Shown here: one piece after another, positions 1-64,000 of the stretch
How the letters are laid out: every line of letters begins with the position of its first letter
How positions within the stretch are numbered: position 1 is the stretch's first letter
Assembly: GCA_002794785.1 (NCBI GenBank)
Contig: NBBA01000008.1
Span: 248,001 to 312,000 of the forward strand
Length of the DNA: 64,000 nt
Reading direction: 5' to 3'
Origin: Coniferiporia sulphurascens
Taxonomy: Eukaryota > Basidiomycota > Agaricomycetes > Hymenochaetales > Hymenochaetaceae
Made by a program: the position numbers and the translations under genes
The notes under the pieces: generated by a model
The model's database searches: none
Told to the model about the DNA's origin: nothing
Seen by the model: only the letters and a program-made list of their open reading frames with translations

Positions 1-41
1 TACATATGAACTCACAGATCGGGGGATATAGTCACTTTCAG

Positions 42-852
42 GACCGTGGACTAGTCAGGCAGACATAGCACCCGAAGACACGAACACATATTTCTCTCAA
101 AACGCTTTTGACCTGCAGTTAGGATCAAATGCCATTTATATGGGAGATCGATGGAGGCCGGATCTACTCGGCAGTAGTCGGTATATTTGGTACCCGCTGG
201 ATTGGTCTTCTGGGTCTCCTCAGATCGTCGAAGCCGACGTCTGGAGCGTTGACCTCAGCGCAGGGACGTACTCGGTTGCCTCCGGCACAAGCTACGAGGC
301 TGAGTCCGGGACTATATCTGGAAGCGCAGTAATATTGAACGGTTCTGCTTTCTCTGGAGGAGAAGCCGTTGGTTATCTAGGTAAGATATTACGTACTATG
401 AAGCCGCATGTCTGATTGAATATGCTATCTTTTTGAGGAAATGGCGGCTCTGTGACCATTAACAATGTTCAGGGAAATGGTCAAGGACAGTGGGTTTCTT
501 TATACTATGCCAATGGTGATTCGGCGTGGCGTAACACCACCGTTAGGTCAGTCCCATCTTTTTTCACCTGAACTAGCCAATATTTCGAGCTACTCACCGG
601 GTTCTTCGACGTAGCGTAAACGGTGGATCTACCGTTCTCGTTGACCAGCCTAACACCGGAGGAGAAAGTGTTATCTTGAGTGTTCCTGTTAAACTGAATC
701 TGAAGTCAGGAACAAATTCCGTGACTTTCTCAATCAATCAGAGCAGTGCGTTATTCGACAATCTAACCTTTTTTCTGAGCGCTAAAATCTAGTGTTCTAC
801 CGCAGATTACGCTGCGGACCTCGATAAAATTGTCGTCTACCAGCAAGGCTGA
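42..852 (+). CDS. Glycoside hydrolase family 43 protein with C-terminal CBM35, 3' part
   Basis: The gene is cut by the left edge of the window; only its last four exons are seen (42-380, 438-546, 615-745, 806-852). All three introns are 57-68 bp, GT-AG and phase-consistent, and the reading frame ends at a TGA at 850-852. The first visible exon carries the end of the catalytic propeller, including YMGDRWRPD and IWYPLDW, which I recognise from the exo-beta-1,3-galactanase group of GH43. The following segment, with YEAESGT, GGSVTINNVQG, LVDQPNTGG and a final ADLDKIVVY, has the layout of a CBM35 carbohydrate-binding beta-sandwich. The family removes galactose from beta-1,3-galactan backbones of arabinogalactans outside the cell. 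The signal peptide and most catalytic residues lie outside the window. The family assignment rests on remembered motifs; substrate specificity is inferred. Confidence 0.8.
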
Positions 853-1811
853 TTTTTTCAGGTGTCCGAGAGTGCCGATCTGTACTCATAAATATGGAAG
901 AACTTGGACAGCGTTTTCGGTTTTTATTCAAAGAGTAGCCTGCGGAATGAATTTTTTCCATTAAGTACATCCAGGGGGTATCCCGCGCGGGATTCTCCGT
1001 TAATTTTGGGGTCTCGAGAAACTCCACTAAGAACGTTTTTGATCTTAAGCCGCAAATTCGAGCCCATTCGTTAAATTTTGTCCGCAGAATCACTGTTTGC
1101 AGGCACGTAGACTTCACTAGGGCCACATGAACTAGTAGCCGGCCCACCTTCCGTACTAACGAAGAGCTCTCGACATTGGATCTTGCGAAACGCTTCAGTT
1201 TTCAAATTTGAGTTACAAATATAAATCAGGTTTCCGCTGCAGGAGGCCTCAAGTTGACAATGGCGTGTGTCGCAGACTGGGGAGTAATTAACACTCGGGT
1301 GATATCCATAAAGACTCCTATGCATTCGGATGAAAGAAAGCGTGCGTGGGTAAGTGCGCATTTTTTATTCAATGAGAGTTCGTTACCATCTAAACCAGGA
1401 AAAACAGTGTCTCCCTCAATGGCCCGGGACCTGGAGCCCATTCGGACCTTAAGCGAAGGATTGAACTGTATAAAAAAAGAAAGGGTAGTGAATATACATG
1501 TACAGTACATACATCACGATGCACACATGAGGAAGGGTAGAACTTGAGGCCGATCCACTGCAGACGATTGGCAGCGTCTCACGGCTATTTTTATCATCGC
1601 GGGAAGGCGCCCGGCGGGTGTGAATGGAAAGTGTCTACTTAATATTCGAAGCACCATTAGCCTATCATATACTCACAAAAACGGCGACGATTCAATGGTT
1701 GCAATATATACAGTGCGAACACGCAATTTCATTCTACGCTCTCACCGCTCTTTCTGCCCCCCCTCTTTCCGCCTTGACTCTCAGCTCTCCTAAAGACACG
1801 CAAGACACACA
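853..1811. other. Intergenic, no gene seen
   Basis: I see no coding signal with splice logic here. Several overlapping ORFs on both strands near 1.1-1.5 kb have no recognisable content. A TATATA run around 1704 lies about 100 bp upstream of the first SDR start codon and could serve as its promoter TATA element. Confidence 0.6.
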
Positions 1812-3071
1812 ATGGGCCAGACGCTAAAAGTCATCCGCACGCTCTACAGCCAGTCACGGCCGCCGAAGCCCAAGTTCAGCGTAGACGATATCCCGGACCT
1901 CTCGGGCAAGGTCGTCATCGTCACAGGCGGGTACACCGGCATTGGAAAAGAGACTGTGCTCGCGCTGCTGCGCAAGAACGCAAAGGTGTACATTGCAGCG
2001 CGCAGTCGATCGAAGGCGGAGGTGGCAATCGCGGAATTGAAAGAGAAAACAGGAAAGGAGGCGCTGTTCCTTGAGTTAGACCTTGCGAGTTTGAAATCGG
2101 TGAAGAAGGCAGCGGAAGAGTATAGGAGGTAGGCCCTGCCTGAGGTGTCTAATGGTGGATTTCAGGCGTCCTCACTTACGATGAACAGCAAAGAGTCGCA
2201 ACTCCATATCTTGTTTAACAATGGGTGAGCCACTATGTTACGCAATCCGCGTATGCTGCGCTGATATCACCTCTGGCAGAGGTGTTATGATCCCTCCAGT
2301 CGACCAGCTAACCTCGGATGGGTATGACCTCCAATTCGGAACAAACTGCCTCGGTAAGCCAGGTTTACACAATATCATCCTCGAAACAGTGGTACTCATG
2401 TAAACACACCGTTCCCAGGACACTTCTACTTCACACAGCTCCTCCTTCCCTTACTCATTGAGACCGCTAAGTCCGCACCAGAGAAGCACGTGCGCGTGAT
2501 TACGACGTCGTCGTCCGGCCACCACTTCCATGGCCCGGGCATCAAGTGGGACACGCTCAAAGGTGCTAGCGCAGCACGCACGAGGTACGGCACAACGCGG
2601 CTCTATGCACAGAGCAAATATGTGAGTCAAGCGAGTATTCTTTGATGAAATAATTCTTTGACCAAACGTCCTGTTATGCAGGGCAACGTTGTCGTTGCGC
2701 GCGAGCTCGCGAGGCGTTACGGGGACCAGGGTATAATCTCTATTTCGCTCAACCCCGGGAACCTCAAGACAGAGCTCCAGCGACATGTGTCGACCCTGCA
2801 GCTCCGACTCATGGTGAGAATATCCTTCCCACACACAAACCTAGAGCGCGAACGCTGAAGCGCATTCCGTGCGTAGAACCTGATGATGTATCCCGCGCCG
2901 CTAGGTGCGCTGACACAGTTGTGGGCAGGGACGGTGCCTGAGACGGCAGAGTACAACGGAAAATACCTCATTCCTTGGGCGCGCCTCGGTGAGCCGCGGA
3001 ATGACACGCAAGATCCCGAGACGGGCGTGAAGCTGTGGGAATGGCTCGAGGAGCAGGTCAAGGATGTTTGA
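1812..3071 (+). CDS. Short-chain dehydrogenase/reductase (retinol dehydrogenase-like), copy 1
   Basis: Six exons (1812-2128, 2189-2224, 2280-2353, 2419-2621, 2682-2813, 2877-3071) join in frame to 318 aa. The Rossmann glycine motif is [10 protein letters not shown] near residue 40. LFNNG occupies the place of the usual NNAG motif. TTSSSG supplies the likely catalytic serine, and LYAQSK contains the YxxxK active-site pair. This layout is typical of NAD(P)-dependent SDRs of the retinol-dehydrogenase/WW-oxidoreductase-like group, which are abundant in fungi; the substrate is unknown. There is no signal peptide. Intron positions and phases match those of the three paralogous loci at 9.4, 13.6 and 25.3-26.6 kb, so all four descend from one ancestor. 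This copy has no visible lesion. It is the most divergent of the three plus-strand copies and lies 1.7 kb from a hemerythrin gene, a pairing repeated at 25.3-28.5 kb. Confidence 0.88.
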
Positions 3072-4796
3072 GTTTTTTGAGCGAGAAAATAAGGAAAGCC
3101 GTTTCTCTCCCGTTTTCGATTTCAATTTGTTTGGTCTGGTTTATTTCACTTATCTTCGCCCTTTCACTCTTGGTGATACCCATTGTTGTACTTTGGACCG
3201 GTACTGGCGCTCCCTGTGATTATTGCTATTCTTCATATGAAATAATGCAAGGACTTGAGCCGTGTCGTCGAGCGTGCAGTTGAAATTGTGTCTCACCGAG
3301 GCAGATCAAGCCTCGAGGTTGCGTGTGCACCCGCTCAAAAAGAATGCACATGTAACAACGATGGCTGTTGACAGCGCCGCGAAGAGTCTGGCTAGCACAG
3401 AGTTTCAAAGATTTCCAGCGGAGAAAGATTCGAGTTTTCACGGCGCCACTTCAAAAGACATCTGAGCAATGGAGTACATGAGGCCGTTCCAGAGAATACA
3501 AGTGAGGTGTTAGTTGGACTTGGGCGCGTCTAAATTTCGTATTTTCTTTTCGAAAAAGTCTCCGCCTGTGGTTGAAATGTAGGAGTTTTGCACCAGCATA
3601 GAGAAAGTGAGCGAGTAATCTATCAAGTCCAACGCCTCCGTTCCTTGAGGTTTCGGCGTGGGGAGAAGGCTGTACCCGCATCCCAGCATATAAGTAGCAC
3701 AGAGAGAAAGAAGAGTTTCAATGGCGTTGGACGCCTTTTGCCGAATTATATAATATCCCACCACGTGACAAGAATTGTGAGAACAAAACTCTCCGGGACC
3801 CGGCCCGGACTCCGGAGATATCCTCCATTGCATGGTCTGTGTGCTACAGGTGGATGTAAAAAGTTACGGACCGGCCGAAAGGGGAAGGAGTTTCACATCG
3901 CACGTCGAACACCTTTTCCACTGCCCATGCAGGACAAACAACTCGACTCGGCGTAGGAGGACCTTATAATTACCATTAAAATGTACTGATATGTCTCTAG
4001 ACAAGCTGCAACGGTGTTTTGGCTCATAAAAATAACTTGAATGAGAGTGTCTGATCTCCTTCCTTTTTCGGTCGGTCCGTAACTTTTTACATCCACCTGT
4101 ACATAGATGTTTATAACAAGTAAATTTAATTGTTTAAAGGAAGGAAAACTGTCCGAAACGCGTTAAACTTGTCCAAAATGTTGTCACTACTAAATAAGGA
4201 ATGTGCTGACGTGTTGTCGGCTAAAAACGCTTGCGAGTGGCCACTGGCGGTCTACCTCATCCTCCATGTAGAAAGAGACATGGAAACAACGTCCCGAGGA
4301 CGTCTGCTTCTGCATGCTCCACAAAATATCTGGACGTCCTTATAAACCTTTCCAGCAATATTGGCTGCTGGAGTCTCTAGAATCGACCTGAAAAGCAAAA
4401 GCGGGACTTCAAGTTGCGGCCGAGACAAAAAGTCAGATGAACCTAATATTTGTCAGCGCGCGATTCCGTGCGGACGTATGAGAAACTGCCTTGCTCTGGT
4501 TCGCTGCATGTCAAACGATCGGAGTGGTGTAGCGGGGCTCAAATATGATCTACGCAAAGCGGGGCCGAGACACACCCCGCGCACATTCCTAACTCGGATT
4601 GACGAATGGCACGCCTTGGATTGGTGCTACAAACGCTCGCGATTCCGGGAGAAAGATCGACGACATGTCTCTATACGCTGATGACGTCTCAGCGAAGCCG
4701 TTCCCGACATACTTGTCCTCGTCATTCACTACGTCGCCTCTAAACCTGGCTTCTACATAAGGACAGCGTGAAAGCGTAGCTTTTCTACCCCAATTT
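3072..4796. other. Intergenic, contains one MITE-like element
   Basis: No gene is supported. Short ORFs such as 3588-3956 lack recognisable content. The sequence CCGTGTCGTCGAGCGTG near 3260 resembles one downstream of SDR copy 2, so it is probably shared 3' flank of the SDR family. The stretch contains the inverted-repeat element at 3847-4099. Confidence 0.55.
3847..4099. mobile_element. MITE-like element with TA target duplication
   Basis: A 253 bp non-coding element is bounded by terminal inverted repeats that start CAGGTGGATGTAAAAAG at the left and read the same on the other strand at the right. About 41 of the outer 44 bases match between the ends. Both ends are directly flanked by TA (3845-3846 and 4100-4101), as expected for the TA target-site duplication of the Tc1/mariner superfamily. 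No transposase ORF fits inside, so it would be a non-autonomous miniature element. The superfamily assignment is inferred from the TA flank only. Confidence 0.75.
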
Positions 4797-5704
4797 ATGT
4801 TTGCCACTCGCCTTCTTCGTCTCCAACCACAACTTACACCTGCCTCTCGATCCCTGCTCAGCCTCCCCAGACACTCCGTTCAGTTACGTCCCATCGTCAC
4901 ACAGCAGCGCACAATGGCATCCACAGGTACTTCTGGCCAGACTACGGGTCCCCTCTTTGACAGCATCAAGAAGGATCACCGTGACGTACGCTATGTTCAT
5001 GTCCCCCTTCCCGCTTTCCTTTGCTAAGTCCAAGATGCAGATCTACAAGTGCCATGACATGTACAAAAGCGCAGGGAACGACCTCGATGCGAAGGAGCGC
5101 TGGGCACGTCAACTCACCTGGGAAGTCGCGCGTCACTCCATCGGAGAGGAGCTCGTCGTGTACCCGCTCTTCGAAAAGCACCTCGGGGCTAAAGGAAAGC
5201 AGATAGCAGATGGCGATCGCGCAGACCACATGGTTTGTACATTTTTACCGGGAGCTCGACGTTATCAGATACTTAGTTTTTATACAGGAGGTGAAGAAAT
5301 TGCTTTACGAGCTCGAGAAGCTCCAGCCAGGACAGGGAAAGTATGACGAGCTGGTCGATACGATGATGAAGACTCTGCATGAACATGCTGACAGCGAGGA
5401 AAACCACGACCTGCCACAGCTCGAGGCTGTTCTGAAGAAACAAGATAGCCAGGAGGCCGCTGCGAGTTTCCAGCGCACGAAGAAGTTTGTGCCAACGCGG
5501 TAATTATCAATTCTACTTGGACTCGTCACGGCGGTTGTTTAATCTCTTTTTGTCTCGTTTTATAGTTCGCACCCATCTGCCCCGGACCAGCCACCACTCG
5601 AGACTCTCGCAGGGCTCATGGCTGCGCCCATGGACAAACTTAAGGACGCGTTTTCCAAGTTCCCTACAGACGAAATGAAGCAGCAGGCAAAGAGCTCGTA
5701 CTAG
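4797..5704 (+). CDS. Hemerythrin HHE-domain protein, copy 1 (probably mitochondrial)
   Basis: Four exons (4797-4985, 5041-5232, 5288-5499, 5566-5704) give 243 aa. The N-terminus (MFATRLLRLQPQLTPASRS) is rich in arginine and serine and lacks acids, like a mitochondrial presequence. The core has the His/Glu pattern of HHE cation-binding four-helix bundles: KKDHRD, WEVARHSIGEELVVYP, DRADH and HEHADSEENHDLP. Such domains bind a di-iron centre and are linked to oxygen, nitric oxide or iron handling; the exact role is unknown. The C-terminal tail (DKLKDAFSKFPTDEM) is nearly identical to that of the paralogue at 27.6 kb, which has the same length and the same intron phases. The next upstream gene is SDR copy 1, as SDR copy 4 is the neighbour of the other paralogue. 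Confidence 0.85.
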
Positions 5705-6106
5705 GTCGATTCCAAACCGAAAAAAATGTAGGATAGGTATGGTGAAAGAACAAATGACGTGCATATAATAGTAAAAGACTCGCTGCGCATGCTGTACATT
5801 AATTCGCGTGAGATAATTGCCCAGTGATTCGGGTATTTTTTTAAATTTTGTGCGGGCGCCCGACTGCAATGACTAACATTGAATTGCCTGCCGAAATCCG
5901 ATTACCGCATAAAGGATAAGATTTAGGGGTCCGACTAGACTCCGCGGAATAGGCACGTGACGCACCACGTGCGCGTGTGTCTTTTAACTGCTCCCGTCAT
6001 CCGCTCGCCGCTTCAATGTTGAATCTGTCCCTCCACCACCAGCTGTAGTCGCAAATCCGCTGCTAGCCCTGCTATCCAGTCCCTCGGTGAATAACGATTA
6101 CTCTGT
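5705..6106. promoter_or_regulatory. Intergenic with two CACGTG E-boxes
   Basis: This 402 bp gap separates the hemerythrin gene from the F-box gene. It holds two CACGTG palindromes at 5954-5959 and 5966-5971, 12 bp apart and about 140-150 bp upstream of the F-box start codon. CACGTG is the core of bHLH factor sites (for example Pho4, Cbf1 or SREBP types); which factor binds here is unknown. Confidence 0.4.
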
Positions 6107-8032
6107 ATGACTTCCTTTTCACTACTGGAAAGCCTGCCAGTCGAACTTATCGTCCGCATCTTCGGCTATCTGGACCTCAAAGGTCTTGCCGCCGTCGCGC
6201 CGCTCAATCACTTCCTGCACGATGTATATGAGAGCTCCCCAGAGCTGCACTACTGCTTCGCGTTGCAGGCTGTTGGAATGGTAGACGGAGATCCTGGGGA
6301 AAGCCTGCATGGCAAGCTTGCAGAGCTCTACCGGCGCGAGGAGGCCTGGCGCACGCTCGACCTTTCGAAAAGGGTTACCGTGCGCGTACCGCATAGGACG
6401 TCGCATATATACGATTTATCGGCTGGCGTATACCTCCTCGGGGACTGTTACTCGCACACGATCACGCGCGACACGATCTCGCTGCGCATGTTTGACCTCG
6501 AGACGTGTGGGACAGGGCCGCCGAAGCGCAAGGAGGTGTGGCGCGAACTGACGGTCGATGCGAATATAGTAGACGTGGCGCTGTGCCTGCGTGAGTTTGA
6601 CTTGATTGCTATCTTTGGTGTTCATCAGAGGTGAGCAGAGCCTCTTTCCTTGTCATTCTGTCTCCGTGTTTCTGACGTTGCGTAGGCAGGATACGGGGAG
6701 GCCCGTCGTCGTCGTTTATCTACGCGAACTCTCCACTGGGAAACCCCATCCTCTCGCAAAAGTCCCGGATCTGGTCGTGGGCGAGACCAGCCATGACTGG
6801 GGGAAGATGTCGATCATGATGGAGGTCGTCGGGTCGCGGCTTCTCCTACTTATGACTTGGCAATCACCGCGTCGAACGGACGCACAGGTTGAGGATCATT
6901 TGATGCTCCTTGACTGGTGGGAAGGAAGGCTTATTACGGTGCATACGGCTTGGCCTTTTGTGGATTGTGGATTGCTACTGAACATAGCTTAGATGGAGGC
7001 TACCGTGCAAGGGACGTGGCACGGCTTCGTTTTCCTATCACAAGACCTTGTTCTATTGCCGAATCATGGGCGTGGGGATCTCGAAGTCCTCACGCTCTAT
7101 CCCGACGATCAAACCTTGCCACAAGTCGGGTTCAAGCGGCTCATCAAGTTCGCGCTCCCACCGATGCGGTTCGCATGCGCAGTGAGCATCATGTCGTGCC
7201 GCGCGGAGCCCAACCCGTTTGGTGCACCGCACCCACAACGGAGTCGCGCCAGTGCACCACACCGCTCACTGGGCCCTATTGCGGCTGACCCTGCACAGGC
7301 GCTTGTGCTGCTCCAGCTGTATATTCGCGAGTTAAGCGGAGACGGTCATTGGGCCGTGCTTCGCCACAATATCTCGCTCGTAGTGCATCGCTCGACACTG
7401 CTCGAACTCGTGGAGAAGCACGCGCATGAGGAAGGCGAAGACGTCAACGGTAGTAGTGATAGTGGAACCGGAGGCAGTTCCGGCGGGGACAGTGAGTGTC
7501 TAGAAACGAACGACTCCGGCGTGCGCACGCGGCTGGTGCCGTGGTCGGAGTGGGGAACGCGCGCACGGATATGCGCGGACAACACGCATGTGTCAAACTG
7601 GATAACGACGACGGCGGGACAGCGGTATGTCGGGATGACGGACGAGGGACATATTGTTGTGAAGGACTTCAATCCACACAATGTGACGCGTGCGCGGCTG
7701 GCTGCGAACCGATGCGACGCGGGAACGAGTTTGGAGTCGGACGCCACATGGCAGACGGTACGTGTCGTCGAGAACTTCTCAGCGGAGGAAGACGTCGAAC
7801 TGCATCGGCTGTTCGAGTTCGAGTTCGACCAGCCTCCGTTACCGTGCGTCGAGTACGTGTCGGCGCGGGCGTATGGCTACCACGGGCTGCTGATGGATGA
7901 GGAGCGGGTGCTCGGCTTGCGGGTGTGTTTTCATGGTTTTTCTCATTTGCATCTTTGACGCGAGTTCCTAATTTGTTACAGCACGACGAAGATACCGGTG
8001 CGATTGTTGAGGTTGACGTCTTCACGCTGTGA
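6107..8032 (+). CDS. F-box protein
   Basis: The proposed model has four exons (6107-6630, 6686-6938, 6993-7922, 7982-8032; 585 aa). The N-terminus has an F-box: SLLESLPVELIVRIFGYLD followed by a helix with LAAVAPLNHFLHDV. F-box proteins bind Skp1 and select substrates for SCF ubiquitin ligases. The rest is an unrecognised, probably beta-rich substrate-binding region with an acidic, Gly/Ser-rich insertion near 7430-7500 (DVNGSSDSGTGGSSGGDSE). The second intron (6939-6992) is 54 nt, a multiple of three, and is needed to remove an in-frame TAG at 6990-6992; its acceptor is CTTAG and a possible branch sequence is CTGAAC. If that intron is not spliced, the protein stops after about 276 residues. 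Target proteins cannot be predicted. Confidence 0.72.
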
Positions 8033-9390
8033 GAGTGTCCAGAGGACGATGACGATGTTTCTGCTTAGGCTCAGTTCTGGTAAGGGATGTGTGACGGAAT
8101 TGCGCAATAAGTCGTTCTTTGCGCCTAATTAACTAAAAGCGCGGGTATAGAATGTATATTACTAAACTTCAAATCGATATTGGGAAATTGCGGATTTGGG
8201 GCGCGCTGGAGAAGAAGCCTAACTTCTGGGTATTGACCTTCCTTGGAATCAGTAAGGTTAATCGCGAAGAGGCGCGCGGCACATAGTGCCACAAGGGGGA
8301 TCGACACTGCACTGCGGTCAAAGTACCATATAATCATCATGATAGTGGCTGTACATGCTTTGTTATTGTGTACCGTAAGTACTTGTGTTCTAGTGTCCCG
8401 AACTTCTGTCTTGGGCAGTGTGCCGCCTAGTTCTAAATAACTTTAAAAGCCACGAGCTGAAGTTTTGGACCTGGTCGGGCTGTTCTGAACCTCTGGAGTT
8501 TGGAGAAGGGGGGGGGGGGGGGGTTGACCGTACCGTATACTATCGTATGCTCCCTCTTACTACAAAGTCACGTTCCAAGACCAAGACTTAGATTTCCGAG
8601 TCTAGCCTCTACATTTAAGGTATGAAATCGAAAATGTTCTTCTGAAAATATTGCACAGTATATTAATATTCTTCTTGCCACTTTTTTCGGCGAAAATTAG
8701 AGATGTTTCCGGTTTGAGTCTAACTTTTGCCTTGGATAGTGACTTTGTGTAAGAGGGGACATACGATAGTATATGTACTTACGCAGGTGCTTAAACTTCC
8801 GTTCCAAACCTTTCCATCAGCACTGAGTTACCCATTCAGGGAAACTATCCCTGGGTGTGTCATCACTGTTGCAAGCTACCTTATATAGAAGTAAAGGGAT
8901 GACAAGAGAACGTCATAAAAAGTGCACAGGATCGACTGAAAAAGTAGTACGGACCGGAGATTCAAAAAACTATGTGGTGTTCTAAGTCCCTGCGGGATGT
9001 AGCGTCTGCGGACACAGCGGTGGGAATACCTTAGGACTAAGTCGTCAACTTGGATGTAACTCAGACATAAGTTCTTGGTTGAGAAGATTCCGAAAGAGAT
9101 CGGGGATTCCGAATCTGAGTCGGTCTTCGAATCAGCCGCGTCGCGGCAAGCCGAAAAAAAAAACATTGCACACTGGCAAGTGTCTCCGCCTGCCGCTAGT
9201 AGGGCTACGCTTACGCGTCCTCTCCCTTTTAAATAAGTTATTCGATAGCATTTAACTCTGCCTTTCTCCTATTTTCTCGGCCTGCCACCCCCCAGCAGCC
9301 CTGCACGTTCTCCGGTGCCTCGAAGTCCTCGCTCCCGGATCACACCTGTATATATCCACGCACACAAGTCCGGCGAGGAGTAAGGCAACG
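8033..9390. other. Intergenic; MITE-like element, G16 tract, start of duplicated SDR flank
   Basis: No gene is supported. A run of 16 G is at 8508-8523. An imperfect inverted-repeat element follows at about 8529-8784. From about 8792 onward the DNA is similar to 12.90-13.58 kb (shared AAACCTTTCCATCAG, then CCCTGCGGGATGT), which is the 5' flank of SDR copy 3. A TATATA box near 9352 precedes the start codon by about 40 bp. Confidence 0.6.
8529..8784. mobile_element. Probable MITE with imperfect terminal inverted repeats
   Basis: The left end (around 8534) reads TATACTATCGTATG, then YCCCTCTTAC and ACAAAGTCAC. The right end (around 8740-8780) gives the same order on the opposite strand with a few differences and small gaps. 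Both termini lie next to a GTAC. There is no ORF inside. Ends are approximate to a few bases and no clear target duplication could be fixed. The element abuts the left border of the duplicated SDR block. Confidence 0.55.
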
Positions 9391-10726
9391 ATGGGTCAAA
9401 CGCTCGGTTTTATGCGTGCTTTCTGGAACGAAGGCTGGCCACCCGCATCTAAATTCAGCGTCTCCGACATTCCGGACCTCACAGGTAAAGTCGTCATCGT
9501 CACGGGAGGCTATGCCGGCATCGGTCGCGAGACCGTACTTGCGCTGCTCCAGAAGAACGCGAAGGTGTATATTGCGGCGCGTAGTCGTGCAAAGGCAGAG
9601 GTGGCGATTGGGGAGCTGAAGGAGCTGACAGGGAGGGAGGCATTGTTCTTTGAGCTTGACCTTGCGGATTTGAAGTCGGTGAAGAGGCAGCGGAGGAGTT
9701 CCAGAGGTTTGTGCTGTGCTCCACCTCCCCTCCTTCCCATTGTCTTTGCACCGAGTTCTACTAACACAGTTTTATTTGTACGTGTATGATACCTCGGATG
9801 TAAACAGCAAGGAGTCACACCTCCACATCCTATTCAACAACGGGTCAGTCGTCGTGGTACTTGCAGAGACGCGCACTTTGCTAACTTCGCGCAGTGGCGT
9901 CTACTTACCCCCAGTTGAACAGCTGACTGCGGACGGATATGACCTCCAGTTCGGCACGAACGTCCTCGGTAAGATGACATGCCCTCCATTCCGAAATGAA
10001 TCTCATACTTAATCTCATCCTGATTCATCTCCCCAGGCCACTTCTACTTCACGAAGCTCCTCCTGCCCACACTAATCGAGACCGCAAAGACATTACCAGA
10101 AAAAAACGTCCGCGTGATCACCACTGCCTCGATTATGCACTGGGTCCACCGTGACGCCAGCTTCAAATGGGATACACTCAAGGGCCACAACGCCGCTCGC
10201 ACGTCGTATGGCTCGGAGATGCTCTACTGCCAGAGTAAATACGTGAGACCCTTCCCTCCGCGTAGCCTTCTTTTCCGTTCCTCGCTAACCCTTCCCCTCC
10301 ATATTTCAGGGCAACCTGATAATGGCACTTGAGGTCGCACGCCGGTACAGCGACCAGGGTATCGTCTCCATCCCGGTTAACCCAGGTAACATCAAGTCCG
10401 AAGCAGCGCGGTACATGAACCCCATCCGCCGTCGTATAGTCGTAAGTCCCCCCCCTCCCCCCCTTCACTCCGTCACGGAGATGTCCAAAAAGGTCTAACT
10501 CGGTGCCTTGTCTTTATAGGAGTACTTCATACTGCGCCCCACGCCACTGGGCGCACTGACGCAGCTGTGGGCGGGAACGATGCCGGAGACAGCAGAGTAC
10601 AACGGCAAGTACCTTATCCCCTGGGCGCGTCTCGGCGAGCCACGCAAGGAGGCCAAGGATCCTGAGACGGCCGTGAAGCTGTGGGAGTGGCTTGAGGCGC
10701 AGGTTAAAGACGTTATGGAAGAGTGA
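9391..10726 (+). pseudogene. SDR copy 2, frameshifted
   Basis: Exons equivalent to those of copies 1 and 3 are all recognisable (9391-9706, 9808-9843, 9895-9968, 10037-10242, 10310-10441, 10520-10726) with intact splice sites. Exon 1 is 316 nt, whereas copies 1, 3 and 4 have 317. The difference is one missing G near 9686: the stretch encoding VKRAAEEF in copy 3 reads as VKRQRRSS here. The shift carries into exon 2 and breaks the protein before the LFNNG motif. Downstream exons keep clean coding sequence, including LYCQSK and the C-terminal [16 protein letters not shown] region, so the lesion is either recent or a base-call error. Otherwise it is about as close to copy 3 as a recent tandem duplicate would be. 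If the base is restored by error correction, this is a third functional SDR. Confidence 0.78.
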
Positions 10727-12638
10727 CGCGTGAGGCGTTCTTATCTCCCGTTCCAAAACCTCGTCTCCCCCCCTCGGTCTCGAGCTTCGTTCCTTAATTT
10801 CGACGACACGCATCCTCGTTCCCCGGACTTGCTTATCCCTGGATCCAATGCCTGTAAGTATTTCTGCTTTTCCAGAAAGTATCCAGAGCGAAACTGTGTG
10901 CCGTGTTGTCGAGAGTGATTTGAAGACGTGACCGACTAGATTCGAGAAACCCCTAGTCAGAGGTGCATCATTATGGCATGCCATACTCTTGTGAACGTAT
11001 AAGAAAAGAAACCGCTCAACTCTACCGCCGCCGCCACGGGGTAAGTTTGCCCTTCGCTCCGCCTTTTTTCCTTGTCCCTTCGTTTGTTCCTTGTCTTCGA
11101 CTTGATACCTGTCTTCTCCCCTTTCTCACATTTTATTTTGTTTCTCGGTTTCGGTTCCTAAACGCCTGTGAATATCGTTATCCTCCGCCAGTATGCAATG
11201 ACGTACTAAAAACACAAGATTCAGCGTGCCATTAATTTGTGCACCAACTTATCCTCCGTCGGTCCTCAGTCTAATGCCGATTACTGTGATTTGGAGTGTC
11301 AACAGTGAGGGAACCACATTGGGGTTAGAAAACACGCGCACGTTCAACCCGATGATATATGAAAGAACACAAAACAAGAGCTCCAATTTGCAACGCAGAG
11401 TGTACACAGTCGCCAGAGGATGTCTCCCGAGGTCCGCTAGTCTAGCCTTGGGGGAATACCACGGTATTTAGACTATGTATACATCCGCACAAGAAAGGTG
11501 TGTGTGTAGAGGTTAGACGAAAATGCATCATTTCAGAGGCTCGGTCACGGTGCACTAATTATATACTTCACAGTTTGTCCTTCAAGTTTCATTCCCAGGC
11601 CTCCCCGCGCCTAAGCTGCACGAGTCTCTTTACAGCCGCTATAATAGCAGTGCACCTCAAGGCCTCGAGCTGTTTTTTGGTGTTTTCATTCCGTGTGTCC
11701 ATAAGTAATAGCAAGAGGGACCCAGACTTTTGCCGAAATACTGCGTGCCTGAGGAAGAATGAAGGCGGAAGTGTCCGCATTACGTAATGGATCAGACGGA
11801 ACCTTAAAGTACTCGCAACAAGAGAGAAACTTGGAACTCCCACACTTAACTGAAGAGCATCAGTTGAGTAAAGACTCACTAATTTTATTAACCAAAAAGT
11901 AGCAAAAGGGTGACTAAAAAGGAAGCGCGCAAGTTGATGTTGATTTAAGTTTGAATTGTTGGAGTCTCCGAGTCGGCTGTCAACTTCAGAGAATTTGGAA
12001 AATACAATAATCAGATTGTAGACTGACCGTAAACGGCACATAGTGCAATCACCACTGGGAGCTCCGCCAGGTAGGGCAGTACTGAATGACATGTCGTGAA
12101 TATACTGTATATATGCGAATGTACGGTAATATACACGGAGACAGGAACAGACCACGAACGCCCTGTCTCCTCTCGCACAGGCGAGTCAGTGCGGAGGAAT
12201 TACAATATATTCTCGACGACACGAACGCCAGTGCCAATTCAATATTAATGATGTGATCGCGATAAGTACATAGTCTAGTAATTTGGTAAACTGATATGGT
12301 GTCACGGTAGTATGGCGTAGCATGGCAACATGACGCGGCACGTTTGGAAAGGAGTGGAGAGAAATTGGAACATAAGGAAAGGAAAGGAAAGCGGCCCGGG
12401 TGTGAGTGGACGAGAAAAGAATAGTAGAGTCCCAGTCTCCCCAGACAGATGACAAACCAGACCTCTGAACAGTCGGGCGTCAGCGTGACTACTAGCAGGG
12501 CCTCAGAGTCAAGGTTCAGGCTGAGGCGAGGACTCCAAGTATACTAGCTAGCAGAGACATCAATCACAGTGTGCAGCATGAGGGCCGGGGATCACACGAG
12601 TACTAGCGAGACACTCAACAGTGCAGATACCAACTAGT

Positions 12639-12686
<48 letters not shown>

Positions 12687-13587
12687 ACACCAGACCATGC
12701 AGAACCAATTCAAAGTTGCCTTTAAAGTCGTCGCTGCCGCCCATTGATATTGATATTTATTATTACGGCTATTCATGGTTATCAAACGCTATACATACTA
12801 GTGCGTAAGTACTACTGTGCATTGTACTATCAGGATGGCCGCTGGCGTGACCAAAACACAAAATAAAATATCTGTGTCCATTCTGTTGCCACACGCAAAT
12901 GCCAAATTTCCGTTTTCTAAACCTTTCCATCAGCCCTGAGTTACCCCTTTGGAAATATATCCCTGAGTTTGTCGTTTCCGACATTCTGATAAGAGTTTCT
13001 ATAAGCTACTGTATATAGACATAAGTCTGCACATTTATGAGCTGATCAGCAGCAAGAAATTGATGCTTCCTTGCGTTACGGTTTTAAGGAAGTGTACCAG
13101 ATCGACCGGAAAAGTTCGGACCGGAGATTTGAGAAAGAACGACGCGTTCTAAATCCCTGCGGGATGTTGCATCTGCAGACCGACTCGGAGTGTCTTGGCT
13201 AGAGGACTAAATTGTACTAAGGACGAGCTGAGGCTTTCACTCAGACCGAGTCTTTTGGATGAGGAGATCTGGAAAGAGATGGGGAATCCGAGTCAGCAAT
13301 CCAAGTTACTTAAGCATTTTAGCGAGGGGGGACGCGTCGCGGCAAGCCGAGACGTTTTGCTACGCAAGTGCCTCTGCCGACTAGCGCCGCTAGTAGGCTA
13401 CAAACACATGCACCCTCCCTCTCCCCCTTTGACTATGCACACATAAGTTATTGTCTTTAACTCTCTCTTTCCTATTTTCTCGGTTCCTCCACCTCCCAGC
13501 GGCCCCGCACATACCCAGGTGCCTTAAAGTTCTCGTGCCCAGGCTTCACCTATATATATATATCTACGCACGCAAGATAAGGCAACA
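10727..13587. other. Intergenic between SDR copies 2 and 3
   Basis: No gene is supported. The first 250 bp are duplicated 3' flank shared with copy 3 (for example CCTGTAAGTATTTCTGC at 10851 and about 15037). A run of 45 T occupies 12641-12685. From about 12903 the sequence is the duplicated 5' flank of copy 3. A TATATATATATC box at about 13551-13563 lies 25-35 bp upstream of that start codon. The part at 11.2-12.6 kb is AT-richer and I see no recognisable content in it. Confidence 0.55.
12641..12685. repeat. Homopolymer run of 45 T
   Basis: An uninterrupted T45 tract is directly visible. It could be the reverse-strand poly(A) tail of a retroposed sequence or simple slippage. I could not identify a body or target duplication that would prove retroposition. 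Confidence 0.9.
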
Positions 13588-14935
13588 ATGGGCCAAACGC
13601 TCGGTATATTGCGCGCTTTCTGGGACGAAGGCTGGCCACCCGCGTCTAAATTCAGCGTCTCCGACATTCCGGACCTCACGGGCAAGGTCGTCATCGTCAC
13701 AGGAGGCTACGTCGGCCTCGGTCGCGAGACCGTGCTTGCGCTGCTCCAGAAGAACGCGAAGGTGTATATCGCGGCGCGTAGTCGTGCAAAGGCAGAGGTG
13801 GCGATTGGGGAGCTGAAGGAGCTGACAGGGAGGGAGGCATTGTTCTTTGAGCTTGACCTTGCGGATTTGAAGTCGGTGAAGAGGGCGGCGGAAGAGTTCC
13901 AGAGGTCGGTGCCGGGTTTTCCCCTTCCGCCCCTTCTGTTTTCGTGCTGCGTTATACTAATTTAGTTTTTTTTTTTTGTACGCATATGATATCTTGGATG
14001 TAAACAGAAAAGAGTCGCAGCTCCACATCTTATTCAACAACGGGTGAGCCGTCGAGGCATTTGGAGAGACGCGCACTTTGCTAACTTCGCCTTAGCGGCG
14101 TCTACTTACCTCCGGTTGAACAGCTGACCGCAGACGGGTATGACCTCCAGTTCGGCACGAACGTCCTCGGTAAGATAACATGCCCCCCATTCAAAAATAA
14201 ATCCTATACCTAATCTCGCCCCGACTTCTCTCGCCCCAGGCCACTTCTACTTCACGCAGCTCCTTCTACCCACACTGATCGAGACCTCAAAGACGGTACC
14301 AGAAAGACACGTACGCGTGATCACTATCTCGTCTATTATGCACTGGGTCCACCGTGACGCGAGCTTCAAATGGGACACGCTCAAGGGCCACAACGCCGCG
14401 CGCACGTCGTATGGGTCGGAGATGCTCTACTGCCAGAGTAAATACGTGAGACCCTTCCTCACGCATGCCCTTCCCCTTCCTTTCCGCTCCTTGCTGACCC
14501 ATACCTTCTGTACTTCAGGGCAACCTGATAATGGCACTTGAGTTCGCACGCAGGTACGGCGACCAGGGCATCGTCTCCATCCCGGTTAACCCAGGCAGCA
14601 TCAAGACTGAAATGCAGCGGAACATGAACCCCCTCCAGCGTCGTTTCGTCGTAAGTTTGCCTCTTCCCCCCTTCACTCCGTCACTGCGCAAGTCCAAAAA
14701 GGTCTAACTCGGCGCCTCGTCTTTATAGGACTACTTCATACTGCACCCTGCGCCACTGGGCGCACTGACGCAGCTGTGGGCGGGGACGATGCCGGAGACG
14801 GCGGAGTACAACGGCAAGTACCTCATCCCCTGGGCGCGTCTCGGCGAGCCACGCAAGGAGGCCAAGGATCCTGAGACGGCTGTGAAGCTGTGGGAGTGGC
14901 TTGAGGCGCAGGTTAAAGACGTTATGGGCGAGTAA
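13588..14935 (+). CDS. Short-chain dehydrogenase/reductase, copy 3
   Basis: Six exons (13588-13904, 14008-14043, 14096-14169, 14240-14445, 14519-14650, 14729-14935) join in frame to 323 aa. Motifs follow copy 1: [10 protein letters not shown] cofactor loop, LFNNG, a serine in ITISSIMHW, and LYCQSK with the YxxxK pair. The N-terminus [18 protein letters not shown] is shared almost unchanged with copies 2 and 4. The whole gene plus flanks forms a tandem duplicate with copy 2, displaced by about 4.1-4.2 kb. It is the intact member of that pair. A TATA-like run lies just upstream. The substrate is unknown; an NAD(P)-dependent oxidation or reduction of a small alcohol, ketone or lipid is expected from the family. 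Confidence 0.88.
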
Positions 14936-16050
14936 CGCCTGGGGCCAGTTTATCTTCCAACTCCAGTTCATATTCGTTCCTTGGTTTCGGCGGCGACATT
15001 TGGACTTAGACTTTGTTTACCCCTGACTTCCAATACCCTGTAAGTATTTCTGCTTTTCCAGAAATCATTCCAGAGCATTACCGCGTGAAGGGATCCGAAT
15101 ACCGTGACCGACCCGGACTAGATTCGGGAATTCAGCAGCCTGAAGTGTACTGTACACTGCCAGTGCATGGCATGATGCCATACTCTAGTCTCCGGAAAAC
15201 GAGATCCCCCAGCACTGCCGCTGCGGCGTTTTTCCAAGTTTTTTTTCTTGTTCTAAAAAACTAATGACCGCCAGTGTGTAGAGATTAAGAAACGTTTAAG
15301 AGACATACAATAAGCTGAGGCTGAGAGGGGATTTCGAAGAAGAGAAGCCAGGAACATAGTATTGTAGTACTCTGTTACTTGCCTATATCACGTAATAGAA
15401 CTGAGGATAGAGGGTATCACGTGCGTGCGTACGACTCCGAGTCGCAGCCACTAAGAATTCAGGTATTTGTAATTCTAATCGTATTTGTAATTGAGGTTTG
15501 ACCCCGCATACACGCATACGCAGGACGAGTTCGAACTTGAAAATCGGAACTCGTGAGTCGGTACACAAAAAAAAACTGAGAGGCTGAGTTGGGGGGTTAG
15601 GATTAAGATTCTACGTAACAACAACAACAACAAAATCAACAAAGAGAAGAAAAGAACGGGAAAAAGAGAACGGAAAAACGGGAAAACGGGAAAGGGGAGA
15701 AGGAAGGCATTGGAGCATATATCCGAGTCCGAGTCTGCTTGTTGTAGATAGCTGCCACTAGATACGGATGCTACCCCCCTCTACTACTACATGTTTACAG
15801 GGTACACTAATGACAACAACACTCAACACTTATAACGACGACGACGACGACGACAACGACAACGACAACGGCCATACAGTACATACAACACGTACAGGAT
15901 CTCGGGGGCGGTACAACAGACATGTAGAAAGAAACGGAAACGAAAAGCGCGCAAAAAAGGGCACAAAAAACGGAGACGTGTAGAGAGATGGAGAGGTAGG
16001 GGTTGAGATGGAGATAGAGAGAGGTAAGAAGATTTTTAAAAAAAGACGCC
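14936..16050. other. Intergenic, simple-sequence rich
   Basis: No gene is supported. The first 250 bp are duplicated SDR 3' flank. Further on are AAC repeats near 15620, AAAACGGG-type repeats near 15660-15700, and an ACG/AAC tract at 15835-15870. Long ORFs on the minus strand here (such as the part of 15830-16504 below 16050) come from these repeats. Confidence 0.55.
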
Positions 16051-17101
16051 TCACGACATGTTCCCATGCACGAGCGCGTCCCACGCGCGTTTGCTCTGCA
16101 GTGTCGCGATGTACCCGCCGGGCGACCCCGTGCCCGAGTTGTGCCCAGGCGCAGATGCAGATGCAGACGCACCCACGTCCGAGCCTGAGTGCTTGCGCTG
16201 CATGGCTCCGCCAGCCGTAGGACGTGGCGCAGTGTAGTTGCTCGTCGTAAGGATCGGCGGGGCCGCCGTCCCCGCTGCCGCCGGAGAACCAGGAGCAGAA
16301 ACGGAGTGCGCGCGCTGTGACGAGCAGGCCCAGGGGGGTGCCATACGTCAGCGTATGAGTTGCATACGAGAACGAAATAAAAGAACGCACGGAATGCAGG
16401 GCGCTCCCACGTCCATCGCGCCTCTCGCCTCGTCCGCGGTCGCGTTCGCGCGCACCGGCATCATCGTTGTCTCTCACCACGACAACGGCGGCGGTGGCAG
16501 TCATGTCGGGTTCGGACTCGCCGTCGCTCGGAGTGTGCAGGTGCGAGTGGCCGTGGGACGGCGGAGGGTAGTACGGGTGAACGAGCCCGGGCCCGAAGTG
16601 CGCGGGGCTCGCGCTGCCCGACGAGGCGTGCGAGGATGGGCTCGCGTAGCGTTTCTGGCGGAGTAAAGGAATTTTGTCAGCCCGGGGCGGTTCAAGATGG
16701 AATAGTGACGAGATCAGGGGAGAGAAGAAAGAAAGAAAGAAAGAGAGAAGAGAAAGAAAGAGAGAAAAGAGAGGGAACTGACGGGACTGAGTATACTCCC
16801 GAGCGCGAGACGCAAGCCGTGCACGTCGTGCTCATGGTCTTTCCCCGGTGAATGGAGCGGGTGTGCGTGTGCATGGAGAGGGTGCGGTTGCGCGTGCAGC
16901 GCGTGTGGGTGTTGCTGGTGCGGGAGAGGCGAATGTTGGTGTTGGTGCGGTGAGTGAGGGTGCTGGTGTGGAGACTGATGCTGATGAGGATGAGCGTGTG
17001 GAGGCTCGGACGTTGCGACCGCCTGCATACGAGAGAGAGAGAGAAAAGAAAGAGGTTATCAGCGACGCGCGCAGTCGACGAGGGCGGGGGTTGCTCACCA
17101 T
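16051..17101 (-). CDS. Hypothetical His/Pro-rich low-complexity protein
   Basis: I do not recognise this gene. A phase-perfect minus-strand model has a start codon alone in the first exon (17101-17099), then 17022-16783, 16654-16391 and 16314-16051, giving 256 aa. Introns have good ends (GTGAGC, GTCAGT and GTGCGT donors; TATGCAG, CGCCAG and TCACAG acceptors). The second exon is extremely rich in His, Pro and Gln. The third contains YYPPPSHGHSHLH and then a charged RERDRGRGERRD stretch. The fourth is Ala/Ser/Gly-rich and ends GGYIATLQSKRAWDALVHG plus NMS. The C-terminal block looks conserved rather than random. An upstream exon is possible, because an acceptor-like CTATAG precedes the ATG. His-rich regions can bind metal ions; this is only a suggestion. 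Confidence 0.5.
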
Positions 17102-18778
17102 CGCGTTAGCGGTCTATAGCTGAGCAAGTCTAAGTTATATCTAGCTTTAACTTATTCGACCTTTCGCCGTGGAACTTGCGGAACGACGAGCGACGAGGAG
17201 ATTACGACAGATGGGAGGACGAGGGGGGAGGACGAAAGGATGAGAAGACGAAAACACAGAAGCCCAGATATCGAGGTCGTGAGACGTGAGCAACCGTGAA
17301 CCGTGCGCGCGGGTAAGTAGTAGTACAGTATCGTAAATCGTATCGTATCGTATCGTATCGTATCCATCTGCGCGCGGTGTGACAAAATCTAGATTCTAGA
17401 CGTCGCCGCAGGCTGCAGAACTTAGAAAGGCGATTACTCAAGGAACGGATATGCTCATACAGTCAGTACCTGCCGTTCAATGCGCAAGCAGGCGAAAGCC
17501 GAAACGGGGCTGGGCTGGTTGCTAGCACAGGAATTTGAAACGCTCAAAGGGGAGGGCCTAGGGGCGGGTCGAGATGAGATTTAGATCGAGATATCAAATC
17601 AATCAAGAGGCAGATGCAGGCAGCCGGTACCCTTTCGTCGTCGTTGTTGTTGTTTTCGTCGTCGTAGCAGCACACTCAAGTTGCGAACCTCACTGACGCA
17701 CGGTCGGCTTCGTTAAGTAAGCGACTCCTCAGGGGGCCAGTGCCCACTTGCACGTATGTGTCATCAATATATCATCCACCATTCAGCCAATCAGCTATTC
17801 AGTCTTCAGACTTCGGCTTTCAAACACCCCCAGACCAATTCTCCGCTACCTACCGTCCATCCGATAGTAATACTTTTGCAACTAACGGGCGCACATTGAA
17901 AGAACCCAGATACAGATACAGATACGCCGACGCCCAACCGAGAGTCCTCACCCCGGACTCCGGACCACTCCCGGACCTGGTAATCCGGGGTAACCAAATT
18001 CTAATATATTCTCCAGAGGGGGAGGCCAAGCCCATCACGTCGTCATACCGTCATCCCATCACCATCGCTTACCAATCCAACAATGCGGGAGCTCTCCATG
18101 TATATGCGGGGAAACCCTAAATCTCGGCCGGAACAAATCCGAGACACAGAAAGGTGACGGGGCTGACCTCGGCGGCCGCGATGCAGGTCGGATGTACTGT
18201 AGAAGGCAAGTGTGAAGTATGTTTAATTTACTTACTTTACTCCTACTCCTACTCCTACTCTGCCTCAGGCTCGGGCTTGGGCTTGGCACCCCTGCATCAT
18301 TCCGTTTATAATTAAACGTTATTGTACCGTTTCGAACAGCACTCTAGTTTTGCCCTAACGATAAAACTTGTTCTCTTCACTTTTCGATAACCTTAACATT
18401 TTAACCGAGCGCCGAGCACTGAAATTAATTACAAAGATGAGAGAAGGGCGAAAAGCGTATGCGTATGTATGTGTACGTGTGTGTGTGCGTGTGCGTGGTC
18501 CCGGTTAAGTACAATACATAGATAGATAAGGACAGACAAAAAAGAAGCGCAATTGGACGCTCAAAAAAGAAAAAGGCAGGGAAACGTTAATGAAGGGAGA
18601 GATAAGAGTCTGGTCATGAGCGAGACGGGAAAGGCAACGAAAGATAAGAAAGAAACGAGGTCGTAAGTATAAGTATGTGTTACATTTTAGGCCTTTCTTC
18701 CCGCTTCCCCTCCGCACCCTCAAGAATCCGTAAACCAAGTAAGAAAAAACCAAAAAATAAAGGGCGAAAAGGCGAGGG
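17102..18778. other. Intergenic, simple-sequence rich
   Basis: No gene is supported. It holds a TATCG pentamer repeat at about 17338-17363, CTACTC repeats near 18240, and GTGTGTGCGTGTG-type DNA near 18470. An ORF at 17740-18120 has no recognisable content. The part next to 17.1 kb is the likely promoter of the His/Pro-rich gene. Confidence 0.5.
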
Positions 18779-20386
18779 CTACTTACACTCGCCCGACGAC
18801 ACCTCCCGGGTCAACTGCGGCTTTTCTCCTTCGTTCCCGTGGCCCTTAACGCGGTCGAATATCTTGCCCAATGCGCTCGGCCCATGACCTAGTCGTTCGC
18901 GCTCGCTCGACCCCGACAGACCTGGACCGCGCGACCCCGAGCGGTCACGGATGTTGCCCGCGCCACCGCGGCCCATCGAGAATACACCGCCGTCCGTACC
19001 ACCGTTCCCATTCCCGTTCCCAGTCGTATGCGCCTCGGGGGGTGGAGACGGAAGCGCAGTGACGTTCGCACGCCCGCCTCGTCCCATCGAATGCACCGCC
19101 TGCGTCTGGCCCTGGCCTTGTGCCTGTGCCTGCGCTCGCGCAAGTGCATATGCGCGGCGCTCCGCGTCATCCTCCTCCACGAGGGCGCCAAACGGCACCG
19201 CGTCTGCACCTACTCCCGCACCAATGTTGCCCGCGCCGCCCCGTCCGGTAGGGTGCGGCACGCGCCCGCGACTCTGTGCGCGTTCGCGCGATCTGGATTG
19301 CTCAATGCTTGGTTCGCGAGAGCGGGAGCGGGAGTGTTCTGGCGTGCGTATATTGCCTGCGCCACCGCGTCCGGTTGACTGTATGTGGGAAAGAGGGGGA
19401 AAAGGGCGTTCAACATCACAGCTCCTGGGACAAAGGGAAGCAAAACGCGAACTCACGAATGCGTGCGGGCTCTCGTCATGATGCTCGATGAGACTGTGTT
19501 CATAATTCGTCTGCTTGGCGTCCAAGGCTGTCGTGGGAGGGAGAAAGGAAGTCAGCGACCCAGGACGCGCATACAGACAGACGACATCGGCCGAACAAAG
19601 CCGATGGATGGAGCGGAAAAATGCTTACAGGGGTCTCGCGGGCGAGAAGGGCTGTGTACGTTGCCGACGCCGCCACGGCCGACGTGGGTGACATCCGTGC
19701 CTACTGCGGGCTCGCGACCGCGCGGGGCAGGGATGGGGGGGACGGGCGGGGCGTCACGCGAGAGGGAACGGTGGATGTTACCGGCGCCGCCTCGGCCTGT
19801 GGAGAACTGCTATATGCGAGGAGTCAGTAAGGGCGTAATGAAGAGGACAACAGAGGAGTGTAACGTACGAGCTCACGGCCACGAGAGGGAGAAGGGGAAT
19901 GTGCGTCGGACATGGTTTTGGTGGACGCGGGTGAAGCTGACACTGGAAGGAGAAGGAGAAGAGGGGAATAGAGTCACCAAGGGCTGATTATTGCGGAAGA
20001 AAGGAATGACGACAGAGCGGGGCTCTTATGTACTCTGCGGAAAGCGCCCGACTCGGTGACTCCGACTCCCAGGTGTGCTAGGCCTCCCCTGAGATCCGCA
20101 GGCTGTGCTCAGTGCACTTCGGGTCTTCGGCGCTGCCCGGCGCGGTTCAACGTCAAATTGACGTCGGCGCCGACCGCCGACCGTCGGGGCGGACGCGTCG
20201 GTGCGAAGAACGAAGGGGACAAAAAGACTCACTGCTGCTACTCCCGAAGCCGGACTTGACCGACGAGCGGTCTTCGTCCCCCACATACGTCGATGATCCG
20301 TCCCGGCTCAGCGCTCTCGAAATACGAGCCCCTAGTGCACTCAGCGCGTTCCTGCCCCCGCCTGCACCGCTGTGTATCGATGACAT
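18779..20386 (-). CDS. PAR32/DUF3602 family protein with GRGGxGN repeats
   Basis: Five minus-strand exons (20386-20233, 19942-19869, 19806-19629, 19527-19457, 19378-18779) join in frame to about 358 aa. Six repeats of the signature are visible: FSTGRGGAGNI, VGRGGVGNV, STGRGGAGNI, PTGRGGAGNI, SMGRGGRANV and SMGRGGAGNI, embedded in Ser/Arg-rich linkers with many SRS and RSRE motifs. This is the hallmark of fungal PAR32 (DUF3602) proteins; yeast Par32/Amu1 is phosphorylated under TORC1/Npr1 control and inhibits ammonium transporters. A role in nitrogen signalling is inferred from that homologue. The first exon is less certain: a second ATG (19913, starting MSDAHSPSPSRGREL) resembles a natural N-terminus, and the first intron would be about 290 bp. 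The end may also differ, because GTAAGTAG at the stop looks like a splice donor. Confidence 0.75.
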
Positions 20387-23300
20387 TGTTCGTTCGTTCG
20401 TCGAAGAGGGCCAGGTCAACAGATGGAGGACAAGACCAGAAGCCCGCTCTATAAGGCCCCCTCCCTTTTTTTTTTTCCGGGGCCACCCCCCTCGCCATCT
20501 CTCGCACCCATCTCGTGCTCAGCTGCGTGCTCGCACACCCGCGCGGCTCAGGTCACGTTGTTCCGCCCGGCTGTGTGTGTGCTATGCTTCCGCACTACAC
20601 GCGGCTCGTGACTCCAGCCTAGTCGTCCACTCCCCAGCAACCTCGCATTCGGTAACCGCCTCCTCACTGACGTTCTTCGCGCGTATTAATTGATCCCACC
20701 CCCGGCTCCTCTTCTTTTCTTCTAGACATGCGAAATGGTGCCACTAATAATTATTGATCACGACAAAACTCGGAGATCAGATCAGATTGGTATACTATTG
20801 CATTCCATTCCATTGCCCCATGGCTATGGACACTCCTCCATGCCCGTGCGTCGACATCCGGCGTGCTACTCGCACCAGACCCTGGCTCGCACTAGTACTG
20901 CCGCACGTTCATCTCATCGCCGTCTCCTGTCTCTGTCCCCTGTCCCCCGTTCCTGAAACCTGAAACCTGAATCTTGACTTGCTGGTCTACTGAATACATC
21001 AATCATCAATCACCGAATGTATACAATTCATTCGCAGTCTCCCGCTCTAGGTGGTGGCGCTGGCGTGTCTCCGCCTCGCCGCGGCGAGACGGCGAGTGTC
21101 CGAGTGGTTCTAGCGACTCGGACGCTCCGAAAACGCAAAACCAAACGCGATCGCGGAAAGAAAATAAAACAACAAATCCTGACAGACGCCGTTCATCCCC
21201 CTCCCGGTGAACCCAAAAAAAAAAGCAAATCAACCAGAAAAATTGCGCAATTCCATACAAATTTCAGCCCCGCTTCGGTTGAAGAGTCACGGTCCTCAGC
21301 CTCAAGCTTCAGTGCCACCACCACCACACCCTTAAAATTGAACTTGCTCCGCCGAGGAGAAACGGAGACCCGACCCGACTCGACTCCCGAGCCTCGAGTC
21401 GAGGCCGAGGCCGATCCTCCGAAAAGTGAGACCCGTCCGGTTCTGGGTGGTTGTGTGGTGTGGGGCTGCGCCGCTGCGGGCAACTGCCGGCTGCCGCACA
21501 GCCGCACAGCCGCAATTGTTACAACTCGCGCTGAGGTACGTACCGTACTTACGGGGCATGATCACTGATCACTGATCTCATGATCCGCGCGGGACCTGAT
21601 CTCTACTACTTACAGGTATGCCGTCTTGTTTTACATAAGTGTGCATATGCATGTGCTGCTGTGCGTACGCCTGCGTCCACGTCCATCCTAGGGGCCAGGT
21701 GGCAGGGACACACCGCATACGCATACACCCAAACGTGTATTGGGGACTCGACTCGGAAGAGAAGATTTATCGAACACTCTAACCTCTGACCTCTGATCTC
21801 TGATCTGCGATCACTTTTCTTGTACTTGTACTTACGTGTGCTGAGGGGAGACCGTACTGGCGAAATCTAAGCGAGTAGGAAATGGAAAGTAAAAAGTGAT
21901 GAAAAATGGAAAATGGAATGACAAAAGAAAGAGGCCCGTTCGCTGCCCGCGCACTCTATGATTTCCTTCGATTTTTTGTTTCCTGCGGTCGAGCCACTGG
22001 CACGCGCTATACACACATTGGCATACGCGAAATTAGCACGCACGAACGCACGCACACAGCGCGCACGCTGCCGTTAAGTGGGTAATAAAGAATATTCAAG
22101 CGAACGGACTCGTCAGAGTTGAAGAAGCAGCCTCAGGAGGAGTTACTAAAGCACCGAAGTGGCCCTAAATTCTGAATTCGTCCATCCCCCACAACACAAC
22201 AAGTTTTTGAATTGCCATTGCCTAAAACGGCCAACTTGCACGTCCGTCCGTTTCGGCCGAACCGTATCCAGCGGTTTCGCTTGCCATGGGTAAATGAACA
22301 GAATTTGACGTTCGTTCTGTTCCATTCTCCAGAATGCCGACTTTTAACTTTCATTTGCAGTGGCTGGCTAGCGACGGACCGTGATCATCGACAACGCCGC
22401 AACGTGTTTTTCTTTTTCTTTTCTTTTTTTTTCTTTCTCGGCTCGGCTTGGCTACTTAGGCGAAACGAACGTGCAACCACTCGTCGTCTGGTCCGTCCGC
22501 GATTCATCGAAAAAAATCAAAGGCGGAGCATCGGGATTCGGGGCCAACCCCCTCAACAGGACAGGACAGGACTGGGATCTGTAATACAGTATTAGGACTT
22601 TAGGACTCGGCCTTGCAGCGTTGCTGGATTTATTTCCACACGTTTCTACGGTGTACGGGTGGATATTCTGGATATTCCCTCAATCCCGACTCAAACTTAG
22701 GTACTTACTGGGGTCGGCCGACTTTGCGACAACGTCAGGGATCCCACACACACAACGAGCGGCGAGCAGCAAGCGGTGAAGGGGAAGCGTGTACACAGCC
22801 GATCACGATGTATACCTCCCCCACCGCCCCAACTCACCTCATTTCAACCCCGAAGAGCTCAAGCCGGTTCAGGTCGGCCGATTTTTTTCTTCTTCTCAGC
22901 TTTCGGGTCTGACGTCCACCGAACGGCTGGCGATGAGGGCGTATACTGTACGTGTACGCACACGTCTGATGTACGTACAGTACGTATTTGTGTACGGTGG
23001 CCGTGTTGGCGTTTTGGCGCACGCGAACCGTGATGGTATCATGGGTTAAGGACCATGGCGTTACTCACTGGTACTAATTGATTTGTGTCGGAGTATCTGG
23101 TTCTGGGTTCTAGGTTCTAGGGTTCTGAGGTCCTGGCGCCGGCGCCCAATCTGAGTCTGAGTTTGAGTCTGAGTCTGTGGTCCGAGATTCAGGCTGGCCC
23201 GGGTCACGCCATCTTCGTATAACGTATGCGACTATAGCGTCTGATGATCACGAACAGCAACAGATATAATATCAATCTCAACGGGCGGTGACTTTGATTT

Positions 23301-25295
23301 GGTTCTGGTTCTTTCTGTCAGGCGCCGAGTCGTGTCTCCCGCACCCCATTGCCAGTGGCAGGAGCATCGCGACGTTTCCGGATTTTTTTTTGTACTTGGA
23401 GACTGCAAGTCACGGTTGTGCATATTGCGAGTTTGTGCTGTGGTCGAAGTTGACTAGCCCGGGAGTCCTCTGCATTAGGCTGTACCTTGACTTCTGAGCC
23501 TGAGGTCCTGTGGTATGAACGCTGGCACGCCTGGAGCTCTCTTGTCTGTGATCTGTCTGGGGGCTGCGTCACGCCGTAATCGTCGTACATCATACAGTAC
23601 TTACGACTACGGCGCCATTGTGCGTCCTGTGCATTCACACTCCCTCTTTTCCTTCGCCTGAGGTCACGCCATCGTCTCACAAAAACGCCAAGCGAAATTC
23701 CACGTATGCAGTCTATTTACCCGCCGCTCAGGCTCTTGCAGTGATTGATCATTGTTCCTCTAGGGGACTTCTTAGAATTAGATGGCGTCTTTCGAGTCCG
23801 CGCCGTCTGAGTCCCTGCGGACCGTAATAGCCAGCGATACTAAAGCGGGTATTGTGGGAAGTTAGGAACTGCTTCTGGGCTTCTCTGGGAGCCCGTTTCT
23901 GGCTTGTGGGGCTCGGACTGAAACTACACTTCTCTTCCCTTCTCTAGATCTTCTCTTCTCTTCTTTTCTTTTCTCGTCCGCCTACCCACCCGCTTTATTT
24001 CCTTCCTTCTGTTCCAGTTCCTCCCAAGCTTCCTTCTGAACGCGCCATGTCAAGTTGCCATGTCACGCCACGCCGCTAGAACTGTGACGCCATACTAATT
24101 TACCGTGTACGCCAGACTGTATACTGATCACTATCGCATCAATATTGGTGCTGGTGTTCCGCCGCATATCTACTACATTTACCGCCATATACTGTACGCA
24201 TATACAACACAACGGCATTCACGGCAAGTCTTTTTTGGACGCCTGTGGCCATGCACGGCCGTGGGCTTCATCACGCTGCCATCTGCGTCTGCGTAGGTTG
24301 ACTCAATGGCTGGGTCTGCTAGCACCCGCGGACCGTCGCACTCTCTTATATTATTGCACTGGGTTTTGTGACCCTATTGTGCCGTTGTTCCCCTTCCCGG
24401 ACTTTTTTCTTCGAATTTCCTGCTCATGATTAGGCAAGTTAGGTGGGTCGAATACAAGCCCCCTGTTCCTGCCCTACTGGGTCCTCCCTTTTCCAGGTCT
24501 CACATTTCTCAAAGATTTACTGAGTTTTCCCGTTTCTCCGTTTTCTTTTCCTTTCTTTTTTCAACCCTGTTGTTGTGTTGCTAAGTATGTACTCACTTAC
24601 ATAGATTCATAATATTTCCCAACTCGGCCCTCTCAGTTTTTTTTTCTGCGTAGCGGCCCATCCTGCGTGTATGCGTATGCGTGCTGGATTCCTCGATTAC
24701 AAATCCGAATTGCAAGTTACACGCACGCACGTGATAAACGTGAGCCCCGATCCATTACGTAATTCAAGTAATTCTGTATTCCTGTTTTCCCTTCCCTTCC
24801 CTTCCCTTCTCGGTCCATGTCTCTTGACTCTTGATTCTTGTATCTCTCTCCCTTCTCATTTGGGGCTCGTAAAAAATATCCGGGAAATTTTCTTACGCGG
24901 TCGGTTGACAAGCTTTTTGAAAGGCTCTTGAAGCAGCTGCACTATGACTCGGACTCGGACCTGTTTTGCTTTACTTTACTTTGGAGTCCTTACTAACTAG
25001 GCCTATCCTCATGACTTTTGTTCTAAATTCCGTTTGGGCTTCTGTAAGGCATGCGCTGAGAGATCGCGTTTTCGTTTCTTAAATAAGTTCGCAAGGGGTA
25101 TGACTTGCCAGCAGCCATACAACTCAGCCTGCTGCTGTTGAATTCCTGGATCTAGTCGCTAATCGGTTCTTCAGATCCGAGTCCATCTTCGACGACATAC
25201 GGTTATGCTCCACTGGCTTGCTGGAAAGGCTGTAATATCCACAGGATCGGAACTAAAGATAAGATCTGCCCTTCACAGACCTCCCCGCGCGGGCT
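20387..25295. other. 4.9 kb gene-free region with simple sequence and short palindromes
   Basis: I find no supported gene. The region is full of pyrimidine tracts (near 22410 and 23940), GTAC/TACGTA palindromes (21535, 22975-22990, 23590), GATCACTGATC repeats near 21560, and a GTCACGCC motif repeated at about 23204, 23566, 23662 and 24055. ORFs such as 21017-21568 are compositionally biased and have no splice-supported continuation. Part of it must contain the promoter of the PAR32 gene (20.4 kb side) and the 3' flank of SDR copy 4 (25.3 kb side). Confidence 0.5.
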
Positions 25296-26599
25296 TCACT
25301 CGCCTTCGCCCATAACGTCTTTAACCTGCGCCTCAAGCCATTCCCAGAGCTTCACAGCCGTCTCTGGATCCTTGGCCTCCTTGCGCGGCTCACCAACGCG
25401 CGCCCAGGGGATGAGATACTTGCCGTTGTACGCCGCCGTCTCCGGCATCGTCCCCGCCCACAGCTGCGTCAGTGCGCCCATCGGCGCGGGGTACAAGATT
25501 AGGTCATACGTAAACAGTGTTGGGTTGTGGACTGCTTAGAGGAGTGCATAGAGGAGGGAGGGGGAGAAACTTACGGTTCTCCAGCGCTGGAAGGGGCTCA
25601 TGTGGCGCTGCATTTCGGTCTTGATGTTACCTGGGTTAATCGGGATGGAGATGATACCCTGATCTCCGTACCGGCGCGCGAGCTCGAGCGCAGTTATCAG
25701 GTTGCCCTGAGATATGGGTCAGCAGGGAACGGGGAAGGGGGAGGGGGGGGAGAGTCTCACGTATTTGCTCTGGGCATAGAGTGACTCCGAGCCGTACGCT
25801 GTGCGCGCGCTGTGTTTGAGTGTGTCCCACATGAAGCCAGGGTCGCGGTGGAACCAGTGTGTGACTGAGGCGGTTGTGATCACGCGTACGTGTTTCTCTG
25901 GTACGACCTTGGCTGTCTCGATAAGCGTGGGGATGAGGAGCTTTGTGAAGTAGAAGTGGTCCTGGCCCCGGTGCGAGATTAGGTATAAAATTCTTTTTCG
26001 GACTGGAGGGCATGTTAACTTACCGAGGACGTTCGTGCCGAACTGGAGGTCGTACCCGTCTGCAGTTAGCTGTTCGACCGGCGGTAGGAAGACGCCACTG
26101 AGGTGAGGTTAGCATAACGTACGTCTCTCCGAGTACGACGCGACTTACCCGTTGTTGAATAGAATGTGGAGTTGCGACTCTTTGCTGTTTACATCCCAGA
26201 TATCAAACACATACAAAGAAAACTGAATCAATACGATCCAGCACGAAAATGGATGGTGAGAGAAAGAGAGTTTAACACAAACCTCTGGAACTCCTCTACC
26301 GCCCTCTTCATCGACTTCAAATCCGCAAGGTCAAGCTCAAAGAACAACGCCTCCCTCCCCGTCAGCTCCTTCAGTTCCCCGATCACCACCTCTGCCTTTG
26401 CACTACTACGCGCCGCAATATACACCTTTGCGTTCTTTTGGAGCAGCGCAAGCACGGTCTCGCGGCCGATGCCGGTGTATCCGCCTGTGACGATGGTGAT
26501 TTTGCCAGTGAGGTCCGGGATATCGGAGACGTTGAATTTGGACTTGGGCGGCGCGCTTTCGTCCCAGAAAGCGCGCATCATGCAGAGTTTATGGCTCAT
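25296..26599 (-). pseudogene. SDR copy 4, disrupted
   Basis: Minus-strand equivalents of all six exons are present: 26599-26283 (317 nt), 26184-26149, 26097-26024, 25961-25761, 25706-25575 and about 25505-25296. The start MSHKLCMMRAFWDE and the motifs [10 protein letters not shown] and LYAQSK align with the other copies. Two lesions are visible. Exon 4 begins CAG/GACCAC where copy 1 has CAG/GACAC, one extra C that puts exon 3 and exon 4 out of frame. The acceptor before exon 6 reads CGTATGAC where copy 1 has CGTAGAAC, so the AG is lost. The nearest upstream AGs (near 25534) lead to a stop. A weak alternative donor (AAC/GTCCTC) could repair the first lesion but not the second. It is head-to-head with hemerythrin copy 2. 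Confidence 0.72.
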
Positions 26600-27583
26600 T
26601 ATTGCCTTACTTGTTGGTCTTGCGTGTGTAGATATATGAGGCGAAGCACCAGGGCTTTGTAGCACCGGAGACGCGGCGGGGCTGCTGGGAAATAGTGGAG
26701 GGCGGAATATAGAGCCATGGATTTGAGCAGTGGTATAAATAGGGAAGAGAGAGTTAGAGACGATACCAGGCGGCACACTAGTACTGCCCAAAACAGAAGT
26801 TTGGAACTTTACACTGACACTTACAAGTACACATCACAAAGCATGTACAGCCACTCAAGCCTACCGCCAATCATTCTCAGTAAAACACAAGCTAGTCAGG
26901 ATTAATCAGGATTTTTAGTCACGGCTGTATGGTCATTAATGGTGGAAAGAAAGTGGCAAGACAATTTGTATAGGATTAGGTTGTACTTTTGGCCGCAAGT
27001 CGATTGGGATCCATTAATATTGTGGCGCTGTGTGTGCCAGTGGCTGCGTGCTTTTAGTTGATAATTACCATACAGTCGAATCCCTCGATTTGCATATGCA
27101 ATTCAAATTTCACGGGGTCATGCATACATGTATAGAGGGACTCGATTTTATTATGTACATGAAATGTGAACTTCACCAAAGTTAGCTGTTCGAACTCTCT
27201 TCTAATAACCCTAGGCCTGTTCGTAACCTATTTCCCGCTTGTGTCCTTCACACGCCCTATTGAGCCCAAGCAAAGACATCCTAGCATAGCGTGCCTTTCT
27301 CAATTCCAATTATCTGATTCCTTATTGGCTGCGGGGTGTATGCACGTGACACGCCTTACGGTTTGTGGAGTGTACCCGCTCCCCCGATGAATTCCTGATG
27401 GCAAGAGAAGACTCTCTCGGGATCTGACAGGCTGCTAATGGGGAAACACAACCATAAACAATTCCGCTCCGAAGTGCGTTCATGACGTCAACACGGGCGG
27501 GAGCCGTCGTCGTCGTCATACTGTACGTCGCCGAATAATATATAACTGGAGGAGCCACACGTATATTATTATAGTGACTCTGT
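26600..27583. other. Intergenic between divergent SDR copy 4 and hemerythrin copy 2
   Basis: This is shared upstream DNA of two divergent loci. A CACGTG box at about 27343-27348 lies 240 bp upstream of the hemerythrin start. At 27073-27149 a short inverted pair (TCGAATCCCTCGAT and, on the other strand, TCGAGTCCCTCTAT) is flanked by TA and may be a remnant of a pogo/Tc1-like element. I see nothing else. Confidence 0.45.
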
Positions 27584-28494
27584 ATGCTTGCGTCCCGCTT
27601 TCTCCGTCTCCAGCCCCGAGTCTGTGTAAGCCCTGCTATTCGACGCGTCGTCCCCACACAACACCACTTCAAGTTCCAGCAACAGCAGCGCGCAATGACC
27701 TCCCCCGCTGGCTCAGGCACCGCTTCGGGTCCATTGACTGAGAAGATTAAAGAGGATCACCAGGAGGTGTGTTTCGCGTTTGCGTCATAGTTGTAGCTTT
27801 CACCGCTGACCGCCTTTTGTAGATGTACGAGTACCACGAGTTGTACCGCGCGGCGCGCGCAGTGGGCGACGCCGATGGGCAGGCGCGTTGGGCACGCCAG
27901 CTTATCTGGGAAGTCGCGCGTCATGCGGTCGGCGAGGAGATCGTTGTCTACCCGCTTATGGAGGAGCACCTCGGTGAGGAGGGACGTAAGCTTGCGGACC
28001 AGGACCGTGCGGACCACCAGGTGCGTGACACCTGTTGAGGGCAGCGATAATTCAGGTGCTAAGGGTCTCCATTCAGTTCGTAAAGGAACGGTTGTACGAG
28101 ATCGAGAGTCTCGACCCCGGCTCACAGAAGTATGACGAAGTGCTGAGTGAGGTGATGACGCACCTGCACGAGCACAATGATAGCGAGGAGTTGAAGGATT
28201 TGCCGTTGCTTGAGCCTGCGATGGGCGTGGAGAGCAGCGAGAAGGCAGCGGCGAGCTTTTCACGCACAAAGAAGTTTGTACCAACACGGTGCGTATGGGA
28301 GCGACGATTTGTTGGAGTTACATACACGCTCAATTTGGAATTTTGTGGCTTGCAGAACACATCCATCGGCACCGAATCAGCCACCGCTTGAGACACTCGC
28401 GGGCTTCCTCGCAGCACCAATGGACAAGCTGAAGGACGCATTCTCGAAATTCCCTACTGATGAGATGAAGGCCAAGGGGAAGAGTATGTACTAG
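27584..28494 (+). CDS. Hemerythrin HHE-domain protein, copy 2 (probably mitochondrial)
   Basis: Four exons (27584-27766, 27823-28020, 28077-28288, 28356-28494) give 243 aa, the same length as copy 1, with exons 3 and 4 of identical size. The N-terminus MLASRFLRLQPRVCVSPAIR is presequence-like. HHE residues are kept: KEDHQE, WEVARHAVGEEIVVYP, DRADHQ, HEHNDSEE. The C-terminus DKLKDAFSKFPTDEMK matches copy 1 almost exactly. A di-iron or oxygen/nitric-oxide related role is inferred from the domain only. The next gene downstream, 160 bp away on the same strand, is mannose-6-phosphate isomerase. Confidence 0.86.
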
Positions 28495-28654
28495 TATTAG
28501 CAGACAATATTCAATTAGGTGTAGGATATCCAATAAAACGGAACTTGAATAAAAGCTGGGTATATGCGCCACAGCGCTCCAGAAGTGACGTCGTCCATGC
28601 AGCAAGTTCTTGAAGTTCACAATGCCTACTGCTGCATCTTAAACTGCAGCAACT

Positions 28655-30147
28655 ATGTCCGCGAACATCTTCCGTCTAAAAGCGTCCGTTCAAAATTATG
28701 GCTGGGGAAAACAAGGTAACGCGTCGCTCGTTGCTAAGTACGCTCGCGGCGCGCTCGGGGACGACTACGAGGTGCGCGACGATGAGCACTACGCAGAGGT
28801 ACGCGCGCATTTCTCGAAAGTACACCTCACCCATACCCAGCCGTGCTTAGATCTGGATGGGCACGCACGAAAACGGGCCATCCGCTCTCTGGGACGACTC
28901 AGACATCTCACTGCGCGGGCTCGTCATGTCCGGACCTCAGCACTACCTCGGTCCACGCCTCACCAAAGCTCCCTCCATCGACACTGCCAAGTTCCCACAC
29001 AGCACGCACGTGCCTTTCCTCTTCAAAATCCTCTCTATCCGCGCTGCGCTCCCGCTCCAGGCGCACCCGGACGTCGAGCTGGCACAGGCGCTGCGTGCGC
29101 GCGATCCCAAGCAGTTCGTAGATGCGAATCATAAACCGGAGATTGCGGTTGCCCTTGCAGATGGGTTTCGTGGGTTTGTGGGGTTCCGCCCGGTTGGTGA
29201 CGTCGTGCGTGCGTTTGAGCGCGTGCCTGAGCTTAAGCAGGTGGTGGGGGATATACACGCTGTCGCGCGTCTTGGGCTCGATCAGAGCAGAGAGGCGCTG
29301 AAGGAAGTGTTTACGAAGCTGTTGACGACGGATTCGGAGGGAGTGGCGCGCGTTGTGAAGAGGCTTGTGGAGCGTGTGAAGATGGAGGGAGCAGGGGCGG
29401 TGGATGGAGATGAGGAGATAGCGCGTCTTGTGTGTATGCTGAATGAGCAGTACCCTGGTGACGTTGGCGTGCTCGCTGCGCCGTTCTTCATGAACCTCGT
29501 CACACTGAACCGCGGTGAAGCTGTCTACATCGGCGCAGACGAGGCCCACGCTTACCTCGAAGGCGGTACGCGCTTCATCCGCTAGGCTGTGCTGCGACAT
29601 TACTGACCTATGTGACCTCCCGGCAGATATTATCGAATGCATGGCCGTATCGGACAATGTTCTCAACGCCGCGTTCGTCCCGCCCGAGAAACGCAATACG
29701 ACGACGTTCCTTGACGCGCTGACGTATACCGCAAGAGAGCCGGCGCATTGGGCGCTTGCGCGGAAGCCGTATGCGCATTCGCGCATGGGGAGGACGAGCG
29801 CGTTCGACCCGCCACTTGAGGAGTTTACTGTACTGTGGACGCGGCTCGCGGGGGGAGGAGGAACGGAGGAGCGTCTTGCACACGCGGAGGGCCCGACGAT
29901 CGGGATCGTTACTCGCGGGTGCGTCGTGGTTGAGGAGGATGTGGACGAGGCTGGAGAAGGGGGAGATGCCCATGCGTATGCCCCGGCGTCGCTTACGCTG
30001 GGAGAGGGCGCGGTTGTGTTTGTGAAGCTGCTGACGGACGTGCGTGTGCGTAGCGTGCAGGATAAGGGCGATGCGGAGGTTTGGTGGGCGACGTGCGTCG
30101 ATGCGGGCGAGGACGAGGATAACGACAAGGTGTCTCGAAGCGGGTAA
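28655..30147 (+). CDS. Mannose-6-phosphate isomerase (type I)
   Basis: Three exons (28655-28798, 28851-29565, 29627-30147) give 459 aa. The enzyme interconverts fructose-6-phosphate and mannose-6-phosphate, feeding GDP-mannose for cell wall mannan, N-glycans and GPI anchors in the cytosol. Type I PMI motifs are all visible: NYGWGKQG at the N-terminus, EIWMGTHENGPS, the zinc-binding LPLQAHPD, DANHKPEIAVAL, a YIGADEAHAYLEGD loop and the late SRMGRTSAFDPP with EEF. The acidic C-terminus (DAGEDEDNDK) is unusual but short. A 406-codon antisense ORF covers this gene and is a composition artefact. The start codon was chosen because the SANIFRLKASVQNYGWG context is the normal N-terminus. Confidence 0.95.
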
Positions 30148-30546
30148 AGACTTGTGGTGTCTTGCAGTGAGTGGAGAGGGGGTTACGTACCTGTTGTAAG
30201 ACCGACCTGTAATAAGAATAATGATAATAATAACGGTAGAAATAATGGTGTAATACCGTTGAAATACGCACTGCACACACTTCATTGGGGATATCTCCCA
30301 TTACCATCGAGATTGTCTCGTCTTCGTGGGCGACGATTGGGAGTTCACTTTTCACCGAAATAAAGGACGAGCGAGCGAGTGGGAATGCACGACGGTGTAA
30401 TTGCATCGATATTGATATTGATATTGATATTGAGAATGATCCAACGAAATACAGACGAATGGTAGCCTCGGCGTCGCCAGGGATCCGAAATAATGATAGT
30501 AAGGGAGGAGAATAGTATATTAGACATTAATTATGCCTTTCGCGTT

Positions 30547-32110
30547 TCACGCCTTCGCGTCCTGTTCCTCTCTGCCTCCGATGGCGCTGATGACCTTTTC
30601 GTAGATCGTGAACACGATTCCGCCGCTCAACTGGATGCGCGAGAATGAGGGGGGGGGTTGAGATTAGTTTTTGACTTTTGACGAGAGTGGGAGGGGAAGA
30701 AGCGAGGAAGGAGGAAGCAAAGCGAAGGGTTTGGGGAGAAGGAAAGGGAAAGGGAAAGGAAGATGGGGCGGGAGGAAAGGAGCGGGAATGCTTACCACTA
30801 GCCGGGCGAGTCGCGGTGTCGTGCCTGTCCAGAAGCGCAGGACGCCCTCTTCGGCGAAGATGCGCCTCGCGCAGTGGAACGAGTTGCGGTACTGCTGGCG
30901 GGCTTCGAGCGATTGCATTCGGGTCTTGATCACGCTGCGTGGAGAAACAGTGTGAGGAATGCGTTAGCTTAGGTGCAGGGCGTCTGGCTTGCGGGACGCA
31001 GAAAGAAAAACAGACGAAGGCGATGGGAAGGGGAGGGGGAAGAGGACGCACTCGAGTGGCATGGTGGTGTAGACGGTGACGAGGCCAGCGACGGCGCCGA
31101 TGCCGAAGGTGATGCTCGTTGGGATGGGCTGACCCGGGCGCGCGTTCCCTTGCACGAATTGCTTCAGCGTCGTGTATGTCGTGAAACGTACCGCGGAGTT
31201 CGCGCCCTGGCGCATCATCTATGTATAGAAATACAGCCAAAAAAGTAGAACGAGGTATGGCCACATCGCGCGAATGAGTTAGTTATCTCCATAGGAAAAA
31301 TGGAGGGTAAGGACGAGATTAAGGATGGGGCGGGACGCACGACGGGGAAGAGACCGCGGTAGATACCGAGGATGCCCTCTTGCCGCACTATGCTCGCCGT
31401 GCCGTGCAGCAGTCCGCGGTACTGCGGGTTCGGCCGGTGCGCATCGTCGATAAGCTTCGTTCTTTGGTGTCAAGTTGTCCGTTTAGTCGGTACGAAGGGG
31501 GGGGAGGGCGAACGCACTTTATGGTCTCGGAAGGCGTCACGGCGAAGACCGCTTCCATCATCCCCGCGCCCAGTCCAGCTGAAAGAAAGAAAAAAGAGCG
31601 CCGATTCCTCAGTTCCAACGCTCGTTGACTGGCTTGAGCGGTTATGGTACTATGCACCTAGCAGGCTCCGGGGCGCGCTGACCTTGCCCTGAGGGCCACG
31701 TATTTAGCAGTCAGCAGATGAACTGACACGCAGGGATACGGAATCACGACGTACCTGGGGGTCAGCTAACTTATGTTTGAAGTGGTCATAGCTGAGGAAG
31801 CGCACGCCGGCCTTCGTCGCGTTGCCCACGACGAGCGCCATACACCCCGAGTAAAGCCCCGCCACGCCCTTCGTCTTGAGCGTCTCACGGACGATCCCCA
31901 GAGGCGTCTGCTTGCGCCCGCTGAATTGCGAGCGCGTCTTCACGAACTCCGTAGGGTACGTTACGAACCTGCGCAGGATTGGATTAGATTAGTTCGTCAA
32001 TGTGTTTTTGGATTCAAGTTGCGCGCGGGCCGAGCAACGCACGCTTCGACGGCGCCTGCGGTCGCCCCTGCAATCAGCGAGTGCATCGGCTTTTCCTTCT
32101 TGGACGCCAT
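30547..32110 (-). CDS. CTP1: Mitochondrial tricarboxylate (citrate) carrier
   Basis: Eight minus-strand exons (32110-32043, 31968-31755, 31688-31658, 31578-31518, 31461-31341, 31218-31052, 30934-30796, 30630-30547) give 294 aa, the normal size of a mitochondrial carrier. Three solute-carrier repeats are seen, each with its signature: YPTEFVKTR, TPSETIKTK and MPLDVIKTR. The last is created exactly across an exon junction, which supports the model. Segments such as SLIAGATAGAVEAFVTYP, MMRQGANSAVRFTTY and FWTGTTPRLARLVLSGG match the citrate transport protein subfamily (yeast Ctp1). It exchanges citrate or isocitrate for malate across the inner membrane. Specificity is from subfamily resemblance; another carrier of the same clade is possible. 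Confidence 0.9.
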
Positions 32111-33616
32111 TTTTTGAGTGGTTTTAGGGGAGAGTACGCCGTACTGGCATGTACTTTCCCAGAAAATACTGCAGCAGCAGAGGCCTGGGCACGCGTCAGA
32201 CTCGCGCCTTCAGTCACGTGTTTACAAGAAAATTCCCGACATCATTGTCGAGGATCTTCTTAGCCTACGCATAAAGTTGAAACTTCAATAATTTCGTGGT
32301 GTCATGAATCTTACACTTGATATCCTTAAAAAATGAACTAATGTTAAATGAACAAATTTTATCCTCTTTTTTTGGGGGGGGGGGAGGGAGATCTATTTTC
32401 GCTTCGGCGATTCCAAGGCGGACGTCAAGTTATCCCGGGAGAACTAAGACCGGTTGGCGGCTCCAGATATTTACTGTAATCGGCGGAAATGCTTTTAGTT
32501 TGCAGGGATGGACAACAGTAGTCTTTGAAAGAGCTTGAGAATGAAGCAACTAAAAATCAGGGGGATGTGGTGACTCGCACTGGGTCGAAGGAGACTTTGA
32601 GGAAAGCCAAGTACGTTCAAAGGCCTTTGATCCCTTTATCTATCAGTCTCCTTTGCACCGTGACGGGCGTACTGTTTATGCTTGAATTCTTCAAGTCCGA
32701 ATGACATGCTAGCGGCAAAAATCATTCGATCAGTTGTAGTACGAAAGAAAAACAGTAGGAAGAATGCTGCATTTGTTGGAGCTCGTCTTCTACGAAAGGC
32801 TTACGGTTTCCGCTGTTCAGTAACTTTCCCGGTAGCAATGAGGCATACGGCGGTATCGTAAACTTTGAGCAAAATCGGAGGTTGAGTCGAGTAAATATTG
32901 TCGACATGATATAGCTTGACAAAGCATTTATAACCCCAAAGTGAACTGGTCCAGAATCAAGTGCAGGAGATGTGTCCAAGGGTCCTAGCTTGTCGACTTT
33001 AGAATACAACACGTTTGGAACTTTGAGTCTTGCCAGAGATCCATCGAAATGGCGCTATAAAGATATCTTAACTTCCCATAACGTACACATGAATAATGCC
33101 GCCAACACGCGATTTTTGGGGGAAGAATTCTCAGAGCAACTTAGGAATACATAAGAGGGGCTAGTGAGCCCCGCCAAGTTGCATAGAAGTGCCACTCCAT
33201 CAGTTTCCCGTCGATAAAGTACGTAAAGTGCAAGGATATCGAGGGCGTGGAAGTTTTGCGGGGAGTCGTACGATTCGGAGTCAGCAGAGGCGGTGACGAC
33301 AAACGTTGCAATTTCGTAGGTCTGAGTCTTCGCGAAAACGGCGTCGCGGTGCGATGTTCAGCACTTTGTAATGTCTATCCCTCCTTTGTCGTGTTTGATG
33401 AGATCGGGGTGACCAAAGGACGTTTGTTCACCACAGATAATATAATTCTTTTTTAAGTCACGAGGAAAGAAAATCCAGAAAGGAAAGCTTGGGTTGGAGC
33501 TTTGTAACTCCCATAAATGGAAGAATACGCTAGAAAAAGGAATGAGTGCGTCGTGCGACTAAACAAAGTTGCGTGTTTCGAAGGCGCGCCGGTGCAGCGC
33601 TTGTCCTCTCACCGTC
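32111..33616. other. Intergenic, no gene seen
   Basis: No supported gene. A G-rich run (about 32375-32385) is flanked by T-rich DNA. The last 300 bp presumably hold the ERG24 promoter; I see no clear TATA box. Confidence 0.5.
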
Positions 33617-35150
33617 ATGTCGTCGCCGTCACCATCGTCGAAGAAGAGCGTGGCCGCGCTGAATCCACGTACGACGTCGTATGAATTCCTTGGCCCACCG
33701 GGCGCGCTGTTCGTCACCGTCAGCGTGCCTTTCTTCACGTATGCACTCTTCTTCGCCTGCTCGGAGACGTCGGGTGGATGTCCCCCTCCAATGTCTAATA
33801 TGCTCGATGGCTTTAATAAGTCTGTGACCGATATCCACTGGTGGAAGGGTCTTTGGGACACAGAGGCTTCCCTCATGTACTTGGGATGGTACGCGTTTTG
33901 CGTTGTTGCATGGTTCATACTACCTGGTGATTGGGTCGAGGGCGCGCTGATGCGCACTGGGGAGAAGAAGAAATACAAGATTAACGCGTTCTCGACGCTA
34001 CTCCTTACTCTCGGCCTCACTGTCGGTAATATTTATCGCAATGGACCAGAGAGCTTCACGTTCCTCTACGAGAAGTGGGTCGGCTTTGTCACCGCCTCGG
34101 TCTTGATGTCGGTCGCGCAGGCGCTATACTGCTACATTTCCTCGTTCTATGGTGCGAAACTTCTCGCGTTGGGAGGGAACTCCGGGAACTTCATTTACGA
34201 CGTGCGTTCCTGTCGCAGGTCTTCTTTGATTCTGTCTTACGCAATGATAGTTCTTTATTGGTCGCGAACTAAACCCGTCTATCGGCTCATTTGACATCAA
34301 ATCGTTCAATGAACTGAGGCCTGGTCTAATTCTTTGGGTTCTCATCGATATTAGCATGATCTGCGAACAGGCTGTGCGCCGTGGCGGACTCGCTAACGTA
34401 ACTGATTCAATGTGGCTTGTCTTGGCCTTCCAAGGCTGGTATGTTGTCGACGGTCTATACAATGAGGTGCGTTTGGGACTTGTTTTTCCTTAGACTCGGC
34501 TAATTCGCTAGGCTTAGCCCGCAATTCTCACTACCATGGACATCACGACTGACGGTTTCGGATTCATGCTTGCGGTTGGCGACCTTGCCTGGGTACCTTT
34601 CGTGTACTCCCTTCAGGCGCGTTACCTCGTTTTCAGGCAAATAGAGCTTGGATGGCTTTGGACGGGCGCTATCGTATCTGTGAACTTGCTTGGTTACTAT
34701 ATCTTCCGGACAGCGAACGGGGAGAAAAATGACTTCAGGAATGGACGCAACCCGAAGAGTATGTCAATAGGCTTGTCGCCTTGGACATTGAACTAACTTC
34801 TTTTTTAGACCTTAAATATTTTGAGACGAAGTCCGGATCGAAGCTATTAACTTCCGGCTGGTGGGGCCGCTCCAGACACCCAAACTATTTGTGCGTTGTA
34901 TTTTTCTTGGACCGCACTACTTACACTCATTAATACCGTACTGAATAGTGGCGATCTTCTGATGGCGTTGGCGTGGTCGTTGCCTACTGGTTTTGAGACA
35001 TATGTTACCTATTTCTACATCAGCTACTTCGCGGTTCTATTAATTCATCGGCAGATCCGAGATGACGAGAACTGCGAGAAGAAGTATGGTTCTGACTGGG
35101 AGAAATATAAAAAGATGGTGCCCTATCGTATCATACCATATGTCTACTGA
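33617..35150 (+). CDS. ERG24: Delta(14)-sterol reductase
   Basis: Five exons (33617-34201, 34251-34466, 34518-34758, 34809-34890, 34949-35150) give 441 aa. The enzyme reduces the C14=C15 double bond left after lanosterol 14-demethylation, using NADPH, in the endoplasmic reticulum membrane during ergosterol synthesis. Family motifs are clear: [17 protein letters not shown] near the N-terminus, [29 protein letters not shown], the ERG4/ERG24 signature [12 protein letters not shown] with [25 protein letters not shown] before [12 protein letters not shown], and the C-terminal PYRIIPYVY. Eight or so hydrophobic membrane spans fit. It resembles ERG24 more than ERG4 (C-24 reductase) because of the GRELNP and [10 protein letters not shown] blocks. 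Translation could start at an upstream in-frame ATG at 33569, but 33617 begins right at the conserved region. Confidence 0.93.
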
Positions 35151-35342
35151 ACCCGTACTCGGTCCCTCTGTCGTACTTGTGTTTACTCTATAATTGTCAT
35201 GCTTCTTTTTGGACCGATCAGCTCGGTTTGGAGGCAAGCCTTTTTGGATCGTTCGGCAAGGAATAAAATCACACTTCCCTGCCTTCCCGTCGATGGCGGC
35301 CAGCCGTGTGCCCCTCGCTTTAACGACATCAACACCAGCACT

Positions 35343-36571
35343 ATGAGCCACGTCCTTGTCCTGCGTGCGCCCTCGGCCAGCGATTCGGGGGACGGCGAGG
35401 GCGGGAGCGGTGCGAATGACTCGTACGAGACACAGCTCGCACCGATGGCGGCCACTTCGGTGCCTGTGTACGAGACCGTGCACACGCTCGACGAGCTGCA
35501 GTGGATCCTCGAAACGGGACCCGGCTTTCATGGCTACAAGGGCGTCGTCGTTACCAGCAAGCGTGCAGTCAGTGCGTGGGCGGCAGCCGCACGGAATGTG
35601 CCTGAGCCTGCCGACGAACGAGGTACGTGTCATCTCTTGGGCTCGTATCCAGTAACGAAAAAAAAACATCACCCGTGTTCGGAGTGTTGTTTTCTTCTGC
35701 AGCAGCTGGCTACGGGTCTGCCCGCTTTGCTTTTGTGTTCCCTCGCTCACGGTGTTTGTCTCTGCAGCACACTGGGCACATGTCCCGTTCTATGTCGTCG
35801 GAGCCGCTACCGCAAGCAGCGTGCGCGAGCTGAGTACCACACTCGCAAGCGCACCGCATCTCGCGCCGTCTACGGTGCTCGGCGGGGAGGAGGCCAGTAC
35901 GGCCGAGCAACTCGCGCACTTCATCCTGCAGCGGGTTGCAGACGACAGATCCGACATTGCGAGCGCTAAAACCGGTGACGGCGCATCTAGGTCCTCGCTT
36001 GCCAGCTCGACGCTCGACGGGTTCGCGTCGGTGGACAACCTCAGCTCGTTTGACTCGAGCAAGACACGGCGGACACGCGTACAGCGCCTCCCGACGAAGC
36101 TGCTGTTCCTCGTCGGCGACAAGACGCGCGACGTCCTGCCCAAAATCCTCGCTACGGACTCCACCGTCGAGCTTGATTCCGTGCAAGTCTACGCGACGAA
36201 ACCTGCACCAGGCTTCGCAGCCTCACTGGAGGCTGCTGTCCGTGCACAGCCTAAAGGCAAGTTTTACTCCTAGGCACTCACCAATTGAAGGAAAGCTTAA
36301 TATGCAAATAGTGAAAACGTGGTGGATTGCACTATTCGCACCGTCCGGTGCTGACTACGCGTTGCCGTTCCTGCGAGAGCACTTCACACTACTGGGTGAC
36401 ACACAGCAACAAAAGAAGAAAACTAAAAAGGGTCCTCCAGTAGCAAGGATTGCGGCGATTGGGCCTACAACCGCAGCACACCTTCGCGACGTACTAAAGC
36501 TTGAGGTCGCTGCCGTAGCAACGAAGCCGGTCCCAGAAGAGCTTGCAGCGGCCATCAAGTCTGCGAAATGA
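35343..36571 (+). CDS. HEM4: Uroporphyrinogen-III synthase
   Basis: Three exons (35343-35622, 35768-36256, 36312-36571) give 342 aa. The enzyme closes and inverts ring D of hydroxymethylbilane to form uroporphyrinogen III in heme synthesis, in the cytosol. HEM4-fold features are seen: MSHVLVLRAP start, GYKGVVVTSKRAVSAW, FYVVGAATASSVREL, LLFLVGDKTRDVLPKIL, VQVYATKP, WWIALFAPSGADYALPFL and ARIAAIGPTTAAHLRD. The sequence of this family is generally weakly conserved, so order and spacing of these blocks carry the assignment. A Ser-rich, partly acidic linker (residues about 160-195) is longer than in yeast. The second intron starts with GC (AAAG/GCAAGT) and ends in ATAG. The gene starts 192 bp after ERG24 on the same strand. 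Confidence 0.88.
36257..36311 (+). other. GC-AG intron in HEM4
   Basis: The 55 bp intron begins GCAAGT after AAAG, the strong consensus of GC-type donors, and ends AATAG. A GT donor that keeps the frame is not present nearby. Removing it fuses QPK to VKTWW and keeps the HEM4 reading frame; reading through hits a stop at 36271-36273. Confidence 0.75.
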
Positions 36572-37160
36572 TTTTACGATCCTCTCGTCCTTAACTGTCG
36601 GCCTCCCGGGAACTCTTTTACTCCTTCGTGCATTTCTTGTTTTTTTTGTTTTTTTGCAGTCATGTGTTCAATACCGCGACCCTACCATGCACTACCATTT
36701 ACTTCACAAGGTCTGCTTGTATAGAATGATGCTTTTGATGCACTCTGCGGGCCGCGTTCGTGTATGTACTCGACATCGGATTATACCATTCTTTCATCGT
36801 CCTTCGCTTGCCACCGACCTCCCCCAGACTACCCGGACAGGAGCAAATGAAATAGCGGAGGCGCGAGTGCGGCGCCGTCTTCCTTTCCTTTCTCAGAATA
36901 CGCTAAGCCATGTGCGGAAAGGGGGCCGTCGCGCAGCGAAACTTAGCGACTTTTATATGTGGCAGCTCCCTGGCTTGTGAAAGATGGCTTCTTTGACTCA
37001 TCGTTCTTAAAAGCATGACATGTTTCAGTGGTTCGCGTTACGATGGATCCGTGGTACAGGATCAATGTCTACAAGGCGGCCATCGGTACTATTGACGGCG
37101 CTAGAGGGGGACTAGAACAAATGGCTGCAGAGCGCGTTCTGATAGAAAGTACCATTTGAA
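36572..37160. other. Intergenic between convergent HEM4 and O-methyltransferase
   Basis: No gene is supported. A T-rich tract near 36640 may belong to the HEM4 3' end. Nothing else stands out. Confidence 0.5.
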
Positions 37161-39123
37161 TTACGCGGGTACCGCGAGGGCCTGCTGATGGCCTCCAATA
37201 AAGTAAGGCGTACGGAATACTCTCTCGAGTTTCCATCCGGAGTTGACCAAGATCCTGTTCAGCTGCTCCAGAGTGCGCTCCTGGCCATTCACTAGAGTCA
37301 TCATCTGAAATTTCATATTTTTCGTCAGTACGCGTCGGATGGCTAAAAAGCGAGAAGGACGGTGGTCCAGCCCACCTGAAGGTCGCTCATGTATCCGAAC
37401 GTGCCGCCGTGCCCTACGTTGGGCAACAAGGGTGCCGGTGGTCTGGGCATGTCGTTACCCGGGATTTGTAGCGTCTCTTCCTCGCACGCGTATGATAGGA
37501 TTGCATCGATGATCAAGAGTCGGGTATCTGGACGCGCCGCGACGCGTAGTGTCTTGAGAATCAGCCCGCATTGGGCGTCTGACCAGTCGTGCAGAATCAT
37601 GCGCATGAAGAAAATTGTCGCGTCCGTTACCGGTTGCGACTTGAAAAAGTCGTTAGCTGGGGAAAGACCGAGGTGAATTACTGGTGATTTTTCCTAGTAG
37701 AGAAACATTGTCAAACCTTGGAAAGATATGATGCCGTTGTCGATTGCTTCTGGGAACCTCTCCTTCCAGAACTAATGAAATTTAAGACTATCAACATCGA
37801 CAATGAAAGTGGGCTACAGAAGAGACGAACCTGCTTGGCTTGGCCAATTGTTTCTTCTCTGTCCTGGAGTACGAATTTCAAATGCGGATGCGCTCGTGCA
37901 AGAATCATCGACTGGGATCCTACGCCTGCTCCTACATCGACGATCTTGCTTCCAGCTGGTAAACTTGCCCAATCAAAACCTTAACAAGCGTGCATATATA
38001 AGACAAAATTATCCAAAGGATAACACAAGGGGGAATCGTGACGCTACCTTTGAGAAGGATGTCCTGTGGGATAAGCTTCGACCCGCCCTCCATAGCAAGC
38101 GAGAAGAGCGCTAGTTCAGCCTTGTTCTCGGGTTGGTCGAACCACCCCCATATAGGAAGGTTCGTCCTGTACGCGAGGTTGAACGGAGTCTTGTCCACAT
38201 CAAAGGAGTTGGTGAGATTAGGGTTTAGTACTGTGTCCGTCAGGTATGCCGATGACTTGAAGGCATGGGTCGTGCTGGTGTCACGGTGGCCAAGTCAGGC
38301 GTAGGGACGTGGCGAGACCGACTGGACGTGTACTCACAAGTGGGAAATCGTGGCCGCAACGCCAGACGTTCCAACGTACCTTTCCTCTGGGCTGCTCTCC
38401 AACGTGAGCGGGTGAAATTGTAGAGTAACGGATAGCAGGCGATACTCACTTTGCACGCAATTCCGCTACGCTCTTACCGGTATCGAGTAAAGACGAAATA
38501 CGATTGTTTGCGAAAACATCGGGCGCGACTTCGGTGAAGATGTGCTCGGTCGCAAGAAGACGCAGAGCCCGCGCTGGAGCGCATCAGAGTCCAGACTCAG
38601 TGAACGATAGTGGCTACTCAAGAGGGGAGAGGCAAGCTCACATAGCTTGTTTGCGTTAACCTTTGCCTTCCCTGCAATCAGGTCGACATGAAGTCCCTAT
38701 ATTTCAAGTCAGCAATTGGCGCCTCGACAATTGATAGGTTTTGAATCACTACCTTCGGACCGGCCTCCTTTAAGATCTCGACTGTGTTTGCCTCGCTAGC
38801 AAATCGTATCGCAGACGGCACGTGAAACTAGAAGATAAAGTTTAGAACGGGCGAGCACATAACGTAGGACGGAGTTTATGCACCGATCCAGCCTTTATCA
38901 TAAGAGACAACGGAGGTGGCCGGACGAGCGCTGTTAATTGTGCAGCAGCAGCAACGATGTCGGTGGATGCCTGGAGGACGGCGGGATCCATCCGAGCGAC
39001 CTCACTCTCCGGAGAGAAGGGTTCGCTGAGCGGCGGGAAAGCAACATTTCGTGTAGAGCAACTCCCTTCTATGCGTCTGACGGAGTCGTTGATGAGTTTG
39101 GCTAGGGCTTTTAGTTCATCCAT
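37161..39123 (-). CDS. SAM-dependent O-methyltransferase (fungal secondary-metabolism type)
   Basis: Ten minus-strand exons (39123-38884, 38827-38753, 38696-38642, 38573-38450, 38391-38338, 38274-38048, 37979-37831, 37771-37717, 37656-37376, 37304-37161) join in frame to 467 aa. The N-terminal half is the winged-helix dimerisation domain (ARALRLLATEHIFTEVAP, FKSSAYLTDTVLNP). The C-terminal half binds S-adenosylmethionine through KIVDVGAGVGSQS, with VLQDREETIGQAKQ as the acidic loop. MRMILHDWSDAQC contains the catalytic histidine of plant/fungal class O-methyltransferases (sterigmatocystin or caffeate O-methyltransferase group). The methyl acceptor is likely a phenolic or polyketide compound and cannot be named. 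No other secondary-metabolism gene is adjacent, so cluster membership is not indicated. Confidence 0.9.
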
Positions 39124-40094
39124 TGAGGCTATGTGGGTGAATGCAATATAGCAATGCTTTCAGAGTGCCTATTTATGAGACCAGGAGTCAGTCTAAATGA
39201 TGTTCCGGTTCTGTTCGTGAGCGGTGATAATCTTTGATAGTGAGGGAACATAATGGCAAAAACGTACTTTATAGTTGGCGGACGAATACAACAGGAGGGC
39301 GTGGACCTGGTCAACTATGCGCTCGCCGCGGATTGTATTCCGACGAAGTGTCCGACTCGGAATTTCAGTAATCCCATACGAAATGTCGTCACGGGGCTAG
39401 GGAACGAAGATGACGAAATGTATTGGCGTCGACTCGAATGGATTAATCGTCCCAGCGTCGATCTGTAGATCATTCGCACTTATATTAAGCCATATATTTA
39501 CTCAACGTTGTTCAAATGGCATCTATACTCTCCAAGCTAACAGGAGTTGGGTGCACGACGTCGCATTAGCCCTGGCCTGAAAAACTAGTCTAGGTAAAAC
39601 TCTATTTGAAATATTTAGTACAAAGGCACGCCCCCGCCATGGTCCCCGTGTCCGGCGCTCATAGAAGCAACTTCATTCAAGCATTCATTCGGGCGCTTGC
39701 CAGTAGGAGCGCCGACGTTGCCCGCTGATGTTGTATAACTATTATCCCCATGGATCTATCCTTGTGCAGTTGAAGCCTGCAATCGCCGAGCATACTTCGT
39801 ATATGCAATCAACAGCAAGAATATCCTGATGTCCGCATACAATGTGAAGTATTCACGGGCAAGACCGAAAAAAAGAAGTGGATGTACTGTAGTGATATAA
39901 AGATACAGAATACACGAAGTTGGAAATAATAAAAATAAAAATAAAACGAAGTCGACGTTCAATATCAGATCAACCTATCCCGCCCGTACGCCTCAATACA
40001 ATCGTTATATCTGAACCGAATAGTGCGTCAGCCAAAACTGTGTAGTGAAAAATGGTTTTAGGCACGTACCTGGGCTATTCTTCGAGCATGCAAA
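39124..40094. other. Intergenic, no gene seen
   Basis: Nothing is supported. Short ORFs are present without recognisable content. The end nearest 40.09 kb is the 3' flank of the pheromone precursor candidate. Confidence 0.5.
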
Positions 40095-40319
40095 TTAAGC
40101 GATTACGCAGTAAGTCTGGCCGTCCCCACCCCTCTCCTCGGAATCGGGGGCCTCATCATCATCGGGGCTGGTGCAAGCGTCGAAGGGTGTCCGCGCGACG
40201 ACACAATACGTTGTGCCGCTCCCTCCTCCGGGTCTGTCATTCGCAACGGGCACAGCTGTACTAGCCTCTTCGCGCGAGGAGGCAGGGGTCGGTAGAGCGA
40301 CGGGGGTGAACAAGTCCAT
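40095..40319 (-). CDS. Candidate lipopeptide mating pheromone precursor
   Basis: An intronless 74-residue ORF starts MDLFTPVALPTPASSREE and ends GGDGQTYCVIA followed by TAA. The last four residues CVIA form a CaaX box for farnesylation, proteolytic trimming and carboxymethylation. Size, an N-terminal MD-F-T and the Tyr-Cys-Val-Ile-Ala end are typical of basidiomycete B-locus pheromone precursors. EER just before GGDGQTYC could be the charged processing site. A second, similar block inside (DRPGGGSGTTYCVVA, residues about 29-43) repeats the terminal pattern, suggesting an internal duplication; only the terminal one can be prenylated as a CaaX box. Such peptides are secreted and sensed by STE3-type receptors. 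Another prenylated small protein is the main alternative. Confidence 0.68.
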   Translation of the reverse strand: MDLFTPVALPTPASSREEASTAVPVANDRPGGGSGTTYCVVARTPFDACTSPDDDEAPDSEERGGDGQTYCVIA

Positions 40320-40477
40320 TGTGATAGTGACGGTACTTTGTGTTGGTTGGGTGCTGAAGAGGTATTGGATTGTGTGGTGAGCAGCGAAGGGGTGAGACTT
40401 TGTCGAGTTGGATGGGATGTATTTAGCTTGTCTTCGGTGGCCGATATTTATACGCCCAGGGCACGCATGAGGGGGGG

Positions 40478-40678
40478 TCATGTCGATACACAATGGGTTC
40501 CGGAGCCGCTGCCCACCTTACTCACCTCGCACCCGCCCTCATGTATCGGCAGCGCAGGGACGGGGGAAGACAATAGTTTCGGCCCTGGAAATCTGCAGGG
40601 GGAGTCGCGCCAGACGTCCCCGTTGAGGGAGGCGGGGCGGACAACTGCGAATCCGTAGCGGCGAAGTGGGTTCAGCAT
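40478..40678 (-). CDS. Small ORF with C-terminal CaaX-like CVST
   Basis: A 66-residue ORF from an ATG at 40678-40676 ends KVGSGSGTHCVST. The last four residues, C-V-S-T, place a cysteine at the CaaX position, and the Gly/Ser run before it resembles the GGGSGTTYC block of the neighbouring pheromone candidate. The N-terminal part has no MD-type start. The GTGAGT inside the codons for EVS is also a plausible splice donor, so the end could be intronic. It may be a degenerate second pheromone gene or chance. Confidence 0.28.
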   Translation of the reverse strand: MLNPLRRYGFAVVRPASLNGDVWRDSPCRFPGPKLLSSPVPALPIHEGGCEVSKVGSGSGTHCVST

Positions 40679-40959
40679 CTCCTCATTGCAGGGTCGCGAT
40701 ATTAGTTTCCACACGTCTTGAGGTCTGGATAAGAGTCCTCGAATAGGAACAGCGCGAAGCGTGGAGGAGGGTTTGGGCACTTCGGGCGACCGCTGTGCTG
40801 TGGGTGAATCCAACGACGTCTTTCATGTGACGTATGCTGTTCTCGGGAAGTTAGGAGGGATGGAGAGCCTACAGGAAACAAAGAAAATGAGGAGGTGGAT
40901 GACAGACTAAGATTTCTTGGAGTAACGGCAGGGCAAAAGTATCCGAATTTCCAATGAGA

Positions 40960-41110
40960 CATGCGGCGAATCGTGCAGAAAGAAGCGGTACCCATTATTA
41001 CTCGGTTTCGAAAGCACCTCGGAGAGCAGGTCCTTGAATTGGGCGCGGATAAGGTGAGACACAGTGAGACACCCAGTATGCAATATATCCCTGTCCCAAA
41101 ATCAGGACGG
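40960..41110 (-). pseudogene. Possible relic of an STE3-type pheromone receptor (TM5/third loop)
   Basis: On the minus strand one frame reads FGTGIYCILG (around 41100-41070) and a second frame, after a short gap, reads LIRAQFKDLLSE (around 41050-41018), followed by SNNGYRFFL. In basidiomycete STE3 receptors, a YC-x-L motif at the end of TM5 is followed within about 10-15 residues by an RRAQF-x-x-LLS segment and then RYxRLM. The order and spacing fit, but the frame is broken and I cannot find the other membrane segments. The neighbouring pheromone candidate supports the idea. It is a short match from memory and may be coincidence. Confidence 0.35.
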
Positions 41111-42934
41111 GGGAGGAGGGGTATTAAAGAAACGAAATTAAGACTGTTGTGTATAGAAACTTCCGTCGAGTTGAAAAAGTTATGCGTTCGCAGATTTAGC
41201 CAGTGCAAGTAGTTATACTCATTACCATTGTGACTGAGTAATCTTCTCTAGCGGATGTATTACGAAGATTCAGATAACGAGTCCGTTTCGACAGTGCAGA
41301 TCTTCTGGGTTGTTCTTTTGAAATTCGAGTGAGACATGCCAGTGGCCTTTCAAAATATGACAATTTTCTTCGTATTTGCAATTACCAGCTATGACATTGA
41401 GGATCTGTTTCGGGGACGGTATCATTGGAGAGCACGTCTAAGAAGGCCGTCTCAATGAATGGAAAAAGAAAGACCTACAGTTACGCAACAAAGACTACTG
41501 GCAGTGGTGACTACGGCGACTCCGAGTCGTTAGAACTACGGTCTTGGATTGCGGTTTTCGTTATGTCGAAAGAAAACACTCCGTCAATAGAGCTCTTATC
41601 CCCCGTGTAAGTTTGACAAGTTTTCCCCTCCGGATAAATCGACAGAGTGAACGAAAGTCGAGGAATCATCAGTTTGTTTTTTTCGGGTGCGGTCGTTTGG
41701 TCAGTGCAGAATCCGTGGGAGATGAAACAGCGTCACGTGAAGCCGCGATGGTCTCGTGACCTCTCGAAGAGTGGCTAACGGCCTGCTGGTGGCACCGCTG
41801 GGTAGCTTCCGTCTTCCCTTCACGTTGCTCAACTTCTTAAAGACATACCCTTGCTTCCATAAAGAACTATCACAAACTATCACATCAATCTTGGTACTCT
41901 CTGGCTCCGAAATGGTCATCGAAATCTCTAGGGCTGGCCCGATAAACAAGAACAAATTCGACAAATTATTGCTGTCAGACCGTGGATTTCCAACTCGGAC
42001 GTGGGGCGGACGGAAACTTGAAGACCTGCGCTGGCCTTCGAGGAAGGAGGACTGCCAGTGGTATAAAGACGGAAACGGAGAGGCTGGCCATCATTATCGT
42101 GGCCTATGGACAAAAAGCAAGAGAAACAAGAAAAATAGGAGGCGAAGGCGCAATCAGAAAGCAGGTCTACTTCCCCCACATTTCGGTCCTATCTCTCCGC
42201 GAGGCATACGGAAATCAAAGCTTAAAGGAGGAAGAAACCATCGCCGACCTTTTAACCCCACCCAAGTCAACCAACGAAGTGGCACGCATCGTACAGAGGT
42301 CATTCTGCGAACTGAGGAGACTATATCAAACGGATGTAACAACTGCGCGCCGTCGGCCAACAACAATCGTAGCATAATCTTGGATGAACAAGTGTGCGTG
42401 CACCGCACTGTGATGCTTTCGGCCACTTCTTGTACCTCTTCTATCCCGGAAAATGGGGACCGGATTCACTGTCCGAAAGTAAACACTCTAAGCTGCGCTT
42501 GGATCCTTGATACACTTGCGGTCCTCCGTCTATGATGCCACTGTACATTTACATATCAGCATACATCCACACCCTTCTAGGACATCTTCTATTCCCACTC
42601 CGCCATCGCTTCGCAATATCTCCGCCGCGTTGCATTCTTTATAAATCATTAAATAAAGAGATACTATTACTTCCGAATGTATTCTAAACATATGCATATA
42701 ATGCGCTTTCCTATACAAAACTTCAACCGCTGTATAGCGGTATAACCCACGTATTGTTTCGAATTTTGAGGATGAGGATAAGAATTGTGGTGCGACCTTT
42801 AACTAGGGCACCATACATGTGAGGGGGTTTCTTGCATACCGCAGGACCGAAGCGCATTGCAAGCTAACTTCCCGAAAAAGGAAATCGCCCGTTTCCTAGA
42901 TGATCTGCAGTGCTACAAGTTTTCTGCAACTACC

Positions 42935-44134
<1,200 letters not shown>

Positions 44135-45271
44135 GTAGACCGTCCGCGATTTGTCCCTTTTTCCTTCTGGCGGCTGGACTGTAGTCTTTCTTCATCGAAT
44201 TTCGCATTAACTTATTAATCGTTGTTTACTTAGATGTATTTCGTTCGTTGTTTCTGGGGAATAATGGTGGTAGCTCAACGGCGATTCCCGTCCTTGATGT
44301 CGCTGTGCTTCTCGACTCGCTTTGATATCGGTTTCAGGCCTTCTCTTCCAAGCAGAATCATCTTGTCCATGGGCACCCTCCAAACTATGTCTTTTGCACA
44401 AGCACCCAATGCGACTCCGCCGTCCCGTCACTTACCTCAAGTCACCACAAGGGAACACAGCATCTGATACGCGAATAGCTATCTGAGGATGGTGTTGCTG
44501 CGGGGTATGTGTGTAATGCTGTGTCTGTGAATTTAGTGGTGGCTAGTACAGTACGGCATAGTACAGCATATGCGGGGCAGTGCATCAGAGGCAGCACGAT
44601 ATGAATCTTCCGAACTTCTGCGAATTCTGCTGGCCTTGCCTCAAACCATCAACACCATCAATAGTGATATGACCGGTGTGACGGGTACAGTTATCTTGGT
44701 ACTTCAAACTGCAATACAAGCCCTTTGCAACAAGGTCAAAAGCAGAGGCCGTGCTACAGAGTTTCAGGCCCATAGGGATCAGATAGGCTCCTTGATTTCG
44801 CGGTGTCGAACATGAGGCTCCTGTTAAGACGGCCGCAGCTCGACCAAAACCACAAGAATTCGAAATAGGGGAAGAGGCTGCATTCGAGTGTACCGTGTAG
44901 ACATGACGTCGCCTGGAATGCTTATAATAACAAGCCGGGGACATTAATATAATGAAGTTGTTCATTGAGAGAGAAGAAGCTAAGCGTGAGGACACTGCAA
45001 AGTCGATCCCTAACCCAAGCGGAGAATAAACCACACGTGTACACACGGTGGCCGTTCACTGGCGACACTCAGGCTCTTGTTCTATTTGTTACCGTCGAAC
45101 TGTGGCCTCTTCTCACTCCCGTGTTGATCAGCCCCTTTTCCTCGAGTCCGAGCATGAAGCCACTGCGTGTGCTTGGTCTTTCTTATACACCTCCCTCATC
45201 TCGCAGCCAACTGAACGTCCAACAACTCGAACCCCCATTCAAGAACACCACTGACTTGAACCCGCAACTCA
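44135..45271. other. Intergenic, no gene confirmed
   Basis: A 153-codon minus ORF (44585-45046) and an overlapping plus ORF (44570-44815) have no family resemblance. I considered a hydrophobin because of several cysteines, but the cysteine spacing does not fit. Nothing is called. Confidence 0.45.
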
Positions 45272-47024
45272 ATGGCCGCGCTGCTCAGCAAAACCGACAC
45301 CATCGTGAACGACGCGCCCGATGACAAGAAGCACTTTGCTGGGCTGTCGTTGGAGAAGAGCGCAGAGAAGATTGACACCATGTCTGAAAGGACAGCGCGC
45401 ACCATCGCGGTCAGCATGCGGACGGCCTTGGCTGCGAAGTGGTCCAAGATCCTCCAGCCGAACGCGTACCGCGACCACTTGCGTTTGGTCGAGTCGCTCC
45501 ATCTCGCAGTAACGAACTCGGGTGTTCCGTCTTCAGGTGGGAGTTATTTGCCGCTTGCTTCGGGAGCTACAGACTGATCCGAAGTATATTCATTCGGACC
45601 GTATTGCTGCCTATTTTCAGTGCTGGTGGGAGAGACTAGTCTGGCACTCGCTACGGATAATGCATGGCTTAAGCAGCTTTTCTCCGATGACACTATGGAT
45701 AAGGTAGCGCCTCCTTTCTTTTCATATTAGCATTGACACTGATTAAATATCCGCGTATAAGCTCTTTGCCTCGGAGCATCTCGGTATGTATATCTGAAAG
45801 CGATGAATTGCATTCATAGATGTTTTGACTTAACGTCTTCTATAAAGGAAACTATGTGCTCGTCCGTTCAACTGGGCAGAAGGTCTTTGAGGCTATGCCA
45901 ATCTACGCCCGGATTGGGATGCACCTCCTCTTTTATGGCTCCGTCCAGGTACATTCACCTTTATTTTTGCTTCCGCTCTCCTTCTCAGGGACAATTAGAT
46001 ACGCCTCTTGCGCTGGAAAGCTATCCGCGATATTCTCAAGACCGAATCAATCCGTCGTACGCTACTCTAATTGAATATTAGATGATCATTCATTCATTTT
46101 GTCATAAAGAAGGAAAGATTTATGATTCCACCGACAAAGATGTTGTGCGGGCGCAAATCGCAAACTTCGTCGAAACGTATTCTATCGATTTGTCGGAATT
46201 GGCACAGCCAGATTTGACAGCGTATAAGGTGTGCACCTTGAGCTCTTCCTCCTTACAATACTTATGTAAATATATTCCACAGACGTTCAATGACTTCTTC
46301 AGTCGAGAGCTCCGCCCGAATGCACGTCCGCCTGCGTCTCCAAATAATCCTTCCGTAATCGTCTCCGCCGCAGACTGCAGACTATCGGTCTGGCGAACTT
46401 GGAAGCTCGCGCGTAAAATTTGGTGTGTAGTTGTTCTATAGTCCCAAATCACGAAGGCGTTGAGACTAATGCATTCTGCTCGCACTACTAAGGGTCAAGG
46501 GCCGACACTTCACTTTGCAAGAGCTTGTCGGTTCGCGCAGCCTCGTTCAAGCGATGGGCCGACACCCGACACTGGCGATCTGCCGTCTGGCGCCGCAGGA
46601 CTACCACCGTTTTCACTCACCGGTAGCGGGCACTTTGACTTCAATCACTCACATCCCGGGCGAATATTATACCGTTAACCCGCAGGCTGTCAACGAGCAG
46701 CTAGACGTACTGACCGCAAACACGCGCTCCGTCGCCGTGTTGCATATGTCGAAGGAGGGGGACGCGGAGAAGAAAGAAGTACCTGTTTTGATTGTCGCTG
46801 TCGGTGCACTGCTGGTCGGGAGCATCGGGTGGGACAAGGAGGTCGGGGAGAGTGTTGGAAAGGGTGAAGGGCTGGGATACTTCCGGTATGGAGGCTCGAC
46901 TGTGATATGCGTTTTCCCGGATGGTGTGGCGTGGGACACGGATTTGGTGAACAGCTCGGAGGCTGGAGTAGAGGTTTTGGTGAAAGCGGGGGAAAGGATT
47001 GGTCAGTTCCAGCTGATCAGGTGA
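45272..47024 (+). CDS. Phosphatidylserine decarboxylase-family protein
   Basis: The C-terminal two thirds is solid: exons 45621-45703, 45762-45783, 45848-45948, 45999-46056, 46110-46228, 46283-46422 and 46493-47024 join in phase. PSD features are LVRSTGQKVFEAMPIYARIGM-type N-domain sequence, TFNDFFSRELRP, VSAADCRL, WVKGRHFTLQELV, YHRFHSPVAG and YFRYGGSTVICVFP. In PSDs the chain cleaves itself at the GST, and the serine becomes the pyruvoyl group that decarboxylates phosphatidylserine to phosphatidylethanolamine. GGST instead of LGST is found in divergent fungal members, so the substrate may differ. The 5' part is uncertain: exon 1 from 45272 (MAALLSKTDTIVND) is convincing to about 45500, but joining it to 45537-45620 needs introns of only 28-49 nt or a frameshift near 45620. 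Confidence 0.8.
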
Positions 47025-47323
47025 TACTGTCTTTGCGTGTTCTTTCATTTCCTTCACCCTTTCATTTCTCTCTAGGTTTTTAAGCATGCAATTATATTAA
47101 TTCACTCCATTTACGACGCATGTTATTATGTATGTATGTACTGTATATACAGTGTGGTAAAAATGTAAAAGTAAGCCATAGCTCATTCGCAGCCATCTTA
47201 CAGCAAAAAAAACCGTGACGTAGTCCGCGATTCAGGAAATTACACCAGGAAGAAAGTCAAAGCAGCTCCTGAGGGAGGAGGGGAAGAAGGGGGGGCGACC
47301 CGAGCAATCCTCGGGTAAATAAC

Positions 47324-48415
47324 TTAAACGAGGGGAGAAGAAACAAGCCGGACTTCAACGCGCGAACGGGCTCGGTCACTCGAAATGCACTCGCCTAATG
47401 ATCGAGGTGAAAGGATCAGGTGGTAGGCATTTGCTGAAGTCGTTGTGTAAGGCGGTTTAATCTTGACATCAATCTCTCCAGCCGCCGTACTACCCGAAAA
47501 ATTCTGCGTTTGGATGTACAGTAAGTCGCTTCCATTCTTTAGAAGAAATATGGAATGGTGAATAGTGAATAATGGGCGCACCTAATCAACACGGGGGACA
47601 ACGATCCAGTTTCAGGTTGGTAGTCGTCCGAGTCATTGGTAGCTGGAAGGACTGTGTTTTTTATATCATCCTGCCCGTCCGAGTCCGGAGCTCCCGATAC
47701 GACTTCGATGACCTGCGTTTTGTACGTGAGTTACGTTCATTATTTAGAACCTATAGAATCATAAAAGACAAACGTTAAGCACAGAAGGTAGATTGGAACT
47801 TGAAGCAGCTATATTGTCGCGAGTTTGAAGGAGTGTACCGCCATCTTCCTGGCCGATGGGTTTTCCATCTTCGTTCAGCGTCCCAACGAGTTCAGTAACT
47901 GTGCTGACAATGTCAATTGGGGATACAATGAATGAGCTGATGTAGCTAATCAACGTTTCTATGCGTCCAGAAATTGAGCCGATGGTGCCAGTTACCGTCC
48001 CGAAAGATTCAGTAATCGCACCAATGCGGTTATTCAACGACCCCAAGTAACCATTCGTCGCTGCGATACCATCCAGTACCACCCCCGTGGAATTAGCCAA
48101 TTCGACATGGTCTATCGGCTCGGGATCGTTGAAGAAGGACTTTGTCTTAGCTTCGGTTGCGTTCCCGTCCGAAGATACAGAATCTGGGCTGAAAGACGCA
48201 GATTAGCCAAGTTGCTATCGCATTATACATTGTGGTATTTGTAATATTGTATGCTCACTTGTCTGTGGGTTGATAGAATCGGCGGGTGCCTCGAGCGCTG
48301 TGAACGTGTCCTTCAGTGTGTCCACGTCGCCGCGCTTTTCGATGGGACCAGCGAGCGCGCATACGCCCATGGTCAGGAGAAAAACGAGTAGCGACAGGAT
48401 ACGAGAGTGTAGCAT
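47324..48415 (-). CDS. Secreted protein of unknown function
   Basis: Four minus-strand exons (48415-48259, 48183-47774, 47712-47582, 47528-47324) join in phase to 300 aa. The N-terminus (MLHSRILSLLVFLLTMGVCA, then LAGPIEKR) is a clear signal peptide followed by a KR site that a Kex2-like protease could cut. The next region has NSVSSDGNATE with a possible N-glycosylation site. A long segment of short hydrophobic and Gly/Ser-rich helices follows (LNNRIGAITESFGTVTGT, IDIVSTVTELVGTLN). The C-terminal part is rich in Asp, Ser and Thr. I recognise no domain. An orphan secreted or cell-wall associated protein fits; no enzyme motif is visible. Confidence 0.6.
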
Positions 48416-49854
48416 TGTGATCGATATGTAAACGAGTGGTGGGTTGAAGGATTGGCTGCAGATTGCTGAGTTTTTGACAAACATTTGAGTCATCTTTATA
48501 CAAGATTCGGGTGGCCGCCCTAGAGGATCCTTCCCTCAGTCGGTGGCAAGAGGTATCACATTAAGCGAGCGGAAGACGGCCAACGCCGCGATGCCTTCGA
48601 CGGGGGCGTTTGATGAAACGGACATCGTCCGCAGAGAGGATGATATCCAAGTCGTGGTAGTGAGGACTAACAGATGCTTTTTTTTTTGAAATACCGCGGG
48701 CTGTTGGATCTGTGCATGAACGAAACACTCGTCGGCCCCCTTGGCAGGAAGTGGATCTGATCCGTTCCCTAGTGGACGTGTGGTACGGAAATCCAGCATG
48801 AACGGCGGGAAGGCCATGCGGTGTATGAACTTTTTGACTTGCCGCTAGTACGACGCAAGCATATGACCCAATTCTATTATTTGCTATAACTCGAAACGCT
48901 TTGATGCCACGTCTTTGGAGTTGATGTGCTACAATTGCATGCGTCCGATATACCTGGATCGTTTCCGGTGTGAAGCAGTGAGAAAAATGAACACAGAAAA
49001 AGGGAACCGGACAACTTACGGCGTTGCGATGGACACGAAGAGCGGAAAGGGCTGCTAATTCGACGATGTGTAGCCGAGTAGTCGTTCTGTCTCGGAGGAC
49101 GACCCCAGGTATAAAAAAAGTTGACCCCCAAAACTTCAGCCTCACGTTTGCGAGCGATCCTTCGCGCATTCCGGCTGTAGACGAGTGTGCTCCGAAAGTT
49201 CAAGATGATGTAATGAAAACACCCCCTGGGGGGGGCATTGCGAAAGCCATGTATCATTAATTGTCAGAGTTATTGCGGCATGTCTTTATCATCCTGAGTA
49301 TTTTATCTGATACCGCGCAGTAGATGCCCCAAGGTGATCTTCCAGGAAGTTTTCCAAGTCTTTTTGTAGGGTGTCCTCCATTAGCCTGAAACATGAACGT
49401 CTTCACTGTCGTATTGATCCGGCTTATGATGCAAGTCTCATAACTTTCCGCGAAAGTGATGCTTTACTAGTGGTTCAATTTCCCCATAGAACTTGAGTAT
49501 GCATCCGGATTATATCCAGCGACAGAGCCAAAGGCAATAAAACACGGAAGAAAAGACATCAGATAACATCGTCACTAAGCTCAGACAGCTTACCGAGAAC
49601 TCGATCAAAATCCTTCCCGTCATTACCTGAACGAACCAGCCCGCACACGAAAATACAAATCAAAACACATTTCCGAGAATAGAGCATAAGAGCAAGTACA
49701 ACTCAAGTTAACTAGTCCCCCCAAACGGGAACTACACCCCTAATCCCCCAAAATAAAAAACGAAAATAAAAACCACAATCCATTCGCTGCAAGCCATCCT
49801 CCACTGAAAAAAGCGGAAAAGCAGGCGGAACAGCGAAAAGAAGTAGAGAGATCC
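48416..49854. repeat. Left arm of inverted repeat (3' side of U2 copy A)
   Basis: From about 48,520 to 50,100 the sequence is the reverse complement of 62,545 to the right window edge, with roughly 80-85 percent similarity by eye and small gaps. Shared blocks include the text around 49040-49110 against 63540-63610, and 48740-48920 against 63720-63900. The minus strand here carries a gene-like segment (RTTTRLHIVELAALSALR, a GTAAGT-AG intron, then VYRTHAIVAHQLQRRGIKAF and NNRIGSYAC). The right-arm copy has a stop and a 2-base deletion in it. I do not recognise this segment. Confidence 0.75.
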
Positions 49855-50042
49855 CCCGACGACACAAGCCGACAGTGCAGTAGCAAGGTCATCGCGCCCA
49901 CCGGGTTGCGAGCAGAGCTCGGCAGGTCAAGGGCGGCAAAAATTAGATAACCAATGATGAGGGCGGTGCCCTCATAATAGTGGTTAAACTATTAAGAACA
50001 GATACTACACTTGATCTAAGCCAAAAGGCCAGAGTGGTAAGG
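49855..50042 (-). ncRNA. U2: U2 snRNA, copy A
   Basis: On the minus strand the sequence TGGCCTTTTGGCTTAGATCA is the invariant U2 5' region, directly followed by GTAGTA (complement of 50003-50008), which pairs with intron branch sites in the spliceosome. Next come the stem-loop II region with the GAGGGC/GCCCTC hairpin, an Sm-type AATTTTTG (complement of 49937-49944), and a GC-rich 3' stem-loop region. The 5' end is set about 10 bases before GGCC as in other U2 genes; the 3' end is approximate. A TATATAAG box lies about 30 bp upstream, as for RNA polymerase II snRNA genes. It differs from copy B at about two positions. Confidence 0.93.
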
Positions 50043-50064
50043 ATTCACGATGGCTGAGGGCGCC

Positions 50065-50099
50065 CTTATATACTGGGGGGGACATTGCGCACGGACCAG
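50065..50099 (-). promoter_or_regulatory. U2 copy A promoter: TATA box and shared upstream element
   Basis: The complement of 50065-50072 reads TATATAAG, about 25-30 bp before the U2 5' end. The complement of 50085-50099 reads CTGGTCCGTGCGCAA, identical to an element at the same place in front of U2 copy B. Beyond it the two upstream regions lose clear similarity, so this element may be functionally conserved or simply mark the end of the repeat. Confidence 0.6.
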
Positions 50100-50316
50100 T
50101 TGCATCGGACCACGCTCGGCCCGGGCTGATTACTTATCTGTGACTATTACTGTCACAATCACTTGATCGTCTAAGAAGTTCAAGTACTACTACACCTTTA
50201 CTACTACTAGCAGTACACTTCAGAATCAGCAGAGTTAGCTGTCTTGTAAACAAGGGACATCATTCAAGGTGGTACAAAAGGAGCATAAATTTACGGGTAC
50301 AAACCAGCTCCCAGCC

Positions 50317-52152
50317 ATGCCATTTAACGGTGAGTTTAGTTCCAATTAATTCAGTGGATTGCCAGTGCTCTGAGATCAGATTCTGTGCGCAGTTGCTAGC
50401 ATCAAGGAGAAGGCCGTGTCGGCAAAGAACACGACGACCACAAAGCTCCAGAATACGCGTGATCGCTATTCCAGCACGCCAATGTCCAAGACGCGTTTCG
50501 CCGAGGCGGGATACGTCCCGGACGCGCGCGCCGCTCCACCCCCGCCCCCACCGATGCGATCCTACGGAAGTCATGCAAGTCGTACAAGCATCAGTTCGCA
50601 TGCGTCCGAGGAAGAGTACCAGAGCTCCCCCTCTAGACCGCCTCCGCCTGTTGCGCGCGGTACGAGGCCCTACTCGAGTGCGAGCCCGAGTCCCACACCC
50701 CCGTCAGTTCCGCGTCGCGCGCCCTGGCAGCCGCCTAACGGGAAGCCAGAAGCTGCAGCAGAGATTGAAACAATCGACTGGGCGCATCTCTCACAGGAGG
50801 ATAAGCAGGAATTCTTCAATTGGCTTGATGAGTTCTTTGCGCGCTATCTTTCGGTCGGCGGGATGCGGGGGTCTGGAACGAAGACAGTGTCTGAGGCCGC
50901 CACTCGTGGTACGGGGAAGGTCGTAGAAGTCGTGGAGCGAACAAAGTCGCCTGCCGCACCTCCCGTTTCGACTTCGGTTGTGACTACCGCAAGTCCTGCC
51001 CGTGGACCTCCGGTAAATGATCACCCCTAGTAATCACTCGAAAAACATGAGGCTCATTCGACCATTTCTGTGCTCAGCCGGCTGTCAGGTCGTGGTCCAA
51101 GCCTAAGCTTGAGCCCACGCCCTCCGAAGCGTCAGATGGCAGTCAGTGCAATCATTGCGACTATGTATTCTGAGCCGAGACTAAAGCACATTTCTACTTA
51201 TTTAGTCGATTTCGAGATGGCTTATCCACCACCTACGGGGCACGGCTGCCAGGCACTCGATCTCGCATACTACTTCCATCCGTCTACGCACTGGGACACG
51301 GCTTGGTACGCCGATCCGAGCGCCCTTCCGCCACCCATGCGCGAGAAACAGCACGGTCAGTATAAGGGCATGTACACCACGCACGGCGACTCCTGCACTG
51401 TGCGGAGGGCTGTACTCTTCGGGGATCTCAGCGCGTGCTGGTTTAGCTTGACGTACTCTACGTCCAACCAATCACACCCTGCCCGCATCAAGGAGCGCAA
51501 GGCGTGGTACACACTGCCTCCTGGTCCCATGGGCGGGGACATGCTCGCCGACGCTAGCGCGACGTACGGGGAGACGATCGCGAGTTTCTCAGAGAGTTTC
51601 CTCGGGACGGGCTCATTCTGCGCACGCGGCGAGTGCTGGGACTTGGCTGCGGAGTCGCTCAAATGCTTCTCAGAGTACGACTACGTTGACGCGCCTGTGC
51701 CGAGTTTGAACCGCACGCACGGACACCTTATCTTCGAAGGCAAGGCTCTCGGCGGGGGGCGGCAGGTAGGGCGCTGGCGAGGGGGAGACGACCGTGTTCG
51801 ACGTGGTGACTTCGTCGAGTGGCGCTCAGTGCGCATCGGCATCGCTGGTGGTGCGCCAGGAGCCATCGGGATACTCGGCGATCCAGATCACACAGCGGTC
51901 ATTACGCGCGACGCGGTACCCGAGGGCGGCGCGCCGCGTGATGGGGGCTCCTTACTCCCCCGTGCTCTGCGCGAGCTGGAGGTCGTCGAGCAGAGTCGAA
52001 ATTTCCAGCCTACTGAACCGAAGAGACAAACGTACGATATGGAGCGGTTTGAGGAGGGTGAGGTGTGGATATACCGGCCCGTCCCGATGAAAGAGTACAC
52101 GGGCTTTGAGGAGATAGAATGCGAGCCACCATCATGGGCAACTCCCTTGTAG
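50317..52152 (+). CDS. AIM3/BBC1-type actin-patch protein with cysteine-proteinase-like domain
   Basis: Four exons (50317-50329, 50393-51012, 51078-51141, 51206-52152) give 547 aa; the first exon encodes only MPFN plus one base. The N-terminus VASIKEKAVSAKN and the Ser/Pro-rich middle (polyproline PPPPPP near residue 55 and PPPPV later) could bind SH3 domains of actin-patch proteins. The C-terminal domain starts FEMAYPPPTGHGCQALDLAY and has the papain-like pattern GECWDLAAESL (candidate Cys) and DPDHTAVI (candidate His). This arrangement matches the C-terminal cysteine-proteinase-fold domain of fungal Bbc1/Aim3-like proteins. Whether it is a protease is unknown. The gene stays with the cortical actin/endocytosis class by inference. 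Its start lies 275 bp from the outward-facing U2 copy A. Confidence 0.75.
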
Positions 52153-52347
52153 TACAAAAGGAAACGTGACGTGTAGACTTTCATACAATTCTTACATTAT
52201 CAGTTTCGCACTTTGCTCTTGCGAAAAGAATAGCAGATGAACTCGTAAAACTCAGACCCTTGCCAGGTGGTATCGCCAGTAACGCAAAATTCTATTTAGC
52301 CTCACGATACAGCAACTTTTGCATCCCTAAATAAACACCGAATGCCT

Positions 52348-52916
52348 CTAGTGGTGCGCCTCGGGCTTGGGAAGGTCCGCCTCGAGGAATGCAAGGAACT
52401 CCTTCGCGCCGGCACCAGTGTCGTCAGCGATGTCCGCGGCCTTCGCGACGGGAGCTGAGGCGAGCGTGGGCTCGGCAGCGTCGTATGCAGCGAGCTCCGA
52501 AGCGAGGTCGGCCGGTACGGCGGGTGGTTGAGGTGCAGAGGGCGCGTGGAAGGCCTTGACGACACCGACGTGGGCGTCCTTCGCCTGGAAGGTGATGCGT
52601 GAGTGCTGGTAGACGTGCGGGGATAAAGGACACGACGTACCGCAGGCGGGGCCTTGTACGCCCTGAGTTCGGAGAGGTAGAGCTCCTGTACGATGTCTAA
52701 AATTCAAAGGGAGTTGTTTGTTGGCTCAGATTGTTTTTGTTTTCTTTCGCTGGATATGAAAGGTATGTGTACCTTTGCGAGAGACGGGAGAGCTGGAGAT
52801 GCAGCGGCGCTGGCTCAGGCGCGCCTGTTCACCATAGGGAATTCTTAGCAAAATAAAACGAGAGGGAAATAGCGAATGCATACCAGGCGAGTTGAGCTCC
52901 TAAGAATGGCCGACAT
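52348..52916 (-). CDS. ATP14: Mitochondrial ATP synthase subunit h
   Basis: Four minus-strand exons (52916-52884, 52824-52773, 52696-52641, 52584-52348) give 125 aa. The N-terminus MSAILRSSTRLARLSQRR is a mitochondrial presequence. The mature part has DIVQELYLSELRAYK, KDAHVGVVKAFHAPSAPQPP and the acidic, conserved end KEFLAFLEADLPKPEAHH, which are characteristic of fungal Atp14 (subunit h, the counterpart of F6). The subunit sits in the peripheral stalk of F1Fo-ATP synthase. An Ala-rich insertion precedes the C-terminal block. It is head-to-head with the ATPase inhibitor gene, 253 bp away, so the two probably share a promoter. Confidence 0.92.
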
Positions 52917-53169
52917 AGTCCGAGGTAAGGGTACAAAAAGTCGTCTTCGTCGTCGATTCGGATGAGCACAGCGCAAACTGTCGGGTTGGAAGACGTGCCA
53001 ACTCGTGACGAAATAGTCACATGTGACTATCGCTTCCGGCAGTACCCGAGGAGGGCTATGGCGTACTTATAGGTACCACTTTGCTTGACGGCCGGCCGCT
53101 CACGACGCGTACTCTCCTCCTACAACTTGTTCTTAACCACCAACCACCCTCGCATCCATTACAAACGAT
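52917..53169. promoter_or_regulatory. Shared divergent promoter of ATP14 and INH1
   Basis: This 253 bp gap lies between two start codons on opposite strands, both for ATP synthase-related proteins. It contains GTCACATGTGAC near 53018, a 12 bp perfect palindrome with a CACATGTG core, which could be a transcription factor site. No TATA box is clear on either side. Confidence 0.55.
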
Positions 53170-53684
53170 ATGCTCGCTACACGCATTACCTCTGTCCGCC
53201 GCGCACCTGTGTTCGTCGCACGCCTCGCACGGCCGTATTCCGACGGCGAGGGCTCCGTCGCACGCTCCAAGGAATTCTCGTACGCATTCTTGTTCACAAG
53301 AACTTTAAAAATAGTCTAACGATCGTTTTGTGTGTCTTTAGGAAGAAGGAGAAGGCACACGAGGGTTTGTCTTATTCCTGTGCACGAGCGAATTGCTGGC
53401 TCAATTGACCCGTACTACTAGACCAGTTCGTGAAGCAGCACGAGCAGGCGCAGCTTAAGAAGCTCCGCGCTGAGGTGCGTTCATTCGCTCCTTCTACTCC
53501 CTTCTAATGGGTGCTTATACTATCATTCATTGTCGCTTTGTTTCCGCGTTACTGTAGATCAACGCAAAGAAGGCCGAGCTTGTGCGTGCATGTTCCACAT
53601 CCGGGTTCTTTTGCTGACGTGAAAATTTATGTGTAGGAGGCGCTTGAGAAGAAGCAATCCGAGGTATCTGGGAAGTCCAACTGA
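53170..53684 (+). CDS. INH1: Mitochondrial F1-ATPase inhibitor IF1
   Basis: Five small exons (53170-53279, 53342-53364, 53422-53474, 53558-53581, 53637-53684) give 85 aa. The N-terminus MLATRITSVRRAPVFVARLA is a presequence. YSDGEGSVARSKEFSKKEKA followed by HEDQFVKQHEQAQLKKLRAE is the inhibitory segment and alpha-helical coiled coil of IF1 proteins, which block ATP hydrolysis by F1 when the matrix becomes acidic. Two exons are only 23 and 24 nt, yet all junctions are in phase, and the conserved motif is split across three exons. The end KKQSEVSGKSN continues the charged helix. Confidence 0.88.
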
Positions 53685-54360
53685 CCGGTCTTGAACAACA
53701 CTATCGGACCAAACCTTGTTTGTGAGTGCAAATAAAGCGCGAGGGTAATGTGTTGACGTCGGTGCTGATTTTGAGGTGTCTAGCTGTGCTTTCCGTCGCG
53801 CATACTTTTAGCATTTGACCTGCCAGTTAAATTTCATTCCTGTTGCTGTCTGCCTCCGTAAAACCGTACAAGAGCCGAAGTATATCAACCAATATTTTGC
53901 CAATCAATTCATGTTGCATTAAACACCTCTATCCGCGCTCACGTGACTATCCTAAGTATGCGAATGACGCGGCTGCCTGATCTGAACCAGTCCATGAGAA
54001 AATTCCTTGAGATTATTGACTTTATAAATGTCTGATACAATACATTAGGGTGCTTGAGCGTTTGAGAAGTGAGTATGTACGACATAAATAAGGGTGGATG
54101 GGGAGGAGAGGCTGGCGTTTTAGCTTGTTCGTAGTCTAATCTATCTACTGGTAGTGGGGTAAGAAAGCGGTCGAATAATCAGGACGAGGCAATAACCATA
54201 AGCAAAGCGAATTAGCAGGGGAGAACGATGCAAGCGGGTCCGATGTATGAGGCGAGGGGAACAGGATTGATGGTCGACTTTGTGGGTGTGAAGAAGAGGC
54301 TGGGGATAGGGTGTGATCGCGAGGAGCGAGGCAATGGCGGGATAGATGGTAGGAGGACGA
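53685..54360. other. Intergenic, 3' flanks of INH1 and RPO41
   Basis: Convergent 3' ends meet here. No gene is supported. I see no special structure apart from an AT-rich stretch at 53.87-54.08 kb. Confidence 0.5.
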
Positions 54361-57300
54361 TCACGAGAAGAAGTACTTGGATTGCTTGATCCTCTGTACG
54401 TCGAAATCGCCCTTCTTCGGGAGCGGCGGCAGCACATCAACGAGGTTGACGAACCTGTTCATAACGTGCTTTCGCATATACGCCGCCTTCGCCGCAGCAT
54501 CCATGTCTTTCAACCTTTCAGTACTCTTCAGGCCGATCTGGTCACCCGGCGCAGTGAACCATTCCATAGTCTTTGGGGGACGGCCGGTGGGTCGCGGTAC
54601 CTTTACGACGGGGTCATTCTTGCGCGGACGTCCACGCTTCCTCTTTATGAGTTCAACGACCTTTTGATCGGCGGACTCGACACCGTCGACGGACTCGGCT
54701 GCCGATGTTCCTGTCGTGTCGTCCTCAGCGGAGGCGGGCTCTGTCGGCTGAATAACGTCCGATTCAACGGCGTCAGAAGCCTCCACATCCGCGATTGCGG
54801 CTTCAATGGTTTTAGCAAGATCGGCGTCCAAGTCGTCGTTATCGACGTCATTCTCGAGAGCCTCAAGTTGTGCCATTATTTCAGGGGATTCTGCTAGTAG
54901 AGCCCGTGCCTGAGGTAATGCCAATTTGCTAAGTATGCTCTTGCTTCGGAGCGAAATCAGCGGCACTTTGTAATCCTTGTAACGATCCAAGAACTACGGA
55001 TAGAAAAAATTAGAAGTCGAGTTAATTGGTGAGTTTATACCATGGAATAACGATAGGAACTTACCTCTTTATGCAGACGTTCAAGAACATTGGACTCGTG
55101 TAACGCGATGAAAGTCTCACGAATGACCTCGCTCATCTTGTCGATCGTCGAAGCATGCGTCCAGTACGAATCGTGGACACTCGCAAACGACAAGCCGTGT
55201 CTGCTGCACTCGAGTGCCGTCAGCATCATATGCGTCGCGTCGAGGCTGTGGATGAAGTTCGGCGGGAACGCAGTCGCCTGCTTCGTCGCGTTCACCTCTG
55301 ATGGCGTGTTTGGGTCGCTGATGAATACCGTCTGGATGCTCGTCATGATCTGCCTCCGTTTAACCTTGCGATACGGCTGCACAATCGGCAGACCCAGTGG
55401 CGTAGTCCAAACGACACTAGTCATTTGTTCCTTTGGCATCCGCATCTGGGGAATAATTTTCTTGCCGTTTACTAGTCCGTTGGGGTCGATATCCTCAGGC
55501 CTGATCTTCTTCTTTCCCCTTCTCCCTACGTTATCCTCCGAAATCGCCATCTCGACGCGCTCTAATGGAATAGACTTCGCAATAAGCCGTGCAGAGAGTG
55601 TAAGCCAATCCTGGATCCTCTTTGCACCCGAGAAAAGGTCGCCAATGCAGTTGATAACATTGCGAGCAAGATACGCGGATGCGTTCCAAGCCTCGTTGGC
55701 CGGAATGTCTCCGCGGTCACGAAGTTGCTTCTCGATTTGTTCACGCGCGCCGATGTATGTAACTCCATACACAGTTGTCATCACCGTCTGTTTCACGACC
55801 TTGCGGGTGATCTTGCCTTGGATGAGCTGCGCGTATTTGTCGCCCTTTTCCGCGTCCTGCTTGACTACCTCCTCAACCATCTGTGCGACATGCGTGTATA
55901 CATCCGCAGGTCGATCCGTGACATCCAGGTTCACTTGCTGCGCTCCCTTCATGTCTCCTCCCAATGCCGCGTAGTGTTGTAACCCATTGCACGTTCCGTC
56001 CTGATGGACGGGAAGATTTGACTCGAATGCCTCTGGATTTCCGGACTCGAGCGCCTTGTGAAGTTCTTTGCACGTCGCCAAACACTGCCAAGGGTCGTCG
56101 GCCTTCACCCACCAGCGGTTGCCTTCAAGAGGCTTTTCCGCGCTGTCGTAAATATCCGCCAGGTGGTCATGTACAAACTGTACTCGCTCCTCGAAGCTTC
56201 CTTTGTCATATCCGTACAGGTTAGCAAGATGGATTTTCAGCCAGCGCAAACCCGATGAACCCAAAGGTTTTGATTCAGCGAATTTTAAAAGTCCACGGCT
56301 CAAGTCATCCCCAACGTGGTTCAAGTGCGGTGGGATAGGATAAGCGCGTCCACGGAAGTCGATGTTGTGTGGCAGATACATCGTGTCTGCCAAGAACTAA
56401 TAGAAGAAATAAGGTATAAGTATCATAGATGGAGAAAAGATAATGTGCGAAATAGCACTTACAGAGCGAGCGATCTCCACTTTGTAATTGACACTACACC
56501 GACCAGAATGGTTATTTGCTCTTTCAAGCTGCCATTGCCTCCAGGCCACCAGATATTGCGATTTAGCCAGCACATCATCGTCGAAGTTGTCCGGCTTAAC
56601 AGGCTCGGGAACATCGTATGCCGCAGCAGGGATCTTGCAAAAGCGCTTGCCCGAGTTCCAGACCTCTAGGACAACATCGAAGATATCACGATTGACTACC
56701 CACGGCGTACTCCCCAGAACATCAAGCCCCGCGAAAACATGTTCCATGTGACCGGCGCTAGACGCGTGGCGAAGGTAGGTAAGTTGCTCCTGAGTGTCCT
56801 TAAGTCGCATTACAGAGCCTGGACGAACAATTAGTTAGTCAACCGATAGCTTTTATGACAAAGTATGATAAACGCACCTTTGTTGTATATATACCCTCCC
56901 TCATCGTGGCTAATCCATGGCTTTGGTCTGATCAGCATTGGCAAGTGCCGAGGATGTAACGTCGCCCGGATGTCATCTTTTGAAAGACGGTCCGCGACAG
57001 TAGGGTTTAAACGAATTACGCCAAGCTTGTGTCCGCGAAGATACTCGTAAGAGTGGTAAAAAGCCGGATGTTCCTCAACCCTGGTAAAATAAGTCAGGAA
57101 AAGACAGAAAAGCGCAAAATTGACAAACTCACACTTCCTCCCCGGTACGTTTATCAACAGCCGTACGCCTCACGGTCGCTACGTCCATCAAACAATCCAC
57201 CAAGCAGCTCCCTACACGAGCACGGACAGAATGGGACCATTCACTCGTCCATTCTCCAGATTCCTCGGTGAAATCGGCCGCCTTCTTACGCCATTCTTGC

Positions 57301-59036
57301 AACTCCTCGTACGCGCGCCGCGTGAAATAGCTCGAGTCGTTAGGCCGACTAGGCACTTGCGGTACGTGGATGTTGTTCTTCTTAAGTATCTCCGCCTTAT
57401 ACTCCATCTCAACGGCCCTGCCGACAGTGAGCAATGCACGTGCTGTTTTCATTCCCTCAGCCACACCTCCTGTGCCTTGCAGACGCATAAGTTCGAGAAT
57501 GGTGATGAGCGAGAGCTTTTCAGGCTTTAAAAGCGAGAGGAAGGGAGCGAGACGCATATGAACGGTCGTGTCCTTCTTCTCAGGTCCTAATTAATTAAGT
57601 CAACTAAAAAAGAAAGGATGATCGCGGAATTAAGTAACTCACTCAGCCATGATTCCTCTTCAATAAGCATTTCAATCTCACTAGTCAGCCTCTTCTGCAG
57701 TTTTTCGTGCCAGTCGAACATCCACGTTTGCAGTTGTGCAGCCTGAAGTTTCTGCGCGTTTACACCCGCCTCGTCCAACTTCTCTGCCTCATGTCGTAAC
57801 CGTTGCACTGCCAGGTCGTATACAGAGGCCTCCAATAGCTTCTGACGAGCCGCAACGTCATCCGGAAGCACTCGCTGAGCATATGCCACTTCAGCAAGAT
57901 GCTTACGCAAGTTGGCAATATTGAAGGGCAGCTCTTCCTCCGCGTCCACCTCTTCCGATAACGTCTTTAATGCCTCTTCTGACAAACCTGACGTTAGTGG
58001 AATGGAAGAAGCCTAAAATCAATAATTAGTATAAAGACAAATGTAACAAAAACATCAATCTCACCCTAGGCCGCATCACTGGCATAACCTCAGGCACATC
58101 TTTCAGGGGATCTGCAGCTATGGTCTCAACTTGTCCCAGTTCCGTAATGACGCGTGTAAGTCCCAACTCGGCCGCTGCACGAGAAAGATGCTGCACAATT
58201 TCCGCGGCATCTTTTGAAGACAGTACCCGATCCGCGACCACGGTGGTCACCGATATGTGACGGTTGATAATGTTACGCAGAAGCTCAGACGGTGAACTTT
58301 CAGAAGGAATATCTAGCGAATTCCCCGCGGAGTTCGTCCTAAACGGCAGCTATGTAAGCTATGATTGAGGTTGCAAGCTGGCGCCTCACCTTATCCATAT
58401 TTTTAGCATAACTGCATAAGTACTGGCAATGGGGGCTGTCTTTTCCTCTCCGCTCTCCATCACCTTGAACAATGACCACGCCTCCTCAAGCCATTGAGTC
58501 TTTTCTTCCACATCCTTTTCCAATGCCATTTCGAGATAGGTCTCGAAAAAGTGATTGTAGAGACGAGGTTGAAGAACTGATTCTCCCTGGCGCTTTGCCC
58601 GCAGCTGATTGAAAACATACTTGGCACGCGGGACGTCGTAACAGCCATGCAGGCAGGCGTCAATCACAGCAAGCGAGTCCTGCGTCGGGGAGTCCGAGAA
58701 ATAATAACTGTTCAGCGCCGATGTGGTGTCGTCAGGCAACGGAGTAGGAAGTAGAGTGTACGGGACCCGACGGCGCAGAAAAGTGTGCAGACTGTCAGAT
58801 GCTTCCGCACCGCTGTTACTGGCGACGCCCGAGTCAGCTCCGGCGACGTAGGACTTGGTTACGAATAGCGGAAAATCCGAGACGAGGGGAGTAGTCGCCG
58901 TTGCGAGCGCAGGCGCCTGGCTTCGCTTCGACGGCGTTGAGTAGAGGCGGGCAGGCCGAGGAAGGCTCTGGCGAGAACAGGACAGTAAAGCCGTCTCGAG
59001 CTTCCTCGACGTCGAGCGCCGCGTTAATGGAATCAT
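54361..59036 (-). CDS. RPO41: Mitochondrial DNA-directed RNA polymerase
   Basis: Eight minus-strand exons (59036-58390, 58338-58065, 58012-57643, 57586-57133, 57080-56878, 56818-56463, 56396-55065, 54993-54361) give 1422 aa. It transcribes the mitochondrial genome and primes its replication. The first 40 residues are Arg/Ser-rich (presequence), followed by PPR-like helices (AKYVFNQLRAKRQGE). T7-type polymerase motifs are intact: HQDGTCNGLQHYAAL (motif A, catalytic Asp), VKQTVMTTVYGVTYIGARE (motif B) and FASVHDSYWTHAS (motif C, second Asp). The last exon carries an unusual acidic insertion (DVDNDDLDADLAKTIEAA, then DDTTGTSAAESVDGVESAD) with two AT-hook cores, KRGRPRK and TGRPPK, before the conserved SKYFFS end. 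The 210 bp region to the divergent BTB gene may be a shared promoter. Confidence 0.95.
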
Positions 59037-59246
59037 TTCAGAAAGCGTCGGCGATGCGTCGAACGACGAGAAAGACGGGTTTTTCGTCGTCGAGTTGCAG
59101 AAACCCGGGGAGTGAAAACCCAAAATTTCATGGGCGGAAGAAATCAGCCGTGGGAATCCACGGTCGCGTGACTTCCCCCCATCACTTACTGTATATGGAA
59201 AGCGTATGGTTACCAGACTCTTGTCACATCTTTCCTGAAACCGTCC

Positions 59247-60386
59247 ATGGCCACTGCTATCGCCAGTTCGCCGACAAGCGCGACGGCGGCGGCGAATGCA
59301 GCGGTAATAAAATACACAGTCGTCGCCCGCGACGAGGAATTCTCGTTATGCAGGAGCCAAATCGACTACGACTCCCCGAACTTCTTCACCTCCTACTTCT
59401 TCAGCGGCTTCAAAGAATCGGGCTCGACATGTATGCATGTCGACCGCAACCCAGACCTATTCGCGCTCATCGTCGAGTACATGAGCGGCTACGAAATTCT
59501 GCCGCTCGCGGCAAAGGCGCTGCCGCGCACTATGGACACGCGCACAGCGCTGCGCAACCTTGCAGACGACGCCGCATTCTTCGGCCTGACGCGCCTGTAC
59601 GCGATGCTCACTGCTCCACGCCAGCCTGCGATCGACTTCGCGTGGACGGGCTTCTCCGCGCGCGTCGTCCGCTTCGAGGACGTCCTGCAGGGTAACCTCC
59701 CCGAGAGCGTCAGCTACACAACTTCTGGCCTCTGCTCTTTCGACTGTGGCTCCGTCAAGCCCGTCATCATCTTCGCGCGCAACATCGCGCTCAAGTAAGT
59801 GCGCTATCAACTCGCATTTTTTTCGTCGTCATCTGAGCAGATCAATTCTCTTAGACTTGTTGGTAACCGTGACCTCGACAGGACTGGCCGACCAGATCCA
59901 AACGATGTGACTGCCTCCTACCGCCTCTGTTTGCCCGCAGCAACGAAAGAACGGCTCGAACGACAACCCTACAGCGCTTTCGAGTTCTCCGAGGTCGACC
60001 CAAGCGAGCTCGTCGTCTCCGTCTTCTCCGAGTCGCGCCTGCGCATCGACGGAGCAAAAGTCCGTTTCGAGCACTTTGCGCACTGGTGGCGCGTGCGGCG
60101 GCACCTCGAGTGGTGCTTCGGCGGGCCGCCGCCTGCAGACGCATGTAACGCGGAGCGCATATTCGATGAGGCGTTCCCTCAACCACTAGGGGACATCGCT
60201 TCCCGCGGTGAGTGGATCGACCGCAACGAGTTCCCGCTCTGGGGCGATGAGCTTCTGTTCGTCATCACCGCGCGCGGCTTCCTCGCAGGTACGCTGCAGC
60301 TACACGTCAAACTGCTAGACGTGCGCGCCCGGACGCGGGCCGAGGTGCTTGAGACCTTGCGGCCACCCTGTTTAATGGGAGAATAA
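59247..60386 (+). CDS. BTB/POZ (K+ channel tetramerisation, T1-type) protein
   Basis: Two exons (59247-59794, 59855-60386) give 359 aa. Residues about 25-95 form a T1/KCTD-type BTB fold: IKYTVVARDEEFSLCRSQI, then DSPNFFTSYFFSGFKES, MHVDRNPDLFALIVEYMSGY and ALRNLADDAAFFGLTRLYAM. Such domains oligomerise and often link targets to Cullin 3 ligases. The remaining 240 residues are a fungal-specific region with FEFSEVDPSELVVSVFSESR and a late LLDVRARTRAEVLETL; I recognise no further domain and no membrane spans, so it is not a channel. The gene is divergent from RPO41. Confidence 0.8.
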
Positions 60387-60614
60387 CGACAGATACCGGT
60401 ATACCTCCGGCTCATCTCGAAGTCGATGTATCGATAGTGTCCATGATAGTCCGTCCGACGCGTAGCGAAATGCCCAGGTGCGCAATGTCATGCGCGTGCA
60501 TAAAAACCAGGCCCATGGGGACGACGCATAAATTAGTGTGGATTCGTTCTTTATGGCCTGTATATTTATTTACACTGTAGCAAGGATGTACACTCATATT
60601 GTAGAACAATACTT

Positions 60615-62234
60615 TTATTCCAGTTCGTCTTCTTCCTCCTCTTCATCCGCGGAACCTGCTACGTCTCCCATGACCATAGCAACAGCAGCGTCCATCGCTG
60701 CCTTGCTCATCCGGGGCATTGCGCCCGGTCTCATGAGCGGGTGACGAGCAGGATCAAGTCCTTCCTCCTCCTCCGCTCCTCCCGAGTCACCCGAGTCACT
60801 TGCCTCTTCCTCATCTTCCTCCTCGTCCTCGTCCCGCTGCCCACTGCCGCCTCCTTCGGAACCCTCGCTATCACTCGATGGTTCGCCTCCATCAGAATCG
60901 CCGGGTTCTTCAAAGTCCTCATCGCTTTCATCACTGTCGTTACCGTTCTGCTGAACCTCGACCGATTCTGCCCTCGCCCTACCCTTCCCCTTCGCGTCCA
61001 CAGATGCCACAGAGACCGCCTCCGAGCCCATTCGCGGCTTTCCAAACATCCTGCGGTACTTGCGTATCCACGCGTTGACGTTCTCCGACTCGCGTCCGTC
61101 GATCATCGCAAACTCCGTCTCCGCGCCCTCCTCCTCCTCTTCACTATCTTCCTCCGCGCTACTGTCTCCCCCTTCGCCTGAGCGTTTGCCGCGTCGGCGC
61201 AAAAAGACCGAGAATGTGCGCCCTGTCGCGCTGAGTGTCTTCACGCCGCCCAGACCCGGCACGTCCGAGTCTGGCGCGAGGTCCTCAAGAGCGAAGAACT
61301 CGCACGGGCGCACGCTCGCCCACAGGATCCCGCGCTCAAGGAAGCATAACGCGCCTTCTTTCGCGCCGAGGTATGCGTCCACGAAGGGCTGGCCAGAAGT
61401 CGACGCAAACGGCGGTGGCGGCGCGCCTTTCTCAGGGCCCAGCGCGGTGTGCAGCTCGATGCGATCTGGCAGACACGCGAGGAACGCCTGCAGGATGGGC
61501 AGCGTTGCCGCGCCCTTCTCGTGGCTCACCGGCTTGCTAGCACTGCCCACTGTGGTCTTGAACCCATCCTTCCCTGCGGGCACGCTTTGATCGATGTTGA
61601 ACGTAAACTGCACTTGAGCTGCGACGTCACCCTTCTTGTCGACACTGTCAGCTGAGATGATCGTGACGGCCCATTGAGGCTTGTTCTTGTTCTTGCCGAG
61701 GCTCGACACGAGGAACGCGCGCGTCAGAACTGCGAGTGGGACACGCGCTTCAAGCGCGCCCGAAGTCGGGTGTGTGAGCCGGATCGCGTCGGCCGTGATG
61801 GCGACGTCGACCTTCTTGCGCACAGGGGCATTCACGGAGAGCGCATGCAGCGTGTACAGCGGTGTCGTGTCCCCCGGTTCGTCCTCAGCTGCGGACAGTT
61901 TTTGTTTCTTGTTCGGGACGGAAGACCCATTTCCGTTTTCGCGTCCGTTTGTACGAGGTGCCTCGCCACTTCCGTCGTCATCACCTTCCCGCGCCCGTTT
62001 CCCGTCAGCGGCTGAACCAATGTGGGCGATTCGGGCCTTGAGACGCGTCTGCCCGCTCTTCCAGGCATCGGAGTGTCCTGCAATGCGCGCGGGACACGCA
62101 GCATCCACACAGAACCGTACCAGCGTCTCGAGCTTCTCGCGCGAGAACACGTCGAAGGACAGCAGAAGGTCGCTCAGGACCGAGGGAAGGGAGGTGGAAA
62201 CCGCGTCGACATAAGGCGTTTTCTGGTCCGACAT
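60615..62234 (-). CDS. RTT106-like histone chaperone
   Basis: A single-exon minus ORF gives 539 aa from MSDQKTPYVDAV (an in-frame ATG 48 bp upstream is possible). The N-terminal 60 residues are helical; a Lys/Arg-rich spacer with a likely nuclear signal (NKKQKL, near residue 108) follows. The middle contains tandem PH-like folds of the Rttp106/Spt16-middle type: TPLYTLHALSVNAPVRKKVD, VPLAVLTRAFLVSSLGK, KEGALCFLERGILWASVRP and the ISTAL-like FFALEDL. The tail is very long and acidic (EEDSEEEEE, DEEEDEEEASD, ADEEEEEDELE) as in histone chaperones. It probably handles H3-H4 during replication-coupled assembly. It could instead be a divergent FACT subunit, but no SSRP1-type HMG or structure-recognition domain is evident. 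Confidence 0.78.
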   Translation of the reverse strand: MSDQKTPYVDAVSTSLPSVLSDLLLSFDVFSREKLETLVRFCVDAACPARIAGHSDAWKSGQTRLKARIAHIGSAADGKRAREGDDDGSGEAPRTNGRENGNGSSVPNKKQKLSAAEDEPGDTTPLYTLHALSVNAPVRKKVDVAITADAIRLTHPTSGALEARVPLAVLTRAFLVSSLGKNKNKPQWAVTIISADSVDKKGDVAAQVQFTFNIDQSVPAGKDGFKTTVGSASKPVSHEKGAATLPILQAFLACLPDRIELHTALGPEKGAPPPPFASTSGQPFVDAYLGAKEGALCFLERGILWASVRPCEFFALEDLAPDSDVPGLGGVKTLSATGRTFSVFLRRRGKRSGEGGDSSAEEDSEEEEEGAETEFAMIDGRESENVNAWIRKYRRMFGKPRMGSEAVSVASVDAKGKGRARAESVEVQQNGNDSDESDEDFEEPGDSDGGEPSSDSEGSEGGGSGQRDEDEEEDEEEASDSGDSGGAEEEEGLDPARHPLMRPGAMPRMSKAAMDAAVAMVMGDVAGSADEEEEEDELE

Positions 62235-62604
62235 ATTGGTTGAGGTTGCTGTTCTCAGCCACTGGAAGTCGGAAGGGTTCACGCAGCAGCGAGATCAGCC
62301 AACGGTCACTGTAGACTAGTATTATTATGCATTCACATCACCCCGTGGCTCGCCCTTTCGAGATGCGGGTAAGAGTAGACGAACTCAACGTGCAGGGTAT
62401 AAAATCACACTAGAAATACCACAATAAGCATGGAATAGGGCGAACGGAAGTTGACGTTCCCTGTTGGTCGTTGGATTTGAATGAGCCAACACGAATCCGG
62501 CAAGTAGAGCTGGGTATGCTATCCCACGACCACGTGCTTCTCACCTGGTCCGTGCGCAACATGCTTTCCCCGTATATAAGGACGACTCCCACCATCGTGA
62601 ATCC
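62235..62604. promoter_or_regulatory. U2 copy B upstream region with TATA box
   Basis: TATATAAG at 62573-62580 lies about 25-30 bp before the U2 5' end, and CTGGTCCGTGCGCAA at 62545-62559 is identical to the element upstream of U2 copy A. Upstream of 62545 similarity to copy A ends. The rest of the gap is the 5' flank of the RTT106-like gene. Confidence 0.65.
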
Positions 62605-62791
62605 TTACCACTCTGGCCTTTTGGCTTAGATCAAGTGTAGTATCTGTTCTTAATAGTTTAACCACTATTATGAGGGCACCGCCCTCATCATTGGTTATCT
62701 AATTTTTGCCGCCCTTGACCTGCCGAGCTCTGCTTGCAACCCGGTGGGTGCGATGACCTTGCTACTGCACTGTCGGCTTGTGTCGTCGGGG
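62605..62791 (+). ncRNA. U2: U2 snRNA, copy B
   Basis: The 5' region has TGGCCTTTTGGCTTAGATCA, then GTAGTA at 62637-62642 that recognises branch points, the TTAATAGTTTAACCACTATTA and GAGGGCACCGCCCTC hairpins, the Sm-like AATTTTTG at 62701-62708 and a GC-rich 3' stem-loop region. About 187 nt long as drawn; the 3' end is approximate. Compared with copy A I see two C/T differences (in GCTTGCAACC and GGTGGGTGCG). Both have the same TATA spacing, so both are likely expressed. Confidence 0.94.
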
Positions 62792-64000
62792 GATCTCTCT
62801 ACTCCTTTTCGCTGTTCCGCCTGCTTTTCCGCTTTTTTCAGTGGAGGATGGCTTGCAGCGAATGGATTGTGGTTCTTGTTACCTTTGACTTTGGGGGATT
62901 AGGGGTGTAGTTCTCGTTTGGCGGGAGTAGTTAACTTGAGTTGTACTTGCCCTTATGTCTTACTCCCAGTTACGTGTTTTATTTTGTATTTTCGTGTGCG
63001 AGCTAGTTCGTTCAGATAATGACAAGGGCAGGATTTTGATCGAGTTTTGGTAAGCTGTCTGAGCTAAGTGGCGATGTATTATCTGGTGTCTTTTCTTCCG
63101 AATTTTATTGTCTTTGGCTCGGTCACTGGATATAATCCGGATGCACGCTAAAGAAAGTTATGAGACCTTGCATCATAAGCCAAATCAATACGATGGTAAG
63201 GGCTTGGATATTCATGTTCCAGGCTAATGGATGACGCTCCTGAAAGAAGGCTTGGAAAACTCCCTGAGAGATAGCTTTGGGGCATCTACTGCGCGGTATC
63301 AGATAAAATTTCCAGGGTGATGAAGACAAGCCGCGATAACTCTGACAATATTAATTAGCGATACATGGCTTTCGTAATGTACTACTACTGTAGGTCGTCG
63401 TGACGAGCCCTGTTCTCATTACATCACCCTGTACCTTCGGAGCACACTCGTCTATAGCCATAATGCTTTACGCAAAGGACTGCTCGCAAAAGTATGAGGT
63501 TGAAGCTTTTGGGGACTTTCCTTTTTTTATATATACCCGGGGTCGTCCTCTGAGACAGAACGACTACTCGGCTACACATCGTCGAATTAGCAGCTCTTTC
63601 CGCTCTTCGTCCATCGCAACGCCGTAAGTCCCCCGATTCCCTTTTTTTGTGTTCACTTTGCTCTCTGCTTCACAAACGATCCAGGTATATCGGATGCATG
63701 CAATTTACGAGTACATTAACTTCAAGGCGTGGCATCAACGCGTTTCAAGTTTATTGCAAAGAATAGAGTCGGGTCATATGCTTGCGGCGTGCTAGCGGCA
63801 AGTAAGTTTCTCATACAGTGCATGATATTCACGTCGTTCACGCTTGATTTCCATACCACACGTCTACTAGGGAACGGATCAGATCCACCGTCCGCCAAGG
63901 GGTACTCCGAGTCGACGAGTGTTGCGTTCATACACAGATCCGACCGTCCGCAGTATTTCATATTGAACTAAATATAATCTCAGCGCTCGGTGTAAGAAAA
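62792..64000. repeat. Right arm of inverted repeat (3' side of U2 copy B)
   Basis: The sequence downstream of U2 copy B is homologous, in reverse orientation, to 48.5-49.85 kb and continues to the window edge. It includes the counterpart of the gene-like segment of the left arm. Here the coding frame has a TGA where the left arm has CGA (around 63550), and two bases are missing near 63612, so this copy is decayed. The GTAAGT donor (63623-63628) and the ATCCAG acceptor (63682-63687) of the presumed intron are kept. Confidence 0.75.

What the first reader, a model, noticed from the sequence alone, without database searches (positions are those of the whole stretch)
40095..41110. Possible mating-type B locus fragment: pheromone precursor beside an STE3 relic
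A 74-residue ORF ending in YCVIA with an MD-F-T start is, by established knowledge of basidiomycete pheromone genes, a strong pheromone precursor candidate. Within 1.1 kb on the same strand a second CaaX-ending ORF and a broken YC-L ... RAQFKDLLS segment resemble a pheromone gene and a decayed receptor. Together they suggest a duplicated or degenerate B sublocus between an O-methyltransferase and DIM1.
Basis: partly seen in the sequence, partly recalled or inferred. Interest (0 to 1): 0.85.

Follow-up and report, generated by a model that had tools for sequence, protein, structure and literature searches.

The report
Two-in-one fungal pheromone-like peptide gene
This stretch of a fungal genome holds a small gene for what looks like a lipid-tailed signalling peptide, with two peptide units in one precursor; it is not shown to be a piece of the mating-type receptor locus, but it belongs to a little-noticed class of double precursors also present in mushrooms.

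Summary
The 74-residue ORF at 40095-40319(-) is real: Pfam PF08015 (Fungal mating-type pheromone), 30 bits, cut-off 22. The B-locus reading fails: no STE3 match in six frames of 39001-43004; the STE3 matches found in the genome lie about 485 kb away on the same contig. A profile without this gene's units scores them 33.1 and 30.8 bits; the next best 14-mer in the window scores 9.3. Third codon positions have diverged between the units more than first/second (p=0.03 over 14 codons, 0.004 over the last six), so the inner CaaX looks selected. At least six such dispersed genes exist here, two double. Searches gave 55 distinct doubles, ours included; the six with species names are Agaricales; 45 of 55 have K/R/H at +1/+2 after the inner CaaX (shuffle mean 5.5). 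Best reading: a pheromone-like precursor giving two farnesyl peptides, laid out like rhodotorucine A precursors; maturation of the inner unit is inferred. Ten searches of an open library listed no paper seen to describe this in Agaricomycetes.

The parts
40095..40319 (-). two-unit pheromone-like precursor CDS, 74 aa plus stop
   Evidence: PF08015 30 bits, cut-off 22; first of four matches in the genome's PF08015 search, 22.8 bits, the only one over the cut-off
40308..40319 (-). N-terminal MDLF (MD-x-F)
   Evidence: M1, D2 and F4 invariant among five of the six genes; the sixth begins MDSF
40194..40235 (-). unit 1: R-PGGGSGTTYCVVA with internal CaaX (CVVA, 40194-40205); charged pair DR before it
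   Evidence: 33.1 bits with a profile that leaves out this gene's units; coordinates checked
40191..40193 (-). Arg43 directly after the internal CaaX, candidate cleavage residue
   Evidence: K/R/H at +1/+2 in 45 of 55 distinct double precursors against a shuffle mean of 5.5
40140..40190 (-). acidic linker between the units (TPFDACTSPDDDEAPDS)
   Evidence: Cys-to-Cys distance 32 residues here, 22-27 in 53 of 55
40098..40139 (-). unit 2: EER-GGDGQTYCVIA with terminal CaaX (CVIA, 40098-40109)
   Evidence: 30.8 bits with the same profile
40447..40452 (-). TATA box (TATAAA) 133 bp before the ATG
   Evidence: TATAWA at -200 to -50 in 5 of 6 pheromone genes of this genome (not C1); 6.0% of 20,000 random 150-nt segments
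40011..40069 (-). predicted 59-nt intron in the 3' UTR (GTACGT..CTGAC..TTCAG)
   Evidence: intron-like signal after the stop in 4 of 6 genes (not C5, C22); 4.7% of 20,000 random segments. Not confirmed by RNA
   Evidence: no Pfam match
37343..37693 (-). exon of flanking O-methyltransferase gene
   Evidence: PF00891, E=8.9e-11
43401..43904 (+). exon of flanking rRNA adenine dimethylase gene (DIM1-like)
   Evidence: PF00398, E=3.8e-35

Best explanation
A gene for a pheromone-like lipopeptide precursor with two units, most likely not a mating-type determinant. Shown by sequence: MDxF start; two units, each with a charged dipeptide (DR, EER) 7-9 residues before the Cys of a Tyr-Cys-aliphatic-aliphatic-Ala box; Arg directly after the inner box; promoter and 3'-UTR signals shared with most of five dispersed paralogues. 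Inferred: the chain is cut at the charged dipeptides and behind the inner box at Arg43, the basic residue is trimmed, and both CaaX boxes are farnesylated, shortened and methylated. That would give two different farnesyl peptides, about PGGGSGTTYC and GGDGQTYC, exported and sensed by STE3-type receptors, plausibly those of the distant cluster at C8:772-781 kb. It works like the tandem precursors of rhodotorucine A, in which pheromone units are separated by CaaX-like spacers.
For: PF08015 above cut-off. Both units are outliers with a profile that leaves them out. Six paralogues found in this genome, two double. 57 of 71 sequences examined (69 database hits at E<=10 plus this genome's two doubles), 55 distinct, are double (queries biased to doubles). 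K/R/H at +1/+2 after the inner CaaX in 45 of 55, shuffle mean 5.5, maximum 14 in 5,000; 13 K/R/H among the other 1,072 inter-cysteine residues (57 rows). Identity of the 10 residues before Cys 8.5 within and 4.6 between precursors. Between the two units of this gene, third codon positions differ more than first/second: 10 of 14 against 10 of 28 over the whole unit (p=0.03), 5 of 6 against 1 of 12 over TYCV[VI]A (p=0.004). TATA box and 3'-UTR intron signal; the three expressed of four A. bisporus pheromone-like genes have a 3'-UTR intron (passage of PMC8305134).
Against: No peptide or RNA data. 9 of 55 doubles have Q and no basic residue at +1/+2 and one has neither, so the site is not strictly basic; His is a poor tryptic residue (recalled). 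The inner X position is looser (A, F, S, T, C) than the outer one (A in 53 of 55). Farnesylation is cytosolic while Kex2-type cleavage is in the secretory path (recalled), so the inner cut needs an unknown protease. Loss of the Kex2-type sites of Trichoderma HPP1 did not abolish fruiting or ascospore discharge (PMC3068285). The codon test has few positions, its p depends on the stretch chosen (0.004 to 0.06 over five choices), and outside TYCV[VI]A the units differ in residues. C19 and C22 score below the Pfam cut-off (18.7 and 14.1).
Confidence: 0.58

Rival explanations
1. Only the C-terminal unit is matured; the inner unit is a duplicated spacer that stays similar because of gene conversion or recent duplication.
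For: CaaX enzymes act at C termini (recalled). Unit copies within a precursor are nearly identical (mean 8.5 of 10), as homogenisation would give; in C19 the boxes differ at 1 of 6 third and 1 of 12 first/second positions.
Against: In the window gene the TYCV[VI]A stretches differ at 5 of 6 third codon positions with one conservative residue change, not a recent copy. K/R/H behind the inner box recurs in 45 of 55.
Confidence: 0.25
2. A mating-type (B, P/R) pheromone gene: either a sublocus fragment with STE3 relic, or a mating-type-linked gene far from its receptors.
For: Real pheromone-family gene; same contig as the STE3 cluster; in a cereal rust a 76-aa mfa1 lies 0.54 Mb from STE3.2-3 (PMC10977897). 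No pheromone gene was seen in the 40 kb around the STE3 cluster, so the genome's mating pheromones, if any, must lie elsewhere or be split by introns.
Against: No STE3 listed in six frames of 39001-43004; about 485 kb from the cluster; non-mating-type-like core; five paralogues on five other contigs.
Confidence: 0.08
3. An intron inside the ORF removes one unit, so that each transcript gives a single-unit precursor.
For: In-frame GT-AG pairs exist.
Against: None of the GT-AG pairs listed for either double gene (40-200 nt) has a CTRAY branch-point motif; good intron signals lie behind the stop instead; the double ORF recurs in 55 distinct precursors.
Confidence: 0.05
4. Decaying pseudogene or chance ORF.
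For: The units of this gene are among the five least alike of the 55 (5 of 10 residues, counted by hand from the rows), and its linker is the longest.
Against: Intact ORF; both CaaX boxes kept despite third-position divergence; TATA and 3'-UTR intron signals; Pfam and profile scores.
Confidence: 0.04

Closest known systems
[quoted passage not shown] cinerea, L. bicolor, A. bisporus; passages of PMC8305134)
   Same: MDxF start, charged dipeptide, Gly-rich core ending in C, CaaX, location outside the receptor cluster, 3'-UTR intron signal
   Different: the four A. bisporus precursors are 44-54 aa with the CaaX at the C terminus; this one carries two units with different cores. Seven Pycnoporus precursors of 39-65 aa (PMC4101180) are in a figure not held, so a double among them cannot be excluded
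Rhodotorucine A precursors RHA of Rhodosporidium toruloides (Akada 1989, as described in PMC3068285; the paper itself is not held)
   Same: tandem units separated by CaaX-like spacers; a Lys after the inner CaaX in RHA is recalled, not from a call
   Different: red yeast, mating-type gene, other core sequence, more copies (recalled); here two units and an acidic linker with its own charged dipeptide
Puccinia MFA1 (three tandem repeats) and Microbotryum precursors (passages of PMC10977897)
   Same: several similar pheromone units in one precursor
   Different: associated with STE3.2-3 at the P/R locus; other subphylum (recalled)
Trichoderma reesei HPP1, h-type precursors (passages of PMC3068285); Verticillium Ppg2-like with internal CaaX-like motifs (passage of PMC11077750)
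   Same: several CaaX-like motif copies, one at the C terminus, with putative basic cleavage sites
   Different: ascomycetes; HPP1 motif (LI)GC(TS)VM with Kex2 sites
Doubles of Collybia nuda P0009, Lyophyllum shimeji P0033, Tricholomella constricta P0046, Dendrothele bispora P0043 (UniRef 'Pheromone'), Hebeloma cylindrosporum P0044, Candolleomyces efflorescens P0060 (hypothetical or uncharacterised)
   Same: double-unit layout with inner CaaX plus K/R/H at +1/+2 in all six
   Different: inner box CVVF, CVVA or CVVT; units more alike than here in all but P0060 (by eye)

Membership tests
Fungal mating-type pheromone family (Pfam PF08015) | score above the curated cut-off | tested here: met
   30 bits against 22; 22.8 in the genome search; 20.6, below it, when the whole 4-kb frame with X for stops is scanned
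Fungal mating-type pheromone family (Pfam PF08015) | MDxF start, C-terminal CaaX, charged dipeptide upstream | tested here: met
   MDLF, CVIA, EER/DR read; criteria as in passages of PMC8305134
Fungal mating-type pheromone family (Pfam PF08015) | mature farnesylated peptide | not testable with these tools
   needs mass spectrometry
Mating-type B (P/R) locus | STE3 receptor gene adjacent | tested here: not met
Mating-type B (P/R) locus | alleles differ between mating types | not testable with these tools
   one genome only
[quoted passage not shown]
   GGGSGTTYC and, less close, GGDGQTYC by reading; consensus from a passage of PMC8305134
[quoted passage not shown]
   about 485 kb away; not decisive, see the rust mfa1 case
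[quoted passage not shown]
   signal in this gene and in 4 of 6 genes in all; no RNA
Tandem-unit precursors (rhodotorucine type) | two or more units, each with a CaaX-like box, separated by a spacer | tested here: met
   cleavage itself not tested
Tandem-unit precursors (rhodotorucine type) | units of (nearly) identical sequence | tested here: not met
   this gene 5 of 10 residues alike (rows); mean of the 55 doubles 8.5
Tandem-unit precursors (rhodotorucine type) | common descent with RHA genes | not tested
   no RHA sequence was compared; filed as works-like only

The most novel reading that the evidence does not exclude
Agaricomycetes hold a widespread, undescribed class of two-in-one farnesyl-peptide precursors in which an internal CaaX box is freed by a cut at a conserved neighbouring basic (or Gln) residue, so that prenylation-ready ends are made from the middle of a chain; the window's gene goes a step further and encodes two different ligands in one precursor, used outside mating-type recognition.
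Probability: 0.4. Interest if true: 0.75.

Novelty: new variant of a known kind. Interest (0 to 1): 0.6.

Why it matters
The enzymes that mature the tandem rhodotorucine A precursor were stated to be unknown in 2010 (PMC3068285). A family in mushrooms with a recurrent residue pattern behind the inner CaaX gives a testable cleavage rule, and a reason to look for a protease acting before prenylation. It also suggests that ORF screens keyed to a terminal CaaX overlook half of such precursors, and it adds candidate ligands for non-mating-type STE3 receptors, which PMC4101180 calls still unexplored.

Tried and rejected
STE3 relic: six-frame Pfam scan of 39001-43004 at E<=10, genome PF02076 search and tblastn of six STE3 exons, cut at six of the nine PF02076 matches, against the window (best E 0.075 at 62.0-62.4 kb, none in 40-41.1 kb): rejected.

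Second CaaX ORF at 40478-40678 as a pheromone gene: no Pfam match, ends CVST, DNA alignment not significant. A relic unit stays possible but weak.

Pheromone genes beside the STE3 cluster: ORFs ending in Cys plus three residues in C8:755001-795000 were listed (first Met within 150 residues shown); I saw none that combines an MD start with an aliphatic CaaX. Intron-split genes would be missed.

Weak PF08015 match at C10:1409627 has a stop inside and no CaaX ending: rejected. Pattern hit at C9:260952 has TGG where the stop should be and, by eye, lies out of frame in an ATP-synthase-beta-like gene (gene name recalled): rejected. C18:360026 (E 0.18) shows no CaaX ending: rejected. Pattern hit at C8:281896 lies in the ERG4/ERG24 exon of the window: rejected.

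Internal splicing: no GT-AG pair listed had a branch-point motif.

A database search with the window ORF alone gave nothing; alignment queries worked.

Limits of the 55 count: queries were precursors of this genome (5 of its 6 genes) and then 11 doubles, this gene among them (where only the 7985 candidates sharing most words were scored), so the share of doubles is not a natural frequency and the profile, though built without this gene's units, rests on relatives found partly with it. All hits to E<=10 were kept. Most hits are unnamed. Identical trimmed rows were collapsed (57 to 55); 14 of 71 are single by the motif used (P0063 of Hypsizygus keeps unit 1 and linker but not unit 2). The set holds close relatives: loosely clustered, the 57 fall into 14 groups, one of 30 rows, and the group-weighted share with K/R/H at +1/+2 is 0.79. 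Three rows (P0015, P0038, P0056) carry a tail after the second box.

My notebook entry ranks the 6.9-bit hit loosely; searches are right.

Full report
What is there. The ORF 40095-40319 on the minus strand (74 aa, MDLFTPVALP...TYCVIA) exists as described. It matches PF08015, Fungal mating-type pheromone, with 30 bits against a cut-off of 22, and is the only one of four matches over the cut-off in a PF08015 search of the whole 39.3-Mb genome.

Two units, not one. The precursor has two pheromone units: ND-R-PGGGSGTTYCVVA, then R and an acidic linker, then EE-R-GGDGQTYCVIA and the stop. A position profile built from units of other precursors, without this gene's two, gives them 33.1 and 30.8 bits; the best other 14-mer in six frames of the 64-kb window has 9.3. 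Some of those precursors were found with queries that included this gene. Between the two units, third codon positions differ at 10 of 14 and first/second at 10 of 28 (Fisher p=0.03); over the last six codons, TYCV[VI]A, at 5 of 6 and 1 of 12 (p=0.004), the one being V to I; p ranges from 0.004 to 0.06 over the five stretches tried. A copy under no constraint would have lost its letters at a similar pace, so the inner CaaX seems to have been kept by selection; the test is small and the stretch was chosen after seeing the sequence.

Gene signals. TATAAA lies 133 bp before the ATG (CACAATGG), and an intron signal GTACGT..CTGAC..TTCAG (59 nt) starts at nucleotide 26 after the stop. TATAWA at -200 to -50 is present in 5 of the 6 pheromone genes of this genome (6.0% of random segments), and an intron-like signal behind the stop in 4 of 6 (4.7% of random segments). 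PMC8305134 reports a 3'-UTR intron for the three expressed of four A. bisporus pheromone-like genes (passage).

Relatives in the genome. Protein, family and pattern searches (sequences) give six genes, each on another contig: C1:3977330 (40 aa), C5:1780027 (38 aa), C8:288098 (this one, 74 aa), C11:745667 (44 aa), C19:61808 (66 aa), C22:235850 (39 aa). C8 and C19 are double. C19 and C22 alone stay below the Pfam cut-off (18.7 and 14.1 bits). Counts are lower bounds.

No B locus seen here. The nine PF02076 (STE3) matches reported for the genome lie at C8:772.7-781.3 kb, six over the cut-off, about 485 kb from the gene. Six frames of 39001-43004 with X for stops list no STE3 at E<=10, only PF08015 (20.6 bits). 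Six STE3 exons of the cluster give no tblastn hit in 40-41.1 kb. No MDxF/CaaX ORF was seen in the 40 kb around the STE3 cluster. Against my reading: in a cereal rust a 76-aa tandem-type mfa1 lies 0.54 Mb from STE3.2-3 (PMC10977897), so distance alone does not rule out a mating-type role.

A class of double precursors. Two alignment searches (22 and 62 hits, 69 proteins in all) plus the two genes here make 71 sequences; 57 have two boxes, 55 after collapsing identical rows. Named owners of doubles are Collybia nuda, Lyophyllum shimeji, Dendrothele bispora, Hebeloma cylindrosporum, Tricholomella constricta and Candolleomyces efflorescens, all Agaricales. The other database rows bear no species name. 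In the 55, the cysteines lie 22-27 residues apart in 53 (32 in this gene, 16 in P0062); the inner box is CVVA 25, CVVF 9, CVIA 8, CVVS 5, CVIS 4, CVVT 2, CVVC 1, CIVS 1; the 10 residues before Cys agree 8.5 of 10 within a precursor and 4.6 between. K, R or H stands at +1 or +2 after the inner box in 45 of 55; shuffling each inter-cysteine stretch gives a mean of 5.5 and at most 14 in 5,000 trials. Elsewhere between the cysteines 13 of 1,072 residues are K/R/H (57 rows). Nine of the other ten have Q at +1 and one (P0062) has neither. Grouped loosely into 14 clusters, the weighted share is 0.79. The linker of C19 (ARPEVDV) resembles those of P0001 (QRPDVPV) and P0002 (QRPEQDVPV), by eye, which hints at an inherited layout; no tree was made.

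How it most likely works. Shown: the gene, the two units, a recurrent basic residue, and a hint of constraint on the inner box. Inferred: cleavage at the charged dipeptides and behind Arg43, trimming, farnesylation of both boxes, two peptides of different sequence, export and sensing by STE3-type receptors. The main gap is how an internal CaaX becomes a C terminus before prenylation; for rhodotorucine A the enzymes were likewise unknown in 2010 (PMC3068285, passages).

Compared with what is known. Tandem farnesyl-pheromone precursors are described for Rhodosporidium and Trichoderma (PMC3068285), red yeasts (PMC3236058), Puccinia and Microbotryum (PMC10977897), and internal CaaX-like motifs for Verticillium (PMC11077750) (passages). 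Non-mating-type pheromone-like precursors are described for C. cinerea, L. bicolor and A. bisporus (PMC8305134) and suspected in Pycnoporus (PMC4101180; seven precursors of 39-65 aa in a figure not held, so a double there cannot be excluded) (passages). Passages of PMC5473757, PMC10607315, PMC4915694, PMC12387193, PMC8686365 and PMC7329392 showed no double precursor. Ten searches of the held open library listed no paper seen to describe double precursors in Agaricomycetes; only listings and passages were read, supplements were not available, and most subscription papers are not held. Four named doubles carry the UniRef label Pheromone, so the sequences are public though the layout seems undescribed. 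Hence: new variant of a known kind.

Verdict. No sign of a B-locus fragment was found; the interest lies in the double-unit precursor and the class it belongs to.

Noticed in passing
G000 C8:772.7-781.3 kb (L006, L007, L001-L005, L008): Cluster of STE3 receptor genes (three by grouping the nine matches) with no MDxF/aliphatic-CaaX ORF seen in C8:755-795 kb; unusual for a P/R locus, unless the pheromone genes are intron-split.
   Followed up: partly
L021 4808-5008 (C19:61808): Second double precursor of this genome, 66 aa, inner CVIA followed by AR; around the box its two units are nearly identical in DNA (2 of 18 positions differ).
   Followed up: partly
window 40481-40522 (-): GSGSGTHCVST* in the promoter region scores 6.9 bits with the pheromone-unit profile (one of two non-pheromone hits at or above this in 164 kb); possible relic unit.
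   Followed up: partly
window 1794-2132, 9256-9789, 13528-13965 (+); 26228-26833 (-): Four similar short-chain-dehydrogenase-like ORFs (DIPDL(S/T)GK..IVTGGY...; family name recalled) in the first 27 kb: an apparent local gene family.
   Followed up: no
P0015, P0038, P0056: Database doubles that continue with W and a tail after the second CaaX; possibly a stop read as Trp by the source's gene caller.
   Followed up: no
P0063 (Hypsizygus marmoreus): Unit 1 and the FAKED linker are present but unit 2 is missing; possibly a mis-predicted double gene.
   Followed up: no
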